Of a stretch of 64,000 bases of DNA, positions 1 through 64,000 are shown in pieces (within the stretch, counting starts at the first letter, position 1; every line of letters begins with the position of its first letter). The DNA comes from Candidatus Nitrospira nitrificans (GTDB lineage: Bacteria; Nitrospirota; Nitrospiria; Nitrospirales; Nitrospiraceae). The notes under the pieces are model-generated. The model searched no databases, was not told where the DNA came from, and saw only the letters and a program-made list of their open reading frames with translations. Where the stretch lies: NCBI RefSeq assembly GCF_001458775.1, contig NZ_CZPZ01000036.1, positions 1 through 64,000 on the forward strand, read 5' to 3'. Made by a program: the position numbers and the translations under genes.

Positions 1-1305
1 GGGTCCTCACGGCCGCAGTCTCTTGCGCGGAGCGGGCGTGTAGCGGCAGGCGTCGGCGTGGCGGCGCTCGTGGGCAATTTGGGCCAGTACGCCCTGTCGT
101 ATGCGGCGGGCGGCCCGCCGATCAAGATCGGCGTGTTGCATTCGTTGAGCGGGACCATGGCGATCAGCGAAGTGTCGTTGCGGGATGTGGTGCTGATGGC
201 CGTGGAGGAGATCAACAAGGCGGGCGGGGTGATGGGCCGACCGGTGGAGGCGAAAGTCGTCGATCCCGCGTCGAACTGGGACCTCTTCGCCGAAAAAGCC
301 AAGCAGCTGCTGTTGGAAGACAAAGTGTCGGTGGTGTTCGGCTGCTGGACGTCGGTCAGCCGCAAATCCGTGTTGCCGGTGTTTGAAAAGAACAACGGGT
401 TGCTCTTCTATCCCGTCCAGTACGAAGGCGAAGAGTGCTCGCGCAACGTGTTCTATACCGGCGCGGCGGTCAATCAGCAGGCGGCCCCGGCGGTGGAATA
501 CTTGATGAGCCCCGAGGGCGGGGGCTACAAGAAGTTTTATCTGCTCGGGACCGACTACGTTTATCCGCGCACGACCAACAAGATCTTGCGGGCCATGTTA
601 TTGGCGAAGGGCGTGCCGGCGGCCAACATCGGGGAAGAATACACGCCGTTTCATCACCAGGACTATCAAACCATTTGCGGCACGATCAAGAAGTTCGCCG
701 CCGGGGGGGGCGCGGCCGTCATCAGCACCATCAACGGGGACAGCAACGTGCCGTTCTATAAAGAGTTCGGCAATCAAGGGTTGCGCGCCGAAGACGCGCC
801 GATCATGGCGTTCAGCGTGGCGGAGGATGAGTTGCGCGGCATGGACACGAGCGCGCTGGTCGGGCACTTGGCGGCCTGGAATTATTACCAAAGCGTGGAC
901 ACGCCGCAAAACAAGAAGTTCGTGGCGAACTTCAAGGCGTATTGCAAGAAGAACAACCTGCCCGATGGGGAGAATCGGGTCACCGACGACCCCATCGAAG
1001 CCGCGTACTTCGGCGTCTACGTGTGGAAGCAAGCCGTGGAAAAAGCGGGATCGATCGAGGTGGACAAGGTGCGCAAGGCGGTCTACGGGCAAAAGTTCCT
1101 GGCGCCGGGCGGGCAGATCATGATGGATGAGGCCAATCAGCATACGCACAAGCCGGTGCTGATCGGCGAAATTCTGAAGAACGGTCAGTTCAAGACGATT
1201 TGGCGGTCCAAGGGCTTGGTGAAACCCGAGCCCTGGAGCGAGTACACCAATCCCGAGAAGGGCTGCGATTGGATCAATCATCAAGGGACCTATCAGAAGA
1301 AATAG
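1..1305 (+). CDS. urtA: Urea ABC transporter substrate-binding protein (5' end outside window)
   Basis: Periplasmic urea-binding component of the UrtABCDE importer. The frame is open from base 1, so the start lies left of the window. The mature part begins near PIKIGVLHSLSGTMAISE and continues as a typical periplasmic-binding fold of the amide/urea family, ending in KGCDWINHQGTYQKK. Residues encoded at 10-57 read [17 protein letters not shown], an export signal that matches a Tat signal further on in the window ([17 protein letters not shown], at 7135-7185) except that the second Arg is Pro and Phe is Ser. Followed by urtBCDE on the same strand. Family assignment rests on overall similarity and on the operon; confidence is high. 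The true start cannot be seen. Confidence 0.95.
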   Translation, partial: GSSRPQSLARSGRVAAGVGVAALVGNLGQYALSYAAGGPPIKIGVLHSLSGTMAISEVSLRDVVLMAVEEINKAGGVMGRPVEAKVVDPASNWDLFAEKAKQLLLEDKVSVVFGCWTSVSRKSVLPVFEKNNGLLFYPVQYEGEECSRNVFYTGAAVNQQAAPAVEYLMSPEGGGYKKFYLLGTDYVYPRTTNKILRAMLLAKGVPAANIGEEYTPFHHQDYQTICGTIKKFAAGGGAAVISTINGDSNVPFYKEFGNQGLRAEDAPIMAFSVAEDELRGMDTSALVGHLAAWNYYQSVDTPQNKKFVANFKAYCKKNNLPDGENRVTDDPIEAAYFGVYVWKQAVEKAGSIEVDKVRKAVYGQKFLAPGGQIMMDEANQHTHKPVLIGEILKNGQFKTIWRSKGLVKPEPWSEYTNPEKGCDWINHQGTYQKK

Positions 1306-1369
1306 GCGCGGGCCGCGAGACGGTTTCACGGGCCGCGCTGACAATGGGTCCATCGTCTGTCAGGGGGGT

Positions 1370-1399
1370 GCTGGAATCTTTCTTGACGAAGATTCCAGC
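1370..1399 (+). promoter_or_regulatory. Hairpin after urtA
   Basis: A perfect 11-bp inverted repeat (GCTGGAATCTT, 8-base loop, AAGATTCCAGC) lies 65 bases after the urtA stop. There is no T-run behind it, so it is not a classic terminator. Known precedent: such stem-loops after the binding-protein gene of ABC transporter operons protect the upstream message or partly stop transcription, giving more binding protein than permease. That role is inferred here. Confidence 0.55.
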
Positions 1400-1504
1400 C
1401 CTCGTGTTGGGACTGTCAGTTGCCAAAGTTCATGCACGGAGGTTTGTTTGTGATGAGCTTGGCCCGCTCCCGATGCATGTGTGCACGCTTGTGTGGGATT
1501 CGCT

Positions 1505-1585
1505 GGTCGCTCCGATCGAACCTGCGCGTATCAAGCTCAAGAGCGAGGACGCGGCTCTCCAGAGTGCGGCGGCGCTCTTGCAGTA
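1505..1585 (+). pseudogene. Remnant of urtB 5' region
   Basis: This stretch aligns with the N-terminal coding part of the intact urtB at about 2102-2182. Both encode a variant of (L/I)KSEDAA(L/V)(Q/R)SAAA, and the DNA shares SPIEQA-type flanking sequence around gctccgatcgaac. The copy has point changes and loses the frame at a stop soon after. It lies upstream of the urtA 3' remnant, so the order is urtA, urtB fragment, urtA fragment, urtB: the footprint of a tandem urtA-urtB duplication that later collapsed (inference). Confidence 0.7.
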
Positions 1586-1626
1586 AACTCGACGGTTCCG
1601 CTTCCCTAGGGGATCTCCCGCCAATC

Positions 1627-1646
1627 TTTCAGGATTTCCCCGATAG
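1627..1646 (+). promoter_or_regulatory. Motif shared with the ureA upstream region
   Basis: TTTCAGGATTTCCCCGATAG here matches TTTCAGGGGATTCCCGATAG at 6319-6338 at 16 of 20 positions, and both are followed some 40-50 bases later by caacatgg. One copy precedes urtB, the other precedes ureA. It could be a shared regulatory site or just a part of the duplicated block; no known regulator site is recognised. Confidence 0.35.
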
Positions 1647-1747
1647 AACTACGCCGTCTTTTATGAGATATCTAACGCCGCAACATGGATAGAATGATTA
1701 CTGCATCAATTAGTGTGGATACACCACTTCAAGGGCATGCACCGGTT

Positions 1748-1843
1748 TTAAGGCTTGGTGAAACCTGAACCGTGGAGTGATTAGGCGAACCCAGAGAAGG
1801 AGTGCAATTGGGTGAATCATCACGAGACCTATCAGAAGTAGCG
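1748..1843 (+). pseudogene. Remnant of urtA 3' end
   Basis: The sequence aligns with the last ~95 bases of urtA (about 1213-1305). Translated in the matching frame it reads like the UrtA C-terminus GLVKPEPWS...NPEK..CNW.NHH.TYQK, but contains an in-frame TAG where urtA has a Tyr codon. It sits about 140 bp before the intact urtB start. With the urtB fragment at 1505 it shows that the 1306-1984 gap is the scar of a partial tandem duplication. Confidence 0.85.
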
Positions 1844-1984
1844 ATAGGGCGGGTTCGATCACGAATGTGGACTGCGTGTCAGGCTTTGTCCGGTGGTCCA
1901 TGTCCGATCCATGTATTCGATGAAGAGCGGCGCGGACGGGCCTGACCGATATTGGGCCGGACGCTATCACCAAAATGGAGATCC

Positions 1985-3547
1985 ATGCGTAGAGGATTAG
2001 TTCCATTCTCCAAAATCGTTATTGTTCTTTTCCTCCTGATCGTTTCACAAGGAACGACAGTGGCAGGGCAACCGTTGGCTACGGAGGCTGCCGCAGTAGC
2101 CGCCTCTCCGATCGAACAAGCACTTCTCGACATCAAAAGCGAGGATGCGGCGGTTCGGAGCGCGGCGGCGGCGCTCCTCATCGAAAAGGGAGATGCCAGT
2201 CTTCTATCGGCACTCGATGCAATTCGTGCCGAGGCGGATCGGGCGACCCGGCAAGCCATCAAGCCCGTGATCGATCTACTGAAGAACCATGCCAATCTCA
2301 CCAGTGACCAGTCGGATACCCGACGGTCAGCCGCCGCCGATCTGGTCGGCACCGGCCGACCGGAAGCCATTGCCTGGCTGGAGCAGGCGGCGGTGAAGGA
2401 GCCCGTCTGGTGGGTCAAGTACACGATGGAGGAATCCGCACAGCTGCTTCGGCTTCGTGCTGACAATCACGCTGTCCGAGTGGTTGCTGTCAAGAAGCTC
2501 GGAGAGCTCCGCAGTCAGAACGGTGTGCCGGTGCTCAAAGAATTCGTGGACGTCGGCGCCCAGAGCGGGGCTACGGACGAGCAGCGCGCGTTGGCGGACG
2601 CGGCCCACGCGTCGATCCGACAGATTGAGTCGTGGAGTTGGTGGGCGGGCGCCATCGAGACCTTCTTCCGGGGCATCAGTCTCAGTTCGATTCTGTTGAT
2701 CATGTCCCTGGGCCTGGCGATCGTCTTCGGCTTGATGGGCGTCATCAATATGGCGCACGGCGAGTTGATGATGATCGGCGCCTATGCCACGTTCGTCACG
2801 CAACAAGCGTTTATCGCCTGGGTGTCTCCCGAGATGTTTGACTGGTACTTCCCTGTGGCGTTACCCGTCGCCTTTCTTGCGGCCGCGGCATTCGGGTGGC
2901 TGCTCGAGGCCACCGTCGTGCGCTTTCTCTACGGCCGCCTGCTGGAAACCCTGTTGGCGACGTGGGGCGTGAGTTTGATCCTCATGCAGGCGGCTCGGGT
3001 GTATTTCGGCGATCTGACGGCGGTCATTGCGCCGCAGGCGCTGCGAGGTGGGGCGCAGGTGATGGTCGGGGTCTACCTTCCGTACAATAGGATTTTCATC
3101 ATCATCTTGTCGATTGCCTGTGTCCTGGGGATTTACTTTTTGCTCTTCCGATCAAATCTTGGGATTCGGGTCCGGTCGGTCACGCAAAACCGCAATATGA
3201 GCGCCTGTCTTGGGATCCCGACCCGCAAAGTGGACTCCTATACCTTTGCCTTTGCCTCCGGGTTGGCTGGAATCGCAGGTTGGGCCCTCACGATGGTGGG
3301 GAATGTCGATCCCGGACTCGGGCAGAACTATATCGTCGATGCCTTCATGGTCGTGGTGACCGGAGGCGTGGGGAAACTCGCCGGCACGATCTGGGCTTCG
3401 TTAGGGATCGGCGGGCTGAACAAACTGATTGAACCGGTCAGTGGAGCCGTCTATGGAAAGGTCTTTATCCTGGTCGGTGTGATTTTATTCTTGCAATGGC
3501 GGCCGCAGGGTTTGTTTGCCGCAAAAGGACGCAGCGCCGATGCCTGA
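1985..3547 (+). CDS. urtB: Urea ABC transporter permease UrtB
   Basis: Inner-membrane permease of the urea importer (branched-chain amino-acid type). The chosen ATG follows gGAGatcc and starts MRRGLVPFSKIVIVLFLL, a signal/TM segment; this gives 520 residues. Residues ~30-195 are a periplasmic, alanine-rich HEAT-like extension found in UrtB but not in LivH; residues ~215-510 are the multi-span permease, with the conserved MGLMGVINMAHGE-like stretch (GLAIVFGLMGVINMAHGELMM region). The stop overlaps the urtC start by 8 bases, indicating translational coupling. The N-terminal extension is the source of the degraded fragment at 1505. Confidence 0.95.
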   Translation: MRRGLVPFSKIVIVLFLLIVSQGTTVAGQPLATEAAAVAASPIEQALLDIKSEDAAVRSAAAALLIEKGDASLLSALDAIRAEADRATRQAIKPVIDLLKNHANLTSDQSDTRRSAAADLVGTGRPEAIAWLEQAAVKEPVWWVKYTMEESAQLLRLRADNHAVRVVAVKKLGELRSQNGVPVLKEFVDVGAQSGATDEQRALADAAHASIRQIESWSWWAGAIETFFRGISLSSILLIMSLGLAIVFGLMGVINMAHGELMMIGAYATFVTQQAFIAWVSPEMFDWYFPVALPVAFLAAAAFGWLLEATVVRFLYGRLLETLLATWGVSLILMQAARVYFGDLTAVIAPQALRGGAQVMVGVYLPYNRIFIIILSIACVLGIYFLLFRSNLGIRVRSVTQNRNMSACLGIPTRKVDSYTFAFASGLAGIAGWALTMVGNVDPGLGQNYIVDAFMVVVTGGVGKLAGTIWASLGIGGLNKLIEPVSGAVYGKVFILVGVILFLQWRPQGLFAAKGRSADA

Positions 3548-4673
3548 ACAAATGGTCGCTCGCCAGGACAGCCGAGAAACATTGTCCTTCTATGTGACAG
3601 GGCTCATTTTGTTGCTGGTCCTGCCGTTATTGAATGTGCTGACTCCTGAGGACTCCTGGCTCCACCTCTCAGATTTTCGCTTGAATCAATTCGGCAAGTT
3701 CTTGTGTTTTGCCATTCTCGCGCTTGGACTCGACCTGATCTGGGGTTATTGCGGTGTGCTCAGCATGGGGCAGGGGGTCTTTTTCGGGTTCGGCGCCTAT
3801 TGCATGGGGATGTATCTGGCCCTGCAGATCGGGAAGGAAAGTGTGTATGGAAGCGAGCTCCCGGACTTTATGGTCTGGACGCAGGTCAAAGAATTGCCGT
3901 TCTTTTGGTATCCATTCAAGAGTTTTGCAGGTGCATTCTTGGGGGCTATTCTTGTTCCTGTGCTCTTCGCGACGATATTCGGGTTTCTGGCGTTTCGCAG
4001 CCGCATCAAGGGCGTCTATTTTGCCATTATCACCCAGGCCTTGGCCTTTGCCGCCTGGCTGGTATTCAATCGGAACGAGACGCGGCTGGGTGGCACGAAT
4101 GGGTTGACGGATTTTAAGCAATTGCTCGGGTACCGTCTCTCGGACCCGTCGACCCAACGAGGATTGTATATCATCACGGTTCTCGCGCTCGGGGCGGCGT
4201 ATCTCTTCTGTCGGTGGATTGTGGCCTCACGCGCGGGCAAGGTCCTCATTGCGATCCGCGACAGTGAATCCCGCGTCACGTTTTCGGGCTACACTCCCTG
4301 GATGTACAAGCTCTTTGTCTTCGTGGTCTCCGCGGGACTGGCTGGATTGGCGGGTATGCTGTATGTGCCGCAGGTGGGCATCATTACCCCTGCCCAGATT
4401 GGGGTGTTGCCGTCGCTGGAGGTGGTTATCTGGGTGGCGGTCGGCGGGCGGGGCACGTTAATCGGCGCTGTCTTGGGAGCGGTGGCTGTGAATTATGGCC
4501 GCAGCGTGTTGACCAACTACTTCCCGGAGGCCTGGCCGTTTATCCTCGGCGGACTCTTTGTGGTCGTGGTGACGATGTTCCCGGACGGACTGCTGGGGAT
4601 GATTCGGAAGGTGACCGAGCGCAAGCAAGCCCAGGCGCCGATGATCAAGGCGGAAGGGAGGACCGCGGCGTGA
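3540..4673 (+). CDS. urtC: Urea ABC transporter permease UrtC
   Basis: Second inner-membrane permease of the urea importer, 377 residues from the ATG at 3540 (MPEQMVARQDSRE). A TTG at 3516 would add eight residues, but the ATG overlaps the urtB stop in the usual way. About nine to ten hydrophobic spans are visible, with the LivM-type signature LGLDLIWGYCGVLSMGQGVFFG near residues 62-85. The stop overlaps the urtD start (GTGA). Partner of UrtB; energy comes from UrtD and UrtE. Confidence 0.95.
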   Translation: MPEQMVARQDSRETLSFYVTGLILLLVLPLLNVLTPEDSWLHLSDFRLNQFGKFLCFAILALGLDLIWGYCGVLSMGQGVFFGFGAYCMGMYLALQIGKESVYGSELPDFMVWTQVKELPFFWYPFKSFAGAFLGAILVPVLFATIFGFLAFRSRIKGVYFAIITQALAFAAWLVFNRNETRLGGTNGLTDFKQLLGYRLSDPSTQRGLYIITVLALGAAYLFCRWIVASRAGKVLIAIRDSESRVTFSGYTPWMYKLFVFVVSAGLAGLAGMLYVPQVGIITPAQIGVLPSLEVVIWVAVGGRGTLIGAVLGAVAVNYGRSVLTNYFPEAWPFILGGLFVVVVTMFPDGLLGMIRKVTERKQAQAPMIKAEGRTAA

Positions 4674-5434
4674 CCGACGGAGACCTGATTCTCAACTGCG
4701 AAAACGTCGTCATGGACTACGACGGATTCAAGGCGCTGAACAACTGTAACTTTAGTGTCCATTATAATGAGTTGCGTGTCGTGATCGGTCCGAACGGAGC
4801 CGGCAAGACAACGCTCTTGGATGTGATCTGTGGCAAAACCAAACCCACCTCTGGGAAGATCATGTTCGGCAAGGGGACCAATTTAGTTGGCAAGAACGCC
4901 GAAGACATCACGAAGCTCGGAGTTGGTCGGAAGTTTCAGGCGCCGTCGGTCTATGGCAACTTATCGGTCTGGCAGAACCTGGATCTGTCGGTCAAGCGCC
5001 CGAGTAAGGGCGTCTTCCCGACCTTGATAGGCCGGTCGTCGCCGGCCGAGCGCGCGCGCATTGAGGAGACGTTGGAGACCATCGGCTTATCACCCCATGC
5101 CCATGATCGTGCCGGGTCCTTGTCGCATGGCCAAAAGCAATGGTTGGAGATCGGCATGGTCATTTTGCAAGACCCCTCGCTGCTCTTGGTCGATGAGCCG
5201 GTCGCCGGCATGAGCGATAAGGAAACGGAGCAGACCGGGCGCTTACTGATGGAACTGTCTGAAAAACACGCGATCGTCGTGATCGAGCATGACATGGATT
5301 TTGTGAAGCAGATCGCGAAGATCGTCACGGTGTTGGCGGAAGGCACGGTCATTTGCGAAGGCACGGTCGAAACGGTGCAAGCGGACGATCATGTCCGCGA
5401 AATCTACCTCGGACGGGCCAAGGTCGCGCATTAG
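4670..5434 (+). CDS. urtD: Urea ABC transporter ATP-binding protein UrtD
   Basis: Cytoplasmic ATPase of the urea importer, 254 residues, LivG type. Walker A GPNGAGKTT near residues 41-49, signature LSHGQKQWLEIGM near 146-158, Walker B LLLVDEPVAGM near 166-176 and switch His in VVIEHDMDF. The GTG start shares bases with the urtC stop. The SHGQ signature (instead of SGGQ) is usual for UrtD. Followed after 24 bases by urtE. Confidence 0.96.
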   Translation: MTDGDLILNCENVVMDYDGFKALNNCNFSVHYNELRVVIGPNGAGKTTLLDVICGKTKPTSGKIMFGKGTNLVGKNAEDITKLGVGRKFQAPSVYGNLSVWQNLDLSVKRPSKGVFPTLIGRSSPAERARIEETLETIGLSPHAHDRAGSLSHGQKQWLEIGMVILQDPSLLLVDEPVAGMSDKETEQTGRLLMELSEKHAIVVIEHDMDFVKQIAKIVTVLAEGTVICEGTVETVQADDHVREIYLGRAKVAH

Positions 5435-5458
5435 CTTCAGAACGGAAACGATCAGCGT

Positions 5459-6193
5459 ATGGCACAAGAGACAACACGAGTCACGTTGGCACTGGAAAAC
5501 ATCAACGCGTACTACGGCGAAAGTCATATTCTGCGGGATGTCTCCTTCACCATTGAGCCGGGGGAGGTGGTGTGCCTGATGGGCCGAAACGGGATGGGCA
5601 AGACGACCACGTTGAAGACCCTGACGGGGTTGCTGCCGGCTCGGTCAGGCACCATTACGTTTGATGGGCGAGACATCACGCAGGATCGCACGGATCTCCG
5701 GGCCAAACGCGGGCTGGCGTATGTGCCGCAAGGGCGCGAGATTATCCCGCACCTGACGGTGCATCAGAATCTGCTGCTCGGGTACTGGAACCGCCCTGCC
5801 ATCACGGGCGATGTTTCCGAAAAGGACGCCTTTAACGAGGTCTACCACCTCTTTCCGAAGTTGACGCAGATTCTCCATCGCCCGGGCGGGGTCTTGAGCG
5901 GGGGGGAGCAACAGCAGCTGGCGATCGGACGAGCCATCCTCTCCAGTCCCAAGCTCCTGCTGCTGGATGAACCGACGGAAGGCATTCAACCCTCGATCGT
6001 CGATCAGATCGAGGACGTCATTCTTGGCTTTAAGCAGTCGCGCCGGTTCGCGATCCTGTTGGTGGAACAGGGCCTCCATTTTGCCGCTCGGCTGGCGGAA
6101 AAGTACGTGGTCATGGCCAAAGGGGCCGTGATGGCTCAGGGCAAAAGCACCGAGTTGAATGCCGATATGGTCCGGCACCATTTGACGGTATAA
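5459..6193 (+). CDS. urtE: Urea ABC transporter ATP-binding protein UrtE
   Basis: Second ATPase of the urea importer, 244 residues, LivF type. Walker A MGRNGMGKTTTLK near residue 40, signature LSGGEQQQLAIGRA near 143, Walker B LLLLDEPTEGIQPS near 164, switch His replaced in the local context by VEQGLHFAARLA, as is normal in LivF/UrtE proteins. The ATG at 5459 is 24 bases after the urtD stop. It closes the urt operon; the urease genes follow after a 372-base gap. Confidence 0.96.
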   Translation: MAQETTRVTLALENINAYYGESHILRDVSFTIEPGEVVCLMGRNGMGKTTTLKTLTGLLPARSGTITFDGRDITQDRTDLRAKRGLAYVPQGREIIPHLTVHQNLLLGYWNRPAITGDVSEKDAFNEVYHLFPKLTQILHRPGGVLSGGEQQQLAIGRAILSSPKLLLLDEPTEGIQPSIVDQIEDVILGFKQSRRFAILLVEQGLHFAARLAEKYVVMAKGAVMAQGKSTELNADMVRHHLTV

Positions 6194-6565
6194 AGGCTTG
6201 TCCGCTTTGCGATCAGCGTCGGGTTGATGTCGTCATAATCCTGACTTCGCAAACTTCCATCTATTTTCCATACCTTTCGGTAAATTTTACGAATCTCCTC
6301 AGTGATGTCCCCCTCTGTTTTCAGGGGATTCCCGATAGGCCTATGTTGTTTCTTCCAATATGCTACAGGTCAAAGTACAACATGGTGAGGCAACTCCTGA
6401 TCGTATAAGGTATAAGGATGGAAACATATTCTGGACAGGCGACTCTTTTCCGTAGTAAAAGGTCTCGTTTTCCTCATGAAGATTTCAAGAACCCATATAG
6501 ATAGCCTCACGACATCGGTTTGATTAAGAGAAGCAGTAGAACTACAGTCTTAGAGAGGAGGAGCT
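6194..6565 (+). other. Intergenic region upstream of ureA
   Basis: No gene is supported in these 372 bases. The region holds a small inverted repeat (TCCCCCT...AGGGGAT at about 6308-6329) inside the motif shared with the urtB upstream region (6319-6338), is more AT-rich than the flanking genes and ends in a strong ribosome site (gaGAGGAGgagct) for ureA. It is the likely site of the ure promoter, but no convincing -35/-10 or sigma-54 pair was found. Confidence 0.5.
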
Positions 6566-6868
6566 ATGCGTTTAAGTCCGAGAGAGCAAGACAAGCTGAT
6601 GATTTACGTGGCGGGGCAGCTCGCGACCGACCGAAAAAAACGCGGTCTCAAGCTCAATCACCCGGAGGCGGTCGCCTACCTGACCGCGGCGGTATTGGAA
6701 GGAATCCGAGATGGAAAATCTGTGGCGGAGCTCATGACCTACGGGACTCAGTTGTTGTCGCGTAAGGACGTGATGCCTGGTGTGCCGGAAATGATCCGTG
6801 AATTCCAGGTTGAGGGGACGTTCCCCGATGGAACCAAACTCGTGACGGTTCACAATCCGATCCCGTAA
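6566..6868 (+). CDS. ureA: Urease gamma subunit
   Basis: Small structural subunit of nickel urease (urea to ammonia and carbamate), 100 residues, the standard length. It starts [20 protein letters not shown] and carries the family patterns [21 protein letters not shown] and [27 protein letters not shown]. The ATG is preceded by a strong AGAGGAGGAG site. A 194-base gap separates it from ureB, longer than usual for ure operons and containing the segment related to urtA just downstream. Confidence 0.97.
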
Positions 6869-7062
6869 GCGGTAGACATCTCACGTGAACGATAGACAAT
6901 GAGAGAAGCCGGTCCCTCCAAGTGTCTTTCGAGTTCAACTGGCAGCGGAGATGAGTTCAGTTTGAAGTCTGACACGAGTTGGTGCTCACACGTCCTGTCT
7001 GGAGTGGAAGCCTCAATGAAGGGTCGCACATCAATACGCGTATGAACAAGGAGAGATGGTAC

Positions 7063-7734
7063 ATGAAAACGAAAGCACCACAAGGTTCTGGAGAGGGCAA
7101 TGAAGGGCAAACGGCTTCCGAACAAACAGGAACTTCGCGGCGGCAGTTTCTTGCGCGGAGCGGGCGTGTAGCGGCAGGGGTCGGTGCCGCCTCGCTCTTG
7201 AGCAACCCCGGTCAAGCCGGACTGTCGTTTGCTGCGACTGAATCACTGATCACAAAGGTCAGCGGAACAGGAGGAGTCAAGATGAAAAAAGTGGACGCGC
7301 CGCAGAGATCGAAGGAGGCGTTAGCCGCAGCGGTCAGGGCTGAGTTGAACGCCCCGATCATCCCTGGTGAGATCATGACGGTGGCGGGCGATATCGAGAT
7401 GTTGAAAGGACGCGAGACCAAGGAAGTAACGGTCAAGAACTTAGGTGATCGTCCGATTCAGGTCGGTTCGCACTGTCATTTCTTCGAGTCCAATCGTGCG
7501 CTCAAGTTCGATCGTGAGCAGGCGTTCGGCTTTCGGCTGGCTGTTCCGGCCGGCACGGCAGTCCGCTTTGAGCCGGGTGAAGAAAAGAAAGTGACGCTCG
7601 TGGCACTGGCTGGGAATCGACTGATGCAGGGTGTCAACGGATTGACTGAAGGGCTGTTGGATGATCCGAAAGTCAAAGCCAAGGCCGTGGGACTCGCCGC
7701 TGATCGCGGATTTGGAAAAGGAGGCGCACGGTGA
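7063..7734 (+). CDS. ureB: Urease beta subunit with Tat-like N-terminal extension
   Basis: Structural subunit of urease. The core from about 7345 ([19 protein letters not shown], then [41 protein letters not shown]) is clearly UreB. The reading frame continues upstream without a stop to an ATG at 7063 with its own AAGGAGA site; this 73-residue extension contains [17 protein letters not shown], a consensus twin-arginine signal nearly identical in DNA to the start of urtA. An internal ATG at 7282 has a perfect AGGAGG site and would give a normal cytoplasmic-type 150-residue UreB. Which start is used cannot be decided from sequence; 7282 alone, 7063 alone or both are possible. The stop overlaps the ureC start (GTGA). 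Confidence 0.9.
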
Positions 7735-9455
7735 AAATTTCACGCAAGCAATATGCATCTCTGTATGGACCTACGACCGGCGATCGTGTCCGACTGGCCG
7801 ACACGGACTTGATCATCGAAGTCGAGGAAGATCGGACTGTCCCCGGTGAAGAAGCCGTCTTCGGCGGCGGGAAAACCATTCGTGACGGCATGGGGCAGTC
7901 CGCGCGCGCGACCAGCACCAGCGGGCAGCTCGACTGCGTGATCACGAACGCGCTCATCCTTGACTACACCGGTGTCATCAAGGCCGACATCGGCATCAAG
8001 GACGGCCGGATCGTCGGGATCGGCAAGGCGGGCAACTCTGATCTCATGGCGGGTGTGACGCCAGGCATGGAAATCGGCCCAGGGACGGAAGCGATTTCCG
8101 GCGAAGGCAAGATCGTCACGGCCGGTGGCATTGATACGCACATTCACTTCATTTGCCCGCAGCAATGTTGGGAGGCGTTGTCGGCCGGGTTGACCACGAT
8201 GATCGGTGGTGGGACTGGTCCTTCAAGCGGAACCAGTGCGACCACCTGTACGCCTGGTCCATGGAACATCCATCGGATGTTGGAAGCGTCGGAAGGTATC
8301 CCGATCAATCTCGGTTTCATGGGGAAGGGAAATGCGTCAAGACCTGAAGGGTTAAATGAGCAAATCGAAGCGGGGGCTCTTGGCTTGAAGCTGCATGAAG
8401 ATTGGGGCACCACACCGAAGGCCATCGATACTTGCTTGAGCGTGGCTGATCGGTATGATGTGCAGGTGGCCATCCACACCGATACGCTCAATGAAGCCGG
8501 TTATATCGAGGATACGATCAAGGCGATCAAGGGAAGAACCATCCATAGCTTCCATACGGAAGGTGCAGGCGGTGGTCACGCACCGGACATCATCAAGATT
8601 TGTGGTGAGCCGAACGTGTTGCCGTCTTCAACCAACCCCACGATGCCTTTTACGGTCAATACGATGGATGAGCATCTGGACATGTTGATCGTGTGTCACA
8701 ATTTGAATCCACGGATTCCCGAAGACGTTGCGTTTGCAGAGTCCCGTATCCGACGTGAAACCATTGCGGCAGAAGATATCTTGCATGATTTGGGCGCAAT
8801 CAGCATCATGTCTTCAGACTCACAGGCCATGGGTCGAATCGGAGAGGTCATCACCAGGACCTGGCAAACGGCTCATAAAATGAAGGCCCAGCGGGGACAC
8901 CTCACACCGGTCGGTGGGAGGGACTCCGGCCAGAACGACAACTTTCGGGCCAGGCGTTACATTGCCAAGTACACGATCAATCCAGCGATCACGCATGGCA
9001 TCGCCCATGAGGTCGGGTCTATTGAGGTTGGAAAGATCGCTGACTTGGTCGTCTGGAAGCCGGAGTTTTTCGGTGTAAAGCCGGAAATGGTATTAAAAAG
9101 CGGCTTTATCGCTCAAGCGCAGATGGGCGATCCCAATGCCTCGATCCCGACACCGGAGCCAACCATCAGCCGGCCGATGTTCGGCGCATTTGGGCGTGCG
9201 TTGTCCAGCACCAGCTTTACCTTCATATCGCAGGCGGCCATGGATCATGAGATTCCCAAACGCCTTGGTCTGCAGCGGAGGGTGGCGGCAGTCAAGAACT
9301 GTCGGAATATCGGGAAGCGCGATCTCAAGCTGAATGATGCGCTTCCAAAAGTAGAAGTTCATCCGGAGACCTATATTGTGACCGCGGACGGTGTGCCGCT
9401 CACGTGTGAGCCGGCCATTGTGTTGCCGTTGGCACAACGGTATCAATTGTTCTAA
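7731..9455 (+). CDS. ureC: Urease alpha (catalytic) subunit
   Basis: Catalytic subunit of urease, 574 residues (family ~567-572). Visible active-site parts: His-x-His nickel ligands in [11 protein letters not shown], the carbamylated Lys in [12 protein letters not shown] (K220), ligand His in [12 protein letters not shown] and [13 protein letters not shown], and the mobile-flap Cys322-His323 in [10 protein letters not shown]. All key residues are present, so the enzyme should be active. The GTG start overlaps the ureB stop, implying coupled translation. Accessory genes ureF, ureG and ureD follow. Confidence 0.98.
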
Positions 9456-9539
9456 CCAACAAGACAGTCGGCTCGACTATCCATGTGGAGTCATCGGCCA
9501 CGGTAGTCGGCCGGCTGTTGTTGTTTGTCTATTCGTAAC

Positions 9540-10226
9540 ATGAATACCCCCGCATTACTCGAAGGGTTACGGTTCGTCGATACGTTTTTCCCCTCCGGAG
9601 GCTACGCCTTTTCATCAGGGTTGGAAGCAGCGGTACAGGCCGGAGCTGTGAAGACGTCCGATCAGCTGGCCAAGTACGTCGAAGATTTGTTGCGTGGGGG
9701 TATGAGTCGCCGGGAGGTGCTTGCCGTCAAGCAGGCAAATCACGCGGCCTCGAAAGGATTGCTGGAGCTAGCGGTCCAGATCGATCGAGTGCTCGAAGCA
9801 ACCAAGCTTGGGCGAGAATCGCGCATGGCCAGCCGCCAGATGGGGCGACAAGTGATCAGGGTCGCGGCGGATCAGATTCGAGCCAAGTCGATCCTGAATG
9901 AATATCGTGATGAAATGGAGGCTGATCGTGCACCGGGACATCTTGCAGTGACGTTCGGACTGACTATGGGTAGCTGCGGTTGGAGTCCAGAGGAAACTGC
10001 CGGCGCCTTCTTGTATCAAACGGCCGTGGGGTTTATCTCATCGGCGATGCGGCTGAGTCCCATCGGTCAACATGAGGGACAGCGCATCCTGGGCGAATGG
10101 CTTCCATTGATTGAACGGATCAGTCGGGAGGTTGATCTCGATACGGCCATGAGCTCATGGTCACCTATCCAAGATATTTATGCGATGCGTCATGGCTCCC
10201 TGGAATGGAGACTGTTTCGATCGTAA
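9540..10226 (+). CDS. ureF: Urease accessory protein UreF
   Basis: Urease maturation factor that acts with UreD and UreG to deliver nickel to apo-urease. From ATG 9540 (MNTPALLEGLRFVDTFFPSGGYAFSSGLEAAVQAG) it has 228 residues; a TTG at 9525 would add five. The opening DTFFPSGGYAFSSGLE and the later GMSRREVLAVKQA and AVGFISSAMRLSPIGQHEGQ are family patterns. 84 bases separate it from ureC. No ureE lies between, where that gene is often found. Confidence 0.95.
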   Translation: MNTPALLEGLRFVDTFFPSGGYAFSSGLEAAVQAGAVKTSDQLAKYVEDLLRGGMSRREVLAVKQANHAASKGLLELAVQIDRVLEATKLGRESRMASRQMGRQVIRVAADQIRAKSILNEYRDEMEADRAPGHLAVTFGLTMGSCGWSPEETAGAFLYQTAVGFISSAMRLSPIGQHEGQRILGEWLPLIERISREVDLDTAMSSWSPIQDIYAMRHGSLEWRLFRS

Positions 10227-10326
10227 GGAGAAAAGAGCAGATAGCTGATGGCATATAGCGTATAACGGGAGGAAGGAGAAGAGGCTCGTGGCTATCAGCC
10301 ATTGGCCATTCGCTCCTTGTATTATC

Positions 10327-10998
10327 ATGCATGATCTTAATCGTGAGCATAGCCACAATTGGACTCCGACTCAGGCCAGAAAACAAGGCATTCCGGTCCT
10401 CGGTATCGGAGGTCCCGTCGGTTCGGGGAAGACCGCGCTGGTGGAAGCGCTGTGTCAGCGGTTGCGCGATCGCTTCAGCCTCGCTGCCGTGACCAACGAT
10501 ATTTTCACGAAAATCGACGCCGAAATTCTGACCAAACGTGCCGCACTTCCGGTCGATCGGATTCTTGGCGTGGAAACCGGAGGCTGTCCCCATACGGCGA
10601 TCCGTGAGGACGCGTCACATAACCAGGAAGCCATTGATGATCTGCTGCGCCGGCATCCGGATGTGGAGTTGATCTTCTTGGAAAGCGGCGGGGATAACCT
10701 TGCGGCCACGTTCAGCCCGGAACTGGTGGACCATGTCATCTATGTGATTGATGTGTCGGGCGGTGACAAGATTCCACGGAAGGGTGGACCGGGGATCACG
10801 CGATCTGATTTCCTCGTCATCAACAAGATGGATTTGGCTCCGCATGTGCGTGCCGATCTCTCCGTCATGGATCGAGATACCCGCAAGATGCGCGGTGAAC
10901 TTCCCTTTGTCTTCACCAATATCCTGTCCGGGGAAGGAATGGATGCGGTCGTGGCGTGGGTTGAACAGCGTATCCCGCAACGAGTCAAGCGTCCATGA
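10327..10998 (+). CDS. ureG: Urease accessory GTPase UreG
   Basis: SIMIBI-class GTPase that powers nickel insertion into urease. P-loop [15 protein letters not shown] near residue 26, the metal-binding CPH motif in [18 protein letters not shown], Asp/Glu motif [19 protein letters not shown] and guanine motif [12 protein letters not shown]-like (NKMD). 223 residues from ATG 10327; a GTG at 10288 with a very strong purine-rich site (gggaGGAAGGAGaag) would add 13 residues and cannot be excluded. A His-rich N-terminus such as [11 protein letters not shown] may store nickel in the absence of UreE (inference). Its stop overlaps the ureD start. Confidence 0.96.
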
Positions 10999-11960
10999 CC
11001 ACGCCGACGCGGCAGGGACAACGGAAGAGCACGGCTCGGAAAACGGGCACGTCTCAACCAAGGACATCATCTCGGGCAAGCTCATCCACCAGGACGAAAA
11101 AATCTCCTGGACGGTTTGCGACAGAGTTAGTCGGGCGGGTCGGAGAACTGACGCTCGACTACGCGAAACGCGATCACCGAACCATTATTTCGCACTCCTA
11201 TTTCACAACGCCGTGGAAATTGCTTCCTCCCATCTATCTTGATGACACGGGAGCCGCCTACACGCTGCTGGTCAATCCCTCCGGCGGTCTTGTCGGCGGT
11301 GATCATCTGTCCATCGACATGAACGTGGGGCAGGACGCGCATGTCCTGATTTCTGCCCCTTCTGCCAACCGTGTCTATAGGACAGAAGGAAAGGTGTCCG
11401 AACAGCACGTCACTATCACGGTCGGGTCCGGCGCGGTGCTCGAGTGGTTCCCTGAACATACGATCCCTTTTGCCGGTTCTCGATTTCGACAGGTACTCCA
11501 AGCCACTCTGGCGCCTGGCGCAACACTCTTATTATGGGATGCTGTCGCCTCCGGCCGTATCGCCAGAGGGGAGCGGTGGGCATTTACGGACCTGGGAAAC
11601 GACATCCGAATCACGACGGCGTCCGGCAGTACGCTGCTTGAGCGCTATCTTCTTGATCCATCCACGGACTTAGGCCGTGTCGGGTTGGCGGAAGAATGGA
11701 ACTATGTGGCGTCGCTCTATGTGGTGAACGACGCGACGCCCCCGGAGGTATGGACCGCACTGGAATCGACAATCGCCACGATCTTGGACACTCGTCCAGG
11801 AGAAGTCTTGGGAGGTGTGTCTGCCGGCCCTGTCCCGGGGCTTGCCGTCAAGATACTGGCTCGAGCGGCCCCTGACCTTACTGCCATCCTTGATGCGCTA
11901 TGGGCAGCCGTGCGTGAAGGGTTGTGGAATCTCCCGCCGGTGTCTCTACGGAAATACTAA
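10995..11960 (+). CDS. ureD: Urease accessory protein UreD (UreH)
   Basis: Scaffold that binds apo-urease and recruits UreF/UreG. The core runs from [34 protein letters not shown] through [32 protein letters not shown] and [16 protein letters not shown], all family signatures. ATG overlaps the ureG stop (ATGA). The first ~45 residues (rich in Thr, Ser, Arg, Gln; [15 protein letters not shown]...) are not part of the family core and look disordered; a later start is possible but the overlap argues for this one. Last gene of the ure cluster, converging on the desaturase. Confidence 0.94.
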
Positions 11961-12012
11961 GCACGCCGCTCGTTTGTCTGCCGCGAATTGTAGTGCTGAG
12001 GATTGGTAACGG

Positions 12013-12891
12013 TTAGGAGTTTGAAGCTTTGCTCTCGGCGGAGGAGGCGGTGCGGAGCGACCAGGCCAATCCGAACAGTGACAGCGTGAAAATCAGCCAT
12101 TTCGATGGGTCGAAATTATACCAGCGGGGACCGTTTCGGTAATCGCTTTGGTAGGTGTGGTGGTAATTGTGATATCCCTCGCCGAACGTCAGAAGCGAGA
12201 CCAACCAGCTGTCGCGGCTTGAATCCGCTTGGCCATGGGGTTGGCTCCCCCACAGATGGCACACTGAATTGATACAAAAGGTCGAATTCAGCACGGCAAA
12301 TGTCCGGCCGACGCCGGCGAGCATGAAACAGCCGAAGCCGCCGACCCAACCGCCATAGAGAAAGCCCACCACGAACGGGAGTGCCAATCCTGAGAGAAAG
12401 ATAAGCCCATAATGCCGGTGTTGCCACATGACAATCGGATCTTGCTTGAGCCGTGTGGCATATTTTTCATCCGAGTATCGCCCGTCGGAGAAGAGCCATC
12501 CGCAATGGCTATGCCAGAATCCTCGTTGAGCATTGTAAGGATCGGCATCTTGGTCACAGGCGGCATGGTGGCGGATGTGATCAGCTCCCCACTTCAAGGC
12601 TGAGTTTTGCAGTGCCCATCCGCCCGCGATGAGTAATCCGGCCTTGACCCAATCGGGACACAGGAAACTTCTGTGCGAAATCAGCCGATGGTAGCCAACC
12701 GTAATGCCGAGCCCGGTAATCATGTACAGGAGCCCAAACATGGTCCAGTCCAACCAGGTATACCCATAGATGAAGGCGAAGGCGGGCACCCCGATGAGCG
12801 CGCTCCCCACCACAAGAGTGAACAGTAACACTGTCACGTAGATTGGATAGGTACGCCTGAGCGTGACGGCGGATTGTTCGGGTGTTACCAT
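12013..12891 (-). CDS. Acyl-CoA/acyl-lipid delta-9 type fatty-acid desaturase
   Basis: Membrane di-iron desaturase that would introduce a cis double bond into fatty acyl chains. The three His boxes are all present: HRLISH near residue 68, HIRHH near 106, and HNYHH near 241. About four to five hydrophobic spans (residues 14-36, 42-62, 84-96, 160-200, 270-285) fit the family; 292 residues. Sits alone on the minus strand, convergent with ureD with only 52 bases between. Substrate form (CoA, ACP or lipid) is not decided by the sequence. Confidence 0.92.
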   Translation of the reverse strand: MVTPEQSAVTLRRTYPIYVTVLLFTLVVGSALIGVPAFAFIYGYTWLDWTMFGLLYMITGLGITVGYHRLISHRSFLCPDWVKAGLLIAGGWALQNSALKWGADHIRHHAACDQDADPYNAQRGFWHSHCGWLFSDGRYSDEKYATRLKQDPIVMWQHRHYGLIFLSGLALPFVVGFLYGGWVGGFGCFMLAGVGRTFAVLNSTFCINSVCHLWGSQPHGQADSSRDSWLVSLLTFGEGYHNYHHTYQSDYRNGPRWYNFDPSKWLIFTLSLFGLAWSLRTASSAESKASNS

Positions 12892-13057
12892 AAACGCACT
12901 ACTGAGGGAAGGCGCATATCTTCATATGGAGCAGAGCTGTTGTAGATAGTCAGGCCTGAGGAGTCAGGCAACCACTCTTGCAACTTTACCAGGAGTAAGG
13001 GCAAAAAATCTACTGGAGCAAGGCAGAGAATAGCCTTTACCAGCCCCTTGTTTCACG

Positions 13058-13087
13058 TTGACAGCAGGCTGTAAGATTTCATATACA
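13058..13087 (+). promoter_or_regulatory. Predicted sigma-70 type promoter for the 13241 gene
   Basis: TTGACA at 13058-13063 is followed after 18 bases by TATACA(T) at 13082-13087. A consensus -35 and near-consensus -10 at near-ideal spacing, about 150 bases before the coding start, make this the best promoter match noticed in the window. It implies a leader of roughly 145 bases. Confidence 0.6.
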
Positions 13088-13088
13088 T

Positions 13089-13101
13089 ACTCAGTCTGAG
13101 T
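13089..13101 (+). promoter_or_regulatory. Small palindrome at the predicted transcription start
   Basis: ACTCAGTCTGAGT is a 5-bp inverted repeat (ACTCA/TGAGT) around GTC, directly after the -10 element. Its position suits an operator, but no regulator family is recognised, and short palindromes arise by chance. Confidence 0.35.
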
Positions 13102-13240
13102 CAAGCTCGCCAGCGATGGTGTGGATGTGTCCACTGTAACGGACGTTGGTTTCGGAACTTTCTTCGCGACCGATGTGAAAATAGAGTGGAGTGAGAAGGT
13201 TAGGAACAGGCAGGTTGGTCTATCACAAGGAGGCAGTCCA

Positions 13241-14035
13241 ATGAAGAGTGCGTTATCAATGATGTTTGGTGTGGCAGCCGTCGCGATAGTCGCGGCGCCT
13301 CTCACCTCGTATGCGGGCGGAACGATCAGCGGGAAGGTCACGTATGCCGGGAAGGCAGAGCAGAAGGAATTTCTCTTTTCAAAGTTCCCGAATCCAAAGT
13401 TTTGTCCTCAGATTCCCGACAAGAGCAAGGTGGACGGCGACAAGCGGTTCTTGAAGCAGATCGAAGTCGCGAAGGATGGTGGTCTCAAAGGCGCGGTCGT
13501 TGCGGTTGCGGATATTGAAGATAAGGCGTGGATGGATGGCTATGCCGGCACGGAAGTCGTGGCGGCGTTTTGTGACTTCCAGCCGTTCAGCGGCATCGTC
13601 GTCAATACCCGGCCCTTCAAGGTCGAAAACACCGATGCAGATCCTGATGATCCCAAGTCGGTGGCCGGTGTGCTCCACAATCCCCACAGCTTCACCGTGA
13701 AGGGCGTATCTTCAGCAACCGGTTTCAATATTGGTCTTGCGAAGAAGGGCGACAAGTTGGATAAGCCCGTGACCTTCCGAGGCGGCGCGGAGAAGGAAGG
13801 ATACTTCCGTTTACAGTGCGACCAGCATGAGTTCATGCAGTCGTTCTTCCTTCCGGTGTCGAGCCCGCATTTCGCGGTTGTGAAGGATGACGGATCGTTC
13901 GAGCTCAAGGACGTTCCTGCCGGGAAGCATAAAGTCATTGCGTGGCATCCGTTCGCCGGCAAAGCCAAGAAGATCGAGTTCGAGGTAGATGTGGCCGATG
14001 GCGGCACCGCCAACCTCAAGGCTGAAATCAAGTAA
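13241..14035 (+). CDS. Secreted cupredoxin-like / carboxypeptidase-regulatory-like protein
   Basis: 264-residue exported protein. The ATG at 13241 has a perfect AAGGAGG site; upstream in-frame codons lack one. Signal peptide MKSALSMMFGVAAVAIVAAPLTSYAGG, then a beta-rich body starting GGTISGKVTYAGKAEQ. Residues ~200-215 (RLQCDQHEFMQSFF) give a Cys-x2-His-x3-Met arrangement that resembles a type 1 copper site, and SFELKDVPAGKHKVIAWHPF resembles carboxypeptidase-regulatory-like domains. A periplasmic electron carrier or copper-binding role is inferred. It has its own promoter and terminator, so it is probably monocistronic and well expressed. Confidence 0.75.
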   Translation: MKSALSMMFGVAAVAIVAAPLTSYAGGTISGKVTYAGKAEQKEFLFSKFPNPKFCPQIPDKSKVDGDKRFLKQIEVAKDGGLKGAVVAVADIEDKAWMDGYAGTEVVAAFCDFQPFSGIVVNTRPFKVENTDADPDDPKSVAGVLHNPHSFTVKGVSSATGFNIGLAKKGDKLDKPVTFRGGAEKEGYFRLQCDQHEFMQSFFLPVSSPHFAVVKDDGSFELKDVPAGKHKVIAWHPFAGKAKKIEFEVDVADGGTANLKAEIK

Positions 14036-14059
14036 GCCTCGTTTTGTCGATGTGATGTT

Positions 14060-14098
14060 GAAGGGCAGCGGAGTACCCGCTGCCCTTCGTGTTTTGGT
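14060..14098 (+). terminator. Rho-independent terminator
   Basis: A perfect 12-bp stem (GAAGGGCAGCGG, loop agtac, CCGCTGCCCTTC; 14060-14088) followed by gtgtTTTgg, 24 bases after the stop of the cupredoxin-like gene. Confidence 0.85.
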
Positions 14099-14124
14099 CC
14101 TGTTGTTACGATAAGTTCGTCGCC

Positions 14125-14877
14125 GTGCCTTTATATTTCCGCCGCAAGAAATCAAAGATCAGCCCCCTGCTTCTACTTCCCCTCCTGCTGACGCTTGCAT
14201 CCTGTTCGGTGATCGAAGGGACCTTCTCAGCGATCAAGAGCACCTTCTCGGTCCTCAAGACCGGCTATCGTGTCGCCAAAAAGACGGTCAAAGGCACGAT
14301 CTGGGTCGTGCGTGGGACTTATGAATTGACAAAGGAGACCACCACTCTGGTCTATCATATCGGGAAGTTTACCTTTGAGGTGGTCCGGGCTCCCTTGGCG
14401 TATCCCTTGATCCGAGACGATATTCAGACCATGGATGGGCTTCCGGTCAAAGAGGCGATCCGGCTTGGACGAGTCAAAGCTGCTCCCTACACCGTCAAGG
14501 GTCGGCATTATGCGCCGATGAGTCTGGTCAGCGCACAGACGTATGAGGAGACGGGCTTGGCCTCGTGGTATGGCGAGGAAACCAGACGCCTGCCGGGAGG
14601 CCACATGACGGCCAACGGCGAACTGTTCAATCCCAGCGCGTTGACGGCGGCGCACAAGTATCTGCCGCTGCCGATCCATGTCCAGGTGACGAATCTCGAA
14701 AATGGAAAGTCGATCATTGTTCGTGTGAATGACCGCGGCCCCTTCCCCAGCCGGCACAACGCCGAGTCAGGGAACCGGATTATCGACCTCAGCCGGGGGG
14801 CAGCCGAGCAACTGGGATTTGTCGAACAGGGCGTTGCCAGGGTCCATGTGGAAACCATCCAGTTGGAAGAAGCCTGA
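14125..14877 (+). CDS. rlpA: RlpA-like septal ring lipoprotein (probable lytic transglycosylase)
   Basis: Outer-membrane lipoprotein with a double-psi beta-barrel. The GTG at 14125 gives MPLYFRRKKSKISPLLLLPLLLTLASC, a lipoprotein signal with lipobox LASC; an earlier in-frame GTG at 14089 overlaps the upstream terminator and is unlikely. Residues ~22-110 are a low-complexity region with many Thr/Val, and residues ~145-245 are the RlpA core: GLASWYGEETRRLPGGHMTANGE, NPSALTAAHKYLP, VTNLENGKSIIVRVNDRGPF. The catalytic-type DRGPF motif is intact. No SPOR domain follows, so recruitment to the septum, if any, differs from E. coli RlpA. Confidence 0.88.
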   Translation: MPLYFRRKKSKISPLLLLPLLLTLASCSVIEGTFSAIKSTFSVLKTGYRVAKKTVKGTIWVVRGTYELTKETTTLVYHIGKFTFEVVRAPLAYPLIRDDIQTMDGLPVKEAIRLGRVKAAPYTVKGRHYAPMSLVSAQTYEETGLASWYGEETRRLPGGHMTANGELFNPSALTAAHKYLPLPIHVQVTNLENGKSIIVRVNDRGPFPSRHNAESGNRIIDLSRGAAEQLGFVEQGVARVHVETIQLEEA

Positions 14878-15043
14878 ACGGAAATCTGACCTCGTCGCAT
14901 AAGAAATACGAAGTAAGAGTCAGTTCCTCGGCACCTTCAAGGCGGTCTTCGTTGTCCCTCAAGAGGGCATTCCCTGCCTTGTCTTTTCGTTTCCGATCTA
15001 GGTAAGATCTGATGTTTGTGGACTATTTGTAGAAGGGCGTGGT

Positions 15044-16024
15044 GTGTCACGAGAGCTCTCACTCGCGGAAGTTTTCCAGCTGGGCTACTACTGGGAGACT
15101 AAGATCCTCTTGACGGCCGTGAAGCTGGACGTCTTTTCCGCCGTCGGTGAGCAACCGAAGGCCGCTCAGGACATTGCCGGTCGACTTCAAGCTGATCCCA
15201 ACACCTTGAGCCTCCTCTTGAACGCTCTCGTCGCCATGAAGTTGTTGACGAAGGAAGGCGACTGGTATGGCAACTCGTCGACGTCGCTGAAGCACCTTGC
15301 CCGGCATTCGGCCCAGTACGTCGGCCATCTGCTGCTCCTGCACGATGCGGAATGGAACAACTGGGGCAAGTTAGAAGAGACGATTCGAACGGGGCGACGG
15401 GCGGTGGATCGACATGTCTTCGAGACCGATCCTGAATCGGGAAGCAACGTGCTTGCGGTGCTCAATCGGATCGGCCGGCAAAGCGGCCCCGATTTGGCTA
15501 AACGGCTGAAGCTGAGCGGCCGCGAGCGGCTGCTGGATCTGGGCGGCGGCGCCGGGACCAACGCGATTGCCTTCTGCCAGGTGTATCCGGAATTGCCCGC
15601 GACGGTCTTTGATCTTCCGGCGACGCTGAAATTAACGGAAAAAACGGTGAAGGACGCGGGGCTTGAGTCACGAATCACCTTGCACGCCGGGGATTTCAAT
15701 CGAGATCCACTCGGGGGGCCGTACGATGTGGTCTTGATGTCGGATATCCTGCACTATCAAACGTTCCAGATGAATCAGGATTTGGTCAAGAAAGTCTTTG
15801 CCTCGCTGGCCCCTGGCGGGCGGTTGGTGATTAAAGATCGGTTCTTGGATGCAGCCGGGACCGGCCCGGCGTGGACGACCGCGTTTGCGGTCCACATCCT
15901 TGTTAACACTCAGAAAGGCAGCTGTTTCCAAGCCGGTGAAGCCATGCAATGGCTGAGCGCGGCCGGGTTTGGCTCTGTCATGGAGTTGGAGAAAACCGCT
16001 GTTGTGCAAGGGCTGAAGCCATGA
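15044..16024 (+). CDS. SAM-dependent O-methyltransferase family protein
   Basis: 326 residues. N-terminal ~100 residues are a winged-helix dimerisation domain (VKLDVFSAVGEQPKAAQDIAGRLQADPNTLSLLLNALVAMKLL), then a Rossmann methyltransferase domain with SAM motif LLDLGGGAGTNAIAF near residue 164, acidic loop VFDLPATL, and SDILHY followed by LAPGGRLVIKDRF. This is the arrangement of the acetylserotonin/small-molecule O-methyltransferase family. The substrate is unknown. GTG start. It stands between the rlpA gene and the oxidase region with gaps of 166 and 78 bases. Confidence 0.85.
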   Translation: MSRELSLAEVFQLGYYWETKILLTAVKLDVFSAVGEQPKAAQDIAGRLQADPNTLSLLLNALVAMKLLTKEGDWYGNSSTSLKHLARHSAQYVGHLLLLHDAEWNNWGKLEETIRTGRRAVDRHVFETDPESGSNVLAVLNRIGRQSGPDLAKRLKLSGRERLLDLGGGAGTNAIAFCQVYPELPATVFDLPATLKLTEKTVKDAGLESRITLHAGDFNRDPLGGPYDVVLMSDILHYQTFQMNQDLVKKVFASLAPGGRLVIKDRFLDAAGTGPAWTTAFAVHILVNTQKGSCFQAGEAMQWLSAAGFGSVMELEKTAVVQGLKP

Positions 16025-16090
16025 TGGTCATCAGTCGTTTGGGTCATTGGTCATTAAGAGAGGCCAATGGCGAATGACGATTGACCAGTG
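16024..16090 (+). repeat. GGTCATT-type imperfect inverted repeat
   Basis: The 16024-16090 gap contains repeats of (G)GTCATT and their complements AATGaC/AATGGC, which together can form an imperfect hairpin. Similar pieces (ctatcagccattggccattcg) occur upstream of ureG at about 10290-10315. Looks like a dispersed intergenic repeat; function unknown. Confidence 0.4.
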
Positions 16091-16102
16091 ACATGTACCG
16101 AG

Positions 16103-16819
16103 ATGATGGATTGGTTGCGGGAACCAGGGTTCTTTGGAACGCATGCGACGACGGGAGCGGATCTCAGTCAGTTGATGGCGACGCTTTTCACCGGGCTCTT
16201 CATCGTGGGATGGTTCCAAGCTCGTCGGCGAAAGGCCGATGCGCATCATTGGTTGATGTTGGGCGGCATGATCGCCATGCTCAGCTTCTTTATCGCCTAT
16301 TATCTGTTCCGTCAGCTGGGGGTCCTGGCGTTTGAGGGCAAGGAAGGGTTCGGCGGCTCGCAGTCGCTCTATGATTATGTCTTCATCCCCGTCCTGACGC
16401 TCCATATCATTCTCGTCATCATCGGGCTGATTATGGCGGTGTATATGATCGTGTTGGGCTTTCGCTCTCAGCAGTTCCTCGACGGAGTCCGATCCTTACG
16501 GGAATCGCGGCTGCTGACGACCTGGAAAAAGATCGGCCTCATCTTTGGTGGAATTGCCGTGGTCGTGCTCGGGCTGTTTTTCTCGCGTGTCGCCACCGCC
16601 GGGTTTTCGATGCGGAAGCTGGAAGTGTATGTGATCTTTCTCGCCATCGTGGCCTGTGTGTTTGCGATCGAGATGACGATTCAGCGGATCTGGCCAGACG
16701 GCGCGCGGCGGCATCGCGCGCTCGGCCGATTTACGATGGTCATTTACTGTGTCCTCTTCGTGACCGGCAGCTTCACCTACACGATGCTCTATATCCTGTA
16801 TCCGGGAAAGATTGGTTAG
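16103..16819 (+). CDS. DUF420-type integral membrane protein
   Basis: Membrane protein of ~238 residues with six clear spans (around residues 25-42, 52-72, 95-120, 150-170, 182-200 and 212-232). The arrangement, with His near the ends of helices (THATTGADLSQL, DAHHWLML, VLTLHIILVIIG), matches DUF420, a family commonly found beside heme-copper or other terminal oxidases and suspected in oxidase assembly. Either ATG at 16103 or 16106 may start it; a GTG at 16088 is also in frame. First gene of a run that leads to the bd-like oxidase at 18570. Confidence 0.8.
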   Translation: MMDWLREPGFFGTHATTGADLSQLMATLFTGLFIVGWFQARRRKADAHHWLMLGGMIAMLSFFIAYYLFRQLGVLAFEGKEGFGGSQSLYDYVFIPVLTLHIILVIIGLIMAVYMIVLGFRSQQFLDGVRSLRESRLLTTWKKIGLIFGGIAVVVLGLFFSRVATAGFSMRKLEVYVIFLAIVACVFAIEMTIQRIWPDGARRHRALGRFTMVIYCVLFVTGSFTYTMLYILYPGKIG

Positions 16820-16861
16820 GACGATGCGAAGGCATTCCGAAACGTTTCACGGTGCGTTGTC

Positions 16862-17407
16862 ATGCTGACCTGCGGTTGCGGTCGCTGGATGCATGCGGAA
16901 GGAATTGAAGAACGTGCCGTCGAAAGCGGTGTTCCGCAGTGGTTCATTCGTTCAGAATGCAGAGGCTGTGGTCTGAAAGTCGGTGTCGATGTGCCGGAGG
17001 AACAGGACCAGGGCCTCGTCGATCGATTGCTCTGGACCGATGAGGCGCTGCACCGATTGGATCGCATGCTGCCGTTTGTGGCAGGGCTTGTGCGGGAGGA
17101 AGTGGAGCAGACTATTCGTCGCCAAGGCCGGCGCGTGGTGACGTACGAGACGCTGCTCCGTCCCCGCACCGGGGAGCGCATCGAATGGGACCCGGAGGCG
17201 GAACAGCGGTTGGGTCGAGTGCCCGCGCCGGTTCGTGCCATGGCCAAGATCGAGCTCGAGCGCACCGCGGCAGATCGTGGATTGGCTCGTATCACCGTGT
17301 CGCTGATGGAAGAGATTAAAGCCAAGTATTTTGGGATGGGTAGCGGGAAGCCCGCTTCCCCCGCTCAGCCCGCGTCGACAAGTCTGCGAGGCGAGCGTGA
17401 AGCGTGA
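16862..17407 (+). CDS. PCP_red-domain protein with N-terminal Cys motifs
   Basis: 181 residues, soluble. The N-terminus carries two Cys pairs (LTCGCGRWMHAEG; RSECRGCGLKVG) that could bind a metal. Residues ~115-165 (EWDPEAEQRLGRVPAPVRAMAKIELERTAADRG... region) match the small PCP_red domain named after light-independent protochlorophyllide reductase subunit B but widespread in non-photosynthetic bacteria. The last ~15 residues (PASTSLRGEREA) are encoded by a dispersed 32-bp repeat. Its place between the DUF420 and bd-like oxidase genes suggests a link to redox enzyme assembly; function unknown. Confidence 0.7.
   Translation: MLTCGCGRWMHAEGIEERAVESGVPQWFIRSECRGCGLKVGVDVPEEQDQGLVDRLLWTDEALHRLDRMLPFVAGLVREEVEQTIRRQGRRVVTYETLLRPRTGERIEWDPEAEQRLGRVPAPVRAMAKIELERTAADRGLARITVSLMEEIKAKYFGMGSGKPASPAQPASTSLRGEREA
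17367..17398 (+). repeat. 32-bp dispersed repeat, copy 1
   Basis: Identical over 32 bases to the reverse complement of 38128-38159 (core GTCGACAAGTCTGCGAGG). This copy lies inside the 3' end of the PCP_red-domain gene; the other is intergenic. Confidence 0.85.
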
Positions 17408-17455
17408 AGCGTCAAAAAGACGCCGGGCTTTTCATGCGAAGCGGCGTGACCGGGC

Positions 17456-18565
17456 ATGGCGCTTCAGGCACGGCGTTTTACGAGCGACGGGGTACTGATG
17501 CTGCATCGAATGGCCTTGCGCGTGATTCCCAGCTTGAGCCTGGCGGTGACGGAAGATGCCGTCCGCCGAAAGAAGCGGATCGTCATGTTTGTGCCGGGAT
17601 TGATCGCGTTCGGGGTGTATCGTCTCGCGAAGCATGTCGTTCCGATTGCAGATCCCCTGGTGCTGTTGATGGTCAGTAGTCTGGTGGCGATGGTCACTTC
17701 GCTGGTGGCCTATCGAGTTGGTCGGTCGGCCTCGTGGCCTGTCATCGTCCGACAAGATGGAGCTCGCCTTCTCAGCTGGCTGGCCGGGTGGATCGGTGCC
17801 GTCTATGGCATTCAGCTTTCGTTGTTGGTCCTGACCCTGTTATGGATCATGAATTATGATTATCTCCAACATCCCGAGGGGCCGGCCATGATGGCGATCA
17901 TCATCTCCTGCACGGCCGTCGCGCGCGATGCGTTTGAAATCGGTCATGTGCGCAAACTCTCGGTGCTGGGGCGGCCGTTTCTCACGTTTCCCGATGGCGC
18001 ACAGTTTCGTGTACTGGTGCAGCGCAGAGGGTGGCAATTGGGACCCTGGGCCGCGGTGGGCCTTGGTATGGGTGCGCTGGCGTCCTTATCGGGGGTGGCC
18101 ATCACGGATGCTCAAGGATCCGCGTTGGCGCAATTGTTGAGCGTGACGGTTCTGGGCGGCGGGCTGGCCCTATGTGCCTATTTCGGCGGACTCTATCCTA
18201 CTGTGCCATGGGTTCGGACGCTCCGTCAGACCGCTCCAGGAGAGTTGCTGAAGTATTGGTGGTGGCCGGGGATGGCATTTGCCTCGACCTATTATCTGGT
18301 GGCGATGGGGCTGCTCTTGTTTGTGGCGAGACAGCCGACGATGACGCCGGGCGCGGCGGCCCTAATGGGAGCGCTGGTCACGGCGATGATGGCGGTGTAC
18401 GGATATTATCTCGGTGATCGCCGCCATGTCGAAGATGAGCAGGCGCCGCAACTGTCCAGTGGCATGTTACGGTGCCCGTTTGTGATGGGAATTCTCGGGA
18501 AGCCGGTCGGTCCTGACGGGGCAGTCGGGGAGTTGACGCTCGGCAAGACCGAAACGAAGGGGTAG
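17456..18565 (+). CDS. Multi-span membrane protein, function unknown
   Basis: 369 residues from ATG 17456; an internal ATG at 17498 (MLHRMALRVIPSLSLAV) is an alternative start. About eight hydrophobic spans are seen, for example around residues 40-60, 67-85, 108-130, 200-225, 236-256, 285-305 and 315-335, separated by short charged loops. The C-terminal tail is soluble. No family is recognised. It is directly upstream of (4 bases) and on the same strand as the bd-like oxidase gene at 18570, so it may be a subunit or assembly factor of that complex (inference). Confidence 0.75.
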   Translation: MALQARRFTSDGVLMLHRMALRVIPSLSLAVTEDAVRRKKRIVMFVPGLIAFGVYRLAKHVVPIADPLVLLMVSSLVAMVTSLVAYRVGRSASWPVIVRQDGARLLSWLAGWIGAVYGIQLSLLVLTLLWIMNYDYLQHPEGPAMMAIIISCTAVARDAFEIGHVRKLSVLGRPFLTFPDGAQFRVLVQRRGWQLGPWAAVGLGMGALASLSGVAITDAQGSALAQLLSVTVLGGGLALCAYFGGLYPTVPWVRTLRQTAPGELLKYWWWPGMAFASTYYLVAMGLLLFVARQPTMTPGAAALMGALVTAMMAVYGYYLGDRRHVEDEQAPQLSSGMLRCPFVMGILGKPVGPDGAVGELTLGKTETKG

Positions 18566-18569
18566 AAGC

Positions 18570-20447
18570 ATGGGCCGAGGATGCATGATGATGACACGTT
18601 CTGCGATCAGCGTTATAGCCTGCGTGGTGATGGTAGCCGTCGCCATCGGATGCGCGTGGAATGGACCCGATCTGTCGTTTGCGGAATCATCGACGGATGT
18701 GTACTTCGGCACGGAAGGGACTCCGCAGGGTCCGGCGGCTCCCGCTCCTCACGAAACGGTCTATCCGCGAGTCGGTTCGTTAGACAGTCGGTTGCTGGTG
18801 TGGTTCGTGACACAGCAACATACCTATTTCGGAGGATTCGTTCTCGCCCTGCCCTTGTTTTGCGCGTTGCTCGAGTTCCTTGGGTTGATCACCAAGAAGC
18901 CGGCCCTCGCCCTTCGCTATGATGGTCTGGCGCGGGATCTCGCCAAGGTGGCGGTTTTGGCTCTGTCGGTGACGTCGCTCATCGGCAGCCTGATGCTGAC
19001 GATGTTCATCACGCTCTATCCCAGTTTCATGAAGTATATGGGCGGCACGTTCAAAGGGTTCATGCCCGCCTACGCGGCTGTGTTTGTGGGAGAATCGCTG
19101 CTCCTGATCGTCTATTACTATGGGTGGAATCGGATGACGGATCGGGGCATGAAGTGGATCCACGCCGCGATCGGGATTCTGACCAACATCGTGGGAACCG
19201 TCTTATTGATGATGGCGAATGCCTGGTCTGCCTTCATGATGTCACCCGCCGGGGTGGATGCACAGGGGCGGTTCTTGGGAAATGCCTGGCATCTGCTTCA
19301 TTCCGCGCTCTGGAACCCTCTGAATGTCCATCGCTTTCTGGCGGACATCATGTCCGGTGGAGCGGTGGTATTGGCCTATGCCTGTTACCGGTTCTTTACC
19401 AGCAAGACCGACGAAGAGCGAGCCTATTTCGATTGGGTCGGTTATGTTTTCCTGTTTGTCACAGTCTGTGCGCTGATCCCCATGCCGATTGCCGGCTATT
19501 GGCTGATGAAATCGGTGTTCGTATTTCGCCAGACCATGGGTGTCACCATGATGGGTGGATTGCTGACATGGTTGTTTGTGGTTCAGGCGCTCTTGATCGG
19601 CGTCCTGTTTCTAGGGATCAACTATTATCTGTGGCAGAGCATGGCACGGATCAAAGGGGGCGAGCGCTATCAGCCCTATTACCAGCTCTTGCTGGGCGTG
19701 TTGATGCTGGCGCTCTTCGTCTGGCTGACCCCTCACACGTTGCTCACATCTGCCAGTGAAGTCAAGGCGATGGGCGGCGCTCAGCATCCCGTGATCGGCA
19801 ACTACGGAGTCATGTCGGCCAAGAACGGAGCGGTCAACATCCTGATCCTCGTCACCGCTCTCAGTTTTCTGTACTACCGTCGAGCGAATCGAACCATGAC
19901 GATCTCGTGGGTCAAGACCGGGAATATGATTCTCGCCATTCTCTATATCATCGGGGCGCTGAATATCGCCTGGTTATCGATCTATGGGTTTTATTTGCCG
20001 GCGAAGGTTCGTGTCGGCCTTTCTGCGCCCCAGGCCTTCACGACGTTCACGGTGATCGTCATCAGTGTGGTGGTGAACCGGCTCATGCTTCGAGGGGCGG
20101 TGGTGCATGGCCCGATTCAGTGGGGGAAAATTCCGTTGCGCGGCATGGTGGGATTGTTTGGGTTGGCGGCGTCCTTCAGCTGGGTGATGGGGTTGATGGG
20201 GTACATTCGTTCATCGGGACGGTTGTCATGGCACATCAGTGAATTGATGGCCGACGTCTCGCCCTGGGCCTTCACCCCAGACCTTCAATATGCGACGAAA
20301 ATGGTGACGCTGAACATGGTGGTATTTTGGGCAGCCGTCCTCGTATTGTTCTGGATGTGTGAGCGGGGGCAGCAGCCCGTGATGGGAGAGGAATTTCCGG
20401 AGGAACAGGTGCCGTTGCTTTCGCCGGTTCCGTCGCAAGAAACCTAA
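18570..20447 (+). CDS. Cytochrome bd-like oxidase subunit I, paralogue 1
   Basis: 625 residues. N-terminal signal-type segment (residues ~10-30) and a periplasmic linker precede a CydA-like core with about 13-14 spans. The conserved pattern SRLLVWFVTQQHTYFGG (H84) corresponds to the heme-b ligand helix of CydA, WHLLHSALWNPLNVHR to the second heme region, and GGAQHPVIGNYGVMSAKNG replaces the CydA GRQPW region. 46-50% or so of positions look the same as in paralogue 2 at 24001 by eye. Divergent bd-like oxidases are known from Nitrospira and are considered candidate terminal oxidases; activity of this copy is unproven. No CydB and no cytochrome c lie next to it. Confidence 0.85.
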   Translation: MGRGCMMMTRSAISVIACVVMVAVAIGCAWNGPDLSFAESSTDVYFGTEGTPQGPAAPAPHETVYPRVGSLDSRLLVWFVTQQHTYFGGFVLALPLFCALLEFLGLITKKPALALRYDGLARDLAKVAVLALSVTSLIGSLMLTMFITLYPSFMKYMGGTFKGFMPAYAAVFVGESLLLIVYYYGWNRMTDRGMKWIHAAIGILTNIVGTVLLMMANAWSAFMMSPAGVDAQGRFLGNAWHLLHSALWNPLNVHRFLADIMSGGAVVLAYACYRFFTSKTDEERAYFDWVGYVFLFVTVCALIPMPIAGYWLMKSVFVFRQTMGVTMMGGLLTWLFVVQALLIGVLFLGINYYLWQSMARIKGGERYQPYYQLLLGVLMLALFVWLTPHTLLTSASEVKAMGGAQHPVIGNYGVMSAKNGAVNILILVTALSFLYYRRANRTMTISWVKTGNMILAILYIIGALNIAWLSIYGFYLPAKVRVGLSAPQAFTTFTVIVISVVVNRLMLRGAVVHGPIQWGKIPLRGMVGLFGLAASFSWVMGLMGYIRSSGRLSWHISELMADVSPWAFTPDLQYATKMVTLNMVVFWAAVLVLFWMCERGQQPVMGEEFPEEQVPLLSPVPSQET

Positions 20448-20454
20448 AAAGGGA

Positions 20455-21117
20455 ATGATGCCTATGGAGTGCCGATCGCCCAAGTATATGACGGTGGTTC
20501 TCTGCCTTTTGATCGGCGTTTGTATGTGGCGGACTCCTCCGACGGCTCAAGGCCAGACACTGGTGCTGGAAGATTTTCAAGCGAAGGAAGCGGACGGGTT
20601 CCCTTCTCTGTGGGATCACGAAAATCAGCGGAGTCAATCGAAAGGCCGTGACGCCTATAAAGTGCGATCAGAGAATGGCGCGAATTTTCTGTCGGCGAAA
20701 GATGCCGGACAGCGCATCAAGAAAAAGAAAATTGATTGGGATCCCAAGGCCTATCCTATTCTGACCTGGCGGTGGCGTCTCAATAAGGCAACGACTGGAA
20801 ACGAGCCACTGGCCGCAGTCTATGCGTCACTCGATACCGATCTCCTCTTTATTCCGGTGTTCACGAAATATGTGTGGAGCGAGTCGAAACCGGACGGCAC
20901 CGTGACGGAAGGGGGCATGTTCAGCGGCTCCGAGATCGTCGTCCAGACTGGAACAAAAGAGATTGGGCAATGGTTTGAGGAGCGGGTGAACGTGTACGAG
21001 GATTTCAAGCGGATTCATAAACATGAGCCGGCGGAGAAGGCCTGGGGGATCTCCATCATCGCGGCGCCGGGAGTTGAAATCGATTTCGGCCCGTTGATTG
21101 CCGCTCCGGCTAAGTAA
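20455..21117 (+). CDS. DUF3047 exported protein
   Basis: 220 residues with an N-terminal signal peptide (MTVVLCLLIGVCMWRTPPTAQGQ). The body contains the patterns LEDFQAKEADGFPSLW, YPILTWRWRLNK and VYVD-like acidic segments of the DUF3047 family, a beta-rich periplasmic domain of unknown function. Three ATG codons (20455, 20458, 20464) are possible starts. It begins 7 bases after the oxidase stop, so it is likely cotranscribed. Confidence 0.8.
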   Translation: MMPMECRSPKYMTVVLCLLIGVCMWRTPPTAQGQTLVLEDFQAKEADGFPSLWDHENQRSQSKGRDAYKVRSENGANFLSAKDAGQRIKKKKIDWDPKAYPILTWRWRLNKATTGNEPLAAVYASLDTDLLFIPVFTKYVWSESKPDGTVTEGGMFSGSEIVVQTGTKEIGQWFEERVNVYEDFKRIHKHEPAEKAWGISIIAAPGVEIDFGPLIAAPAK

Positions 21118-21151
21118 GGGGCTGCTTCTCGATCTATGAAAGACCGGGGTG

Positions 21152-21514
21152 ATGGCGAAAAGGAAAGTATTTGATATTGCGCTTGGGGTAGTCGTGATGG
21201 GTACCGTCGGGACTCTGATCGGTATGACCATGGGCGGCGGGCTGATGCCGGTCGCCATCGCTATTGGAATTGTCCTTGGTGCCGTGATCGGCTTTCTCGG
21301 CGGCCGCCGATTTCTCGTCAGTATCCTTATCGGGACGGTGTTGGGCGGAGTCTTGGCCTGGGTGATGGCCGGTGTCGAGCGGATCTGGGTCGGCGCCGGA
21401 GCAGGAGCTGCGATGGGTGGATTTCTCGGTGTCCAGATTTCAATGCTGCTCGACATGCGTGCCGCGAAGAAGGCGGCGTCGGAACAAGCTGAAACTTCGC
21501 CATCCTATCGGTAG
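21152..21514 (+). CDS. Glycine-rich small membrane protein
   Basis: 120 residues (ATG 21152; GTG 21149 is also possible). Residues ~5-100 are almost entirely hydrophobic and Gly-rich (VVMGTVGTLIGMTMGG, AIAIGIVLGAVIGFLGG, SILIGTVLGGVLAWV) with four likely spans, followed by a charged tail. Glycine-zipper-like membrane protein of unknown role, in the run between the two oxidase paralogues. Confidence 0.7.
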   Translation: MAKRKVFDIALGVVVMGTVGTLIGMTMGGGLMPVAIAIGIVLGAVIGFLGGRRFLVSILIGTVLGGVLAWVMAGVERIWVGAGAGAAMGGFLGVQISMLLDMRAAKKAASEQAETSPSYR

Positions 21515-21538
21515 ATATTTTCGATTAAAGAGGTGCTC

Positions 21539-22456
21539 GTGGAAAACAAGGGTGTCTTAGTCGGGTCCATCATCTTTGTGTTTGCATCGTTCTTTCTCAT
21601 GATCGGCCTGCTGACCTATGAGTCTTACAAGGCAAAGCAGATGAAACAGCTTGCCGCATCCGTGAGGTCGGAAGTCCGACCGACGGTGAGCAGCCTACCG
21701 GCTCAGGATTACTCGATGTACAAGACAAAAATCGGAGATGAAGGTCGGGAAATGGTGCAGATTCCCGAGGGGCCTTTTACCATGGGAAGCAATGAAGGGG
21801 ATCCGGATGAGGCTCCTGAGCATCAGGTCTATCTAAAGGGATTCTACCTCGACCGAAAAGAAGTCACGCAGGAAGAATATATGCGGTTCGCGAAAATGAC
21901 TAAGCGAGCGATGCCGAGAATCGAGGTGTTCGACGACGATCAGTCGAAGATTTTAAAACCTGAATTTGCGGCCATGAGTGTCTCTTGGGACGAAGCGGCA
22001 GCCTACTGTAAGTGGGCCGGGAAGCGCCTTCCAACGGAAGCGGAGTGGGAAAAGGCCGGTCGTGGCGAGAGCAAGAGGAAATATCCGTGGGGAAATAAAT
22101 TTGTCACGAACGCCGCCAATGTCGACGGCAATGAGGACGGGTATAAATATCTGGCGCCGCCTGGATCGTTTGAGGCGGGACGAAGTCCCTATGGCCTCTA
22201 TGACATGACGGGCAACGTGGCGGAATGGGTTGAGGACTCCTACAGCGAGCACTATTACAAGAAATCTCCATTTCGCGACCCTAAGGGACCGGAGAGCGCC
22301 GATCTCAAAGTCGTGCGCGGCGGCTCATGGCGGGAAACCGAACATCATGCGAGGCTGTCCAAGCGATTTGCGGCCAAGCATTGGCGGACAGACGTGACGA
22401 TCGGCATTCGCTGTGCAAATGACCTGGATCAAGCCGGTAGTGCTCCTGAGTCTTAG
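21539..22456 (+). CDS. Membrane-anchored SUMF1/formylglycine-generating-enzyme-like protein 1
   Basis: 305 residues. The GTG at 21539 follows AAAGAGG and starts with an N-terminal membrane anchor (VLVGSIIFVFASFFLMIGLLTYE). Residues ~75-300 are an FGE/SUMF1 fold: MVQIPEGPFTMGSNEGDPDEAPEH, VTQEEYMRFA, VSWDEAAAYCKWAGKRLPTEAEWEKAGRG, YDMTGNVAEWVEDSY, VVRGGSW and GIRCAND at the end. Many such domains are structural and have no FGE activity; only one Cys of the catalytic pair of true FGE is evident here. Shares a strand and order with a second copy next to it. A role in the neighbouring oxidase complex is a guess from position. Confidence 0.85.
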   Translation: MENKGVLVGSIIFVFASFFLMIGLLTYESYKAKQMKQLAASVRSEVRPTVSSLPAQDYSMYKTKIGDEGREMVQIPEGPFTMGSNEGDPDEAPEHQVYLKGFYLDRKEVTQEEYMRFAKMTKRAMPRIEVFDDDQSKILKPEFAAMSVSWDEAAAYCKWAGKRLPTEAEWEKAGRGESKRKYPWGNKFVTNAANVDGNEDGYKYLAPPGSFEAGRSPYGLYDMTGNVAEWVEDSYSEHYYKKSPFRDPKGPESADLKVVRGGSWRETEHHARLSKRFAAKHWRTDVTIGIRCANDLDQAGSAPES

Positions 22457-22462
22457 GTCGAT

Positions 22463-23362
22463 ATGCTGGAAACCAAGTTCAAAGTTGTTTTCTTGCTCGT
22501 CTTGCTGGCTTGTGCTGCGATGCCGATTATCGCGATTTTACGAGGAACCACCGTAACGCCGTACGAAAAGCCTGTGCCTGGAACCGGCGCCGAAGTTGAG
22601 GCGGTGGCAGATCGCGATCCTGGAGAGGAACCTATTCCGGATGAGATGGTGACGATTCCGGCGGGGCCATTCGTTCGTGGCACAGAGAGCGGGGGATTCG
22701 ACGAGCGGCCGCAGCGAACCATCCACTTGGATACGTTTTCTATCGATCGGTACGAAGTGACGAATCATCACTATCAGCAGTTTGTCCTGGCAACAGGCCA
22801 TCGGAAGCCCGGGCTGCCCGCGCGTTACGCCAAGAGCGGTGGAAAGCTGAAAGGAACAAATCAGCCGGTCGTATATGTATCGTGGGATGATGCGAAGGAG
22901 TACTGCCGCTGGAAGGGGAAGCGACTTCCGACGGAAGCGGAATGGGAAAAGGCGATGCGGGGCAACGACGGAAGACTCTGGCCGTGGGGGAACAAAGAGC
23001 AGACCAATGGCGCCAACTGGGCCCGAGTACAGGACGGGTATGAGGTATCTGCGCCGGTGGGAAGTTTCCAGGAGGATATGAGTCCTTACGGAGTGATGGA
23101 TGGAGCGGGTAACGCCATTGAGTGGGTGGACGATTGGTATGATGAAACATACTACAATCGCTCGCCGGAACAGAACCCACCAAGTCCTGAGTATGGCACC
23201 TATCGGGTGCTCCGCGGTGGAGGTTATACGACGACCGGAGGTGATGTTCGAATTACCAGTCGAAGCAAGATGATGCCGGATTTTCGAGATGAGATGATCG
23301 GGTTTCGCTGCGCAGTGTCGAAGGCAGAAATGAAACAAGAGAGGGAGAAAAAAGCAGGATGA
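22463..23362 (+). CDS. Membrane-anchored SUMF1/formylglycine-generating-enzyme-like protein 2
   Basis: 299 residues, anchored by an N-terminal span (VVFLLVLLACAAMPIIAIL). Same fold as the preceding gene: MVTIPAGPFVRGTESGGFDERPQ, YEVTNHHYQQFV, VYVSWDDAKEYCRWKGKRLPTEAEWEKAMRG, YGVMDGAGNAIEWVDDWYDE, YRVLRGGGY and GFRCAVSK. The two genes are 6 bases apart and likely arose by tandem duplication. Stops 2 bases before the end of a convergent small gene. Confidence 0.85.
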   Translation: MLETKFKVVFLLVLLACAAMPIIAILRGTTVTPYEKPVPGTGAEVEAVADRDPGEEPIPDEMVTIPAGPFVRGTESGGFDERPQRTIHLDTFSIDRYEVTNHHYQQFVLATGHRKPGLPARYAKSGGKLKGTNQPVVYVSWDDAKEYCRWKGKRLPTEAEWEKAMRGNDGRLWPWGNKEQTNGANWARVQDGYEVSAPVGSFQEDMSPYGVMDGAGNAIEWVDDWYDETYYNRSPEQNPPSPEYGTYRVLRGGGYTTTGGDVRITSRSKMMPDFRDEMIGFRCAVSKAEMKQEREKKAG

Positions 23363-23364
23363 AT

Positions 23365-23469
23365 TTACAGGAAATCAAAGTAGTAGAGGATCAAAAACAC
23401 GGCCAAAATGATGTTGACAACCATTCCGACCAAAACTATAATGTCAAACACTTTTGAGTTTTTCGTCAC
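23365..23469 (-). CDS. 34-residue single-span membrane protein
   Basis: A GTG start at 23469 (minus strand) is preceded by a clear AGGAG site (acAGGAGaaacc). The product MTKNSKVFDIIVLVGMVV continues as one hydrophobic span to NIILAVFLILYYFDFL. A longer frame exists upstream but lacks a ribosome site. It converges on the SUMF1-like gene and diverges from two other small membrane genes before the bd-like oxidase. Size and placement resemble small oxidase subunits such as CydX/CcoQ, but no sequence match to those is claimed. Confidence 0.6.
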   Translation of the reverse strand: MTKNSKVFDIIVLVGMVVNIILAVFLILYYFDFL

Positions 23470-23593
23470 GGTTTCTCCTGTTTTTTTGTACGCGAGCGAC
23501 GAAATTTTGATAACACAGGGTCTTGTGCCTGTCAAGTAATGCGCCAATTCTGATTTTCCATCAAAAACTATCTTAATCGGGAGTACGGTAACA

Positions 23594-23716
23594 ATGGCAA
23601 CGGCGACCCCTGACAGCGAAATTAAAGTAAAAATCGGGAAGATGATTTTCTACATCACCTGTGCTGTTGGACTATGGTTTTTCTACTGGTTTGCCGGTAT
23701 CCAGTGCCCCTGTTGA
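23594..23716 (+). CDS. 40-residue single-span membrane protein
   Basis: Short gene starting MATATPDSEIKVKIGKM and followed by one hydrophobic span (IFYITCAVGLWFFYWFAG) and the end IQCPC. The polar N-terminus, one membrane helix and two terminal Cys suggest a small inner-membrane subunit or lipid/metal-attached peptide. Lies upstream of another small membrane gene (80 bases) and of the bd-like oxidase gene at 24001. No ribosome site is very strong, so confidence is moderate. Confidence 0.55.
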   Translation: MATATPDSEIKVKIGKMIFYITCAVGLWFFYWFAGIQCPC

Positions 23717-23796
23717 GTGAAGGCCTTCGTGGTTCAGGGGCTTGTCAGCACAGTTTCATCAACGGCTGGACTTGGTCGGCAGAGGAGAAAGAAAAA

Positions 23797-23928
23797 ATGA
23801 GTGCGCTGAATAATCCTGTTGTCGCGGTAATTGTCTCTCTTATTATCACGGTTGGCTACTTTGTCTTTGTCGATCACTACCTTATGGATATGCAGGGGCT
23901 GGATTTCTGGTACCTCTTCCGGAATTAG
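23797..23928 (+). CDS. 43-residue single-span membrane protein
   Basis: The ATG at 23797 follows agAGGAGAAagaaaaa. The product MSALNNPVVAVIVSLIITVG continues with YFVFVDHYLMDMQGLDFWYLFRN: one membrane span then a short aromatic tail. 72 bases before the bd-like oxidase gene on the same strand, so cotranscription is likely. A small accessory subunit of that oxidase is the natural guess from size, topology and position. Confidence 0.7.
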   Translation: MSALNNPVVAVIVSLIITVGYFVFVDHYLMDMQGLDFWYLFRN

Positions 23929-24000
23929 GCCCGCAAAAAGTGGTCTGACATTATCAAGTCATTTGTAAATTTTAACGTGAGTGTATCAAGGAGGTAATCC

Positions 24001-25917
24001 ATGGGCCTTTTAGCCGGCAAGCGCGTCTTATCCATTATGGCGCTCTGCATGATGGTGGGCCTCCTTCTGCTTCCGATCGTCGTAGCTCTGCCTTCACTGG
24101 CAATCGGTGAAGATGCTCCTGCCGGCGATGCGGCCAAGAAGGATGGCGACAAAGTTGAAAAGGGTCGAGATGTCTATTACAAGACCGAAGGCATTGTCGT
24201 GGGTGCTCCCGCCCCTAAAACGGTGGATGGTCCCAGGGACTATCCGCGATACAACTTCGAAAGCCGTGTATTACTCTGGTTTGCCAACCAGCAGCATCTT
24301 TATTACGGCAGCTTCGTGTTGGCTGTGCCGATCTTCTGCATGATTATTGAGTTCATGGGTGTCGTGACGAAGGATAAGGCGCTCGCCAAGCGTTACGATC
24401 AGTTGGCCTATGACTTTATTAAGATCAGCCTGACGGCCTACTCTCTCACCGCTATTCTCGGCGGTATTCTGATCTTTACCTTTCTAACCTTGTACCCGGC
24501 ATTTTTCTCCTATCTGTCAGGTATTTTCCGTCCTGTCATGCACATCTACGCATTGATGTTTGTGGCTGAGAGCGGGACTCTCTACATCTACTATTACGGC
24601 TGGGACAAGATGAGAGAGGGGTTCTTAAAATGGATTCATTTGAGCATGTCGGTGATCCTAAACATCATTGGGACGCTGCTCATGTTCCTCGCAAATTCCT
24701 GGATCGGTTTCATGATGTCACCGGCCGGCGTTGATGAGCAGGGTAGATACCTGGGAAACATCTGGCACGTGATCCACACTGCTTTATGGAACCCTCTCAA
24801 CCTGCATCGAATCCTTGGCAATATGGCCTTCGGAGGTGGCGTTGTTGCCGCCTACGCCGCCTACAAGTTTTTGGCGGCAAAAACAGAAGAAGATCGCGCT
24901 CATTACGATTGGATGGGCTACATCGCTATGGCGCTCGGTGTGGCATTCTTGATCCCGCTGCCATTTGCAGGATATTGGCTCATGCGGGAAGTGTATGCCT
25001 ATCGTCAGCAGATGGGGATCACGCTGATGGGTGGACTCCTTGCTTGGCTGTTTATCATCCAGGCCACGATGATCGGCATTCTTTTCTTAAGCACCAACTA
25101 TTATCTCTGGCAGGCGATGGGTCGCATGCGCGGCGCTGAAAAGTATCAACGATACATCAAGTATCTTGTATTTCTGCTCGCTTGCGGCTTCCTGGTTTTT
25201 ATCACCCCCCACACGATGGTCATGTCACCGGCTGAACTGAAGGCCATGGGAGGTCAGCAGCACCCGGTCTTGGGTAACTACGGAGTCATGTCAGCGAAAA
25301 ACGGTGGGATCAACGTCATTATTACGACCACCGTGTTGAGTTTCGTTTGGTACATGAGGGGGAATAAAGTCTCAACCGTATCGTGGGCGAAGTTCGGTAA
25401 TATATTTATGGGTGTATTTTTCGCCTGCGCCTACTTTAATATTATTTTCCTTGCCGTATATGGGTATTACATTCCGGCAAACGTCCGCGTCGGTTTGTCT
25501 GTTCCTCAGGTCGCGACAACCTTATCATGCCTATTCTTCATGTTTGCCCTCAATAGCGTCATGATGAAGGGGGCCAAACAATTAGGACCGATTGAGTGGG
25601 GAAAGATTTCAGCCCGCTCTCAGTATGCGCTCATTATGTTGGCAACTGCATTTACCTGGATGATGGGTTTGATGGGCTATATTCGCTCCTCGGTCCGTCT
25701 ATTCTGGCATGTGAACGAAATCATGCGCGATAATTCACCCTGGGCCTACACGCATACGGTTGGATTTGCGGCCAACATGATTTCATTCAACGTATTGTTT
25801 TTCTGGATCACGATTCTGTTTGTTTTCTGGCTTGGCAGCTTGACTGCGAAGAAGGTACCAGTGGAATCCAAAGCGGGAGTCCCTGGTAGCGTCCCGCAAC
25901 CGGCTGTCAGTCATTAA
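24001..25917 (+). CDS. Cytochrome bd-like oxidase subunit I, paralogue 2
   Basis: 638 residues, with a perfect AAGGAGG site before the ATG. Signal/first span at residues ~8-35, a charged periplasmic stretch, then the CydA-like core: SRVLLWFANQQHLYYGSF (H99, heme b ligand), VAESGTLYIYYYGWDKM, WHVIHTALWNPLNLHR, GGQQHPVLGNYGVMSAKNG (takes the place of GRQPW), and MGLMGYIRSSVRLFWHVNE. Three c-type cytochrome genes follow on the same strand, so this copy is the best candidate for a cytochrome c-linked terminal oxidase of the kind proposed for Nitrospira. CydB is absent. Confidence 0.9.
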   Translation: MGLLAGKRVLSIMALCMMVGLLLLPIVVALPSLAIGEDAPAGDAAKKDGDKVEKGRDVYYKTEGIVVGAPAPKTVDGPRDYPRYNFESRVLLWFANQQHLYYGSFVLAVPIFCMIIEFMGVVTKDKALAKRYDQLAYDFIKISLTAYSLTAILGGILIFTFLTLYPAFFSYLSGIFRPVMHIYALMFVAESGTLYIYYYGWDKMREGFLKWIHLSMSVILNIIGTLLMFLANSWIGFMMSPAGVDEQGRYLGNIWHVIHTALWNPLNLHRILGNMAFGGGVVAAYAAYKFLAAKTEEDRAHYDWMGYIAMALGVAFLIPLPFAGYWLMREVYAYRQQMGITLMGGLLAWLFIIQATMIGILFLSTNYYLWQAMGRMRGAEKYQRYIKYLVFLLACGFLVFITPHTMVMSPAELKAMGGQQHPVLGNYGVMSAKNGGINVIITTTVLSFVWYMRGNKVSTVSWAKFGNIFMGVFFACAYFNIIFLAVYGYYIPANVRVGLSVPQVATTLSCLFFMFALNSVMMKGAKQLGPIEWGKISARSQYALIMLATAFTWMMGLMGYIRSSVRLFWHVNEIMRDNSPWAYTHTVGFAANMISFNVLFFWITILFVFWLGSLTAKKVPVESKAGVPGSVPQPAVSH

Positions 25918-25992
25918 TTGACGTTGGTTATTGTTGGTCGGCTCAATGGTGGAGGCTCAGTCCACACGTTGTAGCTGTAGGAGGTCAAGACC

Positions 25993-27297
25993 TTGAGTAA
26001 TTTAATTGCAGAGGCACTCTCCATGGGCTGGATGGCGTTGGCTATCCTGGTCGGGCTATTAGTTTATTTTCAGGTATCTATCAGCGACCCTGCAGCAAAG
26101 AAGCGCGCGGTTTTCAAAACATTCATCGGTATTGTTGCGACGTTTTTGCTGTTTGTGGCCATCGCGAACTATGCAAATAATTTCTACGGGGAAAATCGGC
26201 TTTTGCCGGTGTCTCTGGTGATGATCACTGTAACCACGTTTATGATGGCACTGTACTTCACCAATCTTAGCGCGCTGCTGAAGATAGGTGGGATGATGTT
26301 CTTTGTCGCCGCGTTTCTGTCTGGCTATGGAAACTGGCTTCCGCAAGTCGAAGGTGGCTTCCCGCCTGTAGAGGAAAAGAAGACCTGGGATTCGATGACC
26401 CCGCAGCAACTGGCTGATGAAGGTGAGAAGATTATCTTTGGAGGCGTCGGAAAAAATAAGGAGCAAGGTGCGATCGGTAAGGGGCAATGTCCCCTCTGTC
26501 ATGCGTTTCATGCCGGCATGCTGGGCGAACGAGCACCAAACCTCGCAGGACTTCCAGGACGAGGGAATGAGCGATTGGGGGACCCTAAGTATTCTAAGGG
26601 TAATCCATCCAAGCGTGAATATGAAGTCAAGGAAGCCTTTCCAGGTTCAGGGACAGCAGAAAATGCGCAAGAGTACATTGCGGAATCGCACGCTTGTCCT
26701 AGTTGCTATGTCGTGAGTGGGTATGGGGTGAAGGGAACGAATGACAAGCAGAGCCCGATGCCGGCGATTCATAAGCCACCCATCTCGCTTAGCCTTCCAG
26801 AGCTTGCAGCTGTGGATACTTGGATGTATCTACGCGAGGGAATAGACGCTCCCTCGTTCGAAGAGATCGTGAAGTCGTACGAGAAGTTTATCCCGGAAGC
26901 TGATCGTCCCAAGCAGGCTGACGAAAAGCCTGCGGGGGCCACATCTCTAATGGCTGATGGATCGGAGCCGGTGGATCAAATTTTCGCTAAGGGTCAATGT
27001 ATTTCCTGTCATACGATCCCCGGGATCCCGGGAGCTGTGGGAACTATTGGACCGAAGTTGGAAGAGGGAACAACGGCAGCGCAGCGTATCAAGGATCCGA
27101 CCTACAAGGGAACAGCCAAATCACCCACTGAATACATTATGGAGTCTATCGTGGACCCCAGTGCTTTTGTGGTGAAGCCGTTCCCTGATAACACCATGCC
27201 CAAAGTCTTTGGACAAAAGCTAAGTGCTGGTGCGTTAAAAAAGATTGTCGATTATTTGTCGCAGGTGAAAACGGGAGCGCCGCCGCCTAAAATTTAA
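25993..27297 (+). CDS. Membrane-bound diheme cytochrome c
   Basis: 434 residues from a TTG start (25993) that has an ideal aGGAGGtc site. N-terminal ~130 residues contain four membrane spans; two class I cytochrome c domains follow. Heme 1 is CPLCH (C166, C169, H170) and heme 2 is CISCH (C336, C339, H340). The likely Met ligands are in SPMPAIHK and NTMPKVFG. A further CPSCY at C235 lies in the loop where the second domain reads DPSAF and is not a heme site. Follows the bd-like oxidase by 75 bases; probably its electron donor or subunit. Confidence 0.88.
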   Translation: MSNLIAEALSMGWMALAILVGLLVYFQVSISDPAAKKRAVFKTFIGIVATFLLFVAIANYANNFYGENRLLPVSLVMITVTTFMMALYFTNLSALLKIGGMMFFVAAFLSGYGNWLPQVEGGFPPVEEKKTWDSMTPQQLADEGEKIIFGGVGKNKEQGAIGKGQCPLCHAFHAGMLGERAPNLAGLPGRGNERLGDPKYSKGNPSKREYEVKEAFPGSGTAENAQEYIAESHACPSCYVVSGYGVKGTNDKQSPMPAIHKPPISLSLPELAAVDTWMYLREGIDAPSFEEIVKSYEKFIPEADRPKQADEKPAGATSLMADGSEPVDQIFAKGQCISCHTIPGIPGAVGTIGPKLEEGTTAAQRIKDPTYKGTAKSPTEYIMESIVDPSAFVVKPFPDNTMPKVFGQKLSAGALKKIVDYLSQVKTGAPPPKI

Positions 27298-27340
27298 TCG
27301 ACCCGTTGCCTGTCATACGGAGAGTAAAGGGAGTTTGCCG

Positions 27341-28378
27341 ATGAAAGCATTGATGTCACTCGGTGCCTTGATTGGAGTAGCGGGGCTTCTCCTTCTGGGA
27401 GGGATGATTTTCGACATTGTTCCGTCAACAACCGTACGCTTGGTCGAAGGCTATATGCCTATGCAAATGCTTTTTGAGATTGCCTGCTTCGTCGCCGGAT
27501 TTGCAGGACTGAGCTACATGATGAGCGCTATAGGTGCGCCATTTCCTCGTTTTTGGCAGGGAATCGGGTTTTGGGTATTCGTCCTGCTTTATCTGAAATA
27601 CCGTGTCTATCCACCGATTCCCTTCAGCGTCCGCGCAATGTATGGCACTGTGTCGCTCGTCGCAGTGTTCATGTGGGTTTCTGCCAATGAAGAAGATTGG
27701 CAGAAATTCAAACAGCCCATCATGAACGTGCTTGATGCGAAGACGGGTGGGAATAGGCTCCTACGGTATCTTTATCTCGTGCTCCTGCCGATCCTCATCG
27801 GTGGATTTTCCTTTAACGCCATGATGCCGAAATCCGAAGAGCCGATCGAGTTACGAACGGTTCATCCGGCACCACCGGCAAGTACAAAAGTCCATGGTAA
27901 AACCTATACCTTGCAGACTTCGCAGAATCCTTATCGCGTGAATCCTGAAGGGAAATACGATCAGGAGTTCACGAACGCCAATATCGTTGAGCAGGGTATG
28001 GGGCGGTTGATGAAGCCCAATGCCAACCCCTGGGACGATAAAAATCAGGGCTACCTCAAGTACGTGCGAGAGGGTGGTGAGATATTCTTTCAGAACTGTC
28101 ATTTCTGCCATGGCGATAATTTGAATGGTCGAGGGCTCCACGCCTTTGCCTTTAATCCAATCCCGGCCAATTTTACCGATCCAGGCACAATTGCCCAGCT
28201 ACAAGAAACCTTTATCTTCTGGCGGGTTGCGAAGGGCGGAATTGGGCTACCTAACGAAGGGTTCCCCTGGGCATCAGTCATGCCCCCCTGGGAGCAACAC
28301 CTGACGGTGGATGAAATTTGGAAAGTCGTTTTGTTTGAATATTGGCACACCGGCTACTATCCACGAACGTGGGATTAG
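27341..28378 (+). CDS. Membrane-bound monoheme cytochrome c
   Basis: 345 residues from ATG 27341 (site AAAGGGAG 8 bases before; TTG at 27335 less likely). N-terminal half has about five spans (residues ~3-25, 42-60, 75-90, 100-118, 148-165). The C-terminal domain holds one heme motif, NCHFCHGDNLNGRG near residue 256, and an MPPWEQHLT Met-ligand-type pattern. Membrane part resembles a cytochrome b/ACT-like anchor only loosely. Third gene of the oxidase-cytochrome c run. Confidence 0.85.
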   Translation: MKALMSLGALIGVAGLLLLGGMIFDIVPSTTVRLVEGYMPMQMLFEIACFVAGFAGLSYMMSAIGAPFPRFWQGIGFWVFVLLYLKYRVYPPIPFSVRAMYGTVSLVAVFMWVSANEEDWQKFKQPIMNVLDAKTGGNRLLRYLYLVLLPILIGGFSFNAMMPKSEEPIELRTVHPAPPASTKVHGKTYTLQTSQNPYRVNPEGKYDQEFTNANIVEQGMGRLMKPNANPWDDKNQGYLKYVREGGEIFFQNCHFCHGDNLNGRGLHAFAFNPIPANFTDPGTIAQLQETFIFWRVAKGGIGLPNEGFPWASVMPPWEQHLTVDEIWKVVLFEYWHTGYYPRTWD

Positions 28379-28412
28379 TCGCCCTATTTCTTAGAATGCC
28401 AAACCAGACATA

Positions 28413-30206
28413 ATGAAGATTATGAGGCCAAACATGATGGACAGTATGACTCAGAAGGCCGGGATCATCGCGGCTGCTGCCTTCGGAGTGGTTTTAGTGC
28501 TTAGCGCGGGGTATTCGTCTGTTTCAGCTCAAGGGCTTCCCGAAGGCTTTAAAAAGGGCGATCTCGCGCCTGAGCCGTCGGCAGAAATGATTGAAGCAGG
28601 GAAACGAGTCTATTTTACCAAGTGCGTGTGGTGTCATGGAGTGGATGGCGCCGGTGATGGGCCGGGAGCCGATCGTCTATGGCCACGCCCTCGGAACTTC
28701 AATCAAGGGACGTTTAAAATTCGCCATACTGCAAGCGGCGAGCTCCCGCTCTTCGATGCCAAGAAGCCCATCCCTGGACAAAACGATCTCTTCGAAACGG
28801 TAACGCATGGGCTCCCCGGTTCTGCGATGCCTCCGTGGGAAGGTATCCTGAGTGAAGAACAGCGCCAACAAGTCCTCTCTTTTGTTACTACTCAACTGGT
28901 CAAGGATCGAAAATTTACCGACAAGCAGTCCGAGACGCAGACGATTTTACAGCTGGCGGATCTTAAACCTAAACCCGCAACTGACGAGAGTAAGAAGCGG
29001 GGCGGTGAATTGATCGTAGAGAAAAAGTGTGTCGAATGTCATGGGATGGAAGGGCGTGGCGATGGAAACGCCTTTAATCTAAAGGATGACTGGGGTTTCT
29101 CAATCCAGCCGGCCAATTGGCACAAGTGCTGGAACTTCCGCGGTAGCCGGCAGGACCCCTATAACGTCAGCAACATCTTTAGAACTTTTTCGACGGGTGT
29201 GAACGGCACTCCAATGCCTTCGTTCGCAGATAACACGAGCGTCGATGAACGGTGGGATATCGCCAACTTTGTCAGTTCGCTGTGTGAACGAGATACGCTG
29301 GGGAATCCACTGCCCATTGATCCATTAACGGATAAGCCGAAAATCAACTTTGTCGTCCCCTCTGACCTCGTTGAGGGGGAAATTCCGGCTGACATCGAAC
29401 ATGAAGCCTGGCAAAAGGCTTCAAAACGGTATGTGGCAATGGGTGGGCAGATCACCCATAAGCCAAGAAACTTTGTGAATCGAATCGACGATATCTGGGT
29501 TCGATCGCTCTACAATGATAAGTACATTGTCTATCTTTTGGAATGGGATGACCGAACGAAAAGTATAGCTGAAGGCAAGCTTCCGTGGGCTCCCACTCAG
29601 GTGAATATCGATGTTAAAGAGCAGGACCCCAAGACCGGCGAGGAGGGGTCGATCGCCGCGAAGCAAAATAATTACACGGTCTACAACGATGCAATTGCCA
29701 TTGAGACAGCGGTGAAGTGGAAAGAGTTACCGGCTCCGATCAAGCCGCGCTATTTATTCGGGACGAATGAGCAATTCCCCGTTGATATCGTCAAGTGGGA
29801 AGCAGACGGTTCCCTCCGTGCGTTCAAAGGCACGGGATGGGATAAGGATTTCGAAGAACGGGATAACTACGAAGAGGCCATGAAGCTCTTAAAGAGCGAA
29901 TGGAAGAATGGTCGTTGGTATGTCATGATTCAGCGACCCGTAGGAAATAAGAAAGACCAGGATTACGACGAGGATACGTTTTTTGAAGTGGGTCAATATA
30001 TTCCCACTGTCTTCTTTGCATGGGATGGGCACAATGGAGATGCAGGCCGAAAGATGGCTGTCTCCGCGTTTTTCTACACATTCATGAACCCGCCTGTTCC
30101 TCAGGAAACATACATCTATCCGGTTGTTATCGCTGTCGGTGTCGTACTGCTGGAGGGTTGGATTCTGACCCGTCGCGCAAACAGGAAAAAGGGAAAGACA
30201 CTGTAG
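28413..30206 (+). CDS. Diheme cytochrome c fused to ethylbenzene-dehydrogenase-type heme domain
   Basis: 597 residues: signal segment (residues ~10-38), two cytochrome c domains with CVWCHGVDGAGDGPG and CVECHGMEGRGDGN, then a domain from about residue 310 (GEIPADIEHEAWQKASKRYVAMGG... FVNRIDDIWVRSLYNDKYIVYLLEWDD) of the heme-b-binding gamma-subunit family (EB_dh), and a C-terminal span (YIYPVVIAVGVVLLEGWILTRR) as membrane anchor. The order heme c-heme c-heme b in one chain would form a periplasmic electron wire. Last gene before a strong terminator. Confidence 0.85.
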   Translation: MKIMRPNMMDSMTQKAGIIAAAAFGVVLVLSAGYSSVSAQGLPEGFKKGDLAPEPSAEMIEAGKRVYFTKCVWCHGVDGAGDGPGADRLWPRPRNFNQGTFKIRHTASGELPLFDAKKPIPGQNDLFETVTHGLPGSAMPPWEGILSEEQRQQVLSFVTTQLVKDRKFTDKQSETQTILQLADLKPKPATDESKKRGGELIVEKKCVECHGMEGRGDGNAFNLKDDWGFSIQPANWHKCWNFRGSRQDPYNVSNIFRTFSTGVNGTPMPSFADNTSVDERWDIANFVSSLCERDTLGNPLPIDPLTDKPKINFVVPSDLVEGEIPADIEHEAWQKASKRYVAMGGQITHKPRNFVNRIDDIWVRSLYNDKYIVYLLEWDDRTKSIAEGKLPWAPTQVNIDVKEQDPKTGEEGSIAAKQNNYTVYNDAIAIETAVKWKELPAPIKPRYLFGTNEQFPVDIVKWEADGSLRAFKGTGWDKDFEERDNYEEAMKLLKSEWKNGRWYVMIQRPVGNKKDQDYDEDTFFEVGQYIPTVFFAWDGHNGDAGRKMAVSAFFYTFMNPPVPQETYIYPVVIAVGVVLLEGWILTRRANRKKGKTL

Positions 30207-30241
30207 TCCTCATACGACGCGCTTCAGCGCAGTAGGAAGAT

Positions 30242-30277
30242 AGAGGGGGTGGGGAAACCTACCCCCTCTTTTTTTTA
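30242..30277 (+). terminator. Rho-independent terminator
   Basis: Nine-base GC-rich stem (AGAGGGGGT / ACCCCCTCT, with two further GG/CC pairs inside) followed by an eight-base T-run, 36 bases after the cytochrome gene. It ends the oxidase/cytochrome operon. Confidence 0.93.
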
Positions 30278-30293
30278 AACTGGGTAGGTGCTT

Positions 30294-30911
30294 ATGATCA
30301 CCGATGTGACGGGTGTCCTGTTGGCTGGCGGAAAAAGTAAGAGGATGGGAGAAGACAAGCGATTCGTCCTTGTCGGCCAGCAGACTCTCTTTGACCGGAG
30401 CTGTGCGGTTCTCCGTGAACTGTTTTCTCAGGTATGCGTCGTCATCGCTCAAGATAGTCCGTCTCTGCAAGCGGACGTGTCGGTGGTCCGTGATCTTATA
30501 CCGGACTATGGAAGCCTTGGTGGTTTGTATACGGGGCTTCGACTGGCCAAGACTCAGCATATCTTCCTTGCGGCCTGTGACATGCCGTTTCTCAATTCGG
30601 ATGTCATACGGCATATGGTTCAACTGAAAGATCCGGCTGATATTGTCATCAGCCGGTGGGCGACTCGTCTCCAGCCGACCCATGCGGTCTACAGCCGAAA
30701 CTGCCTTCCGGTTATCGAAGAAATGATGACCCTCCATAATCGGAAGATTCACAGTATGGTTGAGCACCCTGCCCTTCGCGTATGGCTGGTGCCTGAAGCG
30801 GAGATCAGACAAATCGACCAGGATGGGCATTCCCTGTTCAACATCAATACGCCGCCCGATTTAGAACAGGCTCGATCAGTGTGTGATGCTGATACGCGGC
30901 CTGGGTCGTAG
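30294..30911 (+). CDS. mobA: Molybdenum cofactor guanylyltransferase MobA
   Basis: Converts molybdopterin to the guanine dinucleotide form needed by DMSO-reductase-family enzymes such as nitrite oxidoreductase. 205 residues from ATG 30294 (a GTG lies at 30288). N-terminal VTGVLLAGGKSKRMGEDKRFV is the nucleotide-binding signature; RDLIPDYGSLGGLYTGL and FLAACDMPFLNSDV are further conserved motifs. Overlaps the next gene by one base. Confidence 0.93.
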   Translation: MITDVTGVLLAGGKSKRMGEDKRFVLVGQQTLFDRSCAVLRELFSQVCVVIAQDSPSLQADVSVVRDLIPDYGSLGGLYTGLRLAKTQHIFLAACDMPFLNSDVIRHMVQLKDPADIVISRWATRLQPTHAVYSRNCLPVIEEMMTLHNRKIHSMVEHPALRVWLVPEAEIRQIDQDGHSLFNINTPPDLEQARSVCDADTRPGS

Positions 30912-31945
30912 TGTGTAAGGATGACAGGTTGAAGCGGACCGTCCTTATCATCCATCCCGGTGCACTTGGGGATGTTCTACTGGCTGTCCCGGCGATAAAG
31001 AATCTGAGTGTGAAGTTCCCCCAGCATGAAATTGTGCTCATAGCTTCTACTGCCGTGAGTCGGCTCCTCTTGGAGTGTGGGGTGATTAGCGATAGCCTTC
31101 CATTGGAAGGGCAAGTATGCCTAAGGCTGTTTTCAGGGACCGTAGCGATCTCCAGGGAACTGTATTCCTGCGTGAGCCGTTGTGATTTCGCTGTGGCCTG
31201 GATGGAAGATAAAGAAGATATGCTTGGTTCTTTCTTCCAGGAGTTTGGTGTGGCGAGGGTTCAGATTCAGTCGCCATTCTCCACGGGATTACGTGCAAGG
31301 CACCAGAGTGACCGTTTTCTTGAAACGGTGGGTGAGGCGGAGGGAGACCTTGTGTCGGAAAGAACGATAGAGGTTCCCCCGCATCTTTTGGAACGAGGGA
31401 AGGGCTATCTTGACGCCCTGAGGATTCCCTTCGAGCAATCGTTGGTCCTTGTGCACCCAGGGAGTGGAAGCGTTCATAAGCGACTTGAGCCCAGAAGGAT
31501 GGCCTCGCTGATTGAACGGTTGTGGGAGACGGGGATATATCCCCTCATCTTGGAGGGTCCGGCTGATCAGGATGCCGTAGCCCATACTCTGCACTTTCTC
31601 AGCAGGCCACCCCTTGTGCTCAGAGATCTTGATCTGTCTCAGTTGGCAGGAGTATTTCCACAGGTCGCCTTATATATCGGTCATGATTCGGGTGTGACTC
31701 ACTTGTCTGCTCTATTGGGTGTGCCGACAATCGCCTTATTTGGTCCCACGGACCACGATCGCTGGGCACCTCATGGTCATCATGTGACGACCCTTCGAGG
31801 TTCTCCCTGTATCTGTGAATCCTGGACTACCGTTAAAATGTGTGAGGAGAAGCCCTGCCTTCAAGTGCCGATCGAAAAGATTCTAATAGTATCGGGACTT
31901 GCGATACGGAGAGTGTGTCGCGCAAACCCTCGTTATTCCACGTGA
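30911..31945 (+). CDS. Lipopolysaccharide heptosyltransferase family (GT9)
   Basis: 344-residue glycosyltransferase of the ADP-heptose:LPS family. Opening HPGALGDVLLAVPAIKNL and, near residue 256, the active region YIGHDSGVTHLSALLGVPTIALFGPTDHDRWAP are diagnostic of GT9. Acts at the inner face of the cytoplasmic membrane in outer-core/LPS or other surface glycan synthesis; exact sugar not known. GTG start overlapping mobA stop. Confidence 0.88.
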   Translation: MCKDDRLKRTVLIIHPGALGDVLLAVPAIKNLSVKFPQHEIVLIASTAVSRLLLECGVISDSLPLEGQVCLRLFSGTVAISRELYSCVSRCDFAVAWMEDKEDMLGSFFQEFGVARVQIQSPFSTGLRARHQSDRFLETVGEAEGDLVSERTIEVPPHLLERGKGYLDALRIPFEQSLVLVHPGSGSVHKRLEPRRMASLIERLWETGIYPLILEGPADQDAVAHTLHFLSRPPLVLRDLDLSQLAGVFPQVALYIGHDSGVTHLSALLGVPTIALFGPTDHDRWAPHGHHVTTLRGSPCICESWTTVKMCEEKPCLQVPIEKILIVSGLAIRRVCRANPRYST

Positions 31946-32026
31946 ACCGCCTTGTCTCTTTCTGATCCCATGTGATAGATTAGCGAGCTAATTTCCTTTT
32001 TTTGGTAATGACTTAGAGGAATTATT

Positions 32027-33751
32027 GTGTCTCAAGGATTTGTGCAAGAGAGGGTGACAACGGCCCTCCTTGGCGCCCTCAACGGCGCGAGGGAAAAGGG
32101 GCAGTTGAAGACGACGGCTTGGCCCACGCTGAGTCTTGATGCCCCCAAACGGCCGGAGTGGGGCGACCTTGCTTCCACGGTCGCTATGTCATTAGCCTCC
32201 TCTGAGCACAAGGCGCCTCATGATATAGCCCAGATCATTGTAGAAAATATTCCTCAGCGAGAGCAGCTGTTTGAGCGTGTCGAAATCGTTCGTCCCGGTT
32301 TCTTGAATTTGACGGTTAAACCGGCTCTCTGGCAGGAGGTGCTTCGTGAAATCGAGTCGCACGGGGCTCATTATGGCCGGACAGCGGTCGGAGCCGGCCG
32401 TCGCGTGTTGGTTGAATATGTGAGCGCGAATCCGACCGGGCCGTTGCATGTCGGCCATGGCAGGGGGGCGGCGGTCGGGCAGGCAGTCGTCCGGCTACTC
32501 GATGCGATCGGATACGATGCCGTGGGCGAGTACTATATCAACGACGCAGGCCGACAGATGAAATTATTGGGCGCGTCCGTATATGCGCGCTACCAAGAGT
32601 TGTCAGGCCACACGGTTGAGTTTCCCGAGGATGGCTATCATGGGTCGTATATCACCTCTGTGGCGCGGCAGCTCAAGGAGCAACTCGATCCCATAGCTGG
32701 CGAACTGACTCCCGCCGATCTTGAGACTCGCTGCCGATCCTTTGCCTATCAGAAACTGCTGGGACTTATCCGTGCCGATCTTATGTCTTTTGGGATCGAG
32801 ATCCAATCCTGGTTCAGCGAAACGTCGCTTCTAGAGTCCAAAGCTATCGAGGTGGCTCTGGAGGAATTGAAAACCCGCGATCTCCTGTTCCAACAGGACG
32901 GGGCATGGTGGTTTCGGGCGTCCATGTATGGCGACGAAAAAGACCGTGTCGTCAAGAAACAGGACGGTGAGTATACGTACTTGGCTTCCGATATCGCCTA
33001 CCATCACGACAAGCTGAGGCGTGGCTACGATCTGCTGGTCGATGTCTTCGGTGCCGACCACCATGGGTATATCCCGCGCATGCAAGCCGTCATGCAGGCC
33101 TATGGGCATCCCAAAGATCGTCTCCATGTCGTGCTGGTCCAGTTGGTGAAGTTATTGCGGGACGGAGTCGAAGTGAAGATGTCCAAGCGGACCGGGGAAT
33201 TCATCACGATGCGGGAAGTCCTCGATGAGGTCGGAGCGGACGCCGCGAAGTTCTATTTTCTCATGCGCGACTCCAACACGCATTTGGAGTTCGATCTGGA
33301 GTTGGCAAAGCAACGGTCCGCCGACAATCCGGTGTACTACGTTCAATATGCCCACGCGAGAATCTGCAGCCTGTGGCGTGTCGCGTCCGCCAGAGGGATT
33401 GCCCGTCCATCTGCGGAGGGGACGGACCTGACGGTGTTGGCGGATCCCGATGAATTGGGGTTGATGAAGAAACTGTCCTCGTACCCTGAGGTCGTTCAGG
33501 CGAGCGCGCTGGCTTTTGAACCGCACCGTGTGACCTATTACCTTCAACAGTTGGCGGCGCTTCTCCATACGTTTTATAACAAACATCGGGTGTTGCCTCC
33601 GGAGCCGGATCACGAGAACAAGGAGTCAGTCCCTGCTGAAGCGCTCATGCCCAACCGGACTGCCGCGCGACTGGTTTTGATGAGCGCGGTCCAACAGGTT
33701 CTTCGAAATGGGCTCAATGTGCTCGGTATCTCCGCTCCGGAGCACATGTAA
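32027..33751 (+). CDS. argS: Arginyl-tRNA synthetase
   Basis: Class I synthetase charging tRNA-Arg, 574 residues. N-terminal additional domain (Add-1), then HVGH of the HIGH motif in SANPTGPLHVGHGRG near residue 139, and KMSK in VEVKMSKRTGEF near residue 386; the DALR anticodon-binding domain ends the protein. GTG start with an AGAGGAA site eight bases upstream. Housekeeping gene. Confidence 0.97.
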   Translation: MSQGFVQERVTTALLGALNGAREKGQLKTTAWPTLSLDAPKRPEWGDLASTVAMSLASSEHKAPHDIAQIIVENIPQREQLFERVEIVRPGFLNLTVKPALWQEVLREIESHGAHYGRTAVGAGRRVLVEYVSANPTGPLHVGHGRGAAVGQAVVRLLDAIGYDAVGEYYINDAGRQMKLLGASVYARYQELSGHTVEFPEDGYHGSYITSVARQLKEQLDPIAGELTPADLETRCRSFAYQKLLGLIRADLMSFGIEIQSWFSETSLLESKAIEVALEELKTRDLLFQQDGAWWFRASMYGDEKDRVVKKQDGEYTYLASDIAYHHDKLRRGYDLLVDVFGADHHGYIPRMQAVMQAYGHPKDRLHVVLVQLVKLLRDGVEVKMSKRTGEFITMREVLDEVGADAAKFYFLMRDSNTHLEFDLELAKQRSADNPVYYVQYAHARICSLWRVASARGIARPSAEGTDLTVLADPDELGLMKKLSSYPEVVQASALAFEPHRVTYYLQQLAALLHTFYNKHRVLPPEPDHENKESVPAEALMPNRTAARLVLMSAVQQVLRNGLNVLGISAPEHM

Positions 33752-33771
33752 CGGGTCAGACCCCGCAGAAG

Positions 33772-34947
33772 ATGATGCAGTACCACGTTCAACAATCCGA
33801 TCAGCACTCCAAGGGCCGCATCGGTCTGCTCACGACCGGTCATGCAGAGGTTCGAACGCCGGCGTTCATGCCGGTCGGCTCGTTGGGCCCTGTCAAGGGG
33901 CTCGAACCGGAGGACCTGCAACGCCTCGGATTTGGACTCATCCTCAACAATGCATATCACCTGTACCTGCGTCCTGGTCACAAGATCGTGGCCGACATGG
34001 GGGGGCTTCATGCCTTCACCGGCTGGCCGGGAGCGATCCTCACCGACAGCGGGGGATTTCAGATTTTCAGTTTAGCCAAGTTGTGCGAGATCACCGACGA
34101 GGGCGTCACGTTTCAATCGCACATCGATGGGTCGACGCATTTCCTGACGCCGGAAAAGGCGATGGAAATCGAAGAGGCGTTGGGCGCCGATATCATCATG
34201 GCGCTCGATCAGTGTGTGGCCTTGCCTGCCGATCGAGAGACCATCCAGGATGGTGTGCGCCGAACGAAGCTGTGGGCTGAGCGCTGTCAGGCCAGCAGGC
34301 GACGAACGGACCAGGCCTTGTTCGGCATTGTTCAGGGTGGATTGGAACCGGACTTGCGCGTAGCCTCGGCAAGGGAGCTTGTGCGATTGGGGTTCGAGGG
34401 CTACGCCATCGGCGGGTTGTCGGTCGGAGAAGGTAAATCCGACATGTATGCGATGCTCGATGTGACGGTTCCTGAGTTGCCGGAAAACAAGCCCCGGTAT
34501 CTTATGGGGGTCGGACATCCGGAAGATCTGCTTGAAGGGGTGGCTCGGGGTGTCGATCTTTTCGATTGCGTCGTCCCCTCGCGCCATGGCAGAACAGGCT
34601 CTCTCTTTACCTCCGCCGGTCGGGTCGTCATCAAACAAGCACGGTATGCCGAGGACGAACGACCGATCGATCCTGATTGCGCGTGTCCGGTATGCCGGCG
34701 ATACTCACGGGCTTATTTGCACCACTTGTTTATGGTCAAGGAAATGCTGGGAGCGCGGCTCAACACGATTCATAACTTATGGTATTTCTCTGAATTGATG
34801 CGCCGAATACGAGAGGCGTTGACAGAGGGAACCTTTCCCGAATTTCGGGAAACATTTTATCGGAACTCCAACCGCCAGGCGGTGATGGCCGGTCTAGCGG
34901 CGTGTGAAGAACCGTGTGGAGATTTGCATGGGAACGGTCATATATAG
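33772..34947 (+). CDS. tgt: Queuine/preQ1 tRNA-guanine transglycosylase
   Basis: 391 residues. Exchanges guanine for the 7-deazaguanine preQ1 at position 34 of tRNAs. Visible motifs: ILTDSGGFQIFSLAKL (catalytic acid region), ALDQCV, GGLSVGEGK, LFDCVVPSRHGRTG (nucleophile Asp) and the zinc site CACPVCRRYSRAYLHHLF. Tandem ATG codons at 33772. First gene of tgt-yajC-secD-secF. Confidence 0.97.
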   Translation: MMQYHVQQSDQHSKGRIGLLTTGHAEVRTPAFMPVGSLGPVKGLEPEDLQRLGFGLILNNAYHLYLRPGHKIVADMGGLHAFTGWPGAILTDSGGFQIFSLAKLCEITDEGVTFQSHIDGSTHFLTPEKAMEIEEALGADIIMALDQCVALPADRETIQDGVRRTKLWAERCQASRRRTDQALFGIVQGGLEPDLRVASARELVRLGFEGYAIGGLSVGEGKSDMYAMLDVTVPELPENKPRYLMGVGHPEDLLEGVARGVDLFDCVVPSRHGRTGSLFTSAGRVVIKQARYAEDERPIDPDCACPVCRRYSRAYLHHLFMVKEMLGARLNTIHNLWYFSELMRRIREALTEGTFPEFRETFYRNSNRQAVMAGLAACEEPCGDLHGNGHI

Positions 34948-34956
34948 AAGAAGGGG

Positions 34957-35349
34957 ATGAGCTCGATGTTGATGGAATCGATTGCCTGGGCTGAGGGGAC
35001 GAGCGGCGGCGCATCCGCCAGTGGAGGGGCGAGCGGGATATTATCGTTGCTCCCCTTCCTCTTGATCTTTGTCATTTTTTATTTTCTTCTGATCCGGCCT
35101 CAACAGAAGAAGCAAAAGCAGCAGCAGGCCCTGTTGGATGCCTTGAAGAAGGGCGACAAAGTGATCACGACGTCAGGAATCTGGGGCACCATCACCAACA
35201 TCGGGAAAGAAACGGTGACGTTGCAGATCGCCGATAATACCAAGGTCAAAATGCAGCGCGAGAATGTTGCGCGCGTGCGCGGCGAAGAGGAAGATAAGGA
35301 CAAAGACAAGGATAAAGATAAGGATAAAGATAAGGACAAGGACGCATAG
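34957..35349 (+). CDS. yajC: Preprotein translocase subunit YajC with Lys-Asp repeat tail
   Basis: 130 residues. Single membrane span (GILSLLPFLLIFVIFYFLLIRPQQ region) then the YajC core (KKQKQQQALLDALKKGDKVITTSGIWGTI, VTLQIADNTKVKMQRENV). Part of the SecDF-YajC complex that helps protein export. The C-terminus is a run of about ten KD/DK dipeptides encoded by a hexanucleotide-like repeat (35293-35343). Otherwise ordinary. Confidence 0.95.
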   Translation: MSSMLMESIAWAEGTSGGASASGGASGILSLLPFLLIFVIFYFLLIRPQQKKQKQQQALLDALKKGDKVITTSGIWGTITNIGKETVTLQIADNTKVKMQRENVARVRGEEEDKDKDKDKDKDKDKDKDA

Positions 35350-35378
35350 TTCAAACGGGATAAGGGGTCACGGACGAC

Positions 35379-37016
35379 ATGAAAAAGGTAAGTGGGCGGC
35401 TCTGGTTATTAACCCTGGTCATCTTGGTATCGGTGGTGGCCTTTCTCCCGTCCTATCAGCCGGTGTATCAAGCCTTGCCTGGCTGGGTGAAGGGAGTTCT
35501 CCCCAACAAGGGAATTACGTTGGGGCTGGATTTGCAGGGCGGCATCCATATGGTCCTGGAGGTGGACGAGGACCGTGCCGTGGAGATCGCGGTCGATCGT
35601 TCCGTCACCGCGCTGCAGGATCTCTTGACCGAGAAGAAGCTCGCGGTCGACTCGGTCAAGCGAACCGGGCATGATCAGATCGCGGTCCAGCTGCAGAATG
35701 CCGAGACGAAGGCCTCCGCCCAGAAACTGATCGATAATTTTCCGATTTTCGTCGAGAAGGAATCGGCGGGGTCGGCGAACGGCATGGTGTGGGAGCTTCG
35801 TGAGCCGGAAACCAAGCGCATCAAGGATTCCGCCATCAACCAGGCGTTGGAAACCATCCGGAACCGCATCGATCAGTTCGGCGTCGCGGAGCCGATCGTT
35901 CAGCGCCAAGGGTTGAAGCAAATCGTCGTGCAGCTGCCTGGTGTCAAGGATCCGAAACGCGCCAAGGATCTGATCAAGGAGACGGCGCTGCTCGAATTCA
36001 AAATGTTGGACGAAGACATCCACCTTGACCTGCCTGCGCGCGTGACGAAAGACAAAGAAGCCGAGGTGGTCCAGCAGTTTGCCGGAAAACTCCCGGAGAG
36101 CGACCAGATTTTATTCGAGCGAATGGTCGACAAGGACACGGGTGTCGAGTTTCGCATGCCCTATGTCGTCAAGAAGCGGGTCATGTTGACCGGTGATGTG
36201 CTGAGTGATGCCCGTGTCGCCATCGGTCAATTCAACGATTCGTATGTGTCCATCACGTTCGACTCCAAGGGAGGGCAGGAATTCGAGCGGATTACGGGGG
36301 AGAACGTCAAGAAACGCATGGCCGTGGTCCTCGATAACACCATCTACTCGGCGCCGGTCATTCAGGAACGTATTTCAGGGGGGCGCGCGCAGATTACGGG
36401 GACGTTCACCACGCAGGAAGCCAATGATTTGGCGATTGTTCTACGGGCCGGCGCGCTCCCGGCGCCGTTGAAGATCGTGCAGGATCTGACGGTCGGCCCG
36501 TCTCTCGGTCAAGATTCTATTGATAAGGGGATCAGGGCGACGCTCATCGCCGGGGCGATGGTGGTGATCTTCATGATCGTCTATTACCGTCTGTCCGGAC
36601 TGATCGCGGATTTTGCCTTAGTGCTGAATTTGGTGTGTCTGATGGGCGCGCTGTCCGCCGTGACCGCCACGTTGACCCTGCCGGGAATCGCCGGCATTGT
36701 GCTGACGATCGGAATGGGCGTCGACTCGAATGTCTTGATCTTTGAGCGGATTCGCGAAGAGCTGCGTGGCGGAAAGGCGCCACGATCCGCCATCGATGCG
36801 GGTTACGACAAAGCGCTGTTGACGATTATCGATTCGCACGTGACGACGCTGATCACCGGAGTCGCCCTGTTTCTCTTTGGGACCGGGCCTATCAAGGGCT
36901 TTGCCGTGACGCTGTGCCTGGGGATCGCCATCAACCTCTTCACGGCATTGGTCGGGACAAAAGTCATTTTTGATCTGTTGTATCATCGACGAAAAGTCGA
37001 GGCGTTGAGCATCTGA
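35379..37016 (+). CDS. secD: Protein translocase subunit SecD
   Basis: 545 residues; membrane component that uses the proton motive force to help complete protein export. First span at the N-terminus (LWLLTLVILVSVVAFLPS), LGLDLQGGIHMVLEVDED, large periplasmic domain, then five spans at the C-terminus with GATLIAGAMVVIFMIVYYRLSG and GMGVDSNVLIFERIREELRGGK, all standard for SecD. Lies between yajC and secF. Confidence 0.97.
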   Translation: MKKVSGRLWLLTLVILVSVVAFLPSYQPVYQALPGWVKGVLPNKGITLGLDLQGGIHMVLEVDEDRAVEIAVDRSVTALQDLLTEKKLAVDSVKRTGHDQIAVQLQNAETKASAQKLIDNFPIFVEKESAGSANGMVWELREPETKRIKDSAINQALETIRNRIDQFGVAEPIVQRQGLKQIVVQLPGVKDPKRAKDLIKETALLEFKMLDEDIHLDLPARVTKDKEAEVVQQFAGKLPESDQILFERMVDKDTGVEFRMPYVVKKRVMLTGDVLSDARVAIGQFNDSYVSITFDSKGGQEFERITGENVKKRMAVVLDNTIYSAPVIQERISGGRAQITGTFTTQEANDLAIVLRAGALPAPLKIVQDLTVGPSLGQDSIDKGIRATLIAGAMVVIFMIVYYRLSGLIADFALVLNLVCLMGALSAVTATLTLPGIAGIVLTIGMGVDSNVLIFERIREELRGGKAPRSAIDAGYDKALLTIIDSHVTTLITGVALFLFGTGPIKGFAVTLCLGIAINLFTALVGTKVIFDLLYHRRKVEALSI

Positions 37017-37078
37017 CCATGAAGCCATCAGCGATGACTCTTCAGGAAGAGGCTCAGGGTTATCACAAGGGAGTGCGC

Positions 37079-37996
37079 ATGTTAGAGATTCTTGGGAAGA
37101 CCAACATTGACTTCATGGGCAAGCGCACGTTCGCGTTTCTCTTTTCCGGCGTGATGGTTTTGCTCGGGCTCATCGCCCTGGTCCAGATTGCGCGCGGCGC
37201 CGCCAATCTCGGCATCGACTTTGCCGGGGGAACGGCCGTCCAGCTCAAGTTCGAGCAGCCGGTCCGGATTGATGAGGCCCGCAAGGCGTTGGAGGCCAAC
37301 GGCATGAGCAATGTGGAGCTGCAGGAGTTCGGACAAGATAACAAGCTCCTCATTCGGGTGAAGGCGTCCACGACGATCGAAGAGAAGGTCGCGGAACGTG
37401 TGGTGGGAATCTTCGCCAAAGATTTTCCCGCCAACAAGTTCGTCATCGACTCCACCACCGAGATCGGGCCGACTATCGGGAAGAAGCTTCAAGAAGATGC
37501 GCTCGTCGCGATCGTCGTCTCATTTGTGGGCATTATCTTGTACATTGCGGCCCGATTTGAGCTTCGGTTCGGCGTAGCCGCCGCATTGGCGACATTTCAC
37601 GACGTCTTGGCCGTGGTCGGGGCCTTCTATATCCTCGACAAGGAAATTACCCTGCTGATCGTCACCGCGCTCTTGACGTTGGCCGGCTATTCCTTGACCG
37701 ACACGGTGGTGGTGTTCGATCGGATCAGAGAGAATCTCAAGTCGCGCCGTCGGGAAAGCGAAGAAGGGACGATCAACACCGCCGTCAATCAGGTGTTGAG
37801 CCGCACGATCGTCACCAGTTTGACGGTCGTCATTGTCCTCATTCCCCTGGCCGCGGCCGGTGGAGAAGTTCTGCACGATTTCTCACTGGCCCTGCTCTGG
37901 GGCGTGATTTTCGGCACCTATTCCTCGATCTTCGTGGCCAGCCCACTACTGCTCTTGTGGCCGGGAGCGTCGGGTCGCCTCTTGAAACGCAGCTGA
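37079..37996 (+). CDS. secF: Protein translocase subunit SecF
   Basis: 305 residues from ATG 37079 (site cAAGGGAG); an ATG at 37019 is in frame but has a poorer context and would add 20 residues. Six spans with NLGIDFAGGTAVQLKFE, GPTIGKKLQEDALVAI, and YSLTDTVVVFDRIRENL motifs of SecF. Partner of SecD. Confidence 0.97.
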   Translation: MLEILGKTNIDFMGKRTFAFLFSGVMVLLGLIALVQIARGAANLGIDFAGGTAVQLKFEQPVRIDEARKALEANGMSNVELQEFGQDNKLLIRVKASTTIEEKVAERVVGIFAKDFPANKFVIDSTTEIGPTIGKKLQEDALVAIVVSFVGIILYIAARFELRFGVAAALATFHDVLAVVGAFYILDKEITLLIVTALLTLAGYSLTDTVVVFDRIRENLKSRRRESEEGTINTAVNQVLSRTIVTSLTVVIVLIPLAAAGGEVLHDFSLALLWGVIFGTYSSIFVASPLLLLWPGASGRLLKRS

Positions 37997-37999
37997 GCG

Positions 38000-38199
38000 A
38001 ATGATGGGATAGAACGGCGTCGCTCGTGAAGCGCGACGGCCAACTGTTTCGAGTTTCATGTTTGAGGTTTCAAGTTTTGGTTTCCGTACGACTGGAAACT
38101 TGGAACTCATGATCGAAAAGACGAGATACGCTCGCCTCGCAGACTTGTCGACGCGGGCTTCACCCTTCACAGGATCCGCATTCTTGGCAGAGCATCCTT
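38000..38199 (+). repeat. Intergenic repeats between secF and kinase gene
   Basis: A 200-base gap. 38045-38110 holds repeats of GTTTCAAGTTT/GTTTC with a downstream inverse (GGAAACTTGGAACTCATG) that can form an imperfect hairpin. 38128-38159 is copy 2 (inverted) of the 32-bp repeat at 17367-17398. No gene is supported here. Confidence 0.5.
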
Positions 38200-41100
38200 A
38201 TGGCACTCTGGAGCCGGTCTTCTAGTCTCCAGCAGAAGATCATCGCAGCGATTGTGATGGTCGGTCTCCTGCCGCTGACCCTTCTGCTCGCCCTCATCTA
38301 TATCGAAGAGCGACGCGCCTTGCGGGAGTCGACGGGGGCGAATTTCAAGGAAGTGGCTGTCGAAGCCGCCCGTCGGATCGAAATGCAGGTCACTCGAGGC
38401 ATAAACGAAGCCCAACAACTTGCGACCGCCCCCTTCCTGCGCACTGCCGTCTCGGAAGCCAACCGAACGTACGAGGGCAAAGACGCTCAGCGCATTTCGG
38501 AAATCATCAAGGATTGGCAACAACGGTGGAGGCAGCGCGACAAGCGAAGCGAATTTCCCCTCTTCGTCAACCGGATCGTGACCAACTACTTGATTCGATG
38601 GCATGAGATTCGAAAGTCGGACTATGTCGGCATTTTAGTCACCGACGCACAGGGAGCCCTGGTCGTCAGTTCGATTCCCCAAGTGGAGTATTCCTATGCC
38701 AAGACCGCTTGGTGGCAGGCTGTGGTACAAGGCGGCAGTCACCAGCCTTACGTGAGCGAAATTGCCTTCGATCCGGCATTCGGAACCCACGTCGTCGTCG
38801 TGGCCGCGCCGATCCTGGACGATCAACGTCGGACCGTGATCGGAACCGTGACGATTCTGCTTCGGCGTGACACGTTATTTCAGTCCATCGCCGAGGGTTC
38901 GTTCGGCATGACGGGCCATGCCATGCTGTTCGCCTCGGACGGGACCGTCGTGATTTGCCCTGTCCTTGCGCCCGAAGCCCACTCGATCGATGCCGAATTG
39001 GTCGGCACGCTGGGGGCGTTGAAACCAGGATGGGCGGAGGCCGCCGACGATTCGCACGGAAATAAGGGCGCGCTGATCGGATTTGCGCCGGTGCGGTTTG
39101 CCGATCAGCTCGCGGCGGGCAGTATCGGCGGGAAACGCTGGATTACGGTGGCGCGCCAAGATCCATCGGAAATCTTTGCCCCGCTGGGTGAGTTGATGGC
39201 CAAAGTCTTGTTATTCGGCATGATCGTGCTGGTCGTGCTTTCAGGAATCGGCATGATCGTAGCCCGCCGAATCGCCCGGCCGATTCAGGTATTGCATGAC
39301 GGCGTGCAACAGATCGGGAGTGGGCGATTGGAGCAGCGGTTGGAGATCGCGACGGGGGACGAAATCGAAGGGCTGGCTCAGGCCTTCAATCAGATGGCGA
39401 GCAATCTGCAACGTTCATTCGGGCAGATTGAACAGCGAATGGCGGATGTGCGGCGGGTGGAGGAGAAATATCGGGATCTGATCGAACATGCTCCGGAAAT
39501 GATCTGTCAACTCGATCGGGGAGGTCGGCTTGTTCACGTCAATAAGACCGGCCTCGACAAACTGGGGTATACCCCCGACGAGATGTTGGGCATGAAACTC
39601 TGGGATTGTGTCCATGGCGGGCAGGAATCGCACGTATTGCACTTTCTGGAACGGCTCGTGTCGCACGGGCAAAGCTCGATGGAAACCGTGCTGGTGGCCA
39701 AAGACGGCCGGTTGATGGATGTGGAGGTTCATGGGACGGCCCTGTTCGATCAAGAGCGAGGCGGACTGATTCACTCGCGCGCCTTCGTCCGAGATGTGAC
39801 GGCACAGCGTCGGTTGGAGCAGGAGATTCAGCGGTACACCGTTGGATTGGAGCAGGTGGTGTCGGAGCGGACGCAGCAGCTGACGATATCGCAAGCCCGC
39901 TACAAGGCGTTGTTCGATTTCGTGGCTGACTCTGTGTTCATGGTGAGCGCGACGGGGTTCGTCGTGGCCGTCAATGAACGGGAACAACAAGTACTGGGCT
40001 ATGCCGAATCGGAGATCGTGGGGAAGAACGTTCTCGATATCGTGCCGGACGCCCACCACCGAGCCTTCACCGGCTGGTTGCGTGATGTCAGCACGGAACA
40101 ACGGCAGGTCGCCACTCAGGAAATGACCGTGTACCATGCCGATCGCCATGAGATCCCGGTGGAAATGGACTTGATTCGAGTGAGCGGGACCGAGCAATTG
40201 CTGGTCATGGTGCAGCTTCGTGATATTACCGATCGGAAAAAGCTCGAGCGCCAACTGCACTCATACCGAGAAGATCTCGAGTTGAAAGTCAAAGAGCGCA
40301 CGAGAGAAATCGAAGAGACCAAGCAGTACTTGGAAAATTTGCTCGAGAATGCCAACGACGTCATTTATACGCTCGATCTGGATCAGCAGTTCACCTATGT
40401 CAACAGCAAGATCAATGCCTGGGGATATCGCAAAGATGATTTGATCGGCCGGCCCTACCTCTCGCTTCTGTCACGGCGCCATCGGGGACGGCGACTCAAG
40501 AACACGTTGGATATCGGCGCGAAGCAGGTGTACGAGGTTGAAGTCGTGACTCGGTCGGGTGAAGTGCGCGCCGTCATGGTCAGTGTTTCTCCCCTTCAAG
40601 GGGCCGACGGGGAGATCCTTGGGGTGCTCGGCATCGCGCGCGATATGACGGAGACCAAGAAGCTGGAGCGCCAGATTCGTCATGCGGAAAAACTGGCCTC
40701 CATCGGTCAACTGGCGGCGGGCGTGGCGCATGAAATCAACAATCCTCTCGGAGGGATTCTCAATTGTCTCTACAACCTTCGAAAGGGGACCCCCTCGCCG
40801 GCGCGTCAAGAGGAATATTGGGCCTCGATGGAACATGGCGTCCGACGTGTTCAGAAGATCGTTCGGCAATTGCTCGATTTTTCACAGCAGCACGAACCGG
40901 CATTCAGTCCGGCCGATATCAATCGCATCGTCGACCAGGTGTTGGGGCTGACCACCCATCTCTTTATGCCCAATCGGATTCGTTTGGAAACATTCCCGAC
41001 CTATGACGTGCCTCCTGTGATGGTCGATCGGCATATGATCGAACAAGTCTTGATGAATTTGATCTTGAACGCCGTGCAGGCCATGAAAAACGGCGGCGTG

Positions 41101-41379
41101 CTGACGATCAGGACTTCCGTGGCGGAGGGTATCTGCCGGGTCGACGTGACGGATACGGGGTCCGGCATCCCCGCATCAGTCCTCCCACGGGTCTTTGATC
41201 CCTTCTTCACGACCAAAGGGGAAGGGGAGGGAACGGGACTGGGTCTCTCGGTCAACCTGGGCATCGTGGAACGTCATGGCGGAAAAATTTTGGTCGAGAG
41301 TGAAGTCGGAAAAGGAACGACGTTCACCCTGTGCCTGCCCGTCTCACGAGAACGTTCTTTTGCGGAGAAGGAAGCATGA
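38200..41379 (+). CDS. Cache/HAMP/triple-PAS sensor histidine kinase
   Basis: 1059 residues. Span 1 ~residues 14-33, periplasmic Cache-like sensor ~35-325, span 2 ~330-352, HAMP ~355-408, PAS domains at ~425-540, 565-680 and 708-815, HisKA with phosphoacceptor H844 in AAGVAHEINNPLGG, and HATPase with NLILNAVQAM, DTGSGIP and EGTGLGLSVNLGIV. Detects an unknown periplasmic ligand and signals to the NtrC-type regulator whose start codon overlaps the kinase stop (ATGA). Hydrophobic periplasmic sensing plus three PAS domains implies integration of several cues. The chosen ATG has little alternative nearby. Confidence 0.93.
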   Translation: MALWSRSSSLQQKIIAAIVMVGLLPLTLLLALIYIEERRALRESTGANFKEVAVEAARRIEMQVTRGINEAQQLATAPFLRTAVSEANRTYEGKDAQRISEIIKDWQQRWRQRDKRSEFPLFVNRIVTNYLIRWHEIRKSDYVGILVTDAQGALVVSSIPQVEYSYAKTAWWQAVVQGGSHQPYVSEIAFDPAFGTHVVVVAAPILDDQRRTVIGTVTILLRRDTLFQSIAEGSFGMTGHAMLFASDGTVVICPVLAPEAHSIDAELVGTLGALKPGWAEAADDSHGNKGALIGFAPVRFADQLAAGSIGGKRWITVARQDPSEIFAPLGELMAKVLLFGMIVLVVLSGIGMIVARRIARPIQVLHDGVQQIGSGRLEQRLEIATGDEIEGLAQAFNQMASNLQRSFGQIEQRMADVRRVEEKYRDLIEHAPEMICQLDRGGRLVHVNKTGLDKLGYTPDEMLGMKLWDCVHGGQESHVLHFLERLVSHGQSSMETVLVAKDGRLMDVEVHGTALFDQERGGLIHSRAFVRDVTAQRRLEQEIQRYTVGLEQVVSERTQQLTISQARYKALFDFVADSVFMVSATGFVVAVNEREQQVLGYAESEIVGKNVLDIVPDAHHRAFTGWLRDVSTEQRQVATQEMTVYHADRHEIPVEMDLIRVSGTEQLLVMVQLRDITDRKKLERQLHSYREDLELKVKERTREIEETKQYLENLLENANDVIYTLDLDQQFTYVNSKINAWGYRKDDLIGRPYLSLLSRRHRGRRLKNTLDIGAKQVYEVEVVTRSGEVRAVMVSVSPLQGADGEILGVLGIARDMTETKKLERQIRHAEKLASIGQLAAGVAHEINNPLGGILNCLYNLRKGTPSPARQEEYWASMEHGVRRVQKIVRQLLDFSQQHEPAFSPADINRIVDQVLGLTTHLFMPNRIRLETFPTYDVPPVMVDRHMIEQVLMNLILNAVQAMKNGGVLTIRTSVAEGICRVDVTDTGSGIPASVLPRVFDPFFTTKGEGEGTGLGLSVNLGIVERHGGKILVESEVGKGTTFTLCLPVSRERSFAEKEA

Positions 41380-42821
41380 AAGGGTTGACGGTTCTGTTGG
41401 TGGACGATGAGCCCTTGATGCGTCTTTCCATGATGGATGCATTGGAGGCCGTCGGTTGCGAGGTGCAGGCGGCGGCGACCGGCACGGAAGGGATCGAAGC
41501 GATTCGAGCGAAGACCTATGATGTGGTGATCACCGACCTTCGGTTGCCGGGTATCGATGGACTGACCGTGCTTCAGGCGGCCAAAAGCAAGGAGTCCCAG
41601 ACCGAGGTGCTGATGATTACGGCACATGGATCGGTCGAAACGGCTGTTGAAGCCATGAAACTGGGGGCGTTCGATTATATTACGAAGCCATTCCAGATGG
41701 ATGAGTTGCTGCTGATCATCGAGCGAGTCAGCGGCATGATCGCGCTCCGGCGGGAGAATCAGGATCTCAAACACCAGCTCGAAGATAAGTTCTGCTTCAA
41801 CGGCATTTTGGGGGCGAACAGTCAGATGCGCGCCGTGCTGGACAAGATCAAGCTCGTGGCTGAGACCGATTCCACCGTTCTGATCGTCGGAGAGAGCGGA
41901 ACAGGCAAGGAACTTGTCGCCAACGCGCTGCATCAGAATAGCCCGCGGAAAGGATATCCGTTGATCAAAGTCAGTTGCGCCGCGTTGCCGGAGCTGCTGC
42001 TGGAAGCGGAACTCTTCGGCCACGAGAAAGGCGCGTTTACGGGTGCCTTGCGCCAGCGCCTGGGGCGATTCGAAATGGCGCATCGAGGGACGTTGTTCCT
42101 CGATGAAATCGGCGAAATTTCGCCCGTCGTGCAGGTGAAACTCTTGCGCGTCCTGCAGGAGCGTACCTTCGAGCGGGTCGGGAGCAATGAGCCGATCGAA
42201 ACGGATGTTCGACTCGTCTGCGCCACACAGAAAGACTTGCGCAAAGAGGTGGCGCAGGGCCGGTTCCGCGAAGACCTCTTCTACCGGCTCAACGTCGTCC
42301 CGATCGTTGTTCCGCCGCTTCGACAACGCCAAGAAGACATCATGGTCATCGCCGAACATGTGCTGGACCGATGTGCGTGTAAACTGAACAAACAGCTGAG
42401 GGGATTTTCTCAACACGCGCGTGAATTGTTGCTCCGCTATTCGTATCCGGGGAACGTGCGGGAGTTGGAAAACATGGTCGAGCGGGCGGTGGCGCTCGGG
42501 CGGGATCGGGACGCGGTCCAACCGGCCGATCTGTGCGGATTTCAATCCTGCCCCTATCTGGGGGGCGTTCCACAGGAATCCTGCGGTTTCTGCAGTGAAG
42601 GTTTGACCGGAGGGAAAAAGAAGAAAGATACGACCCTGACCTCGCTGGCTGCTGCGCGGGAAGGCTTTGAGAAAGACTATATCGTCTCCGTGTTGGAGCG
42701 TGTCGAGGGAAGTCGCACGACCGCATCGAAGATCTTGGGATTGTCCCGAAAGGCTCTTTGGGAAAAGTGCAAACGCTACGGTATTCCGTCCGCGCAGAGC
42801 AACAGCGACGATGAAGGCTGA
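41376..42821 (+). CDS. Sigma-54-dependent NtrC-family response regulator with Cys4 linker
   Basis: 481 residues: receiver domain with phosphoacceptor D54 (VVITDLRLPG), AAA+ domain with Walker A GESGTGKE near 172 and the sigma-54 contact loop GAFTGA, and a Fis-type helix-turn-helix at the end (TTASKILGLSRKALWEKCKRYG). Between AAA+ and HTH are four cysteines, C387, C392, C403 and C406, spaced x4, x10, x2; this is not part of the usual linker and could bind a metal or cluster. ATG overlaps the kinase stop. Targets unknown. Confidence 0.93.
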   Translation: MKGLTVLLVDDEPLMRLSMMDALEAVGCEVQAAATGTEGIEAIRAKTYDVVITDLRLPGIDGLTVLQAAKSKESQTEVLMITAHGSVETAVEAMKLGAFDYITKPFQMDELLLIIERVSGMIALRRENQDLKHQLEDKFCFNGILGANSQMRAVLDKIKLVAETDSTVLIVGESGTGKELVANALHQNSPRKGYPLIKVSCAALPELLLEAELFGHEKGAFTGALRQRLGRFEMAHRGTLFLDEIGEISPVVQVKLLRVLQERTFERVGSNEPIETDVRLVCATQKDLRKEVAQGRFREDLFYRLNVVPIVVPPLRQRQEDIMVIAEHVLDRCACKLNKQLRGFSQHARELLLRYSYPGNVRELENMVERAVALGRDRDAVQPADLCGFQSCPYLGGVPQESCGFCSEGLTGGKKKKDTTLTSLAAAREGFEKDYIVSVLERVEGSRTTASKILGLSRKALWEKCKRYGIPSAQSNSDDEG

Positions 42822-42926
42822 TGCGTCGTTCTCTACCAGTCAGAGTCCGAGTCATTGTAAGATCCGGAGGGGACGCATCGTCGGAGGATGTGTTACGGGT
42901 AACTTACGAGGGAAGGAATCTAGACC

Positions 42927-43334
42927 ATGAATCTTGGGTGCCGGGCCATCACTATCTTGTTGGGCCTGTTGTTATTCGCGGGAATGGCGTGTGCCGCAGA
43001 GCCGGCTGAAGTGGAAAAGTTCGTCAATGCCCGAATCGAGATCGGGGAGATGATGACGAACTACTTCAAAGGTGGTGCGGGCTATGGTGAAGGACAGCGC
43101 CCCTCACAAGAACACATGCAAAAAATGGGTGCGGATATCAATGCCAAGCTCACGGCGCTCCTGGCGAAACACGATCTGACCCTCGACGAATATCGCGCAC
43201 GCAGCTCTGACGTGTTTGCGGATGACGCGGCGGTCAAGCGCTATCTCGGCGAGCATCCGGACCTCAAGCAACGGTACGAGGCTCTCCCGCTCGATCGGAT
43301 GGGGCGTGGTGGGAGCACGGGGCGGGGGTATTAG
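42927..43334 (+). CDS. Small exported protein, function unknown
   Basis: 135 residues with a clear signal peptide (MNLGCRAITILLGLLLFAGMACA, cleavage after AA). The mature part is helical and charged (VEKFVNARIEIGEMMTNYFKGG; LLAKHDLTLDEYRARSSDVFAD; YLGEHPDLKQRYEALPLDRM) and ends in a Gly-rich tail. No family recognised. It follows the two-component pair by about 105 bases and may be under its control. Confidence 0.75.
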   Translation: MNLGCRAITILLGLLLFAGMACAAEPAEVEKFVNARIEIGEMMTNYFKGGAGYGEGQRPSQEHMQKMGADINAKLTALLAKHDLTLDEYRARSSDVFADDAAVKRYLGEHPDLKQRYEALPLDRMGRGGSTGRGY

Positions 43335-43431
43335 ATCCCCGGTTAGAGATTGCGGAAACTCGCTTGATACCGACAGCATCGCTGACAGTGGCAAGACCAG
43401 AATAACTTCAGTTTCCTGAAGAAGACCCCAT

Positions 43432-44403
43432 ATGGAATACAGACATCTTGGCCGGTCAGGAGTGAAAGTCAGTCGGCTCTGTCTCGGGACGATGAACTTC
43501 GGCCCGCAGACAAGCGAACAGGATAGCTTCGCTCTGATGGATCGAGCCGTGGAGCTCGGCATCAATTTTTTTGATACGGCGAATGTGTACGGCTGGAAGC
43601 TCGGTGAGGGCTGGACAGAGCAGATCATCGGCCGTTGGTTCGCGCAAGGCGGAGGCCGTCGGGATAAGGTGGTGCTGGCTACGAAGGTGTACGGTCGCAT
43701 GGGGGACGGGCCGAATCAGTCGCGGCTCTCGGCCGTCCATATCAAGCGAGCGTGCGAGGACAGTCTTCGACGGTTGCAGACAGACCGGATCGATGTGTAT
43801 CAAATGCACCATGTCGATCGGGAAACACCGTGGGAAGAAATCTGGCAAGCGATGGAGCAGTTGGTCAGAGAGGGGAAAGTCGTCTACGTGGGCAGCAGCA
43901 ATTTCGCCGGGTGGCACTTGGCTCAGGCTCAAGAAACCGCGCGCAGCCGAAAGTTCTTGGGGCTTATATCGGAGCAGAGCCTCTATCATCTCAATGCGCG
44001 TACGATCGAACTGGAAGTCATCCCCGCCTGCGAGGCCTACGGCATCGGGCTGATCCCCTGGAGTCCGTTGGGACGTGGGCTCTTGGCCGGGGCTCTGAAA
44101 TCGGCCAGCGTGGGGCGTCGAGCGGACGCGGAGTTGAAAAAGCAGGTGGACGACGCTCGTCCGAGGCTGGAGGCGTATGAGGCGTTGTGCGGACGAATCG
44201 GCGAACGACCGGCGGATGTCGCGCTGGCCTGGTTGTTACACCACAAGGCCGTCACGGCGCCGATTATTGGGCCACGCACCATGGAACAGCTGGAGGGGGC
44301 GATGCGGGCGCTCGATCTTGTCCTTAATCAGGAAACCCTGAAGCAGCTGGACGACATTTTCCCCGGCCCGGGCGGCGCCGCACCGGAAGCCTACGCGTGG
44401 TAA
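43432..44403 (+). CDS. Aldo/keto reductase
   Basis: 323-residue NADPH-dependent TIM-barrel oxidoreductase. N-terminal EYRHLGRSGVKVSRLCLGTMNFG, catalytic Asp/Tyr region (INFFDTANVYG), Lys in VVLATKVYG, His in VYQMHHVD, and WLLHHKAVTAPIIGPRTMEQL near the cofactor pocket. All catalytic residues are present. Substrate unknown; a general detoxifying or YghZ/Gcy-like reductase is typical. Confidence 0.92.
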   Translation: MEYRHLGRSGVKVSRLCLGTMNFGPQTSEQDSFALMDRAVELGINFFDTANVYGWKLGEGWTEQIIGRWFAQGGGRRDKVVLATKVYGRMGDGPNQSRLSAVHIKRACEDSLRRLQTDRIDVYQMHHVDRETPWEEIWQAMEQLVREGKVVYVGSSNFAGWHLAQAQETARSRKFLGLISEQSLYHLNARTIELEVIPACEAYGIGLIPWSPLGRGLLAGALKSASVGRRADAELKKQVDDARPRLEAYEALCGRIGERPADVALAWLLHHKAVTAPIIGPRTMEQLEGAMRALDLVLNQETLKQLDDIFPGPGGAAPEAYAW

Positions 44404-44586
44404 CAGCGGATCAACCGACGTCCTGTCGCAAGCATATACACCTCGAAACTACATCCCTTCACGTGGCCGTCTGGTGAAAGCTTCGCGCGGCAGCCGCACT
44501 GAAGCCGCTCCAACGATGTACCCACCATGTTGCCCCATGCAGTCGAGTTGCGAGACGACGCGAGAGATTGGGCAAGTCGCAGGCTA

Positions 44587-45003
44587 TCAGCGCGGGAGAG
44601 GGTCGGCTACAGGACCGCTGTCGGTTCCCTCGGGCCGCTGAGGATACAGTTGCGCGATTCGTTCGATCAGGGGTTTGGCTGCTGGGGTGCTGGTGTGTGT
44701 CGGTTCGCTGGGAGCATGTTCCCAGGCTAAGATTTGAATCCCTGCCTCCATGAGCGCCACGCGTATGGTCTCTACCATCGCCTCGACGGTGAGCTCAGTC
44801 CAGGGTCTGAGGTCCAGGACCCGTTCCTCCGGTCTGCCGGGAGGAGGGCTTTCATGAATGAGCGTCCAGCACCGGTTGAAAATCGTGGCACGGAGGGGAT
44901 AGGGAATATTGATTGCGGTGAGATGAGACGTGCAGAGTGCCGCCACGAACAGGACGAACTGTAGATTTGGCATCTCTGGGCGATGGATATCGAGTGTTTG
45001 CAT
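44587..45003 (-). CDS. Small protein at the end of the oxidoreductase operon, unknown
   Basis: 138 residues. The ATG has a very strong GGGGGAGG site 9-10 bases upstream and the frame follows the 78-residue gene by 77 bases, supporting a real gene. Sequence: MQTLDIHRPEMPNLQFVLF, then AINIPYPLRATIFNRCWTLIHE, a Pro-rich end. No family recognised. It may be a small subunit or assembly factor of the 2-oxoacid:ferredoxin oxidoreductase (position only). Confidence 0.6.
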   Translation of the reverse strand: MQTLDIHRPEMPNLQFVLFVAALCTSHLTAINIPYPLRATIFNRCWTLIHESPPPGRPEERVLDLRPWTELTVEAMVETIRVALMEAGIQILAWEHAPSEPTHTSTPAAKPLIERIAQLYPQRPEGTDSGPVADPLPR

Positions 45004-45080
45004 GAGCGATGGCCTCCCCCTAAGGCGTCGAAAAGGCTTTTGGCGATGATGACGCCTCGGTTGCGGATGGTTGAGAAGAC

Positions 45081-45317
45081 TTACGCGTCGGTGTAAATGT
45101 CGAAGAACGCGTCGATGCTGTCGAGTAGCTGCGACTTGATTTCATCCGCTGTGCCGTTCATGACGTGCAGGGTCATGGTGCCGACCGAGCCATCCGGTAG
45201 GAAAATGGGCACATGCGGGTGGGTGAGCTCGGTTGCCGTGCCTTGATCCAGCCGCAAGCCGTAGCTCAGTGCATAGCGGGGCTTCGCGTTGATATCAGTT
45301 GGCTGCATGTCCGTCAT
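45081..45317 (-). CDS. Small protein in the oxidoreductase operon, unknown
   Basis: 78 residues with a perfect AGGAGGGG site. Contains the stretch VPIFLPDGSVGTMTLHVMNG and an acidic end (LLDSIDAFFDIYTDA). Soluble, no motifs. It follows the beta subunit by 96 bases on the same strand. Five-subunit 2-oxoacid oxidoreductases are known in Hydrogenobacter and related groups, so a small extra subunit is conceivable, but no sequence match is claimed. Confidence 0.65.
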   Translation of the reverse strand: MTDMQPTDINAKPRYALSYGLRLDQGTATELTHPHVPIFLPDGSVGTMTLHVMNGTADEIKSQLLDSIDAFFDIYTDA

Positions 45318-45413
45318 GATTCCCCTCCTGTTCGATCGTCGACAGGGCTTTTCAGCTGACGGGTGGAAGATTCGAGCGGTCGTATGGGCCTCTGGAATCT
45401 TCCACCCATGTGA

Positions 45414-46304
45414 TTACACTGTTGTGACTGCCGCCACCGGCTTCTGCATGAACTCCTTGTAGCCATAGCGCTCGGCCAGATAGGCCTTGGCGTCCTCGCT
45501 GACGTACTCGGCAAACTTGTACCGGTCATCCTCGACGGTCTTGGCGTCTGCCATCACCTGGTCGGTCGGGATCGCGTACTCGATATTGCAGGACGTATAG
45601 GCCTGAATATAGGTCGGACCGACCTCGCGAGCGATCAGCACGGCCTTCTTGATGCAGCTTTCCACCCGACGCGGATTATTCGGCACGACGGTGGCGATGT
45701 AGGCGCAGCCGGCGATCTTCGCCATGGCGACCATGTCCATTTTCTCGAACTTCTTGCCGAGGGGCGCCATCTTCAGCACCGCCCCTCTCGTCGTCATCCC
45801 GCTCTCTTGTCCGCCCGTATTCCCGTACACTTCATTGTCCAGCATGATCGTCGTGAACCGTTCCTTTCTGAACCAGGAATGGAGGACTTGCTGGAATCCG
45901 ATGTCGGCGGTGCCGCCGTCACCGGCTATCACGACGACATCCTTATGTTTGTCGCCGAAACGAATCCGCAATCCGCGCGATAGTCCACTGGCGACGCCGT
46001 TCTGGTCCCCATAGTTGCCGTAGACGAACGGAATCGCCGCCTGTGAAATCGCCAGCCGGCCGCAGCCTGCCGTTCCGACGGTAATCGTGTCTTCGGGATT
46101 TGGGAAGGCGATGATCGCGAGCCGGATGAACAGGGTCATCGCACAGCCGGCGCACATGGGATGCTCTTCGAGGATTTCTTTGAAGCTGCCCATCTGCGAC
46201 ACGGTCGTTTTCTTCCCGAATGGCCCGTGCTCCACCATGTCCCGATATTCTTTCGGCATGAATGTGTCGAATCCCGGGGTGAACTTCACATAATCAAGAC
46301 TCAT
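45414..46304 (-). CDS. 2-oxoacid:ferredoxin oxidoreductase beta subunit
   Basis: 296 residues from ATG 46304 (SLDYVKFTPGF). ThDP/Mg signature GDGGTADIGFQQVLHSWFRKE, then LDNEVYGNTGGQESGMTT, and Cys for a 4Fe-4S cluster in EEHPMCAGCAMTL, GTAGCGRLA and GCAYIAT. The enzyme joins CO2 and an acyl-CoA using reduced ferredoxin in the reductive TCA cycle (pyruvate or 2-oxoglutarate synthase); which one is not decided by eye. Follows alpha by 98 bases. Confidence 0.93.
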   Translation of the reverse strand: MSLDYVKFTPGFDTFMPKEYRDMVEHGPFGKKTTVSQMGSFKEILEEHPMCAGCAMTLFIRLAIIAFPNPEDTITVGTAGCGRLAISQAAIPFVYGNYGDQNGVASGLSRGLRIRFGDKHKDVVVIAGDGGTADIGFQQVLHSWFRKERFTTIMLDNEVYGNTGGQESGMTTRGAVLKMAPLGKKFEKMDMVAMAKIAGCAYIATVVPNNPRRVESCIKKAVLIAREVGPTYIQAYTSCNIEYAIPTDQVMADAKTVEDDRYKFAEYVSEDAKAYLAERYGYKEFMQKPVAAVTTV

Positions 46305-46401
46305 CGGATACCTCGCTCTTTCTGTTGTCCGCAAATGCGGTAGTGTGTACATCTGGGCCCGCAACCAACTGCTGTGCCGCCGTTCCGCACCTGTGGCCGG
46401 T

Positions 46402-47610
46402 TCATCCGCCGCGTCCCGCCAGCACGCCGGATCTCATGCCGATCGCCTTCTTGACTTCCTCCACAATCACTTCTGGTGGCAAGGTCATGCCGCCGCAGAC
46501 GCGCGGTCCGGCGACGACTCGCTTGCTGTTCGGGATCGTGGCTTTGATTTCTTTGGCCATCCATCCGATGACATTGAACTCGGGCACGATGATATGTGAG
46601 GCATGTTTGGTCGCCTCGAGAAGTTCTTCCTCCGGCCATGGTCGTAGGGTTTTGATTTTTACCAGTCCGACGCGAATCCCTTCATCGGCCAGCAGGCGGA
46701 TGGCTTCTCGCCCCTGGGAGACGGCGGTTCCTGAGGAGATGATAAGGATGTCGGCATCGCCGTCTTCGACATCGATCAAGCCATCCAACCACGCGATGGT
46801 GTGCTTGCGCGAGCGTTCCGCGGCAGCCCAGACTTCCTGTTGCCAGCTCGCGTGCGTGGCGTAGCTGATGTAGTTGCTCTTCATCACGAAGGGATCGCGC
46901 ATCATCCGAACCGGGGGACATTCCATATCCATGCAGGGGACGGGTGAGCGATAGGGATCATAGGGTGGCAGGCACATGTCGACGGGCGTCAAGTCGACGA
47001 CGTCTTTCGTATGGGTCACGAAGAAGCCATCGCAACAGAGGGCCAACGGCAAATGCACGTCCGGCTCTTCCGACACCATGTAGCCCTTGAGAATCCAGTC
47101 GTAAAAATCCTGTGCGGTTTCCGCATGCCAGACGAGCATGCCCGTATTCATGAGGTAGGCGATCTCGATCGTGTCCGGTTGGATCGACAAGGGGGAATTG
47201 ATGCCCCGGCAGGTGACGATACATTGGATCGGCAATCGGGATCCGGCCCACATCGGAAAGTTTTCCATGGCCCGCATGGTGCCAGGTCCGGCGGTCGTCG
47301 TGAAGACACGGGCCCCGCCGAAGGCGGCGCCGGCGCACTGCGACATGACCGCAAATTCGCTTTCCCCGCGGAAATAGTCGCCGATATAGCCCTCGGCAAA
47401 GAGCTCGCCGCACAGGGCGGCTGCCTCGCTCTGAGGTGTGATGGGATAGGCCACCATCACATCGACGTTCGCGCGCCTGACGGCCTCCTTAATGACCTCG
47501 CTGCCGGTAAAAAACGACGGCGTGCGAGGCGCGTCGTTCATCATCACGCGTGGATCGGTGATGACTTGCCCCTTCTTATTCGTGGTTCCGATGATGGCTG
47601 TGCTGTCCAT
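46402..47610 (-). CDS. 2-oxoacid:ferredoxin oxidoreductase alpha subunit
   Basis: 402 residues from ATG 47610 (site aaGGGActagcc), after removing an unlikely upstream extension. VMVAYPITPQSEAAALCGEL, FRGESEFAVMSQCAGAAFGGARVFTTTAGPGTMRAMENF and ILIISSGTAVSQGREAIRLL are the pyrimidine-domain and transketolase-C features of this family. Forms the catalytic core with the following beta subunit. Gamma and delta subunits are not seen in the window. Confidence 0.93.
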   Translation of the reverse strand: MDSTAIIGTTNKKGQVITDPRVMMNDAPRTPSFFTGSEVIKEAVRRANVDVMVAYPITPQSEAAALCGELFAEGYIGDYFRGESEFAVMSQCAGAAFGGARVFTTTAGPGTMRAMENFPMWAGSRLPIQCIVTCRGINSPLSIQPDTIEIAYLMNTGMLVWHAETAQDFYDWILKGYMVSEEPDVHLPLALCCDGFFVTHTKDVVDLTPVDMCLPPYDPYRSPVPCMDMECPPVRMMRDPFVMKSNYISYATHASWQQEVWAAAERSRKHTIAWLDGLIDVEDGDADILIISSGTAVSQGREAIRLLADEGIRVGLVKIKTLRPWPEEELLEATKHASHIIVPEFNVIGWMAKEIKATIPNSKRVVAGPRVCGGMTLPPEVIVEEVKKAIGMRSGVLAGRGG

Positions 47611-47669
47611 GGCTAGTCCCTTTCTATCGAACGGGGGTGGCCGGCGATCCGGCGCACCCTGTGATGACG

Positions 47670-47990
47670 TTATGCGCTGAATGAACTGCCGCACCCACAG
47701 GTCGTTTTGGCTTGTGGGTTCTTGATCTCAAAGCCGGAGCCTTGCACCGTGTCTCGAAAATCGACTTCGCAGCCGGCCAGCAACGGGGCGCTCTGGGAGT
47801 CCATGATGACCTTGACGTCGCCTTTCTCGATGACGGTGTCGTCTTCGCTCATGACGGACTCGAAGGCCATGCCGTACTGATAGCCATGGCACCCACCGCC
47901 CTTCACGTAGACGCGCAGGCCGACCGTGTCTTTCTCTTCCTGCATCAGTTCTCGGATCTTTCCTTCTGCCGTCGGTGTGATCGTTATCAT
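47670..47990 (-). CDS. IscA/ErpA-type iron-sulfur cluster carrier
   Basis: 106 residues from ATG 47990 with an aaaGGAG site. HesB-like fold: ITITPTAEGKIRELMQEE, LRVYVKGGGCHGYQYGMAFE, and the end TTCGCGSSFSA, giving the three conserved Cys (CHG and CGC). Delivers iron-sulfur clusters to targets. The 59-base gap to the ferredoxin oxidoreductase alpha gene on the same strand suggests it matures that enzyme. Confidence 0.93.
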   Translation of the reverse strand: MITITPTAEGKIRELMQEEKDTVGLRVYVKGGGCHGYQYGMAFESVMSEDDTVIEKGDVKVIMDSQSAPLLAGCEVDFRDTVQGSGFEIKNPQAKTTCGCGSSFSA

Positions 47991-48011
47991 GGCGTTGCTC
48001 CTTTTCTGCAT

Positions 48012-48781
48012 TGACTGATGTGGTCGATAGACCTCAGCTCAACTCCCGTGCGGAGGCACCTCTGCCACCCTAAGCGACGATGGCGCTTGGACAAAGGATG
48101 TCCACACAGGTATTTCGAGGAACATTCGGCGCAAAAGCGGCGGAGACCAGGGAATCGGTCGCGCAAACAAGGGAGGGAGAGAAAGTGACGCGCGAGGATG
48201 GGACGGTCGGCGTGGCTCAATACGTCATAGTTTCACCCTGGGCGCATTGGGCATGAGAGTCAAGCGCTATTAAGGGGAAGGAGCAGAAAACACGGTGCCG
48301 GCGACAGTCACCCTTCTACCATCCATCTTGCCATCGCAGCATGCAGAATCGTTGAACTATTCCGGCCTGTATTACTCATACTCCGCTCCGCCATGACGCG
48401 AGACGGACGGACAACGTCAGGGGGTATAGTCCAATGCACCTCAATCAAATTTCTGCTATGGGTCAGGGCTTTCCGGTCGCTTCCGACAGAATTTGTCCGA
48501 TCAAGTCTAAGTTTCCACACAATTTATATTGCTTGACTCCTGTCCTCATTGCGCCCAGGGTGATGGTGTCAGGTGTGAAGCCCCGCTGGCTGTCCTATCT
48601 CTCGCGCTTCCTGACCATTCTCAGCGTGACCGATTCCCCAGTCTCCGCCGCGTTTACATCACAGTCTCTCTGACTCTTTGCTGGTTTGGCGTGATGGCCT
48701 GCTGATGGAGGCGGCCAGTGCGCTGGCCATGCCGCAGAGGACTATCAACTCACATCCGCATTCCATCAGAGAGGAGCAACC
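48012..48781 (+). other. Long intergenic region without a supported gene
   Basis: 770 bases between the IscA-type gene and the small membrane-protein gene. Two possible frames (minus 47987-48220, plus 48434-48673) exist but lack ribosome sites and family features and are not called. It separates the minus-strand oxidoreductase operon from the plus-strand stress-type genes, so both promoters are probably here. A few purine-rich stretches and no clear hairpin were seen. Confidence 0.5.
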
Positions 48782-48952
48782 ATGCTCTATTACGCACTGA
48801 TGTTCCTGGTCGTCGGCTTGATCGCCGGCGCGCTGAACCTCGCCGGGATCTCGACCGTCGTGGTTCAAATTTCATGGATTCTGGTCTTAGCCGGGATCCT
48901 GGTGATGGGGGCGATTCATTTAATCATGGGACGCACCAGCCGAACGGGGTGA
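48782..48952 (+). CDS. DUF1328-family two-span membrane protein
   Basis: 56 residues. MLYYALMFLVVGLIAGALNLAG and VVVQISWILVLAGILVMGAIHLIMGR form two membrane spans, the DUF1328 (YtjA) pattern, and the ATG has an AGAGGAG site. Members are often stress induced. First gene of a run that ends with hsp20. Confidence 0.85.
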   Translation: MLYYALMFLVVGLIAGALNLAGISTVVVQISWILVLAGILVMGAIHLIMGRTSRTG

Positions 48953-49040
48953 CCGAGGGGTGTCGGGTTGTCTGATGGTTTCCTGCATGACGACCCGACC
49001 CTCATGTCACTCTCAATTAATAAGTAAGGAGGGCAATGCC

Positions 49041-49268
49041 ATGAATGCTGCGCAACTCAAAGGAAAATGGATGCAGTTCAAAGGTGAACTGAAAGAGAAG
49101 TGGGTCAAGTTTACGGACAATGATCTCCAGGAGATCGGGGGGAACTACGACAGATTTGTCGGCAAAGCCCAGGAACGGTACGGCGATAAAAAGCGTGAGC
49201 TGATGAAGTGGGCGGATCAGTGGTACCACAAGGCTCCGCCGGACAAGGCGGGGAAAAAGGTCCAGTGA
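49041..49268 (+). CDS. CsbD-family stress protein
   Basis: 75 residues from ATG 49041 with aAGGAGGgc upstream. NAAQLKGKWMQFKGELKEKWVKFTDNDLQEIGGNYDRFVGKAQERYG is the CsbD pattern, a small helical general-stress protein. Soluble. Next to the DUF1328 and DUF2934 genes. Confidence 0.9.
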   Translation: MNAAQLKGKWMQFKGELKEKWVKFTDNDLQEIGGNYDRFVGKAQERYGDKKRELMKWADQWYHKAPPDKAGKKVQ

Positions 49269-49342
49269 TCGGAGTCGATCGATGGGAGACGTCTTACTCA
49301 ACAACTCACAGTTATGAACGCGGCAATGAGAGGAGGTGTGCG

Positions 49343-49585
49343 ATGAGCAAGGAAAGAGGTTCACAGCAAGCAACGTCGACCATGTCGGTAGGCACGCCAA
49401 TGAGCAGTCCAATTGGTGAGAAGGCTGATCTTCCCAGGCAGACATTGGAGGGAGCTTTGACGCACGACCGCATTGCGCAGCTGGCCTACGACTTATATGA
49501 ACAACGGGGCCGGCAAGAAGGCTTGGCCTTGGAGGACTGGCTGAATGCGGAGCTGCAACTGGTTGGCGTATTAGGTCAATCATGA
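49343..49585 (+). CDS. DUF2934 protein
   Basis: 80 residues from the ATG at 49343 (gaGAGGAGgtgtgcg). The C-terminal stretch RIAQLAYDLYEQRGRQEGLALEDWLNAE is the DUF2934 pattern; the N-terminus is Ser/Thr-rich. Small soluble protein of unknown role, often near stress or mobile genes. Confidence 0.85.
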   Translation: MSKERGSQQATSTMSVGTPMSSPIGEKADLPRQTLEGALTHDRIAQLAYDLYEQRGRQEGLALEDWLNAELQLVGVLGQS

Positions 49586-49639
49586 CAGATACCCGTGAGC
49601 ATGAAACGTTCACTGCTATGACGACAAGGAGATGAGGCC

Positions 49640-50116
49640 ATGAATACAATCTTACGCTGGGATCCGATGAGCAGAACTCGATGGAATCCTTTCAAGGATC
49701 GGGATGAACTGGAAAGCCGTTTGGCGACGCTGTTTACCGGTCGGGAGGCAACGAGCAACGGCGGGAAGGAAGCCCTGACGGTGACCCAATGGTCGCCGCT
49801 GGTGGACATTACGGAGGATGAGAAGGAATACCTCATCAAGGCCGAATTGTCGGACATGAAGAAGGAGGACGTGCGCCTCACGGTAGAGGATAATGTCCTG
49901 ACGATTTCAGGCGAGCGGAAATTCGAGAAAGAAGAAAAGAGCAAAAAATATCACCGAGTCGAACGCGCCTACGGGAGTTTCGTGCGCAGTTTCTCACTTC
50001 CGGAGGATGCGGATGGGAGCAAGGTGACCGCGGACTTCAAGGACGGGATGCTGCACGTGCATCTTCCGAAATCCGTACAGGCGAAGCCGAAAGCCATCGA
50101 GATCCAGGTTGGCTAG
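49640..50116 (+). CDS. Hsp20 / alpha-crystallin family small heat-shock protein
   Basis: 158 residues. ATG preceded by AAGGAGatgaggcc. Alpha-crystallin domain at ~50-150 with LVDITEDEKEYLIKAELSDMKKEDVRLTVEDNVLTISGERK and DGMLHVHLPKS, and the C-terminal AIEIQV tail near the usual IXI motif. ATP-independent holdase chaperone of the cytoplasm. Confidence 0.95.
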   Translation: MNTILRWDPMSRTRWNPFKDRDELESRLATLFTGREATSNGGKEALTVTQWSPLVDITEDEKEYLIKAELSDMKKEDVRLTVEDNVLTISGERKFEKEEKSKKYHRVERAYGSFVRSFSLPEDADGSKVTADFKDGMLHVHLPKSVQAKPKAIEIQVG

Positions 50117-50133
50117 GATTGCGTTGATCAAAA

Positions 50134-50198
50134 GGTGGAGCATCAGGGAAGGCGTTCTTTACGCCTGCGCGATGATGGAGCCTTCCTGATGCTCCGCC
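50134..50198 (+). repeat. Long inverted repeat after hsp20
   Basis: GGTGGAGCATCAGGGAAGGC at 50134-50153 pairs with the near-exact complement at 50180-50198 over about 19 bases with one bulge; the loop is ~26 bases. No T-run follows. It may stabilise the hsp20 message or be a repeat element. Confidence 0.6.
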
Positions 50199-51057
50199 TA
50201 CGCCTTGTCCTCCCGTGTTCATGACCAGCCTCTCCCGCCGTCGTATACTGTTGGGTCGCGTCTATCCTCGACTGCCCCTGTGAATCCGTTTGGACTCTCG
50301 TCCATGGGTGTTCTCAGCGGATACGAGCGTTGTCCTGACTTCTCAATTGTCGAGCTGTTGCTCGAACGGCTAGGAAACGACACAATCATGAACAATATCG
50401 AGATACTCGTCGAGGACACGTTGTCGATGATCACAATGGATCTCAGGCGATGATTTCGAATCACGTGATTCGGCCTTCCGTTTGGCCCTGATCTTGTGAG
50501 TTTGGTCCCTAGATTTTTCCCCTCTCGATGGAGCCATCTTTTCTGCGTCGCCCCCTTGACAGATACGAAACCTCGCTTCTGTTGCTGAGAGCGGTCATCC
50601 CCAGAAATGTGTTGAACCTGTGGATAGCCATGGGATTAGTGAGAAGAGTGCCGGCCTCGGTAAGAACTGATTGGCTCCTGTCAAGACAAGTTCCTACGAA
50701 TATGCAAGAAAGTAAGGAACATAGACTTGGACCACTATTAGTTGTGGTTCGGGCGCGATGGGGCGGATGCCTAAAATATAGGCGATTTGCTGAATACACA
50801 CGCCATTTGTACCGTCTTTTGCGGAATACCGTGACTTATTCACAGGGTTATCAACAGAAGATGGGGAATGAAAATTCTTATGCCACGCTCATGCTGGAAG
50901 GCATGGTTTTTGGGCGATGTGCCGACCGTACTCGAGCGAGCGTTTTTGATGGCTGGATGTCTGATGGATAGATGCGTTCTAGATGGGGTAGGCCACTGCG
51001 AGATCGAACGGATTGTCTGGATTTGACACGACGCGGGTGGGTGCCTGCAATGGCTTT
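50199..51057 (+). other. Intergenic region with DnaA-box-like 9-mers
   Basis: About 860 bases where no gene is supported; weak frames at 50205-50453 and 50528-50971 lack ribosome sites or family features. Three matches to TTATCCACA with one mismatch are present: TGTGGATAG (50619-50627, reverse), TTATTCACA (50836-50844) and TTATCAACA (50848-50856), the last two 3 bases apart. Confidence 0.45.
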
Positions 51058-51633
51058 TCAAGCGTAGGGTGGGGCATTGCCCTGCTTCCACTTGATGCTG
51101 CAACCGATACTGGGTCGTTGATTACTGTCAACCGGTTTCCCGGCGAGCACTGCCCGGATGGCGGAGCGGAGATCGCGGCCGGTTATCGGTTTGTTGTTGC
51201 CGGGCCGGCTCTCATCGAGTTGTCCATGGTAGGCCAGTCGACGATCGCCATCAAAAAGATAGAATTCTGGAGTGCAGGCAGCGCGATAGGCCTTCGCGAC
51301 CTCCTGTGTCTCATCGTGACAGAATGGAAAGGTAAAGCCCAGGCGTACGGCCATTTTTTTGAGCTGCGGCGGTGCATCATCGGGATAGCTGATGGGATCA
51401 TTGCTGCTGATGGCAATGATCCCTAAGCTCGTGTCGCGATAGTCACGTCCGAGTCGGGCAAGCTCCTGCTCGACATGTACGACATAGGGACAGTGCTTGC
51501 AGATAAACATGACGAGCAGCCCTGTTTGGGTGGCGAACGAGTCGAGCGAATAATGTTGCCCGCTCACCAGATCGTGCAAGGCGAACGGCGGCGCTGTGGT
51601 TCCAAGCTGGAGCATGGTCGACGTCATAGCCAT
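51058..51633 (-). CDS. Thioredoxin-fold (AhpC/TSA-like) redox protein
   Basis: 191 residues from ATG 51633, upstream frame excluded as likely overextended. Starts LQLGTTAPPFALHDLVSGQHYSLDSF, then FICKHCPYVVHVEQELARLG with a CxxC redox pair and LGIIAISSNDP and PEFYLFDGDRRLAYHGQLDESRP, as in the AhpC-TSA/Redoxin family that includes thioredoxin-like peroxide reductases. Function in peroxide or disulfide metabolism is likely but unspecific. Confidence 0.85.
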   Translation of the reverse strand: MAMTSTMLQLGTTAPPFALHDLVSGQHYSLDSFATQTGLLVMFICKHCPYVVHVEQELARLGRDYRDTSLGIIAISSNDPISYPDDAPPQLKKMAVRLGFTFPFCHDETQEVAKAYRAACTPEFYLFDGDRRLAYHGQLDESRPGNNKPITGRDLRSAIRAVLAGKPVDSNQRPSIGCSIKWKQGNAPPYA

Positions 51634-51817
51634 GAGGCCCTGTCTCATCAAGCCTGTCAGAGACAAGATGCCGCATGCCGTTGGCTGGGTCAAGTAGCGG
51701 GGAGGCGGTCGCGGTTTCTTGCGTCATCGTTGCAGGGCCGCTATGCTGCCACCCACCTCGTGGGTGTGTGGGCCATGACCGAGGCGAGATATTCCTTTTG
51801 ATGCAAGGAGGATGAGC

Positions 51818-52546
51818 ATGCGGATTGTCTGGTTGTTGGTGCTGCTGCTGGGGATTCCGCTTGCGGCGCCGGCGCATGATGAGACGAAGCCCGAGACGCC
51901 GACCCTCACGGTCAGCGAAACCGGGATGACGACGCACGCGCCGGATACGGCTTATGTGACGTTCGGCCTGGACACGCCCGGCAAATCACTCGTCGAGACG
52001 CAGAGGCGGAACAGTGCCGTCATGAGCAAAGTCTTGGACCGACTGCGCGATTTACAGATCGACAAGGAGCTGATCCAAACCTCGTCTTTTACGGTCTCCC
52101 CGCAATATCGACCGCCGTCTAACCGTCCCGCCGATGCGCCGCCTGCTTCTCCGGAAATCGTCGGCTATATCGTCGGCAATATGGTGACCGTGGAAATCCG
52201 TGCCCTCGACAGAGTGGGCACGGTGATCGAAGAAGTCTTGAAGGCCGGCGCGAATAGCTTTCAGGGGTTGCACTGGGGGTTGCGCGATGAGCAATCGGTG
52301 CGTCTGAGCGCATTGAAACAGGCGGCGGTCAAGGCGCGCGAAAAAGCGGCGGCGCTGAGCGAGTCGCTGCAGGTAAAACTCGTGCGGGTCGTATCAGTCC
52401 ATGAAGGGGGCCGCCCTATGATCAGGCCCGCTGCTTCCATGGCGCGCATGGCGATGGACGCGGGCACCGGCGAGGTGCCGATCTCGCCCGGGGAGCTAAA
52501 GGTCGAGGCAACGGTGACGCTCGTTTATGAGATTGCCCCGAACTGA
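51818..52546 (+). CDS. SIMPL-domain (DUF541) exported protein
   Basis: 242 residues from ATG 51818 (site AAGGAGG with 6-base spacing). Signal peptide MRIVWLLVLLLGIPLAAPAHD, then the SIMPL pattern: LTVSETGMTTHAPDTAYVTFGLDTPGKSLVETQRRNS region, VLDRLRDLQIDKELIQTSSFTVSPQY, and VEATVTLVYEI at the end. Family members are periplasmic or outer-membrane proteins of unclear role, some linked to oxidative-stress resistance. Confidence 0.88.
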   Translation: MRIVWLLVLLLGIPLAAPAHDETKPETPTLTVSETGMTTHAPDTAYVTFGLDTPGKSLVETQRRNSAVMSKVLDRLRDLQIDKELIQTSSFTVSPQYRPPSNRPADAPPASPEIVGYIVGNMVTVEIRALDRVGTVIEEVLKAGANSFQGLHWGLRDEQSVRLSALKQAAVKAREKAAALSESLQVKLVRVVSVHEGGRPMIRPAASMARMAMDAGTGEVPISPGELKVEATVTLVYEIAPN

Positions 52547-52619
52547 AAGGCGGCTCTTTTTTGCGTCAGTCAAGTTGTGGGAGATGCCGGAATAGTCATT
52601 GCAGTACAGGGGGAGTGGT

Positions 52620-52636
52620 GCTAGCATTATGCTAGC
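52620..52636 (+). promoter_or_regulatory. Operator-like palindrome before the FitAB-type antitoxin
   Basis: GCTAGCATTATGCTAGC is a perfect palindrome of 8 bases each side of a central T, 30 bases before the antitoxin ATG. Toxin-antitoxin pairs of the FitAB/VapBC type repress their own promoter by binding such inverted repeats; the region also carries the A/T-rich stretch of a -10 (CATTAT). Predicted autoregulatory operator. Confidence 0.65.
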
Positions 52637-52666
52637 TCAACCTATAGGACCGAAGGAGGTTTGCAC

Positions 52667-52903
52667 ATGGCACAGGTTCTTGTTCGAAACCTCCAAGATA
52701 AAGTCGTCGCACGGCTCAAAAAAAGAGCCAAGACTCGAGGACGGTCACTTCAAGCTGAAGTAAAGACAATTCTTGAAGAGGCGGCCAAAGAAGAGTCGGG
52801 CGATTTCTGGAAGGAAGCCGAGCGCATCCGTGAACGGCTCAAACGGTCAGGAAAGAAATTTAGTGACAGCGCCGAGCTGATCCGCGAGGACCGCGATCGG
52901 TGA
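52667..52903 (+). CDS. FitA-like (ribbon-helix-helix) antitoxin
   Basis: 78 residues from ATG 52667 (site GAAGGAGG). QVLVRNLQDKVVARLKKRAKTRGRSLQAEVKTILEEAA is the N-terminal RHH DNA-binding part, followed by a charged helix that would wrap the toxin. Overlaps the next gene by four bases. Operator at 52620. Confidence 0.88.
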   Translation: MAQVLVRNLQDKVVARLKKRAKTRGRSLQAEVKTILEEAAKEESGDFWKEAERIRERLKRSGKKFSDSAELIREDRDR

Positions 52904-53343
52904 GGGCGTACATCATTGATGCGAGTGTCGTTCTCAAATGGTTCATTCCGGAGGAGCACTGCGAGCAGGCGTTGCGCCTCAAAGATTCCGACGCGCGCCT
53001 TCATGCTCCCGCCTTTCTCACGCTGGAAGTCGGGAATGTTCTCTCCAAAAAACGCCGCCGTGACGAACTGACCGCGCAAGATACTGAAGACATTTGGCGG
53101 GCATTTCGACGAGCTCCTATCCGTCGCCACGCCGATGAGACGCTGGTACTAGCCGCCTTCGACCTCGCCCGCCATACGAAGCAGAGTTTGTACGATTGCT
53201 TGTACTTGGCCCTGGCCATGCAACTGAACATGTCATTTTTGACGTCCGATCGAAAATTCTACCAAGCGCTACAGCATGACGAGTACCGCAGCCGGGTGCT
53301 CTGGATCGAGGACCTGCCATGCACGTTGGGGCGTGGAGCATGA
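52900..53343 (+). CDS. PIN-domain ribonuclease toxin (VapC/FitB-like)
   Basis: 147 residues, GTG start overlapping the antitoxin stop. PIN acidic residues are present: D7 in AYIIDASVVLKW, E42 in TLEVGNVLSK, D98 in SLYDCLYLALA and D116 in FLTSDRKF. Intact, so probably an active single-strand RNase when free of antitoxin. FitAB/VapBC-type pair. Confidence 0.9.
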   Translation: MRAYIIDASVVLKWFIPEEHCEQALRLKDSDARLHAPAFLTLEVGNVLSKKRRRDELTAQDTEDIWRAFRRAPIRRHADETLVLAAFDLARHTKQSLYDCLYLALAMQLNMSFLTSDRKFYQALQHDEYRSRVLWIEDLPCTLGRGA

Positions 53344-53477
53344 AGCGCTACAAAGAGGAACGATGGCTATACGGTTTTGACCGCACCACGCCTCCTAAGG
53401 ATGCCGGCATGATGATTTCTGCTCAGTAAAAGAGTATCCTGCGGCGCAGTTTCGTTAGTGTTCCCCAGGGAAGATGC

Positions 53478-53570
53478 ATGGGCAAGAAAGCCAAGTCTTC
53501 AGCAAAATCCAATCAAACCGCTCCGTACAAGCATCCTGAGGCGAAGAGCCTCATGCGGCCTCTAGAGTAA
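53478..53570 (+). pseudogene. 5' stub resembling a DNA methyltransferase N-terminus
   Basis: 30 codons (MGKKAKSSAKSNQTAPYKHP...) end at a TAA. The opening Lys-rich, His-Pro-Glu containing stretch resembles the start of some type III DNA methyltransferases, but it is too short to be sure. Followed by the HNH nuclease remnant, which suggests a decayed restriction locus. Confidence 0.4.
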
Positions 53571-53576
53571 TTATGT

Positions 53577-54037
53577 TTGAGGATCGAAAAATTTAGAGCC
53601 AAGAAGCCGCGAGAGCATGACCCGGTCATTGGCTGTACCATCTTGGCGAATCCGTTTTTCCTTGAGAGAAAAGACTGGATTCCTTCTCCTCCTGATTGGT
53701 CGTCAAACATCGTTCAAGGCAAGACGTATGACACCAATGAAGAAGTTGGGAAACACGTATGGATTCAGGTCCAGGAGCGACTTCGGGTCCAGCATCTGCT
53801 GCAGATGACTGCGACGAGCGCCATGCCCGTTGCAGCTGAGGATGTCACAAGGTATGGAGCTGAATTTTTGACAAGGGCAAGATTAGGTCAAGGTGCCTTT
53901 CGGGTGTGGTGACCGAGGCTTACGGACGGCGATGTGCGGTAACAGGAGAGCGAACCCTGCCAGCATTGGAGGCAGCGCACATCAAGCCATTCGCAAAGTC
54001 TGGTCCCAATCAAGGAGAAAAGGCTCATGATTGGTAA
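53577..54037 (+). pseudogene. Frameshifted, truncated HNH endonuclease
   Basis: The first frame reads ...ANPFFLERKDWIPSPPDWSSNIVQGKTYD...ARLGQGAFRV, then TGA. From about 53905 a shift of the reading frame restores ...VTEAYGRRCAVTGERTLPALEAAHIKPFAK before a stop at 54037. This is the pattern of HNH nucleases of the COG3440 type; the His of the HNH fold (HIKP) is present but the C-terminal half is missing. One base appears to be deleted near 53905 and the 3' end is lost, so it is a pseudogene. Confidence 0.75.
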
Positions 54038-54371
54038 CGACTTGCTTGTTGAACTTCTTGAGTTTAGGCAGAAACGCAACTGGGAACAGTTTCATAAGCC
54101 AAAGGACTTGGCAGTTTCTCTCTCGGTAGAAGCAGCCGAATTGCTCGAGATATTTCAGTGGAAAAGTGACGTGGAAGTTACAGGCCTGATTGCTAGCGAG
54201 TCGAAGCAGCGGATTGAAGAGGAAGTGGCAGTGGCAATTGTGCTTACACATCTATGCCATGATCTCGGTATGGACCTGCATGCGGCGGTCCGTTCGAAGC
54301 TCAACAAGAACGAAGCCAAGTATCCCGTAAGAAAAGCCTACGGAAGTTCGAAAAAATATAGCGAATTATAG
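54027..54371 (+). CDS. MazG-like nucleotide pyrophosphohydrolase, atypical
   Basis: 114 residues. DLLVELLEFRQKRNWEQFHKPKDLAVSLSVEAAELLEIFQWKSD matches the metal-binding N-terminal part of MazG/dCTPase-like enzymes, but the second acidic motif normally EE(I/L)ADVLIY reads EEVAVAIVL here, losing the conserved Asp. May be inactive. It overlaps the end of the HNH remnant, in an area of decayed genes. Confidence 0.6.
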   Translation: MIGNDLLVELLEFRQKRNWEQFHKPKDLAVSLSVEAAELLEIFQWKSDVEVTGLIASESKQRIEEEVAVAIVLTHLCHDLGMDLHAAVRSKLNKNEAKYPVRKAYGSSKKYSEL

Positions 54372-54475
54372 GTTGTCGATAAAAAGTTGCTATCTCAGAT
54401 CAACGATCGGAGCAACGAATTGCTGGTGGTGAAAAAGCTGTCGTAATAAGATGTACCAGAGAGGAGAATCTGCCG

Positions 54476-54701
54476 ATGTTGTCTTTTGAGGACCGGATCA
54501 AAGGGTTGTCCCCCGATCTCCGACGTGAAGTGGAGGATTTTGTCGATTGTTTGATCGATCGGCGTGCTCCCCATTCCAAAGGCAAAATGAAGTTTGCTTG
54601 GGAAGGGGGCGCTCGCCGACCTTCGAGAGCAGCACACCTCCGTCGATTTACAGCATAAGTTTCTCGAATGGTGGGGTGACGATGTATTCCGTGAACACTA
54701 A
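54476..54701 (+). pseudogene. DUF2281-type antitoxin, frameshifted
   Basis: First part MLSFEDRIKGLSPDLRREVEDFVDCL...KMKFAWEG; then a five-G run at 54605-54609 puts the frame out. With one G removed the frame gives GALADLREQHTSVDLQHKFLEWWGDD to a stop at 54701, the normal end of DUF2281 proteins. Overlaps the PIN remnant as functional pairs do. A slip in the G-run is the likely cause. Confidence 0.75.
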
Positions 54702-54805
54702 CCTCATCCTGGAAGTCCAGCTTCGACAGGCCAAAGCCTAGAAAGTGAAGCAATTTCTTGAACATGCTTCTTCGGAGCAGCTCTTTTTCATGGAATTCTC
54801 GCGCT
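54682..54805 (+). pseudogene. PIN toxin remnant
   Basis: Starts MYSVNTNLILEVQLRQAKA then TAG; the frame resumes KVKQFLEHASSEQLFFMEFS, which parallels the usual MYLVDTN...AEEVRQFLERVPSEQLFITDF of VapC-like toxins. The first catalytic Asp is Asn here, there is a stop near residue 20 and the rest is missing. Partner of the DUF2281 remnant. Confidence 0.75.
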
Positions 54806-54926
54806 GGCGGGGCGTCTGCTATCGGAGGAAAATCCAGACCCCCTACTCCCCACTGCGACCCTTGAGAGTCCGGAAGTTTCGCCTCGTGACCTTTATCAGA
54901 GTGGGAGATGAATAGCCTCCTTACAG

Positions 54927-55325
54927 ATGATTTCTAAGGTCTATAAGGAGTATCCTCCAGCTCAGGAGTTCAAAGATAAGATGGTCCAATCAGCAAGGAG
55001 CACAAGCGCGGTTCAGGATGCTATTACCGAAATGGTACGGCGTATTGTCGAGCGGTTCCATCCTGAGCGCATCATTCTCTTTGGATCACATGCCCGCGGG
55101 ACGGCCGGTCCGCATAGCGATGTCGATTTGCTTGTCGTGATGCAGCCGCACGGTTCGAAACGAAGGCGAGCGGTCGAGATCTATGGATTGTTAGCCGGCA
55201 TGGGGGTTCCTAAAGATGTCATTGTCGTGAGTCCTGAAGAATTCGAAGCATACCGAGACGCGCCAGGGACTGTTATAAAAACAGCGTGGCAAGAGGGAAA
55301 GATCCTGCATGACCGTGCGGCCTAA
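54927..55325 (+). CDS. MNT-type nucleotidyltransferase (antitoxin)
   Basis: 132 residues; another start is possible at 54981. The nucleotidyltransferase motif GSHARG followed by DVDLLVV (residues ~52-70) is the catalytic signature of MNT domains that adenylylate or otherwise modify HEPN toxins. Overlaps the HEPN gene by 17 bases, a typical MNT/HEPN toxin-antitoxin pair. Confidence 0.88.
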   Translation: MISKVYKEYPPAQEFKDKMVQSARSTSAVQDAITEMVRRIVERFHPERIILFGSHARGTAGPHSDVDLLVVMQPHGSKRRRAVEIYGLLAGMGVPKDVIVVSPEEFEAYRDAPGTVIKTAWQEGKILHDRAA

Positions 55326-55719
55326 GGACGAAGACCTTGTCCGAGCCAGGGTTCTAAAGGCCGAACACGACTTGCTCAATATCGAGAACAATCTTGCCGC
55401 GCCGGAGGTCCCAGGGGATACCGTTTGTTTTCATGCGCAGCAATGTGCAGAGAAATACCTTAAAGCTCTCCTTGTTTCTCGGCAAATCGACCCTCCGAAG
55501 ATTCATGATCTGACCGAACTCTATGCGCTATTGCCAGGCGGTCTGCTGGTAGATTTCGACACGAGCTTGCTCGAAGAATTGAATCCCTACTCGATTGAAG
55601 GGCGATATCCTGGAGTTTGGGAGCCGGTTGAACAACCAGAGGCACTTCGGGCTGTTGAGGCTGCGAGAACGATTCGTCAGACGATCCGCCGGGTCCTCCC
55701 TTCAACCTGCATTGTCTGA
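55309..55719 (+). CDS. HEPN-domain protein (toxin)
   Basis: 136 residues. HEPN fold features: FHAQQCAEKYLKALLVSRQ, KIHDLTELYALL, and a long C-terminal helix. Such proteins are RNases paired with MNT antitoxins. Cotranscribed with, and overlapping, the upstream nucleotidyltransferase gene. Intact. Confidence 0.85.
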   Translation: MTVRPKDEDLVRARVLKAEHDLLNIENNLAAPEVPGDTVCFHAQQCAEKYLKALLVSRQIDPPKIHDLTELYALLPGGLLVDFDTSLLEELNPYSIEGRYPGVWEPVEQPEALRAVEAARTIRQTIRRVLPSTCIV

Positions 55720-55781
55720 CTCTACAGAGTAGAAGAGATATTCTCGTGGCAGCCGGTTTTGCTGCGATCCGTTTTCTCCGG

Positions 55782-56876
55782 CTACTCTTCCGCTTTTGCT
55801 CCCCCTTCCCACAGCTTGACGGTCCGATCCCAGGAGGCGCTGGCGAGGCGTTTGCCGTCCGGAGAAAAGGTGAGACAACGCACACCGCTACTATGGCCTT
55901 TGAGTGTCCGGAAGTTGCGGCCGGTGGCCAGATCCCAAAACTTGATGGTCTCGTCGTCGCTTGCGCTGACTAAGACTTTCCCATCCGGCGATACAGCGAG
56001 ACTGCGGACCCAGCCCTTATGGCCGGTGAGGGATTTCTTCTCAACGACGCTCGGCATCTCGAACAGCTTGATGGTGGCATCCCGGCTGCCGGTGATCAGG
56101 AGTTTCGCGTCCGGTGTGAAGGTCATGGCCCCGATCCAGTAATCCATCGGTTTTTGGAACCCGCCGTCGTCTTCAATATAATAGCCGCGGGTTTCGGTGG
56201 AATCTTCCTGGTTTTTTCGCCAGTGGCCGTCGTGGAGGACCTTTTCCTCGCCGCTTGGAAGGACTTCCCACACCTTGATCTTGCCGATGTCGGTTCCGCT
56301 GGCGAGATGAATGCCGTCCGGGGAGAAGACCACACAGACCGACCAGTGATGGTCGTACTCATCCTTCCCGAGCAACGTCATCAGCTCGGTGCCGGTGGTG
56401 ACTTCCCAAATCTTGATGTCTTTGTTATGGCTGCCACGCGCGAGCATGAGGCCGTCGGGCGAGAGCGAAAGGCTGCAGACGTTATGATCGTACCTGGTGA
56501 ACAGGAGCTTCATCGGCTCGCCGGTTCGACCGTTCCATAACCGGATCGTCCGGTCCTCGCTGCCGGTGGCCAGGGTTTGCCCGTCCGGCGTGAAGACAAT
56601 GGCGCGAATATCGTGAGTGTGGCCGCGTAGAGAACGCAATAACCGACCGGTTTCGATGTCCCACATGCGCACGAGGCGTTCGGCGCCGCCGCTGGCGAGC
56701 GTCGATCCGTCAGGTGAAAACGCGACCGCCCAGACTCCGTGCGAATGGCCACGGAACGTTTTTACTTCCCGACAATCGGCTCCCCAGTAGTCCAAGAAAT
56801 CGATCGGAGGCGGTGATGCAGCGGCTGTCTCTGAGGAGACACTCGGGAGCGGAGGAGTCATTGTCGGTTCCGGCAT
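55782..56876 (-). CDS. WD40-repeat protein
   Basis: 364 residues. N-terminal Pro/Ser-rich ~25 residues, then seven WD40 repeats such as VKTFRGHSHGVWAVAFSPDGSTLASGGAERLVRMWD, LRGHTHDIRAIVFTPDGQTLATGSEDRTIRLWN and LKGHSSGVRCLTFSPDGKRLASASWDRTVKLWE, making one complete beta-propeller. No signal peptide, so cytoplasmic. Role unknown: such proteins are common in Nitrospira and planctomycete-like genomes as scaffolds. Confidence 0.93.
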   Translation of the reverse strand: MPEPTMTPPLPSVSSETAAASPPPIDFLDYWGADCREVKTFRGHSHGVWAVAFSPDGSTLASGGAERLVRMWDIETGRLLRSLRGHTHDIRAIVFTPDGQTLATGSEDRTIRLWNGRTGEPMKLLFTRYDHNVCSLSLSPDGLMLARGSHNKDIKIWEVTTGTELMTLLGKDEYDHHWSVCVVFSPDGIHLASGTDIGKIKVWEVLPSGEEKVLHDGHWRKNQEDSTETRGYYIEDDGGFQKPMDYWIGAMTFTPDAKLLITGSRDATIKLFEMPSVVEKKSLTGHKGWVRSLAVSPDGKVLVSASDDETIKFWDLATGRNFRTLKGHSSGVRCLTFSPDGKRLASASWDRTVKLWEGGAKAEE

Positions 56877-57065
56877 GTGCAGCGTGTTTTCTTGGCCGTC
56901 TGGTCCTTGATTGGTCGACAGGCCAGCCAGTATAATTCTGTCGGTCGTTCGGATCGTAAGAGATGCCTCGCGGCCAAGTCAAGCCGGCTCCCATGAGTGA
57001 TGTCGCCCATGGGGCGTCGTGCACAATGTTTTTTACTGTTCCCCCAAGCCGCTGAGGATTGTTTC

Positions 57066-58064
57066 ATGGAAATCAGATTCCAACCAGCTTTGCTCCAGGA
57101 AGTCATCGATTCGTTCGTTGAAAAGACGGAACGAGAGGGAGATCCCACCTACTATAAGGAATTCCACGAGTATGCCGACCCGATTTACGAGAAATTCATG
57201 CTCGATGATCGGGAAGCGGAGTTTAAGAAGCTGTATCAATATCTTTTCGGCATCTGGGGATTTTCTGATATCGTCCGCGACTCATTCAACGAGTATACGC
57301 TATTGAAGGAGAAGGTGGGCATTGTCCTGGTCAAAGGTGTGTTGAAGGAAGATCAGGAAGGCGTCGATATTCTCCGCAAATGGGGGTCCGTCGAAAAGGA
57401 CTTGGCGAAACAGTTTGAGGAAAAAGGTCTGAAGGGCGTGGGGATCAAGCTGATTCCCCGCCGCTTTTATGATCCGGCATTGACACGCTATTGCCGCCAT
57501 GAGCTGATGCACATTTCCGACATGATCGACCCGCTGTTCGGTTACGATCCGGACACCAAGCTTGGGCAGAACCCCGGCGAAGAAACGCTGATCTTGCAGC
57601 GCTATCGTGTGCTCTGGAGTTTGAGCGTGGATAGTCGATTGGTCGCGGCAGGCAAGGAGCCGATGCTGAGCAAGGAGGATCGTTTCAAGGAATTCCGGTC
57701 CTGGTACCGAAAAATTCCGCCTCCTCAACTGAAGTCGGTGTTCGAGGGGCTCTGGCAGACCTCCTACTTCACCCATTCCGAGCTGATTGAAATGGCCGCC
57801 GACACGCTTCGCGTCATGGATCGGGCCGTGGATGTGGAAGGCGGGGAAGTCCCGGAGACCGAAAACAAAATCATGCTCATGCCGGGTTTCCCGTGCCCGC
57901 TGTGCCGGTTCCCGACGTATTCCTGGGTCGAGGATATGGGGACGAAGGTGGAATCCTACGTGCTCGACTTCATTCGCGAGAATCATCCGGGATGGGACGT
58001 GGAATTCGGGGCCTGCGATCGCTGTGTGGAAGTGTACAAGCTGCGTGCCGACGGAGTGATGTAG
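57066..58064 (+). CDS. HELMH/CxxC protein, unrecognised
   Basis: 332 residues from ATG 57066. The helical body contains a possible zinc-hydrolase motif H145-E-L-M-H149 (RHELMHISDMIDPLF), and the C-terminal 50 residues hold two Cys pairs, CPLC and CDRC, that could form a zinc ribbon. No family is recognised. It is followed on the same strand by a Tat ferredoxin, a TorD-like chaperone and an NXR gamma-type subunit, and may help assemble or process that enzyme (context only). Immediately followed by a MITE-like element. Confidence 0.7.
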   Translation: MEIRFQPALLQEVIDSFVEKTEREGDPTYYKEFHEYADPIYEKFMLDDREAEFKKLYQYLFGIWGFSDIVRDSFNEYTLLKEKVGIVLVKGVLKEDQEGVDILRKWGSVEKDLAKQFEEKGLKGVGIKLIPRRFYDPALTRYCRHELMHISDMIDPLFGYDPDTKLGQNPGEETLILQRYRVLWSLSVDSRLVAAGKEPMLSKEDRFKEFRSWYRKIPPPQLKSVFEGLWQTSYFTHSELIEMAADTLRVMDRAVDVEGGEVPETENKIMLMPGFPCPLCRFPTYSWVEDMGTKVESYVLDFIRENHPGWDVEFGACDRCVEVYKLRADGVM

Positions 58065-58065
58065 T

Positions 58066-58188
58066 GCGGATGGTGAAAATAGCCGCCAGCTTTGTTCTCG
58101 CTTCGCTTAAGGCCTCAACGTACCTACAACGTACGCCTCGGCCTTTCGCTCGCTGCGGCCTCGCTGGACAGCTATTTTGACCATCCGC
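58066..58188 (+). mobile_element. MITE-like element with 18-bp terminal inverted repeats
   Basis: Arms GCGGATGGTGAAAATAGC (58066-58083) and GCTATTTTGACCATCCGC (58171-58188) are complementary except for one base. The 123-bp element has no gene, includes internal repeats CAACGTAC and can fold into a long imperfect hairpin. A diverged partial copy begins near 58802. Small non-autonomous element; function unknown. Confidence 0.65.
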
Positions 58189-58204
58189 CAGTCTAGTTGT
58201 TTGA

Positions 58205-58801
58205 ATGCCAACCAACCCTTCATACGGTCGGCGTGACTTTCTGAAAGATTCCGTGCTCTCCACCGTTAAAGCCGCGCGCGAACTTGTCAAACAGGCGGAT
58301 GGGGTTCCGGTAGAGCCGTCTTCTCCGCCGACTCGCACTGACTGGCTGCGTCCCCCTGGCGCGGTGGGAGAACCGCTCTTCCTTGAACGTTGTACGAAGT
58401 GCAATGATTGCATCACGGCCTGTCCTCCAGGCGCGATCGTGGCCCATCCTCAGGACGGGACACCCGTTCTCTTTGCCGATCAGTCTCCCTGCCTGTTATG
58501 TGAGGATCTTCCCTGCATTACAGCCTGTGGAACGGACGCGCTCCTTCCGGTCGAGGGGATCAACAACGTTCGAATGGGAAGCGCGACGGTGTCGCATCGA
58601 CTCTGCACGGCCGGCCAAGGTTGCCATGCCTGTGTCTCGAAGTGTCCGACGGATGCTCTTGCGATGGACGTTGCGTCCTTGTATCTTTCCGTGGAGAAGG
58701 ACGCCTGTGTCGGCTGCGGAATGTGTGAAATGGTCTGTCAGACCGTCAATGACCATGTCGCGATCCGTGTCGTACCGTCGAGGCTGCTGGCAGGATATTG
58801 A
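58205..58801 (+). CDS. Tat-exported 4Fe-4S ferredoxin (NapG/MauM type)
   Basis: 198 residues. N-terminal GRRDFLKDSVLSTVKAAREL is a twin-arginine signal. Cys motifs for up to four 4Fe-4S clusters: CTKCNDCITACPPGAI, CLLCEDLPCITACG, CHACVSKCPTDAL and CVGCGMCEMVCQTV. Periplasmic electron carrier, probably connecting a dehydrogenase with the gamma subunit or quinol pool. Confidence 0.9.
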   Translation: MPTNPSYGRRDFLKDSVLSTVKAARELVKQADGVPVEPSSPPTRTDWLRPPGAVGEPLFLERCTKCNDCITACPPGAIVAHPQDGTPVLFADQSPCLLCEDLPCITACGTDALLPVEGINNVRMGSATVSHRLCTAGQGCHACVSKCPTDALAMDVASLYLSVEKDACVGCGMCEMVCQTVNDHVAIRVVPSRLLAGY

Positions 58802-59085
58802 AAAAGGCCGCCGGCTGCGTTCCCCGCCTTGCCGAAGCGGCTTCGCGAGGCAGGTCGCCTCGCTCGGAGGCTCAACGTACGGGTCGGCAAACGCCTGTTC
58901 ATACAGGCGATGGGTGGGCCGGGTGATGATTACGCCACCCCTGGGCTGGTCGCTGGGCTGGAAACTATCATTCAGGAGATCAATCAGTTCGCCCTTGACT
59001 TCGTATCGCCCATTTCATATACATACGAGGTCCTGCGACCCTGCCTTTGGGGTAGGGTGAACGAGGTGGTCGGGAGACGATTTGT
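58802..59085 (+). repeat. Intergenic region with partial MITE-like copy
   Basis: 284 bases between the ferredoxin and the chaperone. The first ~80 bases (GCCGCCGGCTGCGTTCCCCGC..., later GGCTCAACGTACG) resemble the body of the element at 58066-58188. A weak frame at 58829-59089 has no ribosome site and is not called. Confidence 0.45.
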
Positions 59086-60057
59086 ATGACGAGTCAACAG
59101 CCGATGCAAGGCGTATCTGCATCCGCCACCGCCACACTGCCGAGTCCGTTGCCCATCAAGGACTCCCCTGCCGTCGAACGTGCGCTCAATCGCAGTAAAA
59201 TCTATTTATTGGTCTCCTGGAGCCTCCTGTACCCGGAAGATGAGGAATTTCTTGATTATCTCCGGAGCGGAGAATTTGTGGAGGATGGCCGGGTCGCCAT
59301 CGACGCGTTGGATGTCGCCCTAGGCGCAGTGGGTGGCGAGCGAGCCAAAGGGAAATTGATCTCGCTGAAGAAACAGTTGGGCCTGGTTGAGAATCTGATC
59401 GCTTCCGAATGTGTCAACTGGCAGCTCAGCGATCTCCAGTCGGAACATCGCCGCGTGTTCAGTAATGTAATTACGCTCGATTGCCCTCCCTATGAAACCC
59501 TGTTCGGGAATGACCATGTGTTCGCGCAATCCCATGTGATGGGGGATATCTCCGGCTTCTATAAAGCCTTCGGAGTCGAATTGTCGAAAGATATCCATGA
59601 ACGGCTCGACCATCTCAGTGTCGAGTTCGAGTTCATGCACTTTCTTGCCTACAAGGAATCCTACTCGCTCTGTCACGACGGGCCGGAGAAGACGCAGATC
59701 GTGGTCGATGCGCAGAAGAAGTTCGTCAAGAATCATATCGGTCGATGGGTGCCGCTGTTCTGTCGCATGTTGACCAAGAAGGCGGATTCCGGTCTCTTCA
59801 AATTGGTGGCGGATATGACCGCCGATTGGATGGATTTCGAGACGGCCTTCCTGGGCGTGACTCCGCAGCCCTACACGGAAACCGACTATCGTCCGGCGAC
59901 GTTCAGCTCTCCCGAAGGCCAGACGTATGAATGTGGCGCGCAAGACCAGGGCAATGAATTGACCATGTTGTTGAACGAAGTCGGTGCGCAGTCGTTTATG
60001 GATGTGAAAGAGAAAGACAAGGAAAATGAGGAAGGCCGGCCTTCCGGAACGGCGTGA
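59086..60057 (+). CDS. TorD-family chaperone of a periplasmic molybdoenzyme
   Basis: 323 residues. Helical TorD/DmsD/NarJ-like: YLLVSWSLLYPEDEEFLDYLRSG, HRRVFSNVITLDCPPYETLFGNDHVF, ISGFYKAFGVELSKDIHERLDHLSVEFEFMHFLAYKE. Such proteins hold the molybdoenzyme apo-catalytic subunit until cofactor insertion and Tat export. Located before the NXR gamma-type gene, so its client is probably a nitrite oxidoreductase-type enzyme (inference). N-terminus of ~25 low-complexity residues. Confidence 0.9.
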   Translation: MTSQQPMQGVSASATATLPSPLPIKDSPAVERALNRSKIYLLVSWSLLYPEDEEFLDYLRSGEFVEDGRVAIDALDVALGAVGGERAKGKLISLKKQLGLVENLIASECVNWQLSDLQSEHRRVFSNVITLDCPPYETLFGNDHVFAQSHVMGDISGFYKAFGVELSKDIHERLDHLSVEFEFMHFLAYKESYSLCHDGPEKTQIVVDAQKKFVKNHIGRWVPLFCRMLTKKADSGLFKLVADMTADWMDFETAFLGVTPQPYTETDYRPATFSSPEGQTYECGAQDQGNELTMLLNEVGAQSFMDVKEKDKENEEGRPSGTA

Positions 60058-60123
60058 GTGCGTGCGGTAACGGGTTAAGGGCGAACGCGGTCTTTACAAT
60101 AATTCAGAGGAGGGAGTAGCACT

Positions 60124-61074
60124 ATGAGGGTAGCGCAGACGACCAACAAGAAATTGGTGTTTGCAATTCTTCTCTCCGCCCTCACTGTCGGCCTGATGCT
60201 GACGTTGGGGCGAGTACCACTGGCCGTCAGTCAACCGGTGACGATACCGGCGAAGGCGGTGAAGGGCCAGATTCCCATGGATGGCGCCAACCCTATATGG
60301 GAGAGTGTTCCGGGCGTCATTATTCCGTTGAGCGGTCAGTTGATTACGACACCGATGCATCCGAATATCTCGGTGAAGTCGGTATTCGTCAAGGCCATGA
60401 CCAACGGGAAAGAGGTTGGGCTGCGATTGGAGTGGATCGATCAGACGAAGAATGACACAGCGATCGGCCCGCAAGATTTCCGCGACCAGGTTGCGGTGAT
60501 GTTTCCGGTGAACACGGCCGGGGCTCCGCCGTTCCAGTGCATGGGACAATCCGGCGGGACGACCAACATCTGGCGGTGGAATGCCGAATGGCAGAAGGAT
60601 CTCGGCAAGGACAGCGCGGGCATCTGGGATGTCGACGATCAATATCCCGGCATTTTCTGGGATTATTACTTTGAAGAGCCGGCGGGGGGCGTCACCTATC
60701 CGGACCGTATCGGCCGGAGCCTGGGACCGTTCAACTCTGGTATCTGGTCGGGGAATATCATGTCTGATCCGACACTTCGCGTAAGTTCCGTTGAGGATTT
60801 GAGCGCGAACGGCTTCAGCACCCTCACGACGCAAGCTCATCAGGATGTGATCGGGAACGGCGTCTGGGAGCCATCGGGGTCCGTCAAGGGCGGTGGGTAC
60901 ACCGGTCCGACCTGGCGGGTCGTCGTGAAGCGGACCTTGGAAAACGGCGATGCAAACGATGTCCAGTTCAAGGCAGGTATGTCGGTGCCGATCGCATTTG
61001 CGGTGTGGGACGGCGCCAACATCGAGCGGAACGGCATGAAGTCGCTGTCGACCTGGTTCACGTTGAAGTTGTAA
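60124..61074 (+). CDS. NXR/EBDH gamma-type heme-b subunit (NxrC-like)
   Basis: 316 residues with an N-terminal signal (AILLSALTVGLMLTLGRVPLAVSQ). The mature domain IPMDGANPIWESVPGVIIPL, KSVFVKAMTNGKEVGLRLEWIDQTKND, DQVAVMFPV and AFAVWDGANIERNGMKSLSTWF is the EB_dh family that binds one heme b in the gamma subunit of DMSO reductase type II enzymes. In Nitrospira these are NxrC candidates. Followed by a terminator. Catalytic NxrA/NxrB lie elsewhere. Confidence 0.87.
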   Translation: MRVAQTTNKKLVFAILLSALTVGLMLTLGRVPLAVSQPVTIPAKAVKGQIPMDGANPIWESVPGVIIPLSGQLITTPMHPNISVKSVFVKAMTNGKEVGLRLEWIDQTKNDTAIGPQDFRDQVAVMFPVNTAGAPPFQCMGQSGGTTNIWRWNAEWQKDLGKDSAGIWDVDDQYPGIFWDYYFEEPAGGVTYPDRIGRSLGPFNSGIWSGNIMSDPTLRVSSVEDLSANGFSTLTTQAHQDVIGNGVWEPSGSVKGGGYTGPTWRVVVKRTLENGDANDVQFKAGMSVPIAFAVWDGANIERNGMKSLSTWFTLKL

Positions 61075-61120
61075 CGACCGGAGCGGCAAGCAAGAGCCGC
61101 TGGTGGCGTCATTCTCAAAT

Positions 61121-61173
61121 GGCCTCGGATCGGGATCCCGGTAAGTGAGGGAACGATTCGAGGCCTTTTTTTC
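61121..61173 (+). terminator. Rho-independent terminator
   Basis: A 12-base stem (GGCCTCGGATCG / CGATTCGAGGCC, one G-U pair) with T-run TTTTTTT immediately behind it. It ends the NXR-maturation cassette. Confidence 0.93.
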
Positions 61174-61298
61174 TTGAAGATTTCGGCACTGGTTTCAGTC
61201 CTCCATACATGCAGAATTGCATTTGACGAAGTGCGGGGGGTATAAGAGGAAGGCGTCTCAAACTCGCTGATTTTCAATCGTAAAAGGCCGGCACTACC

Positions 61299-63077
61299 AT
61301 GAAAGTCTCACTGCTTTTCCCTCCAACTTGGCATCCGTCTCAACCCTATCTCAGTTTGCCGTCTCTCACCGGGTTTCTGCGCCAGGGTGGGGTCTCCGAC
61401 GTCTCGCAGCGCGACCTTGGTATCGAATTGTTGGATGCGGTGCTGACCAAGGAGTATGCAGCCGAAGTCTACCAGCAGTTGATCGCCAAGCAGCGCGAGC
61501 TTGAGCGGACTCAGACCGGTGAGACGGGCCCTGGAAGTCGCGAGCATTACGGAAAGGTGACTGACTCGCTCGATCGGTTCTCCTATCTCATCGATCGTAT
61601 CGAACTTGCCAAGGACACCTTGCGCAGCGAAGGATTTTACGATCCTGATGCCTATCGAGCGAGTTTGTTCATGATCGATAAGTGGTTGGAAGTCGTGTCT
61701 TCAGTGTATTTTCCGACCCGACTTACCGTCGTGGATAATCAGTTCGGGAACTATTCCATCTATTCTTCGAAGGATCTGATGAAGGTCGTTCATGATGAAG
61801 CACAGAATCCTTACCTGAGCCTCTTCAGGGATAGGTTCATTCCTTCGATCGTGAAGAATCGGCCTGATCTCATCGGGGTCTCGATTACGGCCACGTCGCA
61901 GATCATCCCCGGGCTCACGCTCTGCAGGCTGATCAAGGAGGCCGCCCCGGACCTTCACCTGACCATCGGGGGCAGCATCTTCACCCGTCTCGTGGACAAC
62001 ATTCGTCGCTGCCCGAGCCTCTTCGAATTGGCCGACGATATCGTCGTATTTGAGGGCGAAACGGCCTTGTTGGAATTGGTCAATCAGCTGGCGGGCAAGA
62101 AGGACTACAGCAAGGTTCCCAACCTGATTTATCGGCAGAATGGGAAGATTACGGTCAACCAACCGTTCTATTCGGAAAATGTCAATCAACTCCCGGCGCC
62201 GAACTATGACGGGTTCCCCCTGGATCGCTATTTATCGCCGGAGCCGGTCTTGCCGGTCCAGTTTTCGCGGGGCTGTTACTACAAAGATTGTGCGTTCTGC
62301 GCCCTGACCCTCGACCACCAGAATTTCAGGCAGAAGGATCCCGGGCGGACGGTCGAGGAGCTGCAATGGCTGACGCAACGCTATGGCGCCCGCCATTTCT
62401 TTTTTACCGACGAATGTTTTGCGCTGTCACCGACAAAACGGTTGTGCCAACAGCTGATTGAGAAACAGCTTGATATCAAATGGACCTGCGAGATGCGGTT
62501 CGAGAAAAACCTCTCACGCGAACTGTTGGCGTCCATGCGGGATGCCGGGTGTTTGAAGATCGTTTTCGGGTTGGAATCCTTCAATCAACGCATCATGGAT
62601 TTCATGAAGAAGGGGATCAAGCAGGAATGGGTTCGGCGCATCGCGGACGACTGTGTCGATCTCGGCATTGCGGTGCATTGTTACATTATCGTGGGGTTCC
62701 CCACGGAAAAAGAAGAAGAAGCGCTTGAAACGATGAACTTTGTCGTTGAAAACAAGAGACTTCACCAGTCTTATGGATTTTCTTGCCAGCCCTGCCTGTT
62801 CGACTTGGAAAAGGAAGCTCCCATCATGAGCGATCCCGGCGGGTATGGGATTCGACGAATTATGCGGCCGTCGGCGGAGGACCTGAGTCTCGGATTTTTT
62901 TATGAAGTGCAAGAGGGCATGACTCCCGACGAAGCGGAGCGCCTGTATCAGTATGTCTATGAGCGGATCAGTGAAGTCGTGTGCGAGCTTCCCTTCAATT
63001 ACGCGATGGCCGATGGATTGCTGTATATCTCGCGGGCGAAGGAAGGAGCCGGACAGGCGCCGCTGGCGGCACATTGA
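61299..63077 (+). CDS. B12-binding-type radical SAM protein
   Basis: 592 residues. N-terminal ~260 residues resemble a cobalamin-binding domain (VSLLFPPTWHPSQPYLSLPSLTGFLRQGG; DLIGVSITATSQIIPGLTLCRLIK; LTIGGSIFTRLVDN). The radical SAM core has RGCYYKDCAFCALTL with C-x4-C-x2-C for the 4Fe-4S cluster, then FTDECFALSP and VFGLESFNQRI. Reaction unknown; such enzymes often methylate or rearrange unreactive carbons. It follows the NXR cassette after a terminator. Confidence 0.9.
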   Translation: MKVSLLFPPTWHPSQPYLSLPSLTGFLRQGGVSDVSQRDLGIELLDAVLTKEYAAEVYQQLIAKQRELERTQTGETGPGSREHYGKVTDSLDRFSYLIDRIELAKDTLRSEGFYDPDAYRASLFMIDKWLEVVSSVYFPTRLTVVDNQFGNYSIYSSKDLMKVVHDEAQNPYLSLFRDRFIPSIVKNRPDLIGVSITATSQIIPGLTLCRLIKEAAPDLHLTIGGSIFTRLVDNIRRCPSLFELADDIVVFEGETALLELVNQLAGKKDYSKVPNLIYRQNGKITVNQPFYSENVNQLPAPNYDGFPLDRYLSPEPVLPVQFSRGCYYKDCAFCALTLDHQNFRQKDPGRTVEELQWLTQRYGARHFFFTDECFALSPTKRLCQQLIEKQLDIKWTCEMRFEKNLSRELLASMRDAGCLKIVFGLESFNQRIMDFMKKGIKQEWVRRIADDCVDLGIAVHCYIIVGFPTEKEEEALETMNFVVENKRLHQSYGFSCQPCLFDLEKEAPIMSDPGGYGIRRIMRPSAEDLSLGFFYEVQEGMTPDEAERLYQYVYERISEVVCELPFNYAMADGLLYISRAKEGAGQAPLAAH

Positions 63078-63101
63078 CCGCATTTTTTTGCGACAGCTAT
63101 A

Positions 63102-64000
63102 ATGTCAGCCCTTATGGGTGTGGTGATGAAGGCAGCAACGCTCAGCGAGCGGGTGACGGGGAGAGTGTCGGACTTCGGTCCGCTGTTTGAATATACCGTC
63201 AAACTCGTTCTCCTGACGTCCTTTCTCGAGCTGGTTCTCTATCGTTTAGTCTCCCGTCTTGGGATGCATCTCAGCAAGCTGGCGGCAGACCACCCGTGGA
63301 TCACACCCACCTTTACCGCCCTGACCGAGGTGGGGACGTGGCTGCTTAATATCGTCGCCGTGTTGTTGTTCCTGGCGCTTACTTTGGCCCTGCTCAATCG
63401 CTGGAGAGGGCCTGAAATAAGTCGGCTCAGCAAGCTCGGCAGTGTAGGGGCGGCGCTCTTGGTGCTCTTGACCGTCGCGTTTCTCGTGGTGCAGCCAGGC
63501 ATGCTGGGGGCGGTCGTTTACAATGGGTTGACGCTTCTGGTGCTGACGGTGTTTGCGTCGGAATATGTGATGACCCATCGTGAGCCGGCGCAACGTGTGC
63601 TTGCCGTCACGTATTACTTGGGCGTTTCCGGGTGGCTCTACTATCAGATCGTGTCGACGATTTACAGCTTGGCAGGAACAATAGCGGCGCCGCCCCTGGT
63701 CTACGAGTCGCATCGGGTGGGTGAGGCATTGATGATTCTGGCCAGCTTCTTCGTGTTTGTGGCCTACGGCAAGAGCAAGAGTCTCTCCCTGCGGACGAGG
63801 AACCGACGGCAGCGGAACCGGGCCATGTGGTTTTGGTCGACGACGGGTGTCGTTTTTGCCGCGCTCATCGTGGCCGACTATCTTCTCGAATTCTTTAGTC
63901 CGGCCTTCGCCTCGGCCTTTCGGCAGGCCTCGCAAGGCATCGGCTGGATCTTTCAATTCGGGATGGGGTACACCTTCTATCTCCCGTTTGCGCTGTATGT
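63102..64000 (+). CDS. Multi-span membrane protein (3' end outside window)
   Basis: The frame stays open to the right edge. ATG codons at 63102, 63114 and 63126 may start it. About seven hydrophobic stretches are seen, such as TVKLVLLTSFLELVLY, TWLLNIVAVLLFLALTLALL, GAALLVLLTVAFLVV and ALMILASFFVFVAYG, with basic loops. No family recognised. The gene may be cotranscribed with the radical SAM gene, 24 bases upstream. Confidence 0.6.
   Translation, partial: MSALMGVVMKAATLSERVTGRVSDFGPLFEYTVKLVLLTSFLELVLYRLVSRLGMHLSKLAADHPWITPTFTALTEVGTWLLNIVAVLLFLALTLALLNRWRGPEISRLSKLGSVGAALLVLLTVAFLVVQPGMLGAVVYNGLTLLVLTVFASEYVMTHREPAQRVLAVTYYLGVSGWLYYQIVSTIYSLAGTIAAPPLVYESHRVGEALMILASFFVFVAYGKSKSLSLRTRNRRQRNRAMWFWSTTGVVFAALIVADYLLEFFSPAFASAFRQASQGIGWIFQFGMGYTFYLPFALY

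Follow-up and report, generated by a model that had tools for sequence, protein, structure and literature searches.

CydX, CydY, CydZ and CydS are tiny one-span proteins encoded beside a CydA-type gene, with the N-terminus inside and the C-terminus outside, and the motif of CydX is given in the relevant passage of PMC4325964 as YxxWxxGx15E/D. CcoQ/FixQ and CcoM are short one-span accessory proteins of the cbb3 oxidase, likewise a cytochrome complex. In Nitrospira, a bd-like_3/alt_NxrC_2 cluster has been described in Nitrospira moscoviensis, where it is among the 40 strongest transcripts, and the proposed terminal oxidase is a different protein, bd-like_2 (PMC6606698). The cluster apparently equals TO_1 of the manganese oxidisers, including Ca. 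Manganitrophus (PMC9040806). The bd-like proteins keep the haem b ligands and have no quinol-binding residues, three helices replace the Q-loop, and their role has been called enigmatic (PMC3578206). The passages on the cluster in these three open-licence papers make no mention of small proteins there, and to the cluster as published in them the present analysis adds three frames and a promoter embedded in one of these.

The window, i.e. the whole stretch of 64,000 nucleotides of Candidatus Nitrospira nitrificans that was analysed, contains this same cluster. The sequence-only reading had proposed three tiny frames, each with one membrane span, in front of an oxidase gene at 24001. P1, P2 and P3 are all present, within the 636 bases before 24001, and represent conserved genes for predicted one-span membrane proteins.

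18570..20447, plus strand: bd-like_4, a paralogue encoded in this locus, beside which no small companion frames were found.
22463..23362, plus strand: SUMF1/FGE-like membrane protein, convergent with P1; its position is usually conserved.
23365..23469, minus strand: P1, 34 aa (VTKNSKVFDIIVLVGMVVNIILAVFLILYYFDFL), GTG start, single span, predicted N-in/C-out.
23414..23442, plus strand: sigma-70 consensus promoter TTGACA-17-TATAAT, contained in the P1 coding sequence but on the other strand, facing P2-P3-bd-like_3.
23594..23716, plus strand: P2, 40 aa, single span, C-terminal GIQCPC.
23797..23928, plus strand: P3, 43 aa, single span, conserved tail LM-x-x-QGLD-[FY]-W-Y.
24001..25917, plus strand: cytochrome bd-like_3 (TO_1), Pfam PF01654, CydA-type fold with additional helices (AlphaFold).
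25993..27297, plus strand: membrane-anchored c-type cytochrome, two CxxCH motifs in relatives (diheme).
27335..28378, plus strand: membrane-anchored c-type cytochrome, one CxxCH motif (monoheme).
28413..30206, plus strand: alternative NxrC with two c-type haem motifs and an ethylbenzene-dehydrogenase-type haem b domain.

In gene order, bd-like_4 is followed by genes for a DUF3047 protein, a glycine-zipper protein and two SUMF1/FGE-like proteins and by P1 on the opposite strand; P2, P3, bd-like_3, the diheme cytochrome c, the monoheme cytochrome c and the alternative NxrC come after P1. P1 and the SUMF1-like gene are convergent, and their 3′ ends overlap in antisense by about 47 bases in many genomes (L032 and L048 among them). 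On the 5′ side of bd-like_4 (window 16088-18565) lie genes for a DUF420 protein, a PCP_red-domain protein and a membrane protein with no Pfam match, a trio that is syntenic in several families and whose products are possible maturation factors. Elsewhere, an Rfam match to the Helicobacter 5′-ureB antisense RNA (109 bits; window 7876-8171, minus strand) lies opposite the urease alpha gene and probably arises from conservation of the coding sequence for urease and not from an RNA.

The gene following P3 is bd-like_3 of the Nitrospira literature and not bd-like_2: a bd-like protein, diheme and monoheme cytochromes c and an alternative NxrC occur together, as in the bd-like_3/alt_NxrC_2 locus. PF01654 matches only the N-terminal half of the protein. 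Its AlphaFold model (mean pLDDT 74) superposes on CydA chains with Z scores of 28.6-32.5 over 345-358 aligned residues, along the protein length past residue 81, and the next fold match is subunit F of alternative complex III (Z 20-22); this fold search is blind to the place where small helices would bind. No CydB match was found in the operon with Pfam and NCBIfam profiles.

Since 123 ORFs of at least 30 aa overlap the surrounding 12 kb, the presence of short frames is by itself no evidence of genes. Among 30 relatives, however, pN/pS was 0.113, 0.070 and 0.123 in the own frames of P1, P2 and P3, against 1.2-2.2 in the two shifted frames of the same strand. The complementary-strand frames gave values of 0.16-10, of which the low ones (0.16-0.27) belong to the frame that shares its third positions with the real frame. 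Ribosome-binding sites, start positions and stop positions of all three are preserved in 30 loci. Taken with the pN/pS values, this indicates that P1, P2 and P3 are protein-coding, and by these sequence measures they are real, conserved genes. P1 has 34 aa from its GTG and would have 60 aa from a TTG in the same frame. Pfam and NCBIfam returned no match for any of the three, and a PDB sequence search found no relatives of P2 or P3. The frames recur in other Nitrospira, with P3 in 70, P2 in 74 and P1 in 72 of 77 genomes, counted at E<=1, where nearly all matches are far stronger and a handful are weak or cut by a contig end.

The three proteins extend well beyond this genus. The DNA in front of bd-like_3 was searched with their profiles at 170 loci. 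Of the distinct upstream regions with 900 bp or more, 122 in number, P3 turned up in all 122, P2 in 121 and P1 in 120; these regions all come from one class and are not independent of each other. The carriers comprise Nitrospiraceae, other Nitrospirales, Candidatus Manganitrophaceae and Troglogloeales, and family f5 (L199) also has all three; the small genes are not limited to Nitrospira. P2 and P3 stand in tandem, a median of 287 and 76 bases before bd-like_3 and on its strand in every case, while P1 is divergently oriented in nearly all loci. In L096 and L097, P1 is still there, 2.6-3.3 kb from bd-like_3. P1 was not found in the Troglogloeales loci L117 and L118, nor P2 in L117. Nitrospina and anammox bacteria are reported to have the cluster as well. 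Among 396 genomes searched, a strong bd-like_3 match was confined, within the phylum, to the class of Nitrospira and Manganitrophaceae, and the best 80 of 500 matches in a contig scan for relatives were all from Nitrospirota; a plasmid search with bd-like_3 returned nothing. An assignment of family f2 to Leptospirillum was dropped, the cytochrome 579 model having no match above its cut-off.

Several genomes contain a second, solo bd-like_3, 74-81% identical, with neither the cytochromes nor alt-NxrC. None of P1, P2 and P3 was found near it in the seven readable loci (L191-L196, L198). The small genes therefore track the complete operon and not the bd-like protein, which goes against the proposed link to the oxidase gene itself. 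Solo copies could borrow P1-P3 of the main operon in trans, and contact with the bd-like subunit is thus still compatible with this distribution. Small one-span frames were also searched for beside bd-like_1, bd-like_2 and bd-like_4, and none were found.

The suggestion that the frames are of CydX or CcoQ type finds no support as homology and is rejected on sequence, motif and partner. At E<=1, the CydX (YbgT_YccB family) Pfam model matches none of P1-P3, and the CydX motif is absent from all three on inspection. Their operon encodes a bd-like protein, two cytochromes c and an alternative NxrC instead of the cydA and cydB partners of CydX. The FixQ (CcoQ) model likewise gave no match to P1-P3, whose partner is CydA-type and not a haem-copper oxidase of the cbb3 kind; CcoM is set apart in the same way, by partner and by the lack of Pfam matches in P1-P3. 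In comparison with CydX, CydY, CydZ and CydS, the small genes here precede rather than follow that of the large subunit, have no sequence match to them, and encode three distinct proteins, one of them divergently. CydX is needed for its complex to be active and stable, and P1-P3 may nevertheless work similarly to CydX and CcoQ.

In P2, positive residues precede the span in all 112 distinct sequences, predicting an N-in/C-out orientation. The last residue is Cys (in CPC) in 98 of the 112 and His in 10; of the remaining four, all but L119 have Cys or His at one of the last three positions. Cys and His are usual haem or copper ligands, and a role of the P2 terminus as a cofactor ligand is thus a testable idea rather than a result. 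The C-terminal Cys/His, on the predicted periplasmic side, is a possible ligand of this kind. P3 relatives preserve LM-x-x-Q-[GN]-L, and in several Nitrospiraceae genera P3 has an extra N-terminal span (L100-L102, L106); its flanking positive charges are mostly tied.

Elsewhere in some Nitrospiraceae genomes, P2-like proteins that share the membrane segment and have 65-98 aa are encoded beside unrelated genes, namely those for FKBP-like proteins and sensor kinases (L044:6954-7250, L045:6551-6799, L046:5659-5943, L103:8138-8335, L105:7704-7925). Four of these five end in GIQCPC, and the one in L046 is cut at a stop.

P1 has positive residues before its span in 92 of 92 distinct sequences, again predicting N-in/C-out, and its residues D, G, N and Y are invariant in 12 of 12 diverse aligned members. 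The promoter on its opposite strand matches the consensus at 12 of 12 positions, as it does in every locus whose bd-like_3 is at least 75% identical (all Nitrospirales), which makes 108 of the 119 distinct loci. In the 98 closest loci, the P1 codons ATT ATA (TATAAT) and GTT GTC (TTGACA) are invariant; where the bd-like_3 genes of the same loci encode Ile, they use ATA in 2.6% of cases. Free variation is seen in the Asn codon that has its third base immediately beyond the -35 hexamer (AAT 61, AAC 37) and in the spacer Gly and Ala codons. The spacer codons GTT TTG by the -10 box are frozen in these 98 loci though outside both hexamers, and a further regulatory site is possible there (window 23414-23469). 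The embedded promoter is absent from the 11 more distant loci; in most of these lineages an 11/12 promoter lies between P1 and P2, mostly TTGACA, 17, TATATT/TATAGT. Intragenic and antisense promoters known elsewhere are placed likewise, within a gene but on the strand opposite to its coding sequence. The one in P1 differs in its perfect consensus, kept in every examined Nitrospirales locus, and in its host, a 34-codon gene whose product is probably part of the same complex. Such a strong promoter is consistent with the top-40 transcript rank of the cluster in the expression passages of PMC6606698.

Synonymous divergence is 0.21 in P1 and 0.57 and 0.58 in P2 and P3, a difference attributable to the operon promoter within P1. 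Since constraint acts on the DNA itself in the middle of P1 in Nitrospirales, its conservation could be a by-product of the promoter, and P1 not a protein at all. We find this hardly credible: beyond the promoter, the residues are kept although their codons change synonymously, the ribosome-binding site and start codon are preserved, P1 persists when moved kilobases away, and Manganitrophaceae and others with no embedded promoter keep the protein with its invariant residues. P1 thus appears to be a protein gene that also holds a promoter in Nitrospirales. That the three are accidental neighbours with another activity, such as a small toxin, a regulator or a stress peptide, is very improbable. 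The P2-like proteins away from the complex, most ending in GIQCPC, show that the P2 segment is used in other settings, but the class-wide synteny of P1-P3 and their absence beside solo bd-like_3 copies are not what accidental neighbours would show. The main alternative, unlikely in our judgement, is that P1-P3 act in assembly or insertion, aiding the folding, haem loading or joining of the bd-like_3 and cytochrome modules and then leaving the completed complex. Likely maturation genes abound in the locus (the two SUMF1/FGE-like genes, DUF420, DUF3047 and the glycine-zipper protein), the Cys-Pro-Cys/His end of P2 could pass on metal or haem, and P1 adjoins a SUMF1-like gene in most loci, even in L097 and L199, which have P1 at a great distance from bd-like_3. 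P2 and P3, however, lie directly within the structural operon. Very small one-span proteins encoded next to respiratory genes are more often subunits, as with CydX and similar proteins, and this also counts against assembly factors.

The subunit reading is the most likely one because the small genes are conserved, encode one-span proteins and are tied to the operon; purifying selection, the presence in 120-122 of the 122 regions, those of the manganese-oxidising Manganitrophaceae included, and the retention of distant P1 genes speak for it. Counted against it are the divergent P1, the gaps in L117 and L118, the solo bd-like_3 duplicates that manage with no neighbouring copies, and the fact that conservation and linkage suit assembly factors equally. 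We consider that P1-P3 are probably small structural subunits of a bd-like_3/cytochrome c/alt-NxrC complex. The sequence-only reading of unrecognised oxidase subunits thus finds support as to subunits but not as to an oxidase, since the neighbour is neither the proposed terminal oxidase (PMC6606698) nor equipped with quinol-binding residues as its family is described (PMC3578206). With solo duplicates devoid of P1-P3, subunits of a multi-cytochrome bd-like_3 complex fit better.

In such a complex, P1, P2 and P3 would be translated as one-span membrane proteins with the N-terminus inside, and the single helix of each would pack on the large CydA-like subunit or on the cytochrome anchors and thereby stabilise the assembly. 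P2 and P3 would point their conserved tails into the periplasm, the site of the cytochrome domains. P2 and P3 would be co-transcribed with bd-like_3 from the strong promoter, and P1 would be transcribed oppositely, its gene in Nitrospirales carrying the operon promoter on the other strand. A bolder version, distinctly unlikely when taken whole, would make P1-P3 new essential micro-subunits of a complex common to nitrite and manganese oxidisers, with P2 as a ligand and P1 as a dual-function gene. The Cys-Pro-Cys/His of P2 would then ligate haem or copper at the periplasmic surface and connect the CydA-like core with the domains of the cytochromes c, and the opposite strand of P1, as promoter of its own complex, would physically couple the expression of P1 and the operon.

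Few parts of the Nitrospira respiratory chain are transcribed as strongly as the bd-like_3 complex, whose candidate roles are to reduce oxygen, to reduce quinone for reverse electron flow or to serve in NXR docking. Three more conserved components provide targets for structures and proteomes and a co-expression set for reconstitution. It is unusual to see the constraints on a protein and on a promoter overlap as clearly as in this 34-codon gene, which contains a core promoter of its own system, and genome annotation misses such overlaps. Manganitrophaceae are reported to have no nitrification genes, and the occurrence of the complex with the same small proteins in this family argues that the complex is independent of nitrite oxidation.
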